In this document: positions 1-38,788 of the stretch, in pieces | Layout: each line of letters starts with the position of its first letter | Position numbering within the stretch: the first letter of the stretch is position 1 | DNA from: Candidatus Vogelbacteria bacterium RIFOXYD1_FULL_44_32 | GTDB lineage: Bacteria; Patescibacteriota; Minisyncoccia; Phycocordibacterales; XYD1-FULL-46-19 | Reading direction: 5' to 3' | DNA: 38,788 nt | Assembly: GCA_001823065.1 (NCBI GenBank) | Contig: MHTJ01000002.1 | Coordinates: forward strand, 117,532-156,319 | Position numbers and translations under genes: made by a program | Notes under the pieces: model-generated | Told to the model about the DNA's origin: nothing | The model's database searches: none | What the model saw: only the letters and a program-made list of their open reading frames with translations

Positions 1-1
1 T

Positions 2-1768
2 TGGGAACCAGTTGAGTGGCTTAAAAATATACTCGCCAACTTTCTCGACACCATTGTTGGCTTCATTTTTGGCACCATGGTTTGGTTGGCGGGAAAATCT
101 TTAGACCTTTCTATTTATACTTCCATAACCAACTTTCATGGTTTTATAAATATGGACGGTGTTAAATCGGCTTGGAAACTAGTCCGTGATACCGCCAATC
201 TGGGTTTTATTTTTGTCCTTCTTTACATCGCGATTGGTACTGTTTTACGCCTTGAAGGTATCGATTACAAAAAAATGGTCCCTAATATTATTCTAATTGC
301 CGTATTGATTAACTTCAGCGGGTTTTTTACCAAAACCGCCATTGATATTTCCAATGTCACCGCTTATGAATTATACAAACAAATTGGGGGACAAGAAAAT
401 ATTTTGACTTTGGGTATTGGTGGTCGATTTATTGGTGCTTTAGGTCTCACTAGTCAAGCTGTTTCGGTTGAAGAAAGTGACCGAGCTAAATTTAATGCCC
501 AAAACCCCACCCAAAAAGGTGGTGGTGAGATGGGCTTTTTAGCAATTATGGTTTCAGCTTTAGGTGATGCTCTTCGTCTATTGATTACGGCTTGGGTACT
601 ATTTGCAGCGGCCATAATGATTTTTATCCGGGCTTTAGTTTTGATTATTTTATATATTCTTTCACCATTGGCCATATTTTCTTATATTGTTCCCAAATAC
701 AATAAGTTTGATATGTGGAAAGACAAGCTAATAAAGCAACTTATCTTTGCCCCCGCAGTATTATTTATGCTTGCCTTAGTTTTAAAGATAAGCGAATCAG
801 ACTCAGTCAGAGGCTTTGCCAGCACCGCTTCGCAGACAGTAGGAGAGGGCCTCATAATGGCCACCACCGCCGAATTACTGCGGGTATTAGTACTGTTTAT
901 GATAATCAACGGCCTCACTGTTTCGGCCTTGATTGTCGCCAACTTCTTTGGAGCCACTGGGGCAAAAATGGCGTCAAACTTGGCCGCCAAAGCAAATACT
1001 AATATCTGGCGTGGCCAAGCCGCCGTGGGGAGACAAATAGGACGAGGAGCCGGTGCTACAGCAAGAGCTATTGAGGCAACCACCAACATAGGGGCAAATA
1101 TAGCTACTGGGGCAAGAAATATTGATAGTCGGTTGCGCGCCTCTCGGGTAGTAGGGGGGGCTTATGCAAGAACCGCTGCAGGCGCAAGTGTGGCCGCTTC
1201 TACTACAGCTAGTGTTGCCAAAAAGGCATGGAAGAGGCCAGAATTAAAGTCGGTCCGCGAAGCTATAACTCACCCTCTAGACACAATGAACGAAAAAGTA
1301 GCTCAATCGATGGAGCTAGCTGGTTTTGGTGGTTTTGGTGGGCCATTAGGCAACACGAGGGCAGAAAGAGCTAAGGCTAAGAAAGAGGAGGAGGACCGAA
1401 AAAAAGAAGAGGAAGCGGAAGAAATTAAAAAGATTGATACTAAATTACAAGATGCCGCTGCTAGAGGAGACACCGCGACTATACAGTCGATTATGGATGA
1501 ATTAGACGAAAAGCAAGCTGGTAAGCTCGATAGTAAGACTATAGAATTACCCCTTATATCAATTGAAATAAGTCCTAGACAATGGATGGAGATAATTAAA
1601 AACACTCGATTTAATGACACACAAATAGCTTCTATAACACACGAGGTTTCCACAGCGGCAAGATTAGCAGGAGCTAGTACTGCAAATAGAGGTTTAGGGA
1701 CCGTGGCTTATCGATCATGGAATTATATGCAAGGAAATTCTGTTAAAAACTTCTTTAATCTCCCATAA
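2..1768 (+). CDS. VirB6/TrbL-like polytopic membrane protein of a T4SS-like locus (5' partial; frame is open to the window edge)
   Basis: Frame of the 77..1768 ORF stays open upstream (WEPVEWLKNILANFLDTIVGFIFGTMVWLAG...); multiple hydrophobic segments, Ala-rich then charged C-terminus; followed by PrgI/VirB4 genes. Confidence 0.7.
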   Translation, partial: WEPVEWLKNILANFLDTIVGFIFGTMVWLAGKSLDLSIYTSITNFHGFINMDGVKSAWKLVRDTANLGFIFVLLYIAIGTVLRLEGIDYKKMVPNIILIAVLINFSGFFTKTAIDISNVTAYELYKQIGGQENILTLGIGGRFIGALGLTSQAVSVEESDRAKFNAQNPTQKGGGEMGFLAIMVSALGDALRLLITAWVLFAAAIMIFIRALVLIILYILSPLAIFSYIVPKYNKFDMWKDKLIKQLIFAPAVLFMLALVLKISESDSVRGFASTASQTVGEGLIMATTAELLRVLVLFMIINGLTVSALIVANFFGATGAKMASNLAAKANTNIWRGQAAVGRQIGRGAGATARAIEATTNIGANIATGARNIDSRLRASRVVGGAYARTAAGASVAASTTASVAKKAWKRPELKSVREAITHPLDTMNEKVAQSMELAGFGGFGGPLGNTRAERAKAKKEEEDRKKEEEAEEIKKIDTKLQDAAARGDTATIQSIMDELDEKQAGKLDSKTIELPLISIEISPRQWMEIIKNTRFNDTQIASITHEVSTAARLAGASTANRGLGTVAYRSWNYMQGNSVKNFFNLP

Positions 1769-1773
1769 ATAAC

Positions 1774-2415
1774 ATGCCTATAAAAAAATATTCCTCTCAA
1801 GACCTACAAAAAAAACTTCACACTTTGCCAGAGCCCCTGCAAGATGCCATTTTGTCTATCAACACATCGGAAGCGATAAAAGTAATTGGTCAAAAAAATA
1901 GCTTACATATTGACCAAGTTGGTAAACTAGGAGAAGAAGTTTTATATGCCATGCTCGGTCTAACCAAACCAGCTAATTTTATTGATGAATTAGAAAAAGA
2001 ATTGGGGGTAACACCTGAAATAGCCGAAAAAATTACCACCGATTTAAATACCAAAATATTTATTCCAGTGATTGAATCCCTAAAAAATAATGAGTATAAA
2101 GATACTGATTATTTAGATAAAGTTGTTGAGGAAACCAAGAGTGTTAGTATAAACTCTGATCAAAAAATACCCCCAGAAGACAAAGCCCCTGCAACAAATC
2201 TAGCCCCAAATACCGCCCCACCCGACTTTTTTGAGAAAAAAATGAGCCACTTATTCACCAGCACCGCCGATTTGCGGGCGGGTCGGGAAGAGGTAGAAGA
2301 ATACACCCCACCACCTAGTGCCCCCGTCGATGACAAAGCTCCACTGGCCACCAATCTGCCATTGGCCAAAAAACGCCCAGAAGGGTTGGACCCGTATCGG
2401 GAGATGCCCCAATAA
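1774..2415 (+). CDS. Hypothetical protein in T4SS-like cluster
   Basis: 213-aa ORF directly downstream of VirB6-like gene; no recognised motif. Confidence 0.65.
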   Translation: MPIKKYSSQDLQKKLHTLPEPLQDAILSINTSEAIKVIGQKNSLHIDQVGKLGEEVLYAMLGLTKPANFIDELEKELGVTPEIAEKITTDLNTKIFIPVIESLKNNEYKDTDYLDKVVEETKSVSINSDQKIPPEDKAPATNLAPNTAPPDFFEKKMSHLFTSTADLRAGREEVEEYTPPPSAPVDDKAPLATNLPLAKKRPEGLDPYREMPQ

Positions 2416-2416
2416 A

Positions 2417-2463
2417 TTAATTCCAAATCCCCGCCAGCAAAGCTGGCGGGGATTTGGAATTAA
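2417..2463. repeat. Perfect 22-bp palindrome with AAA loop (TTAATTCCAAATCCCCGCCAGC-AAA-GCTGGCGGGGATTTGGAATTAA)
   Basis: Arms 2417-2438 and 2442-2463 are exact reverse complements; no T-tract follows on either strand. Confidence 0.95.
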
Positions 2464-2512
2464 CCCCAGCTAATACTCCTAACGACAACTAAACTGTAGT
2501 ATAATTAGGGTA

Positions 2513-2914
2513 ATGAATTTTCAGGTCCCGCAATTTATTGAAGTGGAGGATAAAATTTTTGGCCCGCTCACTTTTAAGCAATTTTTGTATGTGGCGGGGG
2601 GAATTGGCTTGGCTTTTATTTTCTATGTTTTTTTACCTTCGCTGTTTTTATCGGCCATACCCATCGCCCTAGCTATCGGTTTGGGCGCTATGTTGGCCTT
2701 TCTTAAAATAAATAATCGCCCTTTTATCTACACTTTTGAATCGGCCATTAAATATTATATTCACTCCAAGCTCTATATTTGGAACAAAAAACCAAATGCC
2801 CAGAAATTAACTATGGAAACCACCAAACAAGACACTGCTGGTTTACCAAGACTGTCCGACAGCAAATTATCTGATTTATCCTGGAGTTTGGATGTTAAAG
2901 ACAAGATAAACTAA
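2513..2914 (+). CDS. PrgI family protein
   Basis: N-terminus MNFQVPQFIEVEDKIFGPLTFKQFLYVAGGIGLAFIFYVFLPSL typical of PrgI-family membrane proteins; next to VirB4. Confidence 0.85.
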   Translation: MNFQVPQFIEVEDKIFGPLTFKQFLYVAGGIGLAFIFYVFLPSLFLSAIPIALAIGLGAMLAFLKINNRPFIYTFESAIKYYIHSKLYIWNKKPNAQKLTMETTKQDTAGLPRLSDSKLSDLSWSLDVKDKIN

Positions 2915-2918
2915 ACAT

Positions 2919-3560
2919 ATGGCCCTAACTAACAGCTCCACTCAAGACTTTATTCCCATCAAAGAAATCCGCGAAAATGTGGTGATTTTGAAAGATGGCT
3001 CTATGCGTGCGGTCCTCATCGCTTCGTCTCTCAACTTTGCCCTAAAATCGGTCGACGAGCGCACGGCCATCCTCTTGCAATATCAAAATTTTCTTAATTC
3101 TCTGGATTTTCATATTCAATTTTTTATTGAATCCAAAAAACTCGATATTCGACCATATATCACCGCCATCGAGGAACGCGGTAAGGAACAAACCAATGAA
3201 CTAATCAAAGTCCAGACTAGAGAATATGTTGAATTCATTAAAAACTTTACCGAGGTTACCAATATTATGACCAAATCTTTTTTTGTGGTCGTACCATATT
3301 CTACCCCTATTATTGAAACCAGGGGATTTATGGCCAAAATTCCACTCTTAAACAGTAAAAAAAGTCGGTTGGAAGCCAATCAGACCGACAATTTTCGTGA
3401 ATACAAAATTCAACTAGAACAGCGGATTAGCGTGGTCCAAGATGGCTTAAACCGGATTGGGGTCCGCACCACCGAGCTAGGCACCGAGGAACTAGTCGAG
3501 TTATATTTTAAAATTTTCAACCCCGGCGAAACCTCTTCCCCTAATATAAAAAACCTATAA
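2919..3560 (+). CDS. TraC/VirB4 N-terminal-domain-like protein
   Basis: 213 aa, FIPIKEIRENVVILKDGSMRAVLIASSLNFALKS..., immediately upstream of the VirB4 ATPase. Confidence 0.7.
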   Translation: MALTNSSTQDFIPIKEIRENVVILKDGSMRAVLIASSLNFALKSVDERTAILLQYQNFLNSLDFHIQFFIESKKLDIRPYITAIEERGKEQTNELIKVQTREYVEFIKNFTEVTNIMTKSFFVVVPYSTPIIETRGFMAKIPLLNSKKSRLEANQTDNFREYKIQLEQRISVVQDGLNRIGVRTTELGTEELVELYFKIFNPGETSSPNIKNL

Positions 3561-3562
3561 CT

Positions 3563-5368
3563 ATGTCGCTTTTTTCTTTTAAAAAACCAAAAACCAATCT
3601 GACGCCAATTTTACCCGAACAGATTTATGAAATGGGTAAGCTCGAGCTCCGCGATATTATTGCCCCCTCGGCCCTGCGCGTGTCACCTAAAAATATTAAC
3701 CTGGGTGAGAAAATGGCTCGCACTTTGTTTGTTATTTCCTACCCTCGCTACCTCAATGAAGATTGGTTTTCACCGATCATCAACCTCGACAAGGTTTTCA
3801 ATGTGGCTATTTTTATTCACCCGATCGACTCAGCCCTCGTCTTACGCCAACTACAAAAAAAAGTAGCCGAAGTCCAAAGCCAAATCGACACTAAAGCCGA
3901 AAAGGGGTTTGTCCGTGACCCGATGCTCGATATTGCCTACGAGGATATCGAGACTCTGCGTGACCAGCTCCAGCAAGCCCGCGAAAAAATATTTAATGTG
4001 GGCGTCTATATCACTATTTATGGTGAAAATGAAGAAGAGTTAAACCGCACCGAATCAGAAATTAAATCTATTCTCGATTCCAAGTTGGTCTATTTAAAAC
4101 CAGCTTTGTTTCAGCAAGACGATGGCTTTCGGACGATTATCCCCACCGGGGAAGATATTTTAGGCGTCAACCAAATGCTAAATTCATCACCACTGTCGTC
4201 ACTCTTTCCCTTTATTTCTTTTGACCTGACATCTAATAAGGGGATTCTCTACGGGGTAAACCGCCACAACTCATCTTTAGTCCTGTTTGACCGTTTTTCC
4301 CTCGAAAACTATAACTCTGTTATCTTTGCCAAATCTGGTTCGGGTAAATCTTATACCACCAAGCTCGAAATTTTGCGGAGTCTAATGTTTGGTACCGACG
4401 TGATAGTCATTGACCCGGAACGAGAATATGAATTTCTCGCCGATGCCGTCGGGGGGCGCTATTTCAATATTTCTCTGACCTCCGAACACCATATTAACCC
4501 CTTTGACTTACCCTTCCCGCGCGAAGATGAATCACCAGCCGATGTACTACGGTCTAATATCATCAACCTGGTTGGCTTGATGCGTATTATGCTTGGCGGT
4601 CTATCACCTGAAGAAGATTCGATTATCGACAATGCTATCAGTGAAACCTATGCCCTAAAAGATATCACCGCTTCGACCGATTTTACCAACAAGCCCGCCC
4701 CTTTATTGTCCGACCTAGAGCTGGTGCTCGCGGGGATGGAAGGCGGGGAGTCGCTGGCACAGAGATTGGCCAAATATACCCAAGGCACTTGGTCGGGCTT
4801 TCTCAACCGGCCCACCAATGTGGATATTAATAAACAATTTGTCGTCTTTTCCGTGCGAGATATGGAAGACGAGCTAAAACCAGTGGCGATGTATATTGTG
4901 ATGCACCATATTTGGAATACTGTCCGCCGGAACCTAAAAAAACGGTTACTGGTCATCGATGAGGCCTGGTGGATGATGAAGGCCGAAGACACCGCTTCTT
5001 TCTTGTTTTCCCTAGTAAAAAGAGGCCGAAAATATTTTCTCGGTGTGGCGACTATCACCCAAGACGTGGGCGACTTCCTCAAAAGCCCTTATGGCACACC
5101 GATTATTACAAACTCCTCGATTCAAATTCTCTTAAAACAATCACCGGCTTCCATCGACCTAGTCCAAACTACCTTCAATCTCACCGATGAAGAAAAATAT
5201 CTCTTACTCGAATCAAATGTGGGGGAGGGAATATTTTTTGCTGGTCTAAAGCGGGTGGCCATTAAAATTATCGCTTCCTACACCGAAGACCAAATTATTA
5301 CCTCCGACCCCTCACAACTCCTCGCAATTAAAAAAGCCAAGGCTGACTTTAAAAATTCTGAAAAATGA
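3563..5368 (+). CDS. virB4: VirB4/TraC-like T4SS ATPase
   Basis: Walker A AKSGSGKSYTTK, Walker B LLVIDEAWWMM, 601 aa. Confidence 0.92.
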   Translation: MSLFSFKKPKTNLTPILPEQIYEMGKLELRDIIAPSALRVSPKNINLGEKMARTLFVISYPRYLNEDWFSPIINLDKVFNVAIFIHPIDSALVLRQLQKKVAEVQSQIDTKAEKGFVRDPMLDIAYEDIETLRDQLQQAREKIFNVGVYITIYGENEEELNRTESEIKSILDSKLVYLKPALFQQDDGFRTIIPTGEDILGVNQMLNSSPLSSLFPFISFDLTSNKGILYGVNRHNSSLVLFDRFSLENYNSVIFAKSGSGKSYTTKLEILRSLMFGTDVIVIDPEREYEFLADAVGGRYFNISLTSEHHINPFDLPFPREDESPADVLRSNIINLVGLMRIMLGGLSPEEDSIIDNAISETYALKDITASTDFTNKPAPLLSDLELVLAGMEGGESLAQRLAKYTQGTWSGFLNRPTNVDINKQFVVFSVRDMEDELKPVAMYIVMHHIWNTVRRNLKKRLLVIDEAWWMMKAEDTASFLFSLVKRGRKYFLGVATITQDVGDFLKSPYGTPIITNSSIQILLKQSPASIDLVQTTFNLTDEEKYLLLESNVGEGIFFAGLKRVAIKIIASYTEDQIITSDPSQLLAIKKAKADFKNSEK

Positions 5369-5892
5369 ACCCTCATGATGACTTTCGTCCCAGAGATTTA
5401 CACCTACCAAGTACTGCACCTAGTGCTCCGGCTAAAGTAGCCCCTCAAACAACCCAACCAGGACGGTTCAAACAAGCGAAAGATATTGCCTCTAGATTGT
5501 GGGCCTTGGAAGGAAAAAACAGTCGGGTCAACAACACGACCGCCATGTTGATGGTGGCCGTAGCTTTTTTCTGTTTTAACCTACCCCAAATAATTTTAGA
5601 GTGGCTCTTGATTGGCTTTTTATTTAACTGGATTATTACTACTTTTGCTTGGCTTACAATGTGGTTTTGGTTTCGCCTCCATGGAGTCGGGTTTATAAAT
5701 CCGACTCGTTTGGTCACCCTTACCCTCTCGGCTCTGATAGATTATTTTCCCGGCGCCGACGCTAGTATTGTTTTCGGCTTCACTTGGACGATAGGAACGA
5801 TTATACTTATAGCAATCGTCCGCGCCGAAGATATGACCGGCATAAATATTGAAAAAATAATCAAAGGTAAATTTGCTTCACTAAAAGAATGA
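5365..5892 (+). CDS. Membrane protein of T4SS-like cluster
   Basis: 175 aa, several TM segments, 4-bp overlap with upstream virB4. Confidence 0.65.
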   Translation: MNPHDDFRPRDLHLPSTAPSAPAKVAPQTTQPGRFKQAKDIASRLWALEGKNSRVNNTTAMLMVAVAFFCFNLPQIILEWLLIGFLFNWIITTFAWLTMWFWFRLHGVGFINPTRLVTLTLSALIDYFPGADASIVFGFTWTIGTIILIAIVRAEDMTGINIEKIIKGKFASLKE

Positions 5893-6881
5893 CCAAAAAA
5901 ATAATTATTCTAATAATACTAGTAGTTTTACTTTCCCCCTTGGCGGCGACAGCCAGTGAGCGGGGCAAGAATATTTTATTTACAGTTGAGCCGGCCACAC
6001 CAGGGGCTTTTACCAATACCACTATTTCGATCCGTAGTTTCATGTTCAATCTAGTAGCGAGCGAAATTACCTGGTATTTGGACGGAGTAGAATATGCCAA
6101 AGATTTTAATCTCTCGACCATAGACTTTATAACCGAGAATTGGGGTAACCCCACCGAGGTCAAAGCCCAAGCCAAGCTAATTAGCGGTAAAACCCTCACT
6201 GAAGCGATTACTATTTATCCCGCTCGCGTGGACCTCCTGTGGCATGCTAATTCCTATATTCCAGCCTTTTATGAAGGTAAAAGACTAGCCACTAGTGGTA
6301 ATACTATAACTGTTACCGCCGAACCAACCCTAGTCAGCGAAAAAGGACTAGTAGACCCTAAAGCTCTTATCTATGAGTGGCAAAAAAATAATGAGAAACT
6401 GATTTCAGCTTCAGGTATAAATAAAAAAACACTCAGTTATATTGGGGGACAGACGACTGATAATATTAATATTAAAGTTTCGACCCAAAATGGACGGTTG
6501 GTGGCGGAAAATAAAATCACTATCGAAAAAGTTAAGCCATTTATCACTCTCTATGAGACCAAACCTCTATCTGGTCTAAATTGGTTGCGGAGTATTAGAA
6601 CTGGTAATAAATTAACTGGTGAAGATATTACCCTAAAAGCGGAACCTTACTTTTTTAATACTAATACCGGGGCCGATAATTTAGTTTATAATTGGACTAT
6701 CAATGACAAAGTGGTAGCCGGGAGGGAAGACAGTAAAAAACTCCTAACTTTAATCAATGATAGTTTGGCGGGTGAGCAAAAAATAACGCTCGGTTTAAAT
6801 ATTAAAAACCGCAACCAACCCCTGCAAACTGCCCAGAAAAATATTGAGTTGTGGTCTAGTTATTATAGTATTGGCTTTTAA
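5889..6881 (+). CDS. Secreted/exported protein with Ig/PKD-like repeats
   Basis: Signal peptide MTKKIIILIILVVLLSPLAATAS; repeats such as IYEWQKNNEKL / VYNWTINDKVV. Confidence 0.6.
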   Translation: MTKKIIILIILVVLLSPLAATASERGKNILFTVEPATPGAFTNTTISIRSFMFNLVASEITWYLDGVEYAKDFNLSTIDFITENWGNPTEVKAQAKLISGKTLTEAITIYPARVDLLWHANSYIPAFYEGKRLATSGNTITVTAEPTLVSEKGLVDPKALIYEWQKNNEKLISASGINKKTLSYIGGQTTDNINIKVSTQNGRLVAENKITIEKVKPFITLYETKPLSGLNWLRSIRTGNKLTGEDITLKAEPYFFNTNTGADNLVYNWTINDKVVAGREDSKKLLTLINDSLAGEQKITLGLNIKNRNQPLQTAQKNIELWSSYYSIGF

Positions 6882-6889
6882 TTAAATTT

Positions 6890-7414
6890 ATGACAAAAAT
6901 TATAAAAATAATTATTATATCTCTATCTTTGACCACTGGCCTGGCTTTAGCTGAAGAACCATTACCCCAACAACCAGCTGGAGCCCAATCGGGCTATGTT
7001 TTACTGTCACCATCTTTTATTGGAGCAAATGAAGGCGACACCGTTGGGCCCAGCGGCACTTTGTCTTTTGCTGGTTATTTACAAAAAATATATATCACCG
7101 CTCTCTCGATCGCCGTTTTTGCCGCTATTATCACCTTTGTCTATGCTGGTTTTATGTATCTCTGGCCTAAACCAGGTGAAAAAACCGAGGCCAAGGCGAT
7201 GATGTGGCAAGCGATGATTGGCCTGGTTTTAGCCCTAACGAGTTATTTAATCCTCTATACGGTCAATCCTAATCTCTTAAAATTTGATAGCTCAATTTTT
7301 GGGGGGCTAAAATCAAGCGCACCAGCCCCTGCCCCCGCCCCAGTTGACAACAGTATGCCCATTACACCCGATACCCCTATCTACAATCCGATTGATATAG
7401 GCGCTGGAATATAA
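6890..7414 (+). CDS. VirB2-like pilin/TrbC-like small membrane protein
   Basis: Signal peptide plus two TM segments (YLQKIYITALSIAVFAAIITFVYAGFMYLW; MIGLVLALTSYLILYTVNP). Confidence 0.6.
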   Translation: MTKIIKIIIISLSLTTGLALAEEPLPQQPAGAQSGYVLLSPSFIGANEGDTVGPSGTLSFAGYLQKIYITALSIAVFAAIITFVYAGFMYLWPKPGEKTEAKAMMWQAMIGLVLALTSYLILYTVNPNLLKFDSSIFGGLKSSAPAPAPAPVDNSMPITPDTPIYNPIDIGAGI

Positions 7415-7440
7415 TACTAATCAATAAACCACCTAAATAA

Positions 7441-8664
7441 ATGCTTAAAAAAATATTTAGTCTGATAATAATTTTACTGGTTATCGTCCTAGGGTGGTAT
7501 GGTTTTGTTTGGTATCAAAATCAAAAGCAATTAGCCCCAACCGGTCAGACCGCCAGCTCTACCACTAATGGTTTTTTTCCAACAATTGGTATTGTTGCCC
7601 AAAATATCGCGGATAGTATTACAGGAACAATCGATAATGCAACTAGTTCTAATACTCAACCTCCTGACCAAGAAATTAGGGGTCTATTGCGTGAAATAAT
7701 TTCCACCCCTAGCCCGGGTTTTATCCTAAATGAGGATGGGGTCAAACCTTCAATTATTTATGTGGACAACCAGACCGGCAATCTATTTGCCCTAGACCTG
7801 ACTGACCTAAAACAAAAACCAACCAAAATATCCTCCATGACCATCACGGATATTTTTCACCTCACTGGTGTAGTTAAAAATAACAGTTTATTGGCTGTTT
7901 TAGATACAATAAACAAAGCGGATGAAAGAAAAAAATATACGATTTTTAAACGTGATATTGCCGGACCAACTCTCACAGAAACCGGCGAGTTGGTAGGTGG
8001 GGGACGAGCGGTGGTGGCCAAAAAAGACCAGGCTATTTACTATACCGAGAATATGTCAGATCTGACTTTGGTCTACAAGGATGTACTGGGGAGTAAAAGT
8101 CTAGTGGGCAACCTACCTTTGTCTGACTGGAATCTACATATTAGTGGTAATAAGCTAATTACTAGTACCTACCCCGACCCTAGCGCTAAAGGTTTTGCCT
8201 ATGCTTTTGACCTCGACTCCACTAAAAAAGAAAAAGTAGTAGTTGATAGACAAAATTTAAGTTTAAAGGTTAGTCCGGACTATAAAAAAATTATCTATTC
8301 CACTGGCGACCAAACTACCAATAGTTTGCATTTACTTAATAAAAGTGAAAAAACCAGTCAAACCTTAATTACTAATACTTTTGCCGACAAGTGTTTATGG
8401 TCAGCTGATGCTGAAACTATTTATTGTGCTGTACCTAACAAAAAACCAGTCGGGGGTGATTTAAACCTTTGGCAGAGAGGAGAAATATCTTTTAGCGACT
8501 ATTTTGTGGCTATTTCAGCTAATACTGGTCGGGTAACTAAAATAAACAACCCAGCCGAATCTGGGCAAGCGGTCGACGTAATAAATTTAAACTATTCTAA
8601 AACCCTTAATTCACTCGTCTTTACTAATAAGACAGATTTGCACACTTATATTTTAGGACTTTAA
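7441..8664 (+). CDS. Membrane-anchored beta-propeller-like extracellular protein
   Basis: N-terminal TM anchor; repeated YTENMSDLTLVYKDV / SPDYKKIIYSTGDQTTNSLHLL segments. Confidence 0.55.
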   Translation: MLKKIFSLIIILLVIVLGWYGFVWYQNQKQLAPTGQTASSTTNGFFPTIGIVAQNIADSITGTIDNATSSNTQPPDQEIRGLLREIISTPSPGFILNEDGVKPSIIYVDNQTGNLFALDLTDLKQKPTKISSMTITDIFHLTGVVKNNSLLAVLDTINKADERKKYTIFKRDIAGPTLTETGELVGGGRAVVAKKDQAIYYTENMSDLTLVYKDVLGSKSLVGNLPLSDWNLHISGNKLITSTYPDPSAKGFAYAFDLDSTKKEKVVVDRQNLSLKVSPDYKKIIYSTGDQTTNSLHLLNKSEKTSQTLITNTFADKCLWSADAETIYCAVPNKKPVGGDLNLWQRGEISFSDYFVAISANTGRVTKINNPAESGQAVDVINLNYSKTLNSLVFTNKTDLHTYILGL

Positions 8665-9405
8665 CTAACTATTTTTCAAAATAAGTTTAGCACGTTGTTT
8701 CACTACCATCTCGTGCAAAATACCAAAGATATTACCAGTGAGCCAGTAGAGGGCGACCGCGACGGGAAATTGGGAAGCAACCACCGCAATAATCACCGGC
8801 ATCACATAACGCATCTGCATATTCATACTGCGGGCAAAATTGGCTTGGAGTGAATGTTCCTGATCTTTAGCCTTTACCTCAATCGGCGGTAAGGTGAGTT
8901 TAATTTGAAAAAATTGGGTTACTCCAACCAATAAAGCTAAAATATAACTTTTATCGGTAATGAGCATTAAGCCAAAGACCGAATGGTTGATGGCTTCCGG
9001 ACTGTGGACAAAGGGATATAAAATATCTAAATTTAACTGAAAACCACGGGAAAAAACATAAAACAAGGCTAAAATAATTGGTAATTGAATAAATAACAAA
9101 CCAATACTAGTGAGGGGATTGATCCCGTGCTCCCGATACAACTCCATTATTTTTCGCGCTTGCTCTTGTTTATCGTCTTTATGGTCGTCTTTTATTTTTT
9201 TTAAAATTGGTTCAATTTCTTTTATCTTACGTTGGGTGTGATTAGATTTATGATAAAGAGGTAAGAGCAGGATACGGATAATGATAGTTAGAATAATAAT
9301 TGCTAGCGCCACACTCTGGCCCGGAACCACCGCACTAATAAAAACTAGAGCATTATATAATGGTTGAAATAAAATGGTGTGAAAGAAAGAGGAGATCATT
9401 GGCAA
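8665..9405 (-). CDS. yidC: YidC/Oxa1 family membrane insertase
   Basis: FFHTILFQPLYNALVFISAVVPGQSVALAIIILTIIIRILLLPLYHKS... ALYWLTGNIFGILHE; adjacent to rnpA/rpmH. Confidence 0.95.
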   Translation of the reverse strand: MPMISSFFHTILFQPLYNALVFISAVVPGQSVALAIIILTIIIRILLLPLYHKSNHTQRKIKEIEPILKKIKDDHKDDKQEQARKIMELYREHGINPLTSIGLLFIQLPIILALFYVFSRGFQLNLDILYPFVHSPEAINHSVFGLMLITDKSYILALLVGVTQFFQIKLTLPPIEVKAKDQEHSLQANFARSMNMQMRYVMPVIIAVVASQFPVAVALYWLTGNIFGILHEMVVKQRAKLILKNS

Positions 9406-9407
9406 AA

Positions 9408-9755
9408 TTATTTATTACTTAAACCAGCCTTAGCTAATAGATAAAGAATATCCTGTTCAAGGGCACTAAACAAGGCAGTAGAGGCCTTGGGTGAGGCTAA
9501 AACCACCACTTGCCACCCCAACTTAATAAACTTTTTATTTTTATAAATAATATGTCTTAGGCGCCGTTTTATTTTGTTTCTACCCACCGCTGTTGGCTCA
9601 ACTTTAGCACTAACCACCACTGTAAAAACTGTTAGAGCAGTGGGGACTGGGGAGGCCACCACTTTTAGGCTAACAAGAGGTGAAAAAAAAGATCGCCCCT
9701 TGGTCATTATTTGGGGTATTTGGCTTTTCCGCACTCTTAATTGGCGCGGTAACAT
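9408..9755 (-). CDS. rnpA: Ribonuclease P protein component
   Basis: KVEPTAVGRNKIKRRLRHIIYKN matches the RnpA RNR signature; between rpmH and yidC. Confidence 0.9.
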   Translation of the reverse strand: MLPRQLRVRKSQIPQIMTKGRSFFSPLVSLKVVASPVPTALTVFTVVVSAKVEPTAVGRNKIKRRLRHIIYKNKKFIKLGWQVVVLASPKASTALFSALEQDILYLLAKAGLSNK

Positions 9756-9761
9756 AGGGTT

Positions 9762-9896
9762 TTAAACACTTAATTTAGCCCGCCCTTTACGGCGTCGGGC
9801 CAAAAGGACCTTCCGCCCCCCTGGGGTAGCGGTCCGCACTAAAAAACCATGAGTAGTGGCTCGTTTACGCTTGTTGGGCTGATAGGTTTTTGACAT
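9762..9896 (-). CDS. rpmH: 50S ribosomal protein L34
   Basis: Minus-strand translation [44 protein letters not shown]; absent from the ORF track because of its size. Confidence 0.95.
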
Positions 9897-9986
9897 AAAG
9901 ACTAGTCTACATCAGAAATTTAATCCTGACAACTAGAAAGACCCAATGGTTTTTTGCGATAATACTATTTGCTATTAATCCACTGG

Positions 9987-10058
9987 TTATCAACAGATAG
10001 GCAAGGTTTGTGGTAGGCGGGTGCTGTTCGTATAATAGAGGCACTTAAGTTCATAACA
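9987..10058 (+). promoter_or_regulatory. dnaA upstream region: near-consensus DnaA box TTATCAACA and -10-like TATAAT
   Basis: TTATCAACA at 9987-9995 (one mismatch to TTATCCACA); TATAAT in ttcgtataatagagg shortly before dnaA. Confidence 0.55.
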
Positions 10059-11423
10059 ATGGTCGACAATAAACAATTATGGGACGGGGCATTAGCCCAA
10101 ATTGAGCTTGGTATTTCCAAGGCTAATTTTGGTACTTGGTTTAAAAACACTTATATTTATAAACAAGAGGAAGGAATAATATTTATTAGCGCTCCCAACA
10201 CTTTTGTTAAAGATTGGCTAAAAAATAAATATCATAAGTTTATTCTTAAATCTTTAAGAGATATATCCCAAGAGGTGAGGGGTCTAGAGTATGTTATTAT
10301 TCGACGCGATGAAAAAACAAAATTAACCGACGCAGTCCAGACCACCAATCAAAATGAGCCTGTATCAGATTTGGGTTTGAGTGAACTTTATATTAATAAA
10401 GACAGTAATTTAAATCCTAAATATACTTTTGACACATTTGTGGTTGGATCATTTAATGAAATGGCTTACGCCGCCTCACAGGCGGTAATCAAAAACCCTG
10501 GGATGAATTATAATCCTCTGTATATTTATGGCCCAACTGGGGTTGGTAAAACTCATCTCCTCCAATCAATCGGTAATTATATTGCCAAACTAAACAGTAA
10601 TAAGCGGGTCTTTTATATTACATCCGAAAATTTTACCGTTGATTGTGTTAATGCCTTAATGAATAATAAAATAAATTTATTTAAAGAAAAATATCGTAAA
10701 TATGATTTAATTATTATTGATGATATTCAATTTTTTTCCAATAAAGAAAAGACTCAGGAAGAATTATTTCATTTGTTTAATCACTTCTATGAAAACAATA
10801 AACAAATAATATTTTCCTCCGATCAACCCCCTAAATATATTGAACACCTAGAGGAACGTTTACGCTCACGTTTTGAAGGAGGGATGATTGTTGATATAAG
10901 TAAACCAGACTATGAATCTAGACTGGCTATCCTAAAAACTAAAGCTAAACAACTAGACCAAGTAATTCCAGCTGAAATATTGGAATATATTGCTTCAGTT
11001 ATTCAAGATAGTATCCGCGAATTAGAAGGGACTCTTAAGTCTATTATTGTCCAAACCCAAGCCAAAAAAAAGGACTTATCTTTAAATGATGTTAAAAATA
11101 TACTTAAAAACAATATTAAACCTAAAAAGGCTGTTTCTTTTAAAGATGTTATAAAAATAATAGCCGAATATTATAATATTGAAGAAAAATTTCTCTATGA
11201 GAAAACTAGACGGAAGGAAGTAGTAAAACCTAGACAAATAATAATGTATATTTTACGAGAAGATTTTAATACTTCTTATCCATTTATTGGCCAAAAATTA
11301 GGTGGTAGGGATCATACTACTGTTATTCATGCTTACGAAAAAATTAAAAAAGATATAAAATGTGATAATTTATTAAATCAAGAGATTGAACAAATTAGAC
11401 AACAGCTATATAGTAGCACTTGA
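10059..11423 (+). CDS. dnaA: Chromosomal replication initiator protein DnaA
   Basis: Walker A GPTGVGKTHLLQ, IIDDIQFF, C-terminal GGRDHTTVIHAYEKI. Confidence 0.98.
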   Translation: MVDNKQLWDGALAQIELGISKANFGTWFKNTYIYKQEEGIIFISAPNTFVKDWLKNKYHKFILKSLRDISQEVRGLEYVIIRRDEKTKLTDAVQTTNQNEPVSDLGLSELYINKDSNLNPKYTFDTFVVGSFNEMAYAASQAVIKNPGMNYNPLYIYGPTGVGKTHLLQSIGNYIAKLNSNKRVFYITSENFTVDCVNALMNNKINLFKEKYRKYDLIIIDDIQFFSNKEKTQEELFHLFNHFYENNKQIIFSSDQPPKYIEHLEERLRSRFEGGMIVDISKPDYESRLAILKTKAKQLDQVIPAEILEYIASVIQDSIRELEGTLKSIIVQTQAKKKDLSLNDVKNILKNNIKPKKAVSFKDVIKIIAEYYNIEEKFLYEKTRRKEVVKPRQIIMYILREDFNTSYPFIGQKLGGRDHTTVIHAYEKIKKDIKCDNLLNQEIEQIRQQLYSST

Positions 11424-11618
11424 TAAAGTGTGGATTAGTTTGTGAATAAAGTAATTATAAATTGTTAATAATTTAGGGATAAATTTAATTAATATAAATA
11501 TCCTCAATTAATCCCCAACTATAAACACAATCCGCGCAATAAAAATTTCCATTTTAACTTTATTTATCAACCTATAAATAAGATATACCCATTTCCACAG
11601 TCTAATATAGTAAAAAAT
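11424..11618. promoter_or_regulatory. Putative oriC (dnaA-dnaN intergenic, AT-rich)
   Basis: Minus-strand DnaA-box-like TGTGGATTA (11429-11437, one mismatch) and TGTGAATAA (11441-11449, = TTATTCACA) next to an AT-rich stretch; classic dnaA-dnaN position. Confidence 0.6.
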
Positions 11619-12722
11619 ATGAAAATAGAATGTCTAAAAAATAAATTACAAAAAGCAGTTTCATTAGTTGAAAGAGCTACTTCTCATAACTTATCATTAC
11701 CAGCTTTAAAAAACATTATTTTTAAAGCTGAAGGTTCTAATTTAATTATTAAGGCGACTAATTTGGAAATAGGGGTGGAAATAAATTTACCAGTTAAGGT
11801 AATAAAAGATGGTATAGTGGCTTGTAATCCAGCTATTTTATCTAGTTTTTTAACAAATATAAAAGATGAAGATAAAATAACTGCCGAATTAGAAAATGGT
11901 AATTTAATCATAACTACCCAATCAAATTCTACTCTAATTAAAAGTGAAGATTATGAAGATTTTCCAATTATTCCTAAAATAAACTCAAATAAACCAACTA
12001 TTATTAAAAGTAATGAATTAATATCTGGTATAAGGTCAGTTATATATTCCGCTGCAATATCTGATATTAAACCAGAAATATCAAGTGTTTATATTTACAG
12101 TAAAGAGGATAAATTATATTTTGTGGCCACTGATTCATTTAGATTAGCTGAAAAGAATTTTTTAACCAATCGTAAGCCAGATGGTTTGTTACCACTTATT
12201 ATTCCCTTTAAAAATGCCGCGGAAATAGTTAGGGTTTTTGAAAATGAAGATGTTGAGGTGGAAATACATTCTGATAATAATCAATTGTCTTTGATTGGGG
12301 GGAGTATTCATATAACCTCCCGTCTGATCGATGGTGTTTATCCTGATTATAATCAAATAATGCCTAAAAGTTTTACCACTACAACTTCTATTTTAAAAGA
12401 AGATTTAAGCCAGGCTTTAAAAGTGTCTAATATTTTTTCTGGTAAATACCATCAAATTAAAATAGATTTGATTCCAGATAAAAAACAAATAGTTATATAT
12501 TCGGAAGCGGCTGATGTTGGTAAAAATACAACTATTATTAAAGCTAATATAGAGGGGCCGGCTTTCTCGGCCAATTATAATGCCCGTTATATTTTGGAGG
12601 CATTTCAATCGATTAACTTTAGTGAAATCATGATTGGGGCCAATGAATCAAATAAGCCAATGGTAGTAAAGGGTAAAGGCGACAGCACTTTTACTTATAT
12701 AGTTATGCCAGTAAATAGATAA
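11619..12722 (+). CDS. dnaN: DNA polymerase III beta sliding clamp
   Basis: 367 aa beta clamp; ends TYIVMPVNR; downstream of dnaA. Confidence 0.97.
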   Translation: MKIECLKNKLQKAVSLVERATSHNLSLPALKNIIFKAEGSNLIIKATNLEIGVEINLPVKVIKDGIVACNPAILSSFLTNIKDEDKITAELENGNLIITTQSNSTLIKSEDYEDFPIIPKINSNKPTIIKSNELISGIRSVIYSAAISDIKPEISSVYIYSKEDKLYFVATDSFRLAEKNFLTNRKPDGLLPLIIPFKNAAEIVRVFENEDVEVEIHSDNNQLSLIGGSIHITSRLIDGVYPDYNQIMPKSFTTTTSILKEDLSQALKVSNIFSGKYHQIKIDLIPDKKQIVIYSEAADVGKNTTIIKANIEGPAFSANYNARYILEAFQSINFSEIMIGANESNKPMVVKGKGDSTFTYIVMPVNR

Positions 12723-12725
12723 TAA

Positions 12726-12983
12726 ATGAATAATTTAGGAGGTATATTTGATAAATATATCAAATTATTAGATAGTCTAAGTAAACAAAAAGTAATTATT
12801 AAAGAAGTAATTACTCAGATTGCTGGTTGTGAAATTAATGAAAGTGATATTAAAATTAAAAAAAATATTGTATATATAAAAACCAATCAATCAAATAAAG
12901 CCCTTATTTTTATAGCTAAAACAAAAATTCTCCAATCTTTGACAGAAAAATTAGAGAATTTTTTAGTAATTGATATTCGTTAA
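12726..12983 (+). CDS. Small protein, possibly DUF721/DciA-like KH-type
   Basis: 85 aa, follows dnaN; KIKKNIVYIKTNQSNKALIFIAKTKILQSLTEKL resembles the short DUF721 core; assignment is tentative. Confidence 0.45.
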   Translation: MNNLGGIFDKYIKLLDSLSKQKVIIKEVITQIAGCEINESDIKIKKNIVYIKTNQSNKALIFIAKTKILQSLTEKLENFLVIDIR

Positions 12984-12986
12984 TAA

Positions 12987-15404
12987 TTATTTTTTGATTT
13001 TTAGTGTGGTTGTATCTTCAATTAAATTATTATCACGATCAGAAGCTATTACTTTAATAATATTTTCTTCTCTAATATCCGCCATTTCTGATGGATAAAA
13101 ACTAAACCGATATGGTTTTTTAGTAACTAAGCCAAGATAATTATCATTTAAATAAAATTTAGCTTCTTTAACACCACTAAATTTTTCTAAAGTTATAGTG
13201 ATCTCATCGCTTATGTCGTACCGATGGTTTAGCTTTTTTATGGCAATATCTAATTGACCAGCTTCGGCTTGATTATCGGTTGAGTTGTCTGTGGTGGTGT
13301 TGATTGATAATCCAGTTTGGCCAGCCCAGGCGAGGACGGCTGTTTCCCAGTTGTTGAATTGAGCATCAGCCCTTGGATTGGCAGGAGCGGGGCCACGAGG
13401 ATTGTCTTTATCAACATAATAAAGGATAGAGTGGATACTGCCACCAGCGTCAAAGACCGAGCCACTGCCACCCTGCCAAGAACCACGGAGAACTGGCTTT
13501 ACATCAGCTGGGGTTGGTTCAGGGGCGATAAAATATTCCACTGGCTGGTCGGCTAAGTACTCTTTCATAAAAGCGTTCCATAGGGGGGCGACAATAATAC
13601 CCGCCACTCGTTTGTCCATTGGGGTGTTGTTATTGTTTCCCACCCAGGCTCCAACTGTGACACTTGGGGTATACCCAATTATCCAACCATCACGGTAATC
13701 ATTGGTTGTACCAGTTTTAACACCAACTTGGCGGCCGGGAATATTAAGTGGTGAATTGGCGCCAAAAATAGGTGAGCGGGCGACATTGTCAGCTAGGATA
13801 TTAGAGATCATTCTAGCGGTATTGGGCGGTAAAACTTGGTCACTATTATCCTCAAATTTTTGTAGTATTTTGCGGTCACGATCACGTACTTCCAAAATTG
13901 CTTCTTTAGGGTTTAGCACCCCATCGTTGGCAAACACACTATAAGCATTGGTCATATCTAGCAAGGTTACCTCACCGCCACCAAGGACTAAAGTTAAACC
14001 ATACCGGCGATAATCTTCTAAAGTGGTAATACCCATTTTACGAGCGGTATCAAAGGAATCTTTAATTCCAGCTAAATATAAAGCTTTAACTGCTGGAATA
14101 TTGCGCGACTGGGCCAAGGCGTTGCGGAAAGTAATAGGTCCCGCATAGGTGCCGTCGTAGTTTATTGGGGCGTAACAATTTGTCCCTGCGTGATTGGGGC
14201 TACAACTAGAGTTAAACTCGGTGGGAACATCAAAAACAACAGTATCAGCGGTATAACCTTCATTAAAGGCGGTGGCATAAACAAAGGGTTTAAAGGCTGA
14301 TCCTGGCTGACGTCTAGCGGTGGTAATATTGAAGTTGCCTTCGTGCTCCATATCAAAATAATCAATAGAACCAACCATGGCTAATATTTGGCCGTTTTTA
14401 GGGTCCATTACGACCATACCAGCGTTGCCGGCGTTGTAGTTGGCTCTATTTTGTTCACCAAAACGTTTGACCACTTCTTCAGCCTTTTGTTGGGTTTCCC
14501 AGTCTAGAGTGGTAATTACCCTCAAACCTTCGTTTAACACCTCTTCTTTACCATATTTTTCTTCCAATTGGTCTAAAACATAAAAAACAAAGTGGGGCGC
14601 TTTGATACTGCGATTGTCGGGTTTGGCAAATAAAACCTTGTCTTTAAGCGCCTCCTCGTACTCGGCTTTGGTAATAAATTTTTGTTCCAACATCCGTTTT
14701 AAGACCAAATTTTTCCTTTCTTCTAGTTTGTCTTGGTGATTACCATAAGGTGAAAGGTAGCTAGGGGCTTGGGGTAAAGCAGCCAAATAAGCCGCTTCGG
14801 CTAAACTTATATCTTTAGCTGATTTACCAAAAAAAGCTTTAGCTGCTTCTTCAATACCATATAAAGTGCCACCATAAGGTATTTCGTTGAGGTAAAGCTC
14901 TAAAATTTGTTTTTTGGTCAGTTTCCTTTCAATTTTGATGGCTAAAATCCATTCTTTAATTTTACGCGTAATTTTTTTATCTTGAGTTAAGAGAGTGTTT
15001 TTTATCACCTGCTGAGTGATAGTCGAACCGCCTTGCTCGAGACGACCGGTGTTAATATTAACGACCACGGCTCGGACGATCGCCAGTGGTTCAACCCCAT
15101 AGTGGTTATAGAAATTAGAGTCTTCAATAGCAATGGAAGCATTTTCCGCTTGATCAGATATTTGAGTCAAAGGGACCACTGTTCGTCTAATTTGGTCGTG
15201 GGCATTGTAAAGCAAGACTTTCCCTGTCCGGTCATATAGTTTGGTTGATTCGGCCACAATCCGGTTTTCATAAGAGTCAAAGTCGGGGATACGGAGGGTG
15301 AGAAGCCATAAAATAATAATACTACCACTAATAAGAGCGGCGATAACGACCATTTGGGTAAATTGTTTGAACCAGGGTTTAAAGTGCACCATTGTTTTTT
15401 TCAT
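12987..15404 (-). CDS. Class A penicillin-binding protein (PBP1A-type glycosyltransferase/transpeptidase)
   Basis: GT51 motifs EDSNFYNHYGVEP and GGSTITQQVIKN, TP motifs RQPGSAFKPF and VGVKTGTTNDYRDGW. Confidence 0.95.
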   Translation of the reverse strand: MKKTMVHFKPWFKQFTQMVVIAALISGSIIILWLLTLRIPDFDSYENRIVAESTKLYDRTGKVLLYNAHDQIRRTVVPLTQISDQAENASIAIEDSNFYNHYGVEPLAIVRAVVVNINTGRLEQGGSTITQQVIKNTLLTQDKKITRKIKEWILAIKIERKLTKKQILELYLNEIPYGGTLYGIEEAAKAFFGKSAKDISLAEAAYLAALPQAPSYLSPYGNHQDKLEERKNLVLKRMLEQKFITKAEYEEALKDKVLFAKPDNRSIKAPHFVFYVLDQLEEKYGKEEVLNEGLRVITTLDWETQQKAEEVVKRFGEQNRANYNAGNAGMVVMDPKNGQILAMVGSIDYFDMEHEGNFNITTARRQPGSAFKPFVYATAFNEGYTADTVVFDVPTEFNSSCSPNHAGTNCYAPINYDGTYAGPITFRNALAQSRNIPAVKALYLAGIKDSFDTARKMGITTLEDYRRYGLTLVLGGGEVTLLDMTNAYSVFANDGVLNPKEAILEVRDRDRKILQKFEDNSDQVLPPNTARMISNILADNVARSPIFGANSPLNIPGRQVGVKTGTTNDYRDGWIIGYTPSVTVGAWVGNNNNTPMDKRVAGIIVAPLWNAFMKEYLADQPVEYFIAPEPTPADVKPVLRGSWQGGSGSVFDAGGSIHSILYYVDKDNPRGPAPANPRADAQFNNWETAVLAWAGQTGLSINTTTDNSTDNQAEAGQLDIAIKKLNHRYDISDEITITLEKFSGVKEAKFYLNDNYLGLVTKKPYRFSFYPSEMADIREENIIKVIASDRDNNLIEDTTTLKIKK

Positions 15405-15467
15405 ATGTCTATACTAACACAAGGTTTAGTGGAAAAAAAGCCTAATTCATGATATCTTTCACATAAC

Positions 15468-16640
15468 ATGTCTGGTCAAAATAAATTTAGTGACAAACTA
15501 TTTGAACGCGGAGTTGAGCAGATTTACCCTTCGCGGGAGGAATTGGACAAGTTTTTAGCCGAGGGAAATAAGTTAAAAATATTTTACGGCATTGATCCAA
15601 CCGGCTCAACATTACACATTGGCCATGGTTCTAACCTCCTGCGGTTAAAGGCCCTCCAAGAGGCTGGTCACGAAATAACTATTTTATACGGCGATTTTAC
15701 CGCCATGATTGGCGACCCTACTGACAAATTATCGGCCCGAAAAAAACTTTTACCAGAGCAAATTAAAGAAAACTATGCGTCTTACCGCGACCAAATTGGC
15801 CGAATTTTAGATTTAAAAAAAACCAAATTTACTTTTAATAAAGATTGGTTGGGTTCAATGTCTTTTGCTGAGGTGGTGGAGATAGCTTCTGAATTTACGG
15901 TGGGACAAATGATTGAGCGTGATATGTTTCAAGAACGAATCAAAAATGGTGAGCCTATTTATATTCATGAATTTTTATATCCCCTGATGCAGGGTTATGA
16001 TTCGGTAATGATGGATATAAACGCCGAAATGGGGGCCAGTGACCAGATTTTTAATATGCTAGCTGGTCGGACAATGATGAAGCGTCGTGGTCGAGAGAAA
16101 TTTGTCATTGCCAATAAACTTTTAGTTGACCCAACGGGCAAAAAAATGGGTAAGTCCGAGGGTAATATGGTGGCTTTGTCTGATGATCCAAAGGATATGT
16201 ACGGTAAAGTGATGAGTTGGCCAGACTCACTGATGCCTTTGGCGTTTGAGATTTGTACTGAGTTGCCAGCTTTAATGGTGGCTGAAATTCTAGCTGGTAA
16301 CCCTCGTGATGCCAAAATGCGTTTAGCTAAAGAAATTGTCTCTATTTTTGCTTCACCAGAAGAGGCCGAACACGCGGAAGCTGATTTTATTTCCAAATTC
16401 CAAGATAAAGAGATTCCTGATGATATTCCGGAAATTGGAGCCACTAAAAATATGTTATTGCGCGATATTTTAGTGACAGCCGAAGCGGTGTCCTCTAATT
16501 CCGATTTTCGCCGGCTGGTAGAGGGTGGTGGGGTTACTATTTTACCAGATACCAAAGTTGTTGATGTTGATTTAAAAGTGACGAACGAAATGGTGGTTAA
16601 GGTTGGTAAAAAGAAGTTTTTTAAAATTACTCTTAATTAG
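15468..16640 (+). CDS. tyrS: Tyrosyl-tRNA synthetase
   Basis: GIDPTGSTLHIGH (HIGH-type), KMGKS motif, C-terminal S4-like tail. Confidence 0.95.
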   Translation: MSGQNKFSDKLFERGVEQIYPSREELDKFLAEGNKLKIFYGIDPTGSTLHIGHGSNLLRLKALQEAGHEITILYGDFTAMIGDPTDKLSARKKLLPEQIKENYASYRDQIGRILDLKKTKFTFNKDWLGSMSFAEVVEIASEFTVGQMIERDMFQERIKNGEPIYIHEFLYPLMQGYDSVMMDINAEMGASDQIFNMLAGRTMMKRRGREKFVIANKLLVDPTGKKMGKSEGNMVALSDDPKDMYGKVMSWPDSLMPLAFEICTELPALMVAEILAGNPRDAKMRLAKEIVSIFASPEEAEHAEADFISKFQDKEIPDDIPEIGATKNMLLRDILVTAEAVSSNSDFRRLVEGGGVTILPDTKVVDVDLKVTNEMVVKVGKKKFFKITLN

Positions 16641-16655
16641 ATTTTAAAAATACAA

Positions 16656-16694
16656 AGCCGTGCCCTTTAGGGCACGGCTGTCTATTTTGTTTTT
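16656..16694 (+). terminator. Rho-independent terminator after tyrS
   Basis: AGCCGTGCCC-ttta-GGGCACGGCT followed by a T-rich tail. Confidence 0.85.
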
Positions 16695-16712
16695 TAAAAC
16701 TCCAACAATCTA

Positions 16713-16922
16713 CTAGGCCTCAAACTCGTCTTCTAGCCCTTCAATATCGGCTACATATTCTTCATCGTCATCTAGTTTTTCTTCATCCTCTTCGTCTACA
16801 ATACCACTGGGAACCATTACCTCTTCACCTACAATCAGATCATCCACAACCAGATCATCCACAATCGGATCATCTAAAAGTTCCTCAGCGTTGGTATTTC
16901 CAAGTATAGGATCTTCGTTCAT
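16713..16922 (-). CDS. Short highly acidic protein
   Basis: 69 aa, DDPIVDDLVVDDLIVGEE... EDEEKLDDDEEYVADIEGLEDEFEA; internal repeat at DNA and protein level. Confidence 0.5.
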   Translation of the reverse strand: MNEDPILGNTNAEELLDDPIVDDLVVDDLIVGEEVMVPSGIVDEEDEEKLDDDEEYVADIEGLEDEFEA

Positions 16923-17025
16923 GTCTTTTAAAAATCTAAATCTTTTAATTTGTTAAATCATCGCTTTTAGCGTTTGATTTTTTATGTTGTAACAAATGTC
17001 GTCTCCGAGCGCAACTTTAGTTTAA

Positions 17026-17526
17026 TTAAAGTGTGGATAAAAGTGATTTCCGCTTATCAATACCGGTTAGGCCAGCGAGGGCAATAACAATTGCATCAAA
17101 CTCGTCGTCATATTTTATTGATTCAGGTATTTTAATCAACAGCTTGGCCATAGCTGTTACCTGGTCCTTGTTGGCCAGACCATAACCAGTGACCGCTAAT
17201 TTGATTTGGGGTGGGGTAAATTCAGTCACTGGTATCTGGTTTTTACCAGCCAAAAATAAAATCATTCCTCGCACCTCGGCAACACGCATGGCAGTTTTTT
17301 GGTTTTTAGTAATAAATAAATTTTCGATGGCTAAAATATCAACTGGATATTTATTTAAAATTTTTTCGATGGCTTGACCCAGGGTGGCTAGTCGAACCGG
17401 GAAGGTTTCATTTTTTGGCGAAGATAAACACCCACTCTCGAGCAACTCTTCTTTGGTGCCAACTTCCTTTTGTACTAGGGCGTAGCCCAGCCGATCATAT
17501 CCAGGGTCAATACCAAGTATGGTCAT
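17026..17526 (-). CDS. ruvC: Crossover junction endodeoxyribonuclease RuvC
   Basis: MTILGIDPGYDRLGYALV, IENLFITKNQKTAMRVAEVRG, DEFDAIVIALAG. Confidence 0.95.
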   Translation of the reverse strand: MTILGIDPGYDRLGYALVQKEVGTKEELLESGCLSSPKNETFPVRLATLGQAIEKILNKYPVDILAIENLFITKNQKTAMRVAEVRGMILFLAGKNQIPVTEFTPPQIKLAVTGYGLANKDQVTAMAKLLIKIPESIKYDDEFDAIVIALAGLTGIDKRKSLLSTL

Positions 17527-17541
17527 TTTAAAAATATGATT

Positions 17542-18075
17542 TTAAAATTCAGCATTAGTAAATACGTTTTTTATATCTTCTTGGTCAAGAATAATATCAA
17601 TCAGGGCCGCCACTTTTTCTTTATCACTATCAGCTAGGGGTAATAGAATTTGCGGTACCCATTCATCACCACTTTTCTTAAAGGCCCAAATAGCCGAACC
17701 AGTTGTACCCAAACTACCACCGTTTTCTACTAGAAGGTGCTTTATAACTGGTGTTGTGCGATTTTTGTTATTGGTAATACCTTCAATAACCAAAGCCACA
17801 CCACTGGGGCCATAGGCTTCATAGAGTACCTCTTCTAAATCGGCCCCACCACCACTTTTACCTTTCTCGACTGCGCGAGCAATGTTGTCCGCCGGCATGT
17901 TAACAGCTTTAGCCCGGTCAATAGCCGCTCTTAAAGCCGGCGAGTTGGTGTCACCACTGGCGCGCTTAGACTCCATTGTAATAGTCCGCACGTGCAGAGA
18001 AAAAACTTTGCTTTTGCGCGCATCCTCAACTGCTTTTTTATTTTTTATTTTTGACCATTTATTATGTCCAGACAT
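17542..18075 (-). CDS. yebC: YebC/PmpR family protein (shortened)
   Basis: MSGHNKWSKIKNKKAVEDARKSKVFS; ends EDIKNVFTNAEF but is only 177 aa. Confidence 0.92.
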   Translation of the reverse strand: MSGHNKWSKIKNKKAVEDARKSKVFSLHVRTITMESKRASGDTNSPALRAAIDRAKAVNMPADNIARAVEKGKSGGGADLEEVLYEAYGPSGVALVIEGITNNKNRTTPVIKHLLVENGGSLGTTGSAIWAFKKSGDEWVPQILLPLADSDKEKVAALIDIILDQEDIKNVFTNAEF

Positions 18076-18102
18076 GGTAAAATATTTTGCTAACCAATAA
18101 TT

Positions 18103-19137
18103 TTAAATTAATTTATTTTGTCTATTGGTAGGTATCTTTTGGCCTAAATGCTCATAACCCTGGTCGGTTAGGACTCGACCACGGGGGGTTCTTTCAATAA
18201 ATCCACATTGAATCAGATAGGGTTCATAAACTTCTTCGACGGTGGCTTCTTCTTCCGACATGGCCGTAGCGACAGTGGAAAGTCCCACCGGGCCACCTTT
18301 AAATTTATTAGCAATTATTTCCAAAACAGCTCGGTCAGCCCCCGACAGACCCAAAGCATCGATCCCAAGCAGGGTTAGAGCCTTGGTCACTGTTTCTTGG
18401 TTTAAAGGTAGGTTGGCCACCTCGGCATAATCACGAGCTCGCTTTAATAGGTGGTTAGCGGTGCGTGGAGTAAATCGACTACGTTTGGCAATTTCGGTGA
18501 CCGCCCCGTCTTCAATTTCAATATTTAATATTTTAGCTGAACGTTTAATAATTTCACCGATTTCTGGTTCCGAATAAAATTCCAGACGGTGGGTACCACC
18601 AGAAAAGCGAGACCGAAGGGGGGAGGATAAAAGAGCAATTCGGGTAGTGGCGGCAATGAGGGTAAAAGGGGGAAGCTCTAGTTGGATCACTCGCGCCCCC
18701 GGCCCTTTGCCAATAATAATATTTAAACTACCTTGTTCCATGGCGGGGTACAAAACCTCCTCAATCATTTTGTTGAGGCGGTGAATTTCGTCAATAAACA
18801 GTACATCACCTGGTTCAAGGTTGGTAATAATCGACGCTAGGTCGCCAACCTTTTCTATGGCTGGTCCCGAGGTGGCCTTAATCTGGGCCCCTAGTTCGCT
18901 GGCAATAAGATAGGCTAGGGTGGTTTTACCTAGGCCGGGTGGACCATAAAAAAGTAAGTGTTCTGGGGGGTGGTTACGACCTTTGGCGGCCCCCAGAAGT
19001 ATTTTCAGGTTATCTTTAATGTTTTTTTGACCAATATATTCTTCCCACACCAGTGGCCGTAAGGCTTTATCAAGAAAAGCATCTCCTTTTAAGGGGTTTA
19101 CTGAGTTTTTGGTTGATAAGGGGGTATTACTTGACAT
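18103..19137 (-). CDS. ruvB: Holliday junction DNA helicase RuvB
   Basis: LRPLVWEEYIGQ, FYGPPGLGKTTLA, FIDEIHRLNK, TRIALLSSPLRSRF. Confidence 0.97.
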   Translation of the reverse strand: MSSNTPLSTKNSVNPLKGDAFLDKALRPLVWEEYIGQKNIKDNLKILLGAAKGRNHPPEHLLFYGPPGLGKTTLAYLIASELGAQIKATSGPAIEKVGDLASIITNLEPGDVLFIDEIHRLNKMIEEVLYPAMEQGSLNIIIGKGPGARVIQLELPPFTLIAATTRIALLSSPLRSRFSGGTHRLEFYSEPEIGEIIKRSAKILNIEIEDGAVTEIAKRSRFTPRTANHLLKRARDYAEVANLPLNQETVTKALTLLGIDALGLSGADRAVLEIIANKFKGGPVGLSTVATAMSEEEATVEEVYEPYLIQCGFIERTPRGRVLTDQGYEHLGQKIPTNRQNKLI

Positions 19138-19219
19138 ATTTCCAAGTTTATGCTAACATCATAAAAGTAAGCAAAAAAGGTGTTGGGGTATTTACTACCA
19201 CTCACCATGCCTATATAAT
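19131..19219 (+). promoter_or_regulatory. Two sigma70-like promoters for a non-coding transcript
   Basis: TTGACA (19131-19136)-N17-TAACAT (19154-19159) and TTTACT (19191-19196)-N17-TATAAT (19214-19219). Confidence 0.65.
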
Positions 19220-19225
19220 AGCATC

Positions 19226-19484
19226 TTCATATCCTGGTGCCGATTTTAAAGAGGGGGCCAGGTTTTGACTCAAAATTGACAGTATCGAGAACATAAACCT
19301 CCAAGCAATTTAAGTCGTTCCGGCTTAACGGGTTTATTGAAAAGGACGTTTTGGTACTACTACTTGTAGTAGGTGTCTGGAGCTATCCTTGCCAATTTAC
19401 CTAACTTTATTTGCATAAATAAAGAGATTACTTGGAGGTTTATATTCTTGATGACAATGGGCTCGCCGAATGGCGGGTTTTTTG
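19226..19484 (+). ncRNA. Candidate structured non-coding RNA of unknown family
   Basis: 13-bp closing stem ATAAACCTCCAAG (19293-19305)/CTTGGAGGTTTAT (19431-19443), internal hairpins CTACTA-CTTG-TAGTAG (19357-19372) and CTTTATT-tgcata-AATAAAG (19405-19424), preceded by promoters and followed by a terminator. Confidence 0.65.
19462..19484 (+). terminator. Rho-independent terminator
   Basis: CTCGCC-gaat-GGCGGG followed by TTTTTT. Confidence 0.8.
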
Positions 19485-19489
19485 TTGTT

Positions 19490-21187
19490 CTAAATTATTT
19501 CTTCGTATAAATCTATCACCCGAGATAATTCTCGAAGAGAGGTGGACCCTTCTAATACTTTTACAATACCATCTTGGCGCATGTCTAATATCCCTTGGGG
19601 AATAGAAGCGAGCCGTAGATCACGTTCATTGGGATTTAAGACCGAGGCCTTGGCAATAGAGTCATCCATCACAATTGCTTCGAATATACCCTGGCGACCT
19701 TTATAACCAGTGTTATTACATTTTTCACATTTGCCTGGCCCCCAGGTTTTAACTGTTTGGGGGGGGACATAGTCTGGGCGACGTTTTTTTATACTGGCAA
19801 TCACTGCTAAAATATGTTCTTTATCCTGTCCAGTCAGATTTTCCTCCACCTTACAAACAGGGCAGAGCTTGCGCACTAGTCGTTGAGCGATCGACAAAGT
19901 GAGGGCCGAGCTAATGATTTTAGCGTTCACCCCAAGGTCGATTAGGCGAGGAATGGCGCCAGCAGCGTTGTTGGTGTGTAAGGTGGAAAATACCAAGTGG
20001 CCAGTCAGAGCCGAGTTAATCGCAATTTTAGCTGTTTCGGAATCACGGATTTCGCCCACCATAATAACATCAGGATCTTGGCGGAGGGCACTACGGAGGC
20101 CAGATAGGAAAGTATAACCTTTGGCGCGATTGACCTGAGTCTGGTTTATCCCTTTTAGGTGATACTCGATCGGGTCTTCAATAGTGATAATTTTAGACTC
20201 AGTGGAATTTACCTCGCGCAAAAACGAGTAGAGGGTGGTGGTTTTACCGGAACCAGTCGGGCCAGTGAGGAGGACGAGGCCATTGGGCTTGTGAATTTCC
20301 CGGGAAAATATTTCATACAAATCGGTAGGAATACCCAAATTGTTGAAAGTGGTCTCGATGCTTTTAGGGTTTAGCACCCGCATCACAATAGACTCACCGT
20401 AGGCGCCCGGAATAACTGAAGTCCGGATTTCGATATCAACGTCAGAACCAGCATTAATCGAAAAACGGCCATCTTGCGCTGATTGTTTGACGTTCAGTTT
20501 AAGGCCAGACACCAGTTTAAGCCGAGACAAAATTGGGCGATAAATTTTTGGGTCGAAGTCTACCACATCCTGGAGGACACCATCGATTCGATAACGCAAG
20601 CGGATGTCAGTTTCCTCTGGTTCAATGTGCACATCAGAAGCTTCTAGGGCAAGCGCTCCTGAGAGGATAATTTCAAGAATAGTAGAGATGCCACCTTCCT
20701 TTGATACTCGTATGCTTTCACTTAAAATCATCACTCTGACATCTTCTAACTTCTTAAAATCCTTGAGAAAAGCCGCGATGTGTTCATTAGAAATATCAAT
20801 CATACCCGCCTCGGTTTTTTTGGTGGCTAAAACTTCTGAATATCTTTCCCAAGCCCAGTCTAGACTGGCTTGTGAGACGATATATAAAGTGACAGTAAAG
20901 TTTTTTTGTTCCAAATCGGCAATAATGTCTTTCAATTTATCGTTATTGGGTGACAAAATACCCAAAGAAAGTTTTTTACCGATTGTGCGAAAGGCCACCA
21001 GATTGGCTGCTTTAGACTCGGCTTCTGGCACAAGACGTAAGGCATCAGCATTGATCGAAGTTTTTGAAAGATCAGCATATGGTAGTTGGTAGCGCCCAGA
21101 CAGCACCTGAGCTAACTCTTCAGCTTCTTGGTAGTGAAGTTCATCTAGACGTTTTTCTTGTTTTTCTTCATCGAAGATAAGTGTCAT
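19490..21187 (-). CDS. pilB: GspE/PilB-type type II secretion/type IV pilus assembly ATPase
   Basis: GPTGSGKTTTLYS, IEDPIEYHLKGINQTQVN, GEIRDSETAKIAINSALTGHLVFSTLHTN, CxxC zinc motifs. Confidence 0.95.
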   Translation of the reverse strand: MTLIFDEEKQEKRLDELHYQEAEELAQVLSGRYQLPYADLSKTSINADALRLVPEAESKAANLVAFRTIGKKLSLGILSPNNDKLKDIIADLEQKNFTVTLYIVSQASLDWAWERYSEVLATKKTEAGMIDISNEHIAAFLKDFKKLEDVRVMILSESIRVSKEGGISTILEIILSGALALEASDVHIEPEETDIRLRYRIDGVLQDVVDFDPKIYRPILSRLKLVSGLKLNVKQSAQDGRFSINAGSDVDIEIRTSVIPGAYGESIVMRVLNPKSIETTFNNLGIPTDLYEIFSREIHKPNGLVLLTGPTGSGKTTTLYSFLREVNSTESKIITIEDPIEYHLKGINQTQVNRAKGYTFLSGLRSALRQDPDVIMVGEIRDSETAKIAINSALTGHLVFSTLHTNNAAGAIPRLIDLGVNAKIISSALTLSIAQRLVRKLCPVCKVEENLTGQDKEHILAVIASIKKRRPDYVPPQTVKTWGPGKCEKCNNTGYKGRQGIFEAIVMDDSIAKASVLNPNERDLRLASIPQGILDMRQDGIVKVLEGSTSLRELSRVIDLYEEII

Positions 21188-21363
21188 TAGTATTTATTGT
21201 ACCTTTGAATAAAGTTAAAAACAATTTTTTCAATTACTTTTTTGCAACTAATTAAATTACTAACAATGGTTTTCAATCGGTGCAAACATTTAACTGTGTA
21301 CAAGTTTTTTTAAGCTCTAAAAATAAAGATTAAATAAAAATGGGGGAGTAATACGTGCCTTGA

Positions 21364-21391
21364 CAAAATATGTAAATATGCTATACTAAAG
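21364..21391 (+). promoter_or_regulatory. Sigma70-like promoter upstream of secreted orphan protein
   Basis: TTGACA-aaatatgtaaatatgc-TATACT (N16) in cttgacaaaatatgtaaatatgctatactaaag. Confidence 0.7.
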
Positions 21392-21446
21392 AGTAGTTAA
21401 GGTGTTTGTAATTTTCCACGATTCCGCACAGCGGAGGGAGGTTCAC

Positions 21447-22079
21447 ATGCGAGTTTTTATCATGTTTTTGGTGCTGGTGTTTGTTGGTTTCGTGGCTGGA
21501 GCTCAGACTGGTGGCCCAAAGCACACCCAAAAGTCTCGGCCGGCCAACAAGACCGAGCTGGCACCGGTGGTCATCGAAGAGATAGGGGAAGTAGAAGTTC
21601 AGCTTCTACCTCCGCCCGCCCCCGCCCAGACACCTGCCTATGGCGTGGCGCCAGTGGCTTCGGTAAACTCTGGTCTCGTGGAGACTGGAAGCCGGAGTTA
21701 TAAGGTGGCGTCGTCGACCAATTCGGCGGTACCGCTTTTGCCACCACCTGCCTTCCAAGCGGCCCCGCCGGCGCGGTATATCGCCGAGCGGGGCGCCATG
21801 AAGCGCCAGTATGATCGGCCTCAGGAGCTGGTGGACGGTCAGGAGCTCCAGGTGGAGAACTCCAGAGCCGACGATGATTTTCGTTGGTATCAAGAGAAAA
21901 ATCGCCACCAGGAGCAGGTTTTACATACCTACTCCAACTTTGGGCAAGAAGTTCTGCGTCAGCAGAATTATCGCCAAAGCGGCTCCACCTCCCGCTCCTA
22001 CCAGCGAGTGGAGGGGCAAGTGCAACGCCTCCCTGGTGGGGAGATAGTGGGGATTATAGGTGGCTTTCTCCAGCACTAG
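21447..22079 (+). CDS. Secreted Pro/Gln/Arg-rich orphan protein (start corrected from ORF track 21402)
   Basis: Strong SD (ggagggagg) before ATG at 21447; signal peptide MRVFIMFLVLVFVGFVAGAQT; own promoter and terminator. Confidence 0.7.
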   Translation: MRVFIMFLVLVFVGFVAGAQTGGPKHTQKSRPANKTELAPVVIEEIGEVEVQLLPPPAPAQTPAYGVAPVASVNSGLVETGSRSYKVASSTNSAVPLLPPPAFQAAPPARYIAERGAMKRQYDRPQELVDGQELQVENSRADDDFRWYQEKNRHQEQVLHTYSNFGQEVLRQQNYRQSGSTSRSYQRVEGQVQRLPGGEIVGIIGGFLQH

Positions 22080-22100
22080 GCGCTGGGGTGGCCACAGACA

Positions 22101-22138
22101 GCCCGGGTTCGCTACGCGAACCCGGGCTTAAATTTTTA
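22101..22138 (+). terminator. Rho-independent terminator
   Basis: GCCCGGGTTCGC-tac-GCGAACCCGGGC then ttaaattttt. Confidence 0.88.
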
Positions 22139-22177
22139 TACAAACCGCCGGGTGACTATGCTAAACTCATTTATAAG

Positions 22178-22618
22178 ATGCCAAAAGTTACAACTAATAA
22201 TTTAAATGAAACCAAGGTCCTAGCGAAGGAAATTGTGAACAAGTTAGGGCTGGCAGCAAAAGGGGCGACAATCTTGGCCTTGTTTGGCGATTTGGGAGCA
22301 GGTAAAACTTCTTTTACTCAAGGGGTAGCAGAAGCGCTGGGGATTGCCGAGACTATTTCCAGTCCAACTTTTGTTATTGAAAAAATATACGATTTACAAA
22401 ATCAGTCTTTTCACAAATTAATTCATATCGATGCTTATCGGCTTGAGAGCGGAAGTGATTTACTTAAACTTGGTTTTATGGATATTTTGGCTGATGAAAC
22501 AAATTTGATTATTTTAGAATGGACAGAAAATGTTTTAGAGATTTTGCCACCAACAATTAACAAAATTAATTTCAAGTTTGTTGACGAAAATACCAGGGAA
22601 ATAAATTATGAAATCTAA
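22178..22618 (+). CDS. tsaE: tRNA threonylcarbamoyladenosine biosynthesis ATPase TsaE (start trimmed from ORF 21884)
   Basis: MPKVTTNNLNETKVLAKEI..., LFGDLGAGKTSFTQGVAEALG, SSPTFVIEKIY, HIDAYRLE, ILEWTENV. Confidence 0.93.
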   Translation: MPKVTTNNLNETKVLAKEIVNKLGLAAKGATILALFGDLGAGKTSFTQGVAEALGIAETISSPTFVIEKIYDLQNQSFHKLIHIDAYRLESGSDLLKLGFMDILADETNLIILEWTENVLEILPPTINKINFKFVDENTREINYEI

Positions 22619-24965
22619 TTATAAAAAAAGATTAGTGTTATTTGATGCCCATGCGATATTACATCGGGCGTATCATGCTTTGCCGGATTTTGTTTCGGCG
22701 GGGGGCGAGCCGACCGGTGGGTTGTATGGTTTGTCGGCGATGTTGTTGCGCATTATTTCTGATTTGAAGCCAGATTATATGGTGGCTTGTTATGATTTGG
22801 CCGAGCCAACCTTTCGCAAAAAAGTTTATGACGAATACAAGGCTGGTCGCGCCAAAGCTGATGATGCTCTAGTGGCTCAGATGACCCGGTCGCAAGATAT
22901 TTTTACCGCTTTTCAGATACCGGTTTTTTCGGCGCCCGGTTTTGAGGCCGACGATATTATTGGTACCGTTGTTGAACAAACTAAAAACAATAAAGACCTA
23001 GAAGTAATTATTGCTTCGGGTGATATGGATACAATGCAGTTGGTGGTGGGTGACAAGGTGAGAGTGTTTACTCTGAAAAAAGGAATAAATGATACGGTTA
23101 TTTATGACGAAAAAGCGGTGGTGGAGCGGTTTGGGTTTACTCCAGAATATTTGCCAGATTTTAAGGGTTTGTCGGGAGATCAGTCGGACAATATTATTGG
23201 GATAAAGGGGATTGGTGAGAAAACAGCGACGACCCTTATTGCTAAATTTGGCACGATTGAAAATCTCTATAAGCAAATAGCTAAAGATGAGACAAAAATA
23301 TTGGAAGCTGGTTTGTCACCACGGATTGTTGCCCTACTTAAAGAAGGCGAGGAGGAGGCCCTGTTTTCTAAAACCTTGGCCACTATTAGGCGGGATGCTC
23401 CGGTCAGCTTTGTGGTCCCAGAGAAAACTTGGCCAGAAATCTTTAGTATGACTGGAATAGAAAAGATTTTTAATGAACTAGATTTTTGTACTTTACTAGC
23501 GCGGGCCCGCACAGCGTTTGGGGCCACAGGTGATACTAAAGAGGAAGCCTTTGCCAAAGAAGATGTTGACCCAGAATTATTTAAACAAGCGCAGATTATG
23601 TTGTGGCTGCTGGATTCAGAAAAAAACAATTCTGATTTAGATCAGATATATTCTCATACTAAAACGGAAAAATTTACTGAGGCGTTTAAAAAATTAAAGC
23701 AGAAAATAATTGAGAAAAAATTAGATAGTGTTTATAAAAATATTGAATTGCCACTTATTCCAATTTTAGCTAGAGCGGAAAGGCGGGGTATATTGATTGA
23801 TAAAAATTGTTTCACTAAATTATCGCAGGAATTTCATTTGGAACTCACTAAACTCGAGACAGAGATTTTTGCTTTAGCTGGACATAAATTTAATATTAAT
23901 TCACCCAAACAACTTGGTATTGTTTTGTTTGATGAATTAAATTTAACCGCCAAGGGTTTAAAAAAAACCGCTGGGGGGGCGCGGTCAACTAAAGAATCGG
24001 AATTGTTAAAATTAGCCTCGATCGCGCCGATTGTGGATTTTATTTTGAAATATCGAGAATTGGCGAAATTGGTCTCCACTTATGTCGATGCGATTCCTAA
24101 GTTGGTGGATGAAGGGGGACGATTGCACTCTAAACTAAACCAAGCCGGAACGACCACCGGGCGGATGTCTAGCACCGACCCCAATCTCCAAAATATTCCC
24201 GCGTCCGCCGGTTATGGTATGGATATCCGACGTGGTTTTGTGGCGACCCCGGGTCACATACTGGTTGCCGCCGACTATTCCCAGATTGAATTGCGGGTAC
24301 TGGCCATATTGTCGGGTGACCCAGTGCTTAAAAATATTTTTCAGTCTGGTAAAGATATTCACACCTCGGTCGCGGCGCGGATTTTTGGGGTTAAAGAGGC
24401 CGATGTTACCTATGATATGAGACGTAAAGCCAAAGTGGTCAATTTTGGCATAATTTATGGTATGGGGGTAAATTCATTGCGGGCCAATATGGGGGGTACA
24501 CGAGAAGAGGCCCAAAAATTTTATGATGGTTATTTTGAGGAATTTAAAACAGTCAAGGAATATTTTGATCAAGTGGTTCACGATGCCTATGCTTTGGGCT
24601 ATACCGAAACAATGTTTGGTCGACGACGTTATTATCCTGGGTTACAGTCTAAATTACCCTTTATTAGGGCCCAGGCCGAGCGCCAAGCGGGTAATGCTCC
24701 GATTCAGGGGACTGAAGCCGATATCGTAAAAATAGCGACAATTCGGATTGAAGAGGCCCTAACCAAGTCTAAATTAAATAATCAGGCCCATTTTTTACTT
24801 CAAGTGCACGATGAGCTGATTTATGAGGTGGAAAAAGAGGCTTTAAATCAAGTTATTCCACTGATAAACCAGGAAATGGTAGGGGTAGTAGAAACCGAAG
24901 TGCCCCTGGCGGTAAACATTGAAATTGGCCCAAATTGGGGTGATTTAGAAGAGTGGCGGGGTTAA
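22608..24965 (+). CDS. polA: DNA polymerase I (5' nuclease plus polymerase; 3'-5' exonuclease domain apparently missing/degenerate)
   Basis: FEN domain GFEADDIIGT, GLSGDQSDNIIGIKGIGEKTA; polymerase motifs DPNLQNIP, ADYSQIELRVLA, RRKAKVVNFGIIYGM, QVHDELIYEV. Confidence 0.97.
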   Translation: MKSNYKKRLVLFDAHAILHRAYHALPDFVSAGGEPTGGLYGLSAMLLRIISDLKPDYMVACYDLAEPTFRKKVYDEYKAGRAKADDALVAQMTRSQDIFTAFQIPVFSAPGFEADDIIGTVVEQTKNNKDLEVIIASGDMDTMQLVVGDKVRVFTLKKGINDTVIYDEKAVVERFGFTPEYLPDFKGLSGDQSDNIIGIKGIGEKTATTLIAKFGTIENLYKQIAKDETKILEAGLSPRIVALLKEGEEEALFSKTLATIRRDAPVSFVVPEKTWPEIFSMTGIEKIFNELDFCTLLARARTAFGATGDTKEEAFAKEDVDPELFKQAQIMLWLLDSEKNNSDLDQIYSHTKTEKFTEAFKKLKQKIIEKKLDSVYKNIELPLIPILARAERRGILIDKNCFTKLSQEFHLELTKLETEIFALAGHKFNINSPKQLGIVLFDELNLTAKGLKKTAGGARSTKESELLKLASIAPIVDFILKYRELAKLVSTYVDAIPKLVDEGGRLHSKLNQAGTTTGRMSSTDPNLQNIPASAGYGMDIRRGFVATPGHILVAADYSQIELRVLAILSGDPVLKNIFQSGKDIHTSVAARIFGVKEADVTYDMRRKAKVVNFGIIYGMGVNSLRANMGGTREEAQKFYDGYFEEFKTVKEYFDQVVHDAYALGYTETMFGRRRYYPGLQSKLPFIRAQAERQAGNAPIQGTEADIVKIATIRIEEALTKSKLNNQAHFLLQVHDELIYEVEKEALNQVIPLINQEMVGVVETEVPLAVNIEIGPNWGDLEEWRG

Positions 24966-25002
24966 AATATAGGGTTTTACCCTTGACGATTGGTCATATT
25001 AC

Positions 25003-25011
25003 TTATCCACA
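25003..25011 (+). promoter_or_regulatory. Isolated perfect DnaA box TTATCCACA
   Basis: Exact match to the E. coli consensus 9-mer; single copy, may be chance. Confidence 0.3.
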
Positions 25012-25100
25012 TTAGATAAAAGATTGAAAACTAGGGTTTTAAATGTTATTGTCTGGTTATCGTAATCTGAAAGGTCGATTACAAAACAATCAAAGCAACT

Positions 25101-25325
25101 ATGTCCAAGAATGTAATTATTGCCATTGTTGTCATTGTTATCATCATCGCTGGTGTTGTTTGGTACATGAACCAAAACGCCGCTGTTGATACTACTGACA
25201 CCACTGATGTGGTAGATACTGGCGACAACGGCACCGGTTCTTTCACAACTGGTGACGACACAACCGCTACTGATGCTTCTGTTGAAGCAGGCGCAGGCGT
25301 TGACGCCGGAGCAAGCGCTCAGTAA
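25101..25325 (+). CDS. Small membrane-anchored Thr/Asp/Ala-rich surface protein
   Basis: MSKNVIIAIVVIVIIIAGVVWYMNQ then DTTDTTDVVDTGDNGTGSFTTGDDTTATDASVEAGAGVDAGASAQ; strong terminator follows. Confidence 0.7.
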   Translation: MSKNVIIAIVVIVIIIAGVVWYMNQNAAVDTTDTTDVVDTGDNGTGSFTTGDDTTATDASVEAGAGVDAGASAQ

Positions 25326-25337
25326 TCTCTTCAAGAG

Positions 25338-25384
25338 CCCCGCATTCATTCCGCTAAATATAGCCGATTGAATGCGGGGTTTTT
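25338..25384 (+). terminator. Rho-independent terminator
   Basis: CCCCGCATTCA (25338-25348)/TGAATGCGGGG (25369-25379) then ttttt. Confidence 0.88.
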
Positions 25385-25439
25385 GTGTGGTCACAATCGT
25401 CTTGCTCACCGGGGCGCACTCATCTATGATTGAAGTGAA

Positions 25440-26042
25440 ATGTCCACTACTACCAAAACAGAATTAATGAAAGCCATCCGGGATGAGGTTTTAGCGCTAA
25501 AAATTTCACCCCTATACGAATATCGGGCGGCCAATGGCTATTTCCCGGTGATTGGGGAGGGTAGCCATGAGGCCTCAATTATGTTTATTGGCGAAGCGCC
25601 CGGTAAAAATGAAGCTCAAACCGCACGCCCTTTTTGTGGGGCGTCTGGTAAAATTTTAGACGAGTTGCTGGCGACTATTGGTCTCGCTCGAGCCAGTGTC
25701 TATATCACTAATATTGTCAAAGATCGGCCACCCGAAAACCGGGACCCACTACCGGCGGAAATTATGCTCTATTCGCCATTTTTAGATCGGCAGATTGATA
25801 TTATTCGCCCCAAAGTCATCGCTACTTTAGGGCGCTTTGCGATGAAATATATCCTTGATAAATATGGGGCGATTGAAAATTCTAATTCGATTTCTAGTTT
25901 GCATGGCACCTTGATTAAAGCCCTTGCTCCTCATGGGGAAGTAGTGGTTTTACCGCTTTATCACCCAGCCGCCACTATTTACAATCAGTCACTCAAAGAG
26001 ACCTTAAAGAAAGATTTTAAAGAGCTGAAAAAATTCATTTAA
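25440..26042 (+). CDS. Family 4-like uracil-DNA glycosylase (Fe-S ligand cysteines apparently missing)
   Basis: FIGEAPGKNEAQTARPFCGASGKILDELL, YITNIVKDRPPENRDPLPAEI, LPLYHPAATIYN. Confidence 0.9.
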   Translation: MSTTTKTELMKAIRDEVLALKISPLYEYRAANGYFPVIGEGSHEASIMFIGEAPGKNEAQTARPFCGASGKILDELLATIGLARASVYITNIVKDRPPENRDPLPAEIMLYSPFLDRQIDIIRPKVIATLGRFAMKYILDKYGAIENSNSISSLHGTLIKALAPHGEVVVLPLYHPAATIYNQSLKETLKKDFKELKKFI

Positions 26043-26064
26043 AGATTATGATATACTCGAAATA

Positions 26065-26844
26065 ATGAAACCAGTAGCTTTAATTTCTTGGAATGTCAAC
26101 GGGATTCGGGCAGCCGAGCGGAAAGGTTTTTTGGATTTTTTAGCCACCAGTAAATATGATGTGGTCGCTGTGCAAGAGACCAAAGTTCACAATATCGCCC
26201 AACTGTCCCCAGCCCTAGTTCAGCCTGAGGGCTATAATTCTTATTGGGATTGTTGTGAGACCAAAAAGGGCTACAGTGGTGTGGCAACTTTTTCTAAACT
26301 TATTCCGGAAAAAATAAAAACTGATTTTGGTAATAATATTTTGACAGCCGAGGGGAGAATGATTGAAACTCACTTTGCAAATTTTATTTTTTTGAATATT
26401 TATTTTCCTAATGGGGGAGCCAGTCCCGCTCGGCTGGCCTACAAGCTAGAGTTTTATCAGGAATTTGTCGCTTATCTTAAAAAATTAAAAAAATTAGGCA
26501 AACCGATTATTTTCACCGGTGATGTCAATACAGCCCACGAGGAAATAGATTTGGCCCGACCAAAGCAAAATGAGAAAGTCTCGGGTTTTATGAGGGTCGA
26601 GCGTGATTGGCTGGATGAGTTTGCTAAAATTGGTTTTGTGGACACTTTTCGCTTTAAACATCCAGAAACTGTAAAATATAGCTGGTGGGACCAAAAAACA
26701 GCCGCACGGGAGCGTAATGTGGGTTGGCGGATCGATTATTTTTATGTCAGTACTGATTTGGTCGATAATATAAAGCGGGCGGCCATTCTCGACGAAGTTT
26801 ACGGTTCCGATCACGCGCCGATTTTATTGGAGTTGGAGTTTTAA
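26065..26844 (+). CDS. xthA: Exodeoxyribonuclease III
   Basis: ISWNVNGIRAAERKGF, VAVQETKV, NIYFPNGG, TGDVNTAHEEIDLARPK, RIDYFYVS, GSDHAPILLEL. Confidence 0.96.
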   Translation: MKPVALISWNVNGIRAAERKGFLDFLATSKYDVVAVQETKVHNIAQLSPALVQPEGYNSYWDCCETKKGYSGVATFSKLIPEKIKTDFGNNILTAEGRMIETHFANFIFLNIYFPNGGASPARLAYKLEFYQEFVAYLKKLKKLGKPIIFTGDVNTAHEEIDLARPKQNEKVSGFMRVERDWLDEFAKIGFVDTFRFKHPETVKYSWWDQKTAARERNVGWRIDYFYVSTDLVDNIKRAAILDEVYGSDHAPILLELEF

Positions 26845-26861
26845 GGAAGAGTAAAATTAAT

Positions 26862-26987
26862 AGCCAAATTTCGTTGCCGGTGTTTGGATGCTGGAACCTT
26901 GCACAGCGCGACGGCGCGAGCAGAGCAAAAACTTAACAAAGTTTTATGTGTGTTCCAGCAGACAAATACCAAGAAAGAAATTTGGCT
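26862..26987. repeat. Palindrome-embedded hairpin cassette, copy 1
   Basis: 36-nt imperfect inverted arms (26862-26897/26952-26987) around a 54-nt cassette 26898-26951 that starts with CTTGCACAGCGCGACGGCGCGAGCAGAG. Confidence 0.9.
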
Positions 26988-26999
26988 TACCTTTAATTT

Positions 27000-27716
27000 A
27001 TGTTATACATCTACTTTGGATCAGACATAAATAAATCTCAACTGGCTTGGCGGAAATTTGCCGAGGCGGTAAAAACTAAACGCCCAGACGCCGAAGTTTT
27101 TGAATTGGCGGAGGATATTTTTTCGGAAACATCTGCCGACGAGCTTTTGCATGGACAGGGTTTGTTTGTGAGTAAACATATTGTTTTAGCTAAAAGATTA
27201 TTGCAAAACCAGGAGGCCGAGCAGTGGTTATTTGATAATCTAAAAGATATTAGTGAAGCCGACCATATGTTTTTACTATGGGAAGAAAAATTGTTGGCAC
27301 CCCAAAAACAAAAATTAGAAAAGTTTGGGGCTGAACTAAAAGAATTTATTAAAAAACCAGAAGCAGAAATTAAAGACAATTTTATTTTTTCAATTGGTGA
27401 TGCATTGGGAGCGCGTGATCGGCTAAAGTTGTGGAAGGCGGTGGCTGGGGCTAGTCTAAAGGGCTATGAACCAGAAGAAATTTTTTGGCAGTTGTTTGGG
27501 ACAGCACGCAATATGGCCTTGGTCGCTAGGGAAGAGAGTGACCAAGATATACCACTTCATCCATTTGTAGCTAAAAAGACACGGGGTTATTTAAGGAATT
27601 GGGGTGACGAAGGTGCGCTCAAGCTCACTGGTGACCTGATGGCCTTATATCATAATGTGCGGCGCGAGAGTCGGGATTTAGATGTAGCACTGGAGCGGTT
27701 TGCGCTTGAGATATAG
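27000..27716 (+). CDS. holA: DNA polymerase III delta subunit-like protein
   Basis: MLYIYFGSDINKSQLAWRKF...; C-terminal FWQLFGTARNMALVAREE...LRNWGDEGALKLTGDLMALYHNVRRESRDLDVALERFALEI. Confidence 0.75.
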   Translation: MLYIYFGSDINKSQLAWRKFAEAVKTKRPDAEVFELAEDIFSETSADELLHGQGLFVSKHIVLAKRLLQNQEAEQWLFDNLKDISEADHMFLLWEEKLLAPQKQKLEKFGAELKEFIKKPEAEIKDNFIFSIGDALGARDRLKLWKAVAGASLKGYEPEEIFWQLFGTARNMALVAREESDQDIPLHPFVAKKTRGYLRNWGDEGALKLTGDLMALYHNVRRESRDLDVALERFALEI

Positions 27717-27757
27717 ACTAATGATATTTTTTTATGTAGAATACGTGCGTTAGATTT

Positions 27758-27830
27758 GCCCTGTTAGCTCAGTTGGTAGAGCAGCTCCCTTTTAAGGAGA
27801 TGGTCGCAGGTTCGACTCCTGCACGGGGCA
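27758..27830 (+). tRNA. tRNA-Lys (anticodon TTT)
   Basis: Cloverleaf: acceptor GCCCTGT/ACGGGGC, anticodon loop CTTTTAA, T-arm GCAGG-TTCGACT-CCTGC, discriminator A; CCA not encoded. Confidence 0.95.
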
Positions 27831-27892
27831 CAAAAAGGCACTTTTTGTGCCCCGTGAGCGAGACAACTGCTTGTCTCGCGTCAGGAGTCGAA
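27811..27892. repeat. 27-bp perfect inverted repeat of the tRNA-Lys 3' end, interrupted in one arm by a 25-nt hairpin
   Basis: Left arm 27811-27837; right arm 27841-27856 plus 27882-27892, split by AGCGAGACAACTGCTTGTCTCGCGT (27857-27881). Confidence 0.93.
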
Positions 27893-27931
27893 AGGACTTT
27901 CAATGTTTGTGAGCGAAGAGCAAACAAACCT

Positions 27932-27962
27932 GAAAGTCACCCGCGACCGTAGGTCGAGACTC
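27932..27962 (+). repeat. 31-bp direct repeat, copy 1 (GAAAGTCACCCGCGACCGTAGGTCGAGACTC)
   Basis: Exact match to 28142-28172; contains hairpin CGACC-gta-GGTCG. Confidence 0.95.
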
Positions 27963-28028
27963 ACTTATTGTTACTGTAAAAATATCTTGTCTCCCGTGCA
28001 GGAGTCGAACGCCGGAGCGCACGAAGTC

Positions 28029-28060
28029 GGAGGTCAGCAGAGCTGGAGGTCAGCAGAGCT
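28029..28060 (+). repeat. Tandem duplication of a 16-mer (GGAGGTCAGCAGAGCT x2)
   Basis: 28029-28044 and 28045-28060 identical. Confidence 0.95.
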
Positions 28061-28141
28061 CCGGTGCGAGGCGGTGCCTAGACCGAGACTTGGCGACGGC
28101 CCAGGATCGAGTCGAGGGAGACTCCTGCAAAAGTATCAGTC

Positions 28142-28172
28142 GAAAGTCACCCGCGACCGTAGGTCGAGACTC
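28142..28172 (+). repeat. 31-bp direct repeat, copy 2
   Basis: Identical to 27932-27962. Confidence 0.95.
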
Positions 28173-28261
28173 CTGCACCACTTCAAATCTTGCCATTTCC
28201 CAATTTAGGCATAGAATCGGTGATAGAAAAAACATCCGCATAGCGGAGGAGGATTGTAAAA

Positions 28262-28561
28262 ATGGGAACAGTAACAACAGGTGTAAATCCTCAGTTATTA
28301 CCGAGAGTCAAAGATTTGCCGAAAAGAGACAGAGCCCTTCGTTTTGGGGACAGTCTTGTCTTTCATTCCGAAACCCATCGGGTCTTGGTGGTGCGTCGGG
28401 GGCCTGATGGGCCGGTGGTTGTCCACTCGGCCGACTTCGACGGCCTTACCCATTTTGGGTTCCTTCAGTATGTCGAACAGCAGGTATATCTGTTTGGGCT
28501 TAAATACCAGAAGTCCAGCCTGGTTTTTGGCCCGACAGATATTGCTTATGATGTTTACTAG
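28262..28561 (+). CDS. Small orphan protein
   Basis: 99 aa, MGTVTTGVNPQLLPRVKDLPKRDRALRFGDSLVFHSETHRVLVVRRGPDGP...; SD aggaggatt, promoter-like TTGCCA-N16-TAGAAT upstream, GC-rich hairpin downstream. Confidence 0.65.
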   Translation: MGTVTTGVNPQLLPRVKDLPKRDRALRFGDSLVFHSETHRVLVVRRGPDGPVVVHSADFDGLTHFGFLQYVEQQVYLFGLKYQKSSLVFGPTDIAYDVY

Positions 28562-28568
28562 TCTTTTG

Positions 28569-28604
28569 GCCCGGGGCGCGTTTGCGTTCCGGGTCGTCGT
28601 TTGT
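28569..28604 (+). terminator. Probable terminator hairpin
   Basis: GCCCGGggcgcg-ttt-gcgttCCGGGTC followed by a T-rich stretch. Confidence 0.6.
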
Positions 28605-28620
28605 TACAAATATCATACTT

Positions 28621-29100
28621 GTGACTAAGAAAACTTTTTTAATTCTCTATAACATTCGTTCTGCCTACAATGTGGGGGCTATTTTTCGTACAGCGGACGC
28701 GGTAGGGATAAGTAAAATATATTTGGTGGGGGTCACACCGTGCCCGGCCGACAAGTTTGGCCGAGTAAACAGCCAAATCGCTAAAACGGCTTTGGGGGCG
28801 GAAAAGACGGTGGCTTGGGAGTATAAAAAAACGATTGCCCCACTTATGGCCAAACTAAAAAAAGATGGGGCTCAGGTGGTTGCGCTTGAGCAAGATGAAG
28901 AGGCGATTGACTATCGGAAGCTAAAACCAAAAGGTGATTGGGCACTTATTCTAGGCGAAGAAACCAAGGGCCTGTCGAAAGCTATTTTAAGTCAGTCTGA
29001 TTCGATTGTAGAAATCCCGATGAAAGGGAAGAAAGAGTCTTTAAATGTGTCGGTTGCGGCCGGGGTGGCGTTATTTCAAATAATAGGCAATAAAATTTAA
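28621..29100 (+). CDS. SpoU/TrmH family RNA methyltransferase (GTG start proposed)
   Basis: VTKKTFLILYNIRSAYNVGAIFRTADAVGISKIYLVG..., ALILGEETKGLS, VEIPMKGKKESLNVSVAAGVALF. Confidence 0.92.
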   Translation: MTKKTFLILYNIRSAYNVGAIFRTADAVGISKIYLVGVTPCPADKFGRVNSQIAKTALGAEKTVAWEYKKTIAPLMAKLKKDGAQVVALEQDEEAIDYRKLKPKGDWALILGEETKGLSKAILSQSDSIVEIPMKGKKESLNVSVAAGVALFQIIGNKI

Positions 29101-29105
29101 AAGCC

Positions 29106-29140
29106 CAAAATATTGGACACCGAGTGTCCAATATTTTTTA
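29106..29140. terminator. Bidirectional terminator-like hairpin
   Basis: AAAATATTGGACAC-cga-GTGTCCAATATTTTTT. Confidence 0.8.
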
Positions 29141-29145
29141 CAATA

Positions 29146-29306
29146 AAAAGGGCCGTCACTGGCTCGAGGACCCCTTTCACTCGCCGCTACTAGGGGATAC
29201 TTGGGATAATGTGTTTGGTCCCAGATGTATTGCCTGGGCACACCATCCTTAGTATTGTCTGCTCTTGCCAACCCAGATGGAATTCCTAAATGGGTTTGTG
29301 ACGGCC
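29146..29306 (-). ncRNA. Candidate structured ncRNA containing a 23S rRNA domain I-like hairpin
   Basis: Minus strand: promoter-like TTGCTA-N16-TATAGT (29340..29313), then GGCCGTCAC (29306-29298)...GTGACGGCC (29159-29151)-CTTTTT; contains CCCCTAGTAGCGGCGAGTGAAAGGGG (29196-29171). Confidence 0.6.
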
Positions 29307-29406
29307 TTGTTGACTATATAATATTAATCAAATTTAGCAAGATTTGGATGACAAAATTAGTATTATAGGCCAAAAAATAAGGGTATTGTAAGGTGGCTAA
29401 AACACT

Positions 29407-29441
29407 TGACAAAATAGATAGAAAAGTGTATAATCTAGGAT
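29407..29441 (+). promoter_or_regulatory. Consensus sigma70-like promoter TTGACA-N17-TATAAT
   Basis: acttgacaaaatagatagaaaagtgtataatc; both hexamers perfect, spacer 17. Confidence 0.85.
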
Positions 29442-29497
29442 AGGTAGTGTGGGTACCAGACAAAGACTCGCGTAGGCGGGTTGAAGGAGAAAGAAGA

Positions 29498-29977
29498 ATG
29501 AACAAAAAAGTGGAACCAATTCCTGAAGATAAGCGTCTTCAAGAATTGGTTGAAGAAGCTCTGGTCGGAGGCCAGAGCCGAGGTCTCACCCCAGAAATCG
29601 ACGGCGCCATGGCCACCATGGACTGCTATGAGCTGTCCAAGATGGCACAGTCTCTTTCGGGAGGAAGAGTGCATGCGCTCTCCTCATCGGAAGTCAATTC
29701 CATTGCTGGTGGAGCGGTCTCATCTTTTGAGTCTAGGTGGCTCGCCACTCAGATTCTGGAGGGAGATCGCGAACAGTTCTTGTTGGAGAACCCGGAATTC
29801 ATTTCCTCTTCAGAAGAAGAGGGTAGCGAATTCGGGTTTTGGAATCAGGCGGCGCGGGTGAAGGGGGAGGAGGTGCGGACTGCGGTGGTGCTGGCCTGGC
29901 ACGGTAAGTATGTGCGGGTCTCCACGCGCCGGTTGCGCGTCGGGGGTGTTCCAATTTTGTTCTACGTCAATGTTTAG
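29498..29977 (+). CDS. Orphan protein (start trimmed from ORF 29447)
   Basis: SD gaaggag then ATG; MNKKVEPIPEDKRLQELVEEALVGGQSRG...; own perfect promoter and terminator. Confidence 0.7.
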   Translation: MNKKVEPIPEDKRLQELVEEALVGGQSRGLTPEIDGAMATMDCYELSKMAQSLSGGRVHALSSSEVNSIAGGAVSSFESRWLATQILEGDREQFLLENPEFISSSEEEGSEFGFWNQAARVKGEEVRTAVVLAWHGKYVRVSTRRLRVGGVPILFYVNV

Positions 29978-29990
29978 TCTTGTTTCTTTG

Positions 29991-30027
29991 GTCGCGTCTG
30001 GTCTTTATGATCGGGCGCGACTTTTTT
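29991..30027 (+). terminator. Rho-independent terminator
   Basis: GTCGCG...CGCGAC followed by TTTTTT. Confidence 0.8.
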
Positions 30028-30034
30028 GTTTAAA

Positions 30035-30901
30035 TTACTTCTGACACTTCTCACAAAAGTGAGTTCCGCGTCCTGCGTGTTTTATTTTAGATATTTTAGT
30101 GCCACAGGTTGTGCAGGGTAGATTGGCACGGCCGTAAACATTTAAGTATTTTACAAAACCACCTTTCTCGCCCGTTGAGGTAACATAATTGCGGGCCGAG
30201 GTACCTTTCATTTTGATGGAGAGTTTTAGGACGGTGAGCATGGATTTATATAATTTTTCAATTTCACTTTTTGAAAGACTGAAAATTTTCCGAGTGGGGA
30301 GTACTTTAGCGAGGAAGCTAGCTTCGTCTATATAAATATTACCCATACCAGCGATGAGGTGCTGGTCGAAGAGGGTTTGCTTGATAGTCCGATTTGGATA
30401 CTTGGTGAGAAGCTCGGTAAAAATATTGAGGGTAAACTTTTTATCCAAAGGTTCAGCTCCGTGCGGGTCCAAAATGATATTTTTTTCCGCCTCGGTTACT
30501 AACTTGAGCCAGCCAAATTTGCGCAGGTCGTTGAAATAGAGGGTAGAGCCGTCGGTAAATTTAAACTCGGCCTGGGTATAGTTGTTTGGCAGATTTCTGC
30601 CGCCGTCACGCTGGGGGTGGCCGCCAACTACAGCTTTGCCAGTTTTGGGAACGAATATAAGCTGGCCGGTCATCTTGAGGTGAACTAGGAAAAAGTGTTT
30701 ACCCGAGAGGGAAATGACCACAATCTTGGCTCGGCGGGATACGCCCAAGACTTTTTTCTTGCTAATATTTTGGGCAAAGTCTTGGGCCGAAAGTGGGAGG
30801 ACCATTTTAGGCACGTGAACAACCACCGACTTGAAAGTCTTGCCACTGATCGCTTTATTTAATTGTCGGGAGACAGTTTCTACCTCTGGTAATTCAGGCA
30901 T
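30035..30901 (-). CDS. mutM: Formamidopyrimidine-DNA glycosylase
   Basis: MPELPEVETVSRQLNKAI, IYIDEASFLAKVLPTR, C-terminal zinc finger CTTCGTKISKIKHAGRGTHFCEKCQK. Confidence 0.97.
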   Translation of the reverse strand: MPELPEVETVSRQLNKAISGKTFKSVVVHVPKMVLPLSAQDFAQNISKKKVLGVSRRAKIVVISLSGKHFFLVHLKMTGQLIFVPKTGKAVVGGHPQRDGGRNLPNNYTQAEFKFTDGSTLYFNDLRKFGWLKLVTEAEKNIILDPHGAEPLDKKFTLNIFTELLTKYPNRTIKQTLFDQHLIAGMGNIYIDEASFLAKVLPTRKIFSLSKSEIEKLYKSMLTVLKLSIKMKGTSARNYVTSTGEKGGFVKYLNVYGRANLPCTTCGTKISKIKHAGRGTHFCEKCQK

Positions 30902-30933
30902 GTTCGTTCTAATTATTAGCTGTTACTCATTCG

Positions 30934-31025
30934 CCAATACTGTTTGAAATACACGAATATTTTTCTGCTGAAAAATTTCTCTGCTCGCGCCGTCGCGCTG
31001 TGCAAGGTATTTCAAACAGTGTTGG
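30934..31025. repeat. Palindrome-embedded hairpin cassette, copy 2
   Basis: 19-nt arms CCAATACTGTTTGAAATAC/GTATTTCAAACAGTGTTGG (30934-30952/31007-31025; one mismatch) around a 54-nt cassette 30953-31006 in reverse orientation, with the identical 28-nt core. Confidence 0.93.
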
Positions 31026-31026
31026 T

Positions 31027-32319
31027 TCATTCGTCCACTTTGACTTTTTGTTGAAGGAAAGAAGTTAATTCACTACGGGCCACCTCCGCATCGCTCCACG
31101 GTTCTTTAGCGCCATTGGCCCGCATAATATATGGGTCAGTGCCTTTGCCGGTGATGATAATGACACTGCCAGTTTCGGCTTTCTCGATAGCTTTTCTAAT
31201 CGCCAGCCGGCGCTCCATAATTATTTCTTTCGGGGTGTGGGTGACACCAGATGCAACTTGGGTGGCAATTTGTTCGGGGTTTTCGTCGTAAGGGTCTTCG
31301 TCGGTGATAATAACTAGGCTGGCGTATTTGTCGGCGAGACCGCCCATAATTTGTCGGCGGTCGCTGTCGCGGCCACCACCGGTGCCACCCAAGACGGCAA
31401 TGATTTTATGGTCTTTGTAAATCTCGTAAACTTTTTGGAGCGAGTCGGCCGTGTGGGCGTAGTCGACAATGACTTTAAAATCTTGGAGACGGGCCAGTGT
31501 CGGGTCGGTGGGGGTGACTTGCTCCAGCCGGCCGGGGATACCAGAAAATTTTTCTATGGCTTGTTTTATTTTATCAGGACCAATGTTTTGACTTTTGGCG
31601 TAGGTAATCGCGAGCAGAATATTGTAAAGATTAAATTCACCCACGAGCTTGGTCTGGATCTTTTGGCCAGCGTAGGTGAAAAAGAGGCCGTCGACAAGGA
31701 GGGCATGGGGCTCGGCCTCGGCGAGGTGGCTCTCTAGCTTGGTCGCAATATTTATTTTCCGAAAATCATCAAGTGCTGGGTCGTCGCCATTGGTGACCAA
31801 AACTTTATTGGGTTTCCATGATGTGGCTAAAGCATGCGCGATTTTTAGTTTAGCTTCTTTATATTTGGCGAAAGAGCCGTGCGACTCAATATGCTCGGGT
31901 GAGAGGTTGGTGACCAAGAGAGCGTCGAGGGCAATAAATTTGTGGCGGAATTGTTTGGTGGCTTCGGAGCTGATTTCCAAAACGATATAGTCGCAATGGG
32001 CATCAACGGCTTCCCGAATTAGTTTTTGCAGGGTAAACCGTCCCGGGGTGGTCATTTTTAGGCGGTTTGGCCGGCTTTCGTTGCCGATTTTGAAACGCAC
32101 GGTCGAAACGAGGGCCGTTTTAAAACCAGCTTCTTCTAAAATCGCGCTCACGAGCTCGGTGGTGCTCGACTTGCCCTTGGTGCCAGTGACCGCTACTACT
32201 TTGATATGGCGGGCGGGGAAGCGGTAAATGAGGGCGCCAAGGAGGGCTAGTTTCCAGTGATAAATACTAAAAACCCAAGTGGGAACTATTTTTTTGATGA
32301 TATTTTTGATTTTTCCCAT
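31027..32319 (-). CDS. murE: MurE-like Mur ligase
   Basis: AVTGTKGKSSTTELVSAILEEAG, LEISSEATKQFRHKFIALDALLVTNLSPEHIESHGS, VDYAHTADSLQKVYE, ITDEDPYDENPEQIATQV. Confidence 0.92.
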   Translation of the reverse strand: MGKIKNIIKKIVPTWVFSIYHWKLALLGALIYRFPARHIKVVAVTGTKGKSSTTELVSAILEEAGFKTALVSTVRFKIGNESRPNRLKMTTPGRFTLQKLIREAVDAHCDYIVLEISSEATKQFRHKFIALDALLVTNLSPEHIESHGSFAKYKEAKLKIAHALATSWKPNKVLVTNGDDPALDDFRKINIATKLESHLAEAEPHALLVDGLFFTYAGQKIQTKLVGEFNLYNILLAITYAKSQNIGPDKIKQAIEKFSGIPGRLEQVTPTDPTLARLQDFKVIVDYAHTADSLQKVYEIYKDHKIIAVLGGTGGGRDSDRRQIMGGLADKYASLVIITDEDPYDENPEQIATQVASGVTHTPKEIIMERRLAIRKAIEKAETGSVIIITGKGTDPYIMRANGAKEPWSDAEVARSELTSFLQQKVKVDE

Positions 32320-33347
32320 TAGCGTCGAATTAGCTTTCTAAATATGTAGAGATAATACCACAAGCGTTTGATTGGCAGGTCATAGCTTGGGCCAAAGTCG
32401 ACCTCGGTGCCAGGGAAATTCTTTTTGAAATTAGTTAAATCGGCCCAGGATTCTTTTTTGTCATTTGGTGTGGATATTCCACCAAAACTATATTTGGTGG
32501 CGAGACGTTTTTTGGCTTCGTTTATTCCGGCCCAGTGGGCAAGATATGAAGGCAGTTTGTCCTTATGTTGAGCAGACGAACCACCAAAGATATGCAGAGC
32601 GGTGTTGCCAAAGATAATTAACAGGTTGATAACTAGCGGTTCGTTGTCAAATGAGGTGACAACCAAAAATCCAGCATGACTTTTTTCGGTTTCAATTAAT
32701 ACTTTTTCATAATAGGATTTGGGGTGAAGCTGAAAATGGTTGCGTTTGGCTGTCTCATTTAATAGTTTATAAAAGTTGTCTAGATGGTCTAAAAAATTTT
32801 CGGTAATAATTTGGGTTTCCGCACCTCTTTTTTCGGCGGTGCGAATAGAGTAGCGGGTGTCTTTGGGTAGTGAGTCAAAAATATTGTTAATATCTTGGCT
32901 AATGTCCATCACCCACTCAAAACGTGGTTGGGTGAGAACAGAATGTTTAATAGCGGGGGGAGTAAAAGAAAAATGTTTGGTAAACAAGTTTTGGTATTTC
33001 AAATCTTGATTAAATCTGACAAAAACGGCTTGGCGAACTTGGGCAATCCTTATTAATTGTTTTTTAAATTCGCGAATCAAATCTTCGCTCGGGGTGCTGG
33101 TAAGAAGGATTGGTCCGTGGGGGATATGGAGCTGGTTTTTGTTTCCAATCAGTGGGGCGGTGATAATTTGAAAAAAAAGAGCCGGGGCACCGTTTTCTTT
33201 GATAACAAATCGTTCCACGGTTAGACCGCGGTTTTCTTGCCAATCTCGGTAGAGACTAGATTGGGCAAAATGGGCATTGTGGCTAGAGAGTTCGGTATCA
33301 TATAATGGCCCCTCAATAGCGTTGATGGTGAATTGGTTGGTGGACAT
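32319..33347 (-). CDS. FemAB/FemX-like peptidoglycan bridge-forming acyltransferase
   Basis: 342 aa GNAT-like; LPKDTRYSIRTAEKRGAET, FGGSSAQHKDKLPSYLAHWAGINEAKK, YSFGGI. Confidence 0.85.
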   Translation of the reverse strand: MSTNQFTINAIEGPLYDTELSSHNAHFAQSSLYRDWQENRGLTVERFVIKENGAPALFFQIITAPLIGNKNQLHIPHGPILLTSTPSEDLIREFKKQLIRIAQVRQAVFVRFNQDLKYQNLFTKHFSFTPPAIKHSVLTQPRFEWVMDISQDINNIFDSLPKDTRYSIRTAEKRGAETQIITENFLDHLDNFYKLLNETAKRNHFQLHPKSYYEKVLIETEKSHAGFLVVTSFDNEPLVINLLIIFGNTALHIFGGSSAQHKDKLPSYLAHWAGINEAKKRLATKYSFGGISTPNDKKESWADLTNFKKNFPGTEVDFGPSYDLPIKRLWYYLYIFRKLIRR

Positions 33348-33922
33348 TAATGTTGGTTGCCGAGTAGGCGTAGGGCCTCTTTTATCCGTTTGTCGGTGGT
33401 GTCGGCCTCGGCCGATATTTTGTGAATAATGTCGCGAATATCGCGCGGTTGGTAACCAAGGGCTGACAGCGCGTCCAATAGATCATTGTCGCCCGAGGCG
33501 TGCATTAGTTCGCTGGTTTCGAGTGCGCCCAGTTTGTCCCGCAATTCAATAATTATTTTTTCCGCACTTTTGCGGCCAATGCCAGAAACCTTGGTCAGAT
33601 AATCGGTATTGCCCGACAGCACGGCCTGGCGCAGGGTAGAAGGGGGAGCGAGCGATAAAATAGCCAGCGCCGACTTGGGGCCAATACCCGAAATACCGAT
33701 GAGGAGTTTGAAATATGACAATTCCTCGCGGTCGGTAAAACCAAATAGGTCGAGGGCGTCTTCGCGGACGGACAGGTGGGTCCAAAGGGTGATTTTAGTC
33801 TCGAGGGTGATTTGGGCTAGGGTATGGGCTGGCAGATACACAATATAGCCTATTCCACCGACTGAAATAATCGCTGATTTATCGTCTTTGTATGTTAGCG
33901 AGCCTTGTAAGTAGCCAATCAT
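33347..33922 (-). CDS. ruvA: Holliday junction DNA helicase RuvA (start trimmed)
   Basis: MIGYLQGSLTYKDDKSAIISVGGIGYIVYLP, LTKVSGIGRKSAEKIIIELRDKL. Confidence 0.95.
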   Translation of the reverse strand: MIGYLQGSLTYKDDKSAIISVGGIGYIVYLPAHTLAQITLETKITLWTHLSVREDALDLFGFTDREELSYFKLLIGISGIGPKSALAILSLAPPSTLRQAVLSGNTDYLTKVSGIGRKSAEKIIIELRDKLGALETSELMHASGDNDLLDALSALGYQPRDIRDIIHKISAEADTTDKRIKEALRLLGNQH

Positions 33923-33987
33923 GACTTTATGATACACGGCGCGGTCAACCCTTGCAATTTATAGCTAAATGCGGTATCGTTTCTCCT

Positions 33988-34260
33988 ATGCCAATAACTA
34001 AATCAGCTAAAAAGGAGCTACGCAAAGGCGTTAATAAACGAGCTTTTAATGAAGAGCGCAAGAAAAATATGCGTGATACAGTAAAAGTAGTTAGAAAATC
34101 TTTGACGGTTAAAAACCCAGCCGAAGCAGAAAAAGGTCTAGCGGCCGCCTACCAAGCTATCGACAAGGCAGCCAAGCGGGGGGTAATAAAGAAAAATGCT
34201 GCCAACCGGAAGAAATCGAGACTAGCGGCCGCGATTAAGAAAGCGAAGGAAATTAAATAA
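33988..34260 (+). CDS. rpsT: 30S ribosomal protein S20 (start trimmed)
   Basis: MPITKSAKKELRKGVNKRAFNEERKKNMRDTVK..., KAAKRGVIKKNAANRKKSRLAAAIKK. Confidence 0.95.
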   Translation: MPITKSAKKELRKGVNKRAFNEERKKNMRDTVKVVRKSLTVKNPAEAEKGLAAAYQAIDKAAKRGVIKKNAANRKKSRLAAAIKKAKEIK

Positions 34261-34266
34261 ATAGAA

Positions 34267-34298
34267 ACCAAAAAATCCGCGTGAGCGGATTTTTTGGT
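34267..34298. terminator. Terminator after rpsT (bidirectional)
   Basis: ACCAAAAAATCCGC-gtga-GCGGATTTTTTGGT. Confidence 0.88.
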
Positions 34299-34313
34299 GA
34301 AAGGACTTTTAAA

Positions 34314-34844
34314 TTATAGCCCCTGATTTTTTGATTGTCTGGTGCGTTGAATTAATTCATCTCGAAGTTGTTCGCCGACTGCCATAGAAACTGCAGGAAG
34401 TCTTCCCTCCGCACCACCGCCCATTATTCCATAACGTGACATTATTGCGCTCGCTCCAGCAGTTTGGATATTGAGGTCAGAAAGACCAAGAATGCGAGCC
34501 AAGATGCCACGGTCGATGTCAACGTTTTGAATTCGGTCGTAAGGAACAGTGACATATTTTTTATAAATGACACCCGATTCTTTACGAAATCCGTTATCAA
34601 GGAGGTCATAGCGATAAAAGTGATAAGTGAGTTTAGCCCAAACAAAACACAAGATTAGAAAGGCAGGAATAATAGCCCACAACCAATTCAGAAAGCCAAA
34701 CGAAAACTCACTGCTATTATTTAAGTTGTCAAAACCACCTAAAAATGCTGAGCCCCAAATACTCAAAAATATTATCGGTATGAACCAACGCAGAACAGAA
34801 CTAAAAAAGAAAAACCAGACTGCTTTTGGATCAAGTTGTTTCAT
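34314..34844 (-). CDS. Membrane protein with bacterial PH-like domain (bPH2)
   Basis: Two TM segments, then YDLLDNGFRKESGVIYKKYVTVPYDRIQNVDIDRGILARILGLSDLNIQTAG. Confidence 0.8.
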   Translation of the reverse strand: MKQLDPKAVWFFFFSSVLRWFIPIIFLSIWGSAFLGGFDNLNNSSEFSFGFLNWLWAIIPAFLILCFVWAKLTYHFYRYDLLDNGFRKESGVIYKKYVTVPYDRIQNVDIDRGILARILGLSDLNIQTAGASAIMSRYGIMGGGAEGRLPAVSMAVGEQLRDELIQRTRQSKNQGL

Positions 34845-34988
34845 AATTTTATTTTAATTATTAAATAATAATTTAGTAGAAATCTTTTCCTACAGGGTGC
34901 TTTAGGGCAGGAATCTTTCATTACATGAACAGTATACCTTTGCGATTTTCTCTTGGCAAAGCCACTCAAAAATAGCTGACAGATTGGT

Positions 34989-35822
34989 TTATTTATTGAT
35001 AACTAAAAGATTCCTTTTATAATCAGTTATTTCTTCGTTTAAACCAGTCGGGTAATCTCTCCAGGCATTTGTGATGGTATTGTAACTGTATCTGAAACTA
35101 TTGCCATATATTGTCCCCGGTTCATTGGTGATAAATTCTTTATTTGTTTCATCGTAGCCCTTAATTATAATCATATGGTGTATTGGTCCGGGGGGTTTGA
35201 AGCGTGGGTTGTTTAATTTTCGGCCATCAAGCGGTATAAATACTATCTGGTTGCTATCAATAGCGTTTTTTATATCACCAATCGTTGCTTCTCTAATTAT
35301 TTTGACATTATTATATTTAAAATACCCCTTAAATATTTTTGCGGTGTCGGACACAGAAGTATCATAAAAAAAGTCGTAATTTTTTTTCTGCCAATCAACC
35401 AAGGCTAATATTTTATCTCGCGCGATAGTGGGAGAGGAAATTGGGGTGCTGGTTATCCAACCCCAAGCCATAAGCATCAGCGCTTCTTCACAGCCGTACT
35501 TTTGTTTCAAATCAGCCCATTCACCAAGGGGGGCTTGGGTGATAAAGGGTAGGCCAGATATTTGCTTTACTTCGGCCACATTATTTTGTGGGGCTGGTTG
35601 CTTAACAGCGATGATATTTTTAGTTTGAACAGATTGTTCTCTTGCAACTTTTTCATCGATAATGGTTTTTCCGGAAATTTCAGTACTAAATTCCTCAGCT
35701 ATTTTTGTTGCTGGTTTTTCAATTTGGATATTTGAATAATATACGGAAAAACCAAATACTAAAATAAAAACAGTTAGACTGCTAACAAAAAAAGTAATAA
35801 CAAATTTTTCAATGGAGGGCAT
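34989..35822 (-). CDS. Membrane-anchored C39-like (papain-fold) peptidase
   Basis: SGLPFITQAPLGEWADLKQKYGCEEALMLMAWGW, GPIHHMIIIKGYD, FITNEPGTIYGNSFRYSY. Confidence 0.82.
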   Translation of the reverse strand: MPSIEKFVITFFVSSLTVFILVFGFSVYYSNIQIEKPATKIAEEFSTEISGKTIIDEKVAREQSVQTKNIIAVKQPAPQNNVAEVKQISGLPFITQAPLGEWADLKQKYGCEEALMLMAWGWITSTPISSPTIARDKILALVDWQKKNYDFFYDTSVSDTAKIFKGYFKYNNVKIIREATIGDIKNAIDSNQIVFIPLDGRKLNNPRFKPPGPIHHMIIIKGYDETNKEFITNEPGTIYGNSFRYSYNTITNAWRDYPTGLNEEITDYKRNLLVINK

Positions 35823-35851
35823 TTATTTGTAAAAGGGGGGAATTTGACTGA

Positions 35852-35910
35852 CCCCACTCTGTTAAAGTTACAGAAAGGTACAGTGGGGCTCTCGCCTGCC
35901 AGTAGGCAGG
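35852..35910. repeat. Intergenic palindromes (CCCCACT.../...AGTGGGG and CCTGCC-agta-GGCAGG)
   Basis: Two adjacent inverted repeats by inspection. Confidence 0.75.
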
Positions 35911-35932
35911 TTTTGCGGTTTTTGGGTATTTT

Positions 35933-36373
35933 TTATACTATCTGCGCCCGAGCGGCTTTTATCTTGTTTAAATAGTTGTCTACCTGGTTTCGAATAGCTT
36001 GCAAATCGTCTGATATCTTTATTTTCTTTTCTTCGCTGATATCAACTTTTGTTTCCAGGGTTTCCATCGCGATGTTGATGTCTCCAGAGAAATTGAGAAG
36101 ATGTGTTTCAGCGTTATTTAGCCCACGCATAAATTCAGCTATTGGTTCGACAGCGCTCAAAAATTCTCGTCCTTTTTCTTCAGCATCTCCTTCATTTTCA
36201 AAAGGACCTTCCACATATCCTGCTCTTTCGAGAACTCCTTTGACATATTCTTCTGGTAATTCGCCTTGTTCTTGAAGTCTTTCAACCCTATTTTTAATTG
36301 TCTGGAAGTAGACATCCTTGAACGGCGATTGTTCTAAAGCGGATGTCTCTTCTGGTATTGATTCAAATGACAT
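35933..36373 (-). CDS. Hypothetical protein
   Basis: 146-aa coding-like ORF, helical/charged. Confidence 0.6.
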   Translation of the reverse strand: MSFESIPEETSALEQSPFKDVYFQTIKNRVERLQEQGELPEEYVKGVLERAGYVEGPFENEGDAEEKGREFLSAVEPIAEFMRGLNNAETHLLNFSGDINIAMETLETKVDISEEKKIKISDDLQAIRNQVDNYLNKIKAARAQIV

Positions 36374-36445
36374 GTTTTAATTATAAATTATTAATCAAAA
36401 TTTTGGAAATTTATTAGGATTTAGTGTATTTATCCTCATTAAGCT

Positions 36446-36806
36446 TTCCACTGTTTGATTTCCTACCTGCCGGTAGGTCGGGTGAAGTGAGACAAACAGT
36501 TCTTACCGGCAGGGATCTTTTCCTACGGGAACAGTACAGGCTTCACATCTCATTTCGCTGAATACAGCTTATTACGATAAGTTCAGCCTTTTCGATTCCT
36601 GACGCGAGCAAAGCAGTTTGCTCGCTCCGGGGGCACACTCCGCTCTGCTTCGTGTGCCCCCGGCAGGACGCTTAGCTATCTCACCCTTTGGAAACCCTCG
36701 GTTTTCCAACGAGCTTCGCTCTGCCTTCCTCCACGAGAAAACTACAGTTTTCCCGACCCCTTTCGAGTTCGATTCCTGCCGGGTAGACACACTCATTGCA
36801 TTCGTG
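36446..36806. repeat. Nested palindrome array on the 3' side of tRNA-Arg
   Basis: Contains CCTACC-tgcc-GGTAGG (36462-36477), TTCGATTCCTG+25-nt hairpin+CCGGGGGCACAC...GTGTGCCCCCGG-CAGGA (36591-36668), TTGGAAACC-type and GAAAAC-tgta-GTTTTC hairpins, GTTCGATTCCTGCCGGG (36767-36783). Confidence 0.88.
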
Positions 36807-36878
36807 TGCCCCCGGCAGGAATCGAACCTGCATCACAAGCTCCGCAAGCTTGCATTCTATCCGTTGAACTACGGGAGC
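36807..36878 (-). tRNA. tRNA-Arg (anticodon GCG)
   Basis: Cloverleaf: acceptor GCTCCCG/CGGGGGC, anticodon arm CAAGC-TTGCGGA-GCTTG, T-arm GCAGG-TTCGATT-CCTGC. Confidence 0.93.
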
Positions 36879-36916
36879 AGTTCATTAAAGCACAAGAAAA
36901 AAGTAGCACATTTAGA

Positions 36917-37411
36917 TTAAAAACCCAAGCGTTCAGCCAGCTCGTCTATGAGGGATTCCTCGAAAGGAACTTCGGGCAGAAAGCGACTAAGTATGGCCCG
37001 GACTTTTTCCGGATCAGTGTCACCTAAAGGCATAACAATATGGGGTAAGAATAAGCGACTAGATTCAATCATTAATTTATGGGGGGTTTCGTGGTCTCTG
37101 ACAGCGAAAGACTCGAGGGAATTAAATGGGTAGAGATTGTTTTTGGCTTTTAGCCCGCGCTTAGTTATTTCAAAATTCACCATCTCAGGTTCACGGGCCC
37201 CAAACAGCATTAAAGTAAAAGTACTAATCAAAAGCACGATGGCGAACAAAAAATTTTTAAAAATAAAAGCGATAATAACGCTGGTCAAGCCAACCAAGCC
37301 AACGACCCAAAACCAATCACTGGTTTTTTCCGTCGGTGAATATTCAAAATCTTGCCATGCCAAAAGAATGTCACTAGGTCCAGCACTTAAAGGAGAAATA
37401 TTTTCAGTCAT
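36917..37411 (-). CDS. Hypothetical membrane protein
   Basis: 164 aa, two TM segments followed by a conserved-looking soluble domain. Confidence 0.65.
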   Translation of the reverse strand: MTENISPLSAGPSDILLAWQDFEYSPTEKTSDWFWVVGLVGLTSVIIAFIFKNFLFAIVLLISTFTLMLFGAREPEMVNFEITKRGLKAKNNLYPFNSLESFAVRDHETPHKLMIESSRLFLPHIVMPLGDTDPEKVRAILSRFLPEVPFEESLIDELAERLGF

Positions 37412-37517
37412 TACTTATATTGTATCAATGGATTTACCCTGTCGCAATTAAAATTGGCGATAAGATATATTTTGCTATAATAAACACTGTGATTTGTCCA
37501 CCAAAAATTGAAAGTTT

Positions 37518-38788
37518 ATGCGTTGGTTAGAAAAACTAGCATTATTTATCGCTTTTTCGGGAGCAATATCCGCAGGGGCGGTTATTTTGGTGGCTAATAT
37601 GGCTAAATTGGCACCCGAGTGGCAATTGGCCACTACTTTTTTCTATGCCCAAGGGCCCAATTCTGCTAGTGCCTCGACTTTAAATCAGGCCATCACGCCA
37701 GTCGAAGCAGAGATTGTTGCGCCTCCCGCTCCTGTGATGAGTGCCAACGACGATAGTCAAAAGTTTATCCGCCCATTTGTTATTGCAAAAGATAATTTGC
37801 TGTCTTCGGGTGAAAAATTTGTAGTAGTCAATTTTTTCGCCAAAAATATCGAACTATACGAGGGGGGAGCCCTGGTGGCCACTACTTCAGTTCGTGCTTT
37901 GGGTGACCCGCAGGGCTGGGGTGGGACGCCCGCCGGACTTTATAATGTATTAGACAAAAGTGAGCGGGCCTTTTCCGCTAGTGCTGAGGCCTATATGCCC
38001 AACGCCCTCCATTTTTATGGCAAATACTATATTCACGGTGAGCCCTACTATGCCTCGGGGCGTAAACTTGGGGCCGATGTTTCTGGGGGTTGTGTTCAGT
38101 TGGCCGATAGTGAGGCCCCCAACTTTTTTGCTCAGGTTGACCAAAATGTGCCGGTGCTCGCGGTGGATAAACCAGCTGATGATTTTGTCTATCCGTCCGG
38201 AGCCAAAACAGTTTTACCTAATATCAGCGCCAAGAGTTTTTTGGTGGCCGATTTAGATTCGGGTGAAATTATTGCGGACCAAGATAGTACAAAAGTTTTT
38301 CCCATTGCTTCTATTACCAAGCTGATGACAGCGGTGGTCGTGGCTGAGCACATTGACCTGCGACGGAATATTGAAATTGAACCAAAAGATTTAGAGGCCT
38401 TTGGTGATACGGCGGGCCTCGATTTAGAAAAAAGTTTTCGGGTGGTTGAGCTTTTCTACCCGCTTTTAATTGAGTCTTCCAATGATACCGCCGAGGTGGT
38501 GGCGCGGTTTTTGGGGCGTGAGGCCACGATTGATTTAATGAATGAAAAAGCCGAGCGTCTGTTTATGACTGATACTCGCTACGCCGATGTATCGGGATTT
38601 GATGTTAAAAATACCTCAACCGCCCGTGATTTGTATCTTTTAGGGCGCTATATCAAAAACAACCGCCGACCAATTTTGGATATTACGAAAGGTAAGGCAG
38701 TCACCAGTTTTGGCCCAGTGCGGTTTGATGTGAGACAGATGGAAAATAAAAATGAGTTTGCCAAAGGCGCCGATTTTATTGGCGGCAA
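37518..38788 (+). CDS. L,D-transpeptidase (YkuD-like) fused to D-alanyl-D-alanine carboxypeptidase (S11), 3' partial
   Basis: Manual translation MRWLEKLALFIAFSG...YYIHGEPYYASGRKLGADVSGGCVQLADSEA...VFPIASITKLMTAVVVAEH...LLIESSNDTAEVVARFLG; no stop before the window end, so absent from the ORF track. Confidence 0.88.
   Translation, partial: MRWLEKLALFIAFSGAISAGAVILVANMAKLAPEWQLATTFFYAQGPNSASASTLNQAITPVEAEIVAPPAPVMSANDDSQKFIRPFVIAKDNLLSSGEKFVVVNFFAKNIELYEGGALVATTSVRALGDPQGWGGTPAGLYNVLDKSERAFSASAEAYMPNALHFYGKYYIHGEPYYASGRKLGADVSGGCVQLADSEAPNFFAQVDQNVPVLAVDKPADDFVYPSGAKTVLPNISAKSFLVADLDSGEIIADQDSTKVFPIASITKLMTAVVVAEHIDLRRNIEIEPKDLEAFGDTAGLDLEKSFRVVELFYPLLIESSNDTAEVVARFLGREATIDLMNEKAERLFMTDTRYADVSGFDVKNTSTARDLYLLGRYIKNNRRPILDITKGKAVTSFGPVRFDVRQMENKNEFAKGADFIGG

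Follow-up and report, generated by a model that had tools for sequence, protein, structure and literature searches.

The window, as we call the whole 38,788-nt stretch of DNA analysed here, contains two palindromic elements, one in the gap downstream of xthA (copy 1) and one in the gap between murE and fpg/mutM (copy 2). Both hold the 28-nt core that the preliminary description had reported from the two sites, as an exact match at 26898-26925 on the plus strand and at 30979-31006 on the minus strand; in shuffled sequence no 28-mer match is expected, even with three mismatches. The arms of copy 1 pair in the three blocks that had been named (-57.2 kcal/mol, z = -7.8) and are, as was also noted then, unrelated in sequence to those of copy 2, whose fold is calculated at -37.0 kcal/mol (z = -7.0). 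The 19-bp palindrome of copy 2 is abutted on both sides by the 7-bp direct repeat CGAATGA.

In both copies, the 54-nt cassette consists of two hairpins that are separated by a single A and closed by the arms. This arrangement is a three-way junction with fixed unpaired letters, in which the arms constitute stem P1, the 28-nt core stem P2 and the remaining hairpin stem P3. Most letters of P3 differ from one copy to the other, yet both hairpins have the same shape: 10 bp, with an A bulged out ahead of the final 3 bp, and an ARCA loop, followed by GT. The cassette had been described as a conserved 28-nt core followed by 26 further nucleotides; the core is indeed conserved in sequence, but the 26 nt after it are conserved as well, in structure. 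Elsewhere in the window, a 53-nt inverted pair (27846-27898 and 36585-36637, 83% complementary), rich in pieces of tRNA 3′ ends, adjoins the window's two tRNA genes.

Table 1 Coordinates of the two window copies and their parts
Feature	Position	Strand	Context or detail	Basis
Copy 1, full palindromic element	26862-26987	+	xthA (exonuclease III) upstream, holA-like (weak) gene downstream	fold
Copy 1, arms	26862-26897 / 26952-26987		internal loops present	
Copy 1, 74-nt three-way-junction unit	26888-26961	+	R2 match, 83.8 bits	
Copy 1, hairpin P2 (most of the 28-nt core)	26898-26923	+	bulged T, RCA/GA internal loop, GACG loop	
Copy 1, hairpin P3	26925-26949	+	10 bp, AACA loop, bulged A	
Copy 2, full palindrome	30934-31025	-	gap murE - fpg/mutM	
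Copy 2, 19-bp arms	31007-31025 and 30934-30952			
Copy 2, 74-nt three-way-junction unit	30943-31016	-	R2 match, 93.7 bits	
CGAATGA direct repeat, murE side of copy 2	31027-31033	-	includes murE stop codon	
CGAATGA direct repeat, mutM side of copy 2	30927-30933	-		

A dispersed family with a conserved fold

A search for the 28-mer, as the preliminary description had proposed, returned only the two window copies from 16 genomes of the family, both exactly and with three mismatches, and a pattern scan of 85,488 species genomes added one further exact core, which lies upstream of rpsB in the genome of Candidatus Taylorbacteria UBA11359 (G113 in our genome numbering). Because such searches are too narrow, we used covariance models in their place, one built from the two window copies alone (R1) and a refined one built from 109 copies (R2). 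At E ≤ 0.1, R1 finds 12 copies in the 705-kb source genome, about ten of which the exact 28-mer misses, and of the order's 198 genomes it matches 92, with up to 24 copies in a genome and, for many matches, E values under 1e-10. R2 matches 34 of 384 genomes across the phylum, those outside the order mostly belonging to other classes. Copy numbers of this family, which we term the T element, range from zero to dozens between related genomes. Two copies in the source genome (L040, G000:C4:55023-55097 and 55151-55224) lie about 50 bp apart in opposite orientation and represent different sub-types, with GCAGAG and GCTCGAG cores, and a weak match of 28 bits (L046, G000:C3:233961-234030) follows a tRNA-like 5′ sequence (GGGCCCTTAGCTTAGTTGGTAGAG).

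Phages, plasmids and viral contigs gave no matches beyond chance. The family has no match in Rfam 15, where at or above the gathering score the window yields its two tRNAs only; the 28-mer belongs to no known non-coding RNA family, in line with the preliminary description. A match to MIR7993 on the other strand was discarded as a generic long hairpin far below the cut-off. A review of prokaryotic MITEs mentions Patescibacteria, IS982 and cruciforms nowhere (PMC10969869). The open-licence literature yielded no paper that treats these subjects in Patescibacteria or the Candidate Phyla Radiation, and with this scope the novelty of the family is provisional.

Across the 109 copies, double-sided changes occur in 27 of the 28 pairs, and standard pairs make up 96.1% of pair cells. 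Double-change cells number 794, whereas shuffles give 217 and slid controls no more than 178. The alignment, fitted with a model of this same structure, is biased in its favour, although P3, long and covarying, has almost no gaps. Most unpaired letters, by contrast, are about 90-100% fixed, including the bulged T (98%), the GA (97-98%), the junction A (100%) and junction G (98%), the bulged A (95%), the G-A-C-G of the P2 loop (92/74/91/96%) and the A-G-C-A loop (100/90/90/97%). Conservation is therefore not one of sequence only, as had been assumed: structure persists while nearly all paired letters change. The cassette is kept, as described, but what genomes have in common is a longer unit of about 74 nt that takes in roughly 10 bp of each arm. 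P1 pairs well over some 18-19 bp and shows a preference for TTT/AAA at a distance of 8-10 bp from the junction. Further out, genomes differ: P1 may have GAGCGA on either side, loops of the GTCGAA/GAGAAAAG type, or long stems that pair perfectly.

Insertion sites, arms and ends

The empty sites that the preliminary description had suggested looking for in relatives exist. The copy 1 site, between xthA and the next gene, is empty in three genomes (G015, G012 and G009), and in a fourth, from the same genus (G014), the element is present but inverted. The copy 2 site is empty in G007, and in G012 it holds an element with nearly the same P3 and wholly different outer arms that are still palindromic. 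At the same site, G014 (L217:1280-1720, 20-bp arms) and G015 (L218:1200-1960) have a small GIY-YIG nuclease gene flanked by palindromic arms; these loci correspond to window positions 30900-31060. Inverted repeats of about 20 bp also surround a minority of the other GIY-YIG genes of the order (L225, L252, L247 and L256). We considered the GIY-YIG nuclease as an autonomous partner, but its genes occur in 184 of 198 genomes and such arms in a minority only, and it stays a lead.

Comparison of further orthologous sites shows how cassette and arms behave. At L105, in G033, the sister genome G113 has a clean empty site from which both are missing. At L120, substitutions between G028 and G110 are paired, both arms being altered in concert, and at L123 the same two genomes are both filled, with the cassette inverted, the arms different and the right flank about 97% identical. 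Every copy in G151 and G085 has its own near-perfect stem of 20-42 bp, and in our reading of the sequences some stems include inverted copies of gene ends, for instance the end of fusA and, from the rplL reading frame, nine letters that take in the stop codon.

T elements are short, non-coding and multi-copy and have terminal inverted repeats, the first features by which a MITE is recognised. In G038, about 15 copies are near-identical including their arms and terminate in TGAATTACGAAACTC, and G019 has a similar set; arms common to all copies, which would mark an ordinary dispersed repeat, are thus found inside G038 and not across the family. Among 40 elements with IS982-type ends in G038 and G019, with and without the T tip, 17 are bordered, at a constant offset from their ends, by a 7-bp direct repeat without mismatches, compared with 0.4% of shuffled partners; copies with such ends therefore carry 7-bp target duplications. 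In G038, the autonomous partner of these copies is a 973-bp element bounded by the same ends (L129), whose transposase gene is IS982-like (Pfam DDE_Tnp_1_3; its NCBIfam IS982 score of 104 bits is below the cut-off of 130). Bare 40-49-bp palindromes of these ends with almost no centre also occur in G038 and G195 (L135, L136, L137, L138 and L146); they are minimal MITEs, some with 7-bp duplications. IS982-type ends are found in a minority of T elements, and the two window copies do not have TGAATTACGAAACTC. Copy 2, with its CGAATGA repeats, has a 7-bp direct repeat as well. In the remaining copies, target duplications show at most a slight excess, barely above chance, and most copies have no linked transposase; a search for an autonomous partner of the other arm types, including those of the window copies, found none.

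The Y1 transposase was rejected as the driver: its gene is present in 57 of 92 genomes with the element and in 50 of 106 without, so that the association is weak, and it is absent from several genomes rich in copies. The source genome's own Y1 (RAYT-like) gene, at C4:61873, is flanked by another repeat, not by the T element as expected of the REP of a RAYT. A 34-nt repeat at window position 29104-29137, which is also found on both sides of this sole Y1 gene of the genome (G000:C4:61653-61686 and 62366-62395), looks like its REP sequence.

Constraint on the tip and rival explanations

We interpret the T element as a mobile palindrome of Patescibacteria that is non-autonomous and MITE-like, with a three-way junction as its conserved T-shaped tip and with arms that would be homogenised by template switching, a reading to which we assign a probability of about 0.5. 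Mobility is supported by the empty sites, which show that insertions are polymorphic between relatives, by the 7-bp duplications and the autonomous partner of the IS982-type copies, and by the CGAATGA repeats around copy 2. Its main rivals are a role as RNA and a cassette that targets loops. Strong covariation with fixed unpaired letters is the usual mark of RNA, and the element could be a structured RNA that has multiplied, as a terminator tip, a 3′ UTR element or a small RNA gene, its covariation then being due to selection for the fold of the RNA. In line with this, some copies sit at gene ends that have ordinary terminators in relatives, such as rplL and rplI/rpmA, and G028 has A-tract/T-tract stems; several copies in G028 and G151 occupy intrinsic-terminator positions, making a role in transcription possible. 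However, the 109 copies show no preferred gene orientation (++ 24, -- 28, -+ 20, +- 19, with 14 within ORFs and 4 at contig edges, based on crude ORF calls), many of them lie in divergent gaps, and copy number varies from zero to dozens among related genomes. Non-Watson-Crick cells comprise 62 G-U and 24 A-C among about 2,950. The excess of G-U over A-C is small (p about 5e-5, or 0.02 omitting one uncertain pair), and G-U accounts for about 2% of pairs, compared with 6% in 46 tRNAs from the same loci (63 G-U and 0 A-C in 981 pairs, where the tRNA finder itself may exclude A-C). The lack of orientation preference and a G-U excess smaller than that of tRNA argue against an ordinary mRNA element, and the pairing pattern favours a constraint on DNA, or copying-based correction, over an ordinary RNA helix. 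We thus regard the RNA explanation as unlikely, although some RNA or strand-specific selection is possible, since a mild strand-specific signal persists in the excess of G-U over A-C.

The preliminary description placed the cassette in the loop of a long palindrome, and a related explanation is that the 54-74-nt cassette alone is mobile and enters the loops of pre-existing palindromes, terminators or MITEs, the arms being host DNA. In G028, the inner 10 bp (TTTGAACTGT/ACAGTTCAAA) are indeed nearly common while the outer stems are unlike one another and terminator-like; the rplL site is a plain terminator in G085 and contains the element in G151; and other cores too sit inside IS982-type palindromes. 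A universal model of host terminator plus cassette suits G028 and G151 but is contradicted by the empty site at L105, where the arms are absent together with the cassette, and in the roughly 15 copies of G038 cassette and common arms moved as one unit, so insertion into a host palindrome fails as a general rule. Moreover, the source genome and G012 have copy 2 in common with unrelated arms, so that differences between arms need no separate insertions. We consider this explanation quite improbable. Least probable of all would be an ordinary IS982-type MITE with the T tip as a passenger sequence amplified by chance: the ends and 7-bp duplications in G038, and likewise in G019, are those of an IS982-like element, but most genomes with the tip have arms unrelated to such ends, arms are individual to each copy in G151 and G085, and a passenger would not hold its unpaired letters near-fixed across many families.

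Proposed mechanism and relation to known elements

For the mobile palindrome that we favour, the tip would act as DNA, extruded as a hairpin or cruciform and read on one strand, which would explain the near-strict Watson-Crick pairing, the fixed unpaired letters and the indifference to gene orientation. Between insertions, DNA polymerase may switch template at the palindrome, copying one arm onto the other and flipping the spacer. The arms would then stay perfect while drifting and could extend into neighbouring gene ends, and the cassette would invert. The inverted cassettes at copy 1 (G014) and L123 (G110) and the concerted arm changes at copy 2 (G012) and L120 (G110) support this process, as do the stems that run into the coding ends of rplL and fusA, and spacer inversion and arm homogenisation are known outcomes of template switching in other organisms (PMC8604942). 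As nothing but the tip is constant, either selection or a protein that binds it must keep it so. Our guess is that its likeliest job would be recognition as folded DNA by a recombinase or transposase, in the manner of attC sites or REPs. A more tentative and rather doubtful proposition is that the T element is a novel type of mobile cassette that is recognised through the fold of its DNA, and that fold-back copying of local DNA rewrites its arms wherever it lies.

ERIC- and NEMIS-type intergenic palindromes are comparable bacterial elements. Like bacterial MITEs such as QMITE2 of Coxiella (PMC10969869), T elements are short, non-coding, palindromic, intergenic and multi-copy, and for some copies the likeness extends to duplications of 7 bp and to an IS whose ends are the same; they differ in that they have a conserved, branched fold at the centre, in which changes are compensatory, their arms are often unique to each copy and a single core occurs in elements with unrelated ends. 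Integron attC sites likewise keep structure over sequence, with fixed unpaired bases and folding of one strand (PMC3053210), but attC is a single bulged hairpin and the T element a three-way junction. The REP and BIME sequences of RAYT transposases are also dispersed extragenic hairpins in either orientation (PMC3733652), whereas the T element is branched and longer, and many copy-rich genomes have no Y1 transposase. Quasipalindrome correction by template switching likewise yields identical arms and an inverted spacer, but its spacers are a few bases long and not conserved (PMC8604942), in contrast to the conserved fold that serves as spacer here.

Patescibacteria have very small genomes, yet many hold up to dozens of T elements, apparently undescribed until now; these are frequently located at the ends of genes, in some cases at a position that a terminator occupies in a relative. 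The covariance model makes the element searchable in thousands of genomes, and with the element one can test, in a natural setting, whether DNA mobility is guided by structure and whether template switching rewrites palindromes. Any protein that has the junction as its target would be a hitherto unknown reader of DNA structure, and if the cassette is recognised by its fold, it would be a bacterial mobile element defined by shape rather than by the sequences of its ends.

Follow-up and report, generated by a model that had tools for sequence, protein, structure and literature searches.

What is a long, interrupted palindrome doing at the end of a tRNA gene, and is it peculiar to this gene or one copy of something more general? 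In the 38,788-nt stretch of the Candidatus Vogelbacteria bacterium RIFOXYD1_FULL_44_32 genome analysed here (the window), tRNA-Lys(TTT) occupies positions 27758-27831 of the plus strand (ARAGORN; Rfam tRNA, 69.4 bits). Its last 20 nt together with 7 downstream nt (CAAAAAG) form the first arm of an inverted repeat, TTCGACTCCTGCACGGGGCACAAAAAG (27811-27837, +), which a 3-nt GCA loop (27838-27840) separates from its reverse complement, split in two by an insert. The first part of the second arm, CTTTTTGTGCCCCGTG (27841-27856, +), is the reverse complement of the flank and the acceptor 3' strand; the insert AGCGAGACAACTGCTTGTCTCGCGT (27857-27881, +) consists of an A, a 9-bp stem closed by the loop CTGC, and a trailing GT; and CAGGAGTCGAA (27882-27892, +), the reverse-complemented 3' half of the T-arm through T54, completes the arm. 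All letters were checked, and the 27-bp arms, split second arm and hairpin insert described in the sequence-only reading are exact, letter for letter. Folded as RNA, the palindrome is far more stable than shuffled sequences (-72.4 versus -46.1 kcal/mol, z -7.1), and RNA made from it is predicted to compete with the tRNA fold. Below, S denotes the target repeat (here, as copy 1, the 3' end of tRNA-Lys(TTT) from T-loop position 54 to 74) and S' its inverted copy.

The palindrome is one copy of a widespread and apparently undescribed family of tiny tRNA-end insertion elements. In a survey of the stretches around the 38 tRNAs of the window's genome (G000, 705 kb), reverse-complement matches of at least 10 nt to the gene's own last 22 nt turned up in 400 nt of downstream sequence for 12 tRNAs, whereas upstream regions of equal length gave none. 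When matches of at least 12 nt are demanded, 7 of 38 tRNAs match their own downstream sequence, compared with 0 of 1406 swapped tRNAs. Inverted or direct copies of the own 3' end satisfy the 10-nt criterion downstream of 17 of the 38 tRNAs; leaving out three borderline cases and adding tRNA-Glu-TTC, whose diverged copy was counted through its CTGC hairpin, about 15 of 38 tRNA genes carry elements.

The general order of parts is S, a hairpin that is often terminator-like, S', a module, and S again, with S' being the reverse complement of tRNA positions 74 to 54 and the second S copy starting from T-loop position 57 and often including CCA; elements mostly measure 120-200 nt from the tRNA end to copy 2. 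Two classes of left part are distinguished: i) the main class, in which A-9bp-CTGC-9bp-GT interrupts S' near positions 64/66, a layout that the tRNA-Lys copy shares with about 50 further elements, and ii) a second class with an unbroken S'. Each left part is combinable with modules of type A/A' (carrying a GTA triloop hairpin), B/B2 (NNC-G[GC]A-NNN-ATG...GA-GNN-GGGTCG...GTGACC) or C. The CTGC hairpin was found beside a reverse-complement T-arm in 151 occurrences, with the preceding A in 147 and the trailing GT in 137 of them. Looser search patterns for the modules were either too specific or returned mostly noise.

At least 119 stretches of bacterial genomes contain the pattern AGCRAGNNAACTGCTTNNCTYGCGT, for which our own estimate of the chance expectation is about half a match in 264 Gb. 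The matches listed come mostly from Patescibacteria and Elusimicrobia, and single cases listed belong to Verrucomicrobia, Parachlamydiales, Campylobacterales and Burkholderiales MAGs. The CTGC hairpin occurs in 27 of 61 genomes of the window's order versus 3 of 146 others sampled from the wider phylum. Among 126 hairpin occurrences inspected, 94 follow a detected tRNA of the same strand at a distance of up to 350 nt, and many of the remaining ones visibly adjoin truncated or undetected tRNAs or tmRNA; one family element (L091:1-190) follows a tmRNA gene at its 3' end. Rfam 15 at the gathering score reported only tRNA, and its permissive mode added a sub-threshold tmRNA and nothing credible over the element. 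The literature searched, which was largely open-access, contains no account of this element family. Searches of viral contigs, plasmids and phages gave no matches, and a phage, plasmid or viral origin was rejected on these sequence sets.

This recurrence bears directly on the simplest explanation, an ordinary long intrinsic terminator or an assembly artefact, which is scarcely credible: a terminator-like hairpin does belong to many copies, but the conserved modules recur in independent assemblies, and an exact S' is found for the own tRNA only. The sequence-only reading had already set the palindrome apart from ordinary terminators and stressed its precise internal hairpin, and it was right on both counts: S', the CTGC hairpin, a module and copy 2 recur as a set, and the hairpin is a recurrent part of the element. 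It had also proposed to look for the arrangement at tRNA genes of related genomes, where it is indeed present; an assembly artefact is ruled out by its recurrence in independent genomes. What that reading overlooked is that the palindrome belongs to an inserted element of a large modular family.

That the elements are insertions between target repeats follows from the empty and filled sites found at the same tRNA genes of G000 and its genus sister (G001). In syntenic positions, G001 has elements at tRNA-Cys-GCA, Thr-GGT and Val-TAC where G000 has empty sites, the reverse holds for tRNA-Ala-GGC and Ile-TAT, and the elements at His, Thr-TGT, Tyr, Arg-GCG and Gln-CTG are common to both genomes. 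At tRNA-Cys, the flanking sequence picks up directly after the second tRNA-end copy. The empty Ala-GGC gene encodes CCA, and in the filled gene copy 1 is without CCA and copy 2 carries it. Behind Val-TAC of G001 stand two tandem elements, with the terminator duplicated along with the tRNA end. Both marks of a tRNA-integrating element are present, namely an insertion enclosed by directly repeated tRNA 3' ends and an empty site in relatives, and the evidence for mobility consists of presence and absence between genomes. The existence of the family and its behavior as inserted elements are well supported.

It is very unlikely that these sequences are host-functional tRNA 3' elements, kept by selection for processing, termination or dosage control. 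Their position directly behind tRNAs and the good conservation of some orthologues between G000 and G001 (94% for His, 91% for Thr-TGT) would suit such a role, but fewer than half of the tRNAs carry elements, the set differs in the sister species, tandem and nested copies occur, and copies are often damaged, as exemplified by copy 2 of tRNA-Lys and the truncated element of tRNA-Lys CTT.

The tRNA-Lys locus itself contains such a nested arrangement. The sequence-only reading had confined the feature to 27811-27892; this interval stands, but the feature runs to about 28180, and both a second element (27987-28129) and the copy at tRNA-Arg had been missed. Following the split S', module A (27893-27957, +) forms a long stem, GGACTTTC...GAAAGTC, with a variable apical hairpin, for which covariation is seen in the same module elsewhere, and ends in the terminal hairpin CGACC-GTA-GGTCG (GTA triloop 27949-27951, +). 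A GACTC remnant (27958-27962, +) represents the second direct tRNA 3'-end copy of this first element and is followed by unrelated sequence. The second, nested element has an S' without the CTGC hairpin (27987-28010, +; 24 nt, 92% complementary to 27810-27833), a B2-type module, GCCGGAGCGC..GCGAGGCGGTGCCTAGACC..GAGTCGAGGGA (28011-28119, +), that is also found behind other tRNAs, and a closing direct tRNA 3'-end copy, GACTCCTGCA (28120-28129, +). Farther downstream, the tail of module A is repeated (28142-28167, +) as part of an exact 31-nt duplicate of 27932-27962 reaching 28172, and the last direct tRNA 3'-end copy, GACTCCTGCACCA, with CCA, lies at 28168-28180 (+). The 31-nt duplicate is consistent with insertion of the second element into the first. 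Two ORFs callable by gene finders (27903-28208 and 28090-28407) overlie the elements and are spurious.

The second tRNA of the window, tRNA-Arg(GCG) (36806-36878, -), is followed by two tandem elements. The first comprises a 17-nt S' (36767-36783, -) and a module C, GGGTCGG..CGTGGAGGAAGG..GGTGAGAT (36669-36766, -), that has an orthologue in the sister genome, and the second direct tRNA-Arg 3'-end copy (36654-36668, -) also serves as the start of the next element. In the latter, the CTGC hairpin AGCGAGCAAACTGCTTTGCTCGCGT (36602-36626, -) sits at the equivalent place within the element's own inverted copy, flanked by S' at 36627-36636 and 36591-36601, and precedes a module A' (36518-36590, -) and a partial third direct tRNA-Arg 3'-end copy, GATCCCTGCCGG (36506-36517, -).

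Across the family, S' agrees with its own tRNA and not with other tRNAs, and it also fits targets that are not tRNAs (the second element at L068; L172; L176; and the Campylobacterales loci L071 and L189). In these Campylobacterales the hairpin lies directly 3' of protein genes that appear lpxA-like and radA-like by inspection (L189:4900-5330 and L071:2860-2900), and their common target GAGCAAAGG suggests a separate target lineage. The junction C^RA is common to the targets, as computed for tRNAs and seen by inspection for non-tRNA targets. Since the agreement between S' and the local target extends to non-tRNA sites, S' was probably copied from the target at insertion. The tRNA-Tyr gene of G001 also points to S' being set at that moment, since position 57 has changed in the tRNA and the old base is retained in both S' and copy 2. 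On the strength of these sequence comparisons, we infer that insertion fixes the sequence of S', through copying or correction on the target, and that S' drifts later.

An S' that agrees with local sequence could also arise without any dedicated mobility, by template switching or snap-back synthesis during replication at tRNA-terminator palindromes, which would generate the S-S'-S series in place. Template switching yields perfect inverted copies, and fixes and maintains stems with few G-T pairs (PMC8794818); the terminator duplicated along with the tRNA-Val end in G001 would suit it as well. We nevertheless regard this origin as quite unlikely, as it leaves unexplained both the fixed positions relative to tRNA numbering and the constancy of the CTGC hairpin and of modules A, B and C, which Patescibacteria, Elusimicrobia and other phyla share.

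Whether the element acts as DNA or as RNA can be addressed through its helices and loops. In the CTGC stem, 17 of about 1359 pairs are non-Watson-Crick, and at positions left free in the search pattern 337 of 344 pairs are Watson-Crick, 4 are G-T and none A-C. The modules covary (83 double-change cells versus 25 in shuffled alignments, and 101 versus 34 in alignment A2 of module A). G-T pairs make up about 1% or less in the elements, compared with 3.6% in tRNA acceptor stems and 7.1% in terminators. With counts that ignore the shared descent of the elements and are therefore phylogenetically non-independent, element loops include 59 GNA triloops (1.35 in shuffled sequences) and only 4 GNRA loops, the 377 control terminators have 3 and 26, respectively, and the mini-hairpin GCGNAGC occurs 57 times (6.8 shuffled) versus 5 times (4.05 shuffled) for its reverse complement, i.e. 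it is enriched on the tRNA-sense strand only. In DNA, d(GCGAAGC) is known for its extraordinary stability. Mini-hairpin DNA of the GCGNAGC kind has been employed for robust stability (PMC4686876). Whole elements are predicted to adopt one closed DNA fold (-45 kcal/mol, z -10.8), held together by pairing between S' and the downstream S, with the CTGC hairpin looped out and the module forming the cap. Rare wobble pairs do not prove selection for DNA structure, because template switching can also keep stems perfect (PMC8794818). Taken together, the covarying helices, the rarity of G-T pairs and the DNA-type GNA triloops on the tRNA-sense strand favor folded single-stranded DNA over RNA, and action as single-stranded DNA appears to be the better-supported molecular reading. 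The DNA-structure reading of the palindrome offered from sequence alone is in this respect to be taken seriously.

The RNA alternative would be a structured, ribozyme-like or regulatory RNA co-transcribed with the tRNA, with S' base-paired, in cis or in trans, to the 3' end of the tRNA; in one variant, S' would serve as an internal guide over C56/R57, for example in a splicing-like reaction or insertion by reverse splicing. Conserved internal loops (G[GC]A opposite GA), the covarying P1/P2, an invariant G-T position in module B, the sense orientation of the elements relative to the tRNA and the predicted competition with the tRNA fold would all suit an RNA. It is rendered unlikely by the GNA triloops found in place of GNRA tetraloops, the scarcity of G-T pairs, the intrinsic-terminator-like hairpin that many elements have between the tRNA and S', the lack of an Rfam match, and the absence of reverse transcriptase from G000 and G001.

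The interpretation that we consider somewhat probable on balance is a small, non-autonomous insertion element, of which the palindrome forms the left part and which inserts as folded single-stranded DNA at tRNA and tmRNA 3' ends. The tRNA-sense strand would act as single-stranded DNA; pairing of S' with the downstream S would rebuild the tRNA-end duplex, leaving the CTGC hairpin looped out and the module as a structured cap; a recombinase or nuclease acting in trans would join the folded strand at C56/R57 of the T-loop; and S' would be written from the target on insertion, through copying, or through correction within the S/S' hairpin, and then drift. With its 3' end restored by the element, the tRNA would remain functional. 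This explanation leaves unaccounted for in detail the 11-nt target-derived stretch between two constant parts. More tentatively, these may be gene-less single-stranded DNA mobile elements that fold on an inverted copy of the target and rewrite this copy for each new target, so that a self-reprogrammed recognition arm would operate across phyla.

Small non-autonomous structured insertion elements at tRNA ends are already known as a general kind, and several established systems share individual features with the present family. Tyrosine-recombinase elements such as phage P4-like islands use the T-arm or 3' end of a tRNA gene as their integration site and likewise show a direct tRNA 3'-end repeat, a T-loop crossover and a restored tRNA, whereas the family described here is about 150 nt long and gene-less, is found at many different tRNAs at once and has an inverted target copy split by a hairpin. 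In the attP site of CTX-phi and in other Xer-exploiting elements, folded single-stranded DNA serves as the substrate of a host Xer recombinase. The likeness lies in the folded single-stranded DNA, here predicted, and in the presence of PF00589 in nearly all carriers, but the target is a tRNA and not dif, and no phage is involved. IS200/IS605, PATE and REP/RAYT elements rely on a Y1 transposase, and IS608 chooses its target by internal base pairing; these systems share single-stranded DNA hairpins and small non-autonomous palindromes with our family, which differs in having flanking target repeats and in lacking Y1 in several carriers. Rickettsia palindromic elements and MITE-like repeats are also short, structured and dispersed in reduced genomes, but the target-derived inverted arm, the fixed tRNA position and the several interchangeable modules set the present family apart. 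Integron attC sites recombine in a folded single-stranded form, with a preference for one strand (PMC6393395). The present elements have a predicted DNA fold and DNA-type loops, and their inverted arms would likewise pair and restore a duplex site with extrahelical features, but they target a tRNA end, not attI, and there is no cargo gene. The target-derived, hairpin-split inverted arm fits no known family tested.

Among the enzyme families examined, none was identified as the mobilising enzyme, and no autonomous, gene-carrying element was seen; the candidate at L088, considered as an autonomous version for its 4-kb copy distance, was dismissed, having turned out to be a different, partial tRNA. 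Inspection of ORF starts beside outlier elements gave no recombinase. The integron integrase TIGR02249 exceeded the cut-off in 0 of 41 genomes and the R box GTTRRRY was present at the recombination point of 0 of 67 element junctions, on which grounds identity with integron cassettes or attC sites was rejected. An IS110 bridge-RNA element and a retroelement or group II intron were rejected in the same way, as IS110 transposase (PF02371) and reverse transcriptase (PF00078), found in 4 and 18 of the 41 genomes, respectively, are both missing from G000 and G001. Y1 transposase (PF01797) is uncorrelated with the hairpin (14 of 19 carriers versus 13 of 22 non-carriers, Fisher p 0.51) and absent from the carriers G001, G004, G006, G018 and G025, and Y1 genes are flanked by other palindromes, so that Y1/RAYT was rejected as the mobiliser. 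The only site-specific recombinase family present in nearly all carriers is PF00589, usually as one gene (C2:90983-91492 in G000), presumably of Xer type; this distribution fits, and does not prove, Xer-exploiting elements.

If the interpretation as single-stranded DNA insertion elements is right, a high proportion of the tRNA genes in many tiny-genome bacteria bear an undescribed mobile element without a gene of its own, whose recognition arm adapts to its target. This would be relevant to the way in which elements select tRNA ends, to recombination of single-stranded DNA beyond integrons and to target-programmable insertion. The structured intergenic sequence behind tRNAs in these genomes would then be explained by the elements, and the fragments of tRNA tails, antisense pieces of tRNA and spurious ORFs found there would be their remains.

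Two other kinds of palindrome were observed in these searches. Patescibacterial Y1 (RAYT-like) genes of about 220-230 aa (L193-L201) have gene-specific flanking palindromes, e.g. GGACACCGAGTGTCC or AAAGGTTGAACCTTTG, and are possible REP-like systems. A second palindromic family, GCCCGCCCGCAACGCCTGAGCTTGCGATGGCGGGCGGG, is inserted in element loops at L233, L238, L239 and L242 in G001 and at L003 in G007, a genome of the window's family, and a related form of it occurs in the D-loop of tRNA-like genes.

Follow-up and report, generated by a model that had tools for sequence, protein, structure and literature searches.

A minus-strand RNA unit between trmH and mutM

The window, the whole stretch of 38,788 nt that was analyzed from Candidatus Vogelbacteria bacterium RIFOXYD1_FULL_44_32 (source genome, G000), a tiny and uncultured organism, carries trmH (28582-29100) and mutM (30901-30035). 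A minus-strand unit (29306-29145), here termed the window RNA, lies between them and is convergent with trmH. It is more than 700 nt away from mutM, with an opposite-strand ORF in between. For the reasons given below, this unit of about 162 nt is very probably a real structured RNA gene.

The window RNA is predicted to fold into a closing stem (P1), two hairpins (P2 and P3) and a further hairpin (P4) that resembles helix 13 (H13; about nt 235-262 in E. coli numbering) in domain I of 23S rRNA. P1 has 9 bp and is formed by a 5′ strand at 29298-29306 (GGCCGTCAC / GGCCGUCAC) and a 3′ strand at 29151-29159 (GTGACGGCC / GUGACGGCC). After one C, it is followed by the T-run TTTTT (29145-29149). Together, P1 and the T-run look like an intrinsic terminator. 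P2 (29270-29296) is assigned from the fold and pairs AACCCA with UGGGUU. P3 (29197-29255) is a long hairpin, also assigned from the fold, and represents a variable domain. P4 (29171-29196; CCCCTAGTAGCGGCGAGTGAAAGGGG) has a CCCCU/AGGGG stem, an AGUA/GAA internal loop, the apex pairs GC/GU and a GGCGA loop; its 16-nt H13-like core is found at 29191-29176. The predicted fold has an energy of -64 kcal/mol, compared to a mean of -45.5 kcal/mol for shuffled sequences (z -4.43), and none of 200 shuffles folded as well. According to a crude count, 9-bp GC-rich closing arms that are about 90-200 nt apart and adjacent to a T-run occur at 3 distinct places in the genome, including the window RNA.

Upstream of the unit, TTGCTA (29340-29335) and TATAGT (29318-29313) are separated by 16 nt and resemble a promoter, the latter ending 6 nt before the first G. 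A preliminary description had listed this promoter-like element, the 9-bp closing stem and the CTTTTT that follows, and all three are present as described when read from the minus-strand letters. Judged from the letters, the window RNA is a candidate for an independent sRNA gene, with a promoter-like box, a conserved closing stem and a T-run.

A separate palindrome (ATATTGGACACTCGGTGTCCAATAT, 29110-29134) is located between the window RNA and trmH. It is a member of a family of dispersed inverted repeats, further copies of which lie in G000 (C3:317515, C4:61653, C4:62366, C2:63260 and others). Elsewhere in the window, the tRNA at 27758-27830 is followed by several partial, inverted or repeated pieces of its own 3′ half (27758-28200). 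Such pieces of a short repeat are also found downstream of this tRNA (GTGCCCCGTG, CAGGAGTCGA and, twice, AGTCACCCGCGACCGTAGGTCGAGACTC).

Resemblance to helix 13 of 23S rRNA

The H13 of the genome's own 23S gene (CCCCTAGTAGCGGCGAGCGAACAGGG) is intact. In the 691 of 705 kb of the genome that were scanned, the core AGTAGCGGCGAGCGAA was found at just two places when two mismatches or fewer were allowed, namely in the 23S gene (0 mismatches) and in the window RNA (1 mismatch in 16 nt). The shared apex consists of the AGUA/GAA internal loop (bulged-G, sarcin/ricin type), two apex pairs and the GGCGA loop. A sarcin/ricin motif is documented for H13 of 23S rRNA (PMC8450098). The 16-nt apex common to 23S H13 and the RNA family described below can be written as AGUAGYGGCGAGYGAA. 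The RNAs of this family differ from 23S H13 in being free-standing, 105-160 nt long and devoid of other rRNA, and in having a stem below the core that varies among the members.

There is no further similarity to rRNA. With its hairpin masked, the window RNA scored 13 against the 5′ 2.4 kb of the 23S gene (shuffles: mean 12.9, maximum 20). A second rRNA match that had been suspected, ACATCT...AAGTA, is thus attributed to chance, since the masked similarity equals that of shuffles and the homologues lack it. An assignment as LSU rRNA gene or fragment was rejected, because the window RNA has no LSU match in Rfam and no similarity to 23S beyond the hairpin.

Homologues in three other genera

When 60 relatives were searched at the DNA level, all loci that were read proved to be 23S genes. 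Therefore, a covariance model (R1) was built from the window RNA alone and its fold. R1 gave three full-length matches, all from the same family: G010:C7:59157-59046 (E 1.2e-4), G003:C10:40320-40427 (E 4.5e-4) and G009:C17:5373-5478 (E 1.8e-3). All other R1 matches were 26-nt or partial ones, and those inspected are in 23S genes. Including the window genome, the RNA is thus carried by representatives of four genera from one family (Candidatus Vogelbacteria).

Counted from the first G of P1 up to the T-run, the homologues have only 105-111 nt, the window RNA being about 50 nt longer owing to P3. All members are built alike: the closing stem P1 encloses a short hairpin (P2), the variable P3, and P4, which carries the H13-like apex. 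In the homologues, P1 is formed by GGCCAUCAC/GUGAUGGCC and is followed by a T-run, which is kept in all four members; P2 is a shorter stem of the GCCW/WGGU type. The core is arranged as GCC-(n)AGUAGUGGCGAGCGAAaaa-GGC. The stems around it differ in the three homologues, while closing stem and T-run are complete in each. Compared to shuffles, the homologues fold with z values of -3.27, -3.96 and -3.29.

The core (AGUAGUGGCGAGCGAA in the homologues) is identical among the three short members (16/16) and matches that of the window RNA at 14 of 16 positions. Both differences fall in the two apex pairs, which can still pair (G-U/C-G in the window RNA, G-C/U-G in the others). The interiors have diverged, with 28-33 identities in 38-47 aligned positions among the short members and 39-41 in about 102 when these are compared to the window RNA. 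One P1 pair differs on both sides (G-C in the window RNA, A-U in the homologues). Additional two-sided changes in the alignment affect P2 (CCA/UGG versus CCU/AGG) and the pairing adjacent to P1 (UGAG/CUCA versus UGAA/UUCA). Support from covariation is thin because the family rests on only four sequences.

With respect to sequence and pairing, all four RNAs have an H13-type sarcin/ricin hairpin at the motif level. The hairpin is part of the best predicted fold in the window RNA (at equal energy) and in G010, and costs 2.5 kcal/mol in G003 and 1.3 kcal/mol in G009 when forced. The folding energies ignore non-Watson-Crick pairs, so that the forced hairpins receive no credit for these.

Taken at the level of sequence comparison, the unit with closing stem and T-run is conserved in position and predicted fold in four genera, and the H13 apex is its most invariant internal element. 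The independent unit that the preliminary description had proposed, with its near-perfect hairpin from 23S domain I, fits well with syntenic homologues that keep the core while their interiors diverge. Since homologues occur in genomes that are independent of each other, a chimeric assembly can be ruled out.

Two further elements lack the H13 core and were therefore left out of the member count. A second RNA in G010 (G010b, G010:C7:59874-59743, L140) looks related and keeps both family ends, without having the H13 apex. In G007 (L141, from about 1036), another closing stem with T-run directly follows mutM.

Genomic neighbourhood and patchy distribution

A check of synteny in relatives had been recommended, and the RNA was indeed found in the holA-trmH-mutM neighbourhood in the three other genera. 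The neighbours in G010 and G003 are a holA-like gene, trmH (SpoU methylase) and mutM, and on the G009 contig, mutM is followed by the RNA. In all four members, the RNA is on the mutM strand. The RNAs from G003 and G009 start 22-23 nt past the mutM stop codon. The interval is variable: in the window it holds a 176-aa ORF without Pfam match, and in G010 a CopG/YafQ-like (toxin-antitoxin-like) pair is encoded on the opposite strand between the RNA and mutM. In G013, mutM is directly followed by a gene for a reverse transcriptase (RVT_1; E 7.4e-26; L142:1128-2105, minus strand).

The closest relative (G001, same genus) has 52 nt between the matching flanks, compared to 316 nt in the window genome. 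The RNA, its promoter-like site and the palindrome are thus cleanly absent from G001. Most family members have mutM, and the RNA was not found in them. The four carriers do not form a clade in the MutM tree. Their distribution needs at least 4 changes, and hence the RNA would have been lost repeatedly, or exchanged, at a single site. As judged from these genomes, the RNA is dispensable, which is odd for a core regulator of the ribosome.

Known RNA families and searches outside the family

Comparison to Rfam did not yield a family for the RNA: neither the window RNA nor its homologues had a match above any gathering cut-off, which covers 5S, SRP, RNase P, tmRNA, 6S and LOOT. Within the window, Rfam identified two tRNAs only, and around the RNA there were just chance matches far below the cut-offs. 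RNase P, tmRNA and LOOT were rejected as identities, because Rfam places RNase P, tmRNA and two LOOT RNAs elsewhere in G000. The tmRNA (L124:1076-1454) was identified by Rfam, and none was found by the tmRNA mode of ARAGORN. SRP RNA was considered as well, since Bacteria_small_SRP (RF00169) had no match at E 0.001 in the whole of G000, a genome scored as 100% complete. It was rejected because the window RNA gave no match to the model of SRP RNA and was not found in most relatives. 6S RNA was found in none of 16 genomes from the family. Two group I introns are located at L112:13708-13986 and L134:6501-6799, the latter about 135 nt from a tRNA.

LOOT RNA (RF03000) is likewise a structured sRNA, is of comparable length, and has a 3′ end that resembles a terminator. 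The window RNA differs from it in sequence and fold (LOOT: GACCUAACCC...) and does not match its model, and LOOT lacks the H13 core. The two copies in G000 are at L111:5838-5970 (C3) and L125:17419-17300 (C2). One loop (ACTCCTAATC in the first copy) seems able to pair with the 3′ arm of the terminator (GGTTAGGAGC), and this might form a pseudoknot.

A second covariance model (R2) was built from three sequences. It missed the longer RNA of the window genome itself, so that distant or very divergent members can escape it. When R2 was applied to 399 genomes from the order and 389 from the phylum, only 23S was found outside the family among the matches inspected. A search of 85,488 species genomes with one pattern gave only three matches, all in Candidatus Vogelbacteria. 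Viral contigs, phages and plasmids had no match to the RNA. The distribution of these sequences is best read as that of an RNA family specific to the Candidatus Vogelbacteria lineage.

Interpretation

The resemblance to H13 is probably functional. Both loops of the apex, GGCGA and the internal one, have been retained jointly while the rest drifts, which points to recognition of the H13 surface. Bulged-G or sarcin/ricin modules often bind proteins, and their imitation by ribosomal-protein leaders is possible (PMC7247131). A regulatory rRNA mimic had been suggested, and this fits well with a hairpin core that is kept in three other genera in which the interiors diverge. We give about an even chance to the reading that the RNA is a stand-alone, lineage-specific sRNA of Candidatus Vogelbacteria which displays an H13 apex and binds an H13-recognizing partner in trans.

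The best-surviving alternative, which we consider rather unlikely, is that of a structured sRNA in which the sarcin/ricin module is merely a stable building block. The match to H13 would then result from convergence, and the task of the RNA (as an antisense RNA or with another protein) would be unrelated to the ribosome. Unrelated RNAs, among them RNase P and the lysine riboswitch, also contain such motifs (PMC8450098). P2 and P3 vary and might carry loops for antisense pairing, and the RNA is dispensable. The match is not limited to the AGUA/GAA loop, however; it takes in both apex pairs and the complete GGCGA loop and is kept in all four members.

It is improbable that the unit is no gene of its own but the structured 3′ end of the mutM transcript, including its terminator (a 3′-UTR element or an sRNA derived from mutM). 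The close spacing to mutM on the same strand in G003 and G009 would fit, but the distance and the intervening opposite-strand ORF in the window do not. In addition, the RNA is separated from mutM by the toxin-antitoxin-like pair in G010, and mutM occurs without the RNA in most family members.

A duplicated or captured 23S fragment that now decays within an intergenic transcript is more improbable still. In the window RNA, part of the stem next to the 16-nt core takes part in the match as well (CCCCUAGUAGCGGCGAG), but 23S similarity ends with the hairpin, and the homologues, which largely refute this origin already, carry the same core on different stems, with full closing stems and T-runs. The core thus looks selected and not decaying. 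Two related proposals of the preliminary description, a relic of fragmented rRNA and an rRNA piece captured by a palindrome process, are not supported either: the 23S H13 is intact, further rRNA similarity is lacking, and in the homologues the RNA persists as a folded unit in which compensatory changes have occurred.

The RNA is hardly a ribosomal-protein leader acting in cis as an rRNA mimic, even if such mimicry is a known trait of these leaders (PMC7247131), because it ends in a T-run and no ribosomal-protein operon has it in its 5′ UTR; in the members read downstream, the next gene (trmH or another one) is convergent and does not encode a ribosomal protein. Leaders that imitate rRNA (for example L20, S15 and eL15; PMC7247131) are likewise regulatory-type RNAs with a look-alike of an rRNA protein site. 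The Vogelbacteria RNA differs in not preceding a ribosomal-protein gene and in having its own terminator-like stem, so that, unlike the leaders, it would have to act in trans.

Returning to the stand-alone sRNA with a functional H13 apex, the RNA would be transcribed from its own promoter-like site, and the transcript would end at the closing stem and U-run. The hairpin may present the same surface as H13. The RNA might then bind in trans a partner that normally recognizes domain I of the LSU, either a ribosomal protein or an assembly factor. Titration or recruitment of this partner could tune ribosome assembly or activity. We propose this decoy or recruiter mechanism tentatively. A search of the literature on binders of bacterial H13 yielded nothing decisive. 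It is tempting to speculate, with some reserve, that this is a new family of trans-acting sRNAs which mimic a universally conserved LSU hairpin, sequester a ribosomal protein or assembly factor that binds H13, and control the assembly or the idling of ribosomes in reduced (CPR) bacteria.

Mimicry of rRNA has been described in cis-acting ribosomal-protein leaders, and a stand-alone RNA that keeps an LSU hairpin would be its trans-acting form. The stand-alone form is unusual. With its 16-nt core and four natural variants, this is a small, testable RNA, and it may offer a handle on H13 recognition in bacteria whose genomes are pared down and for which few regulatory RNAs have been described.
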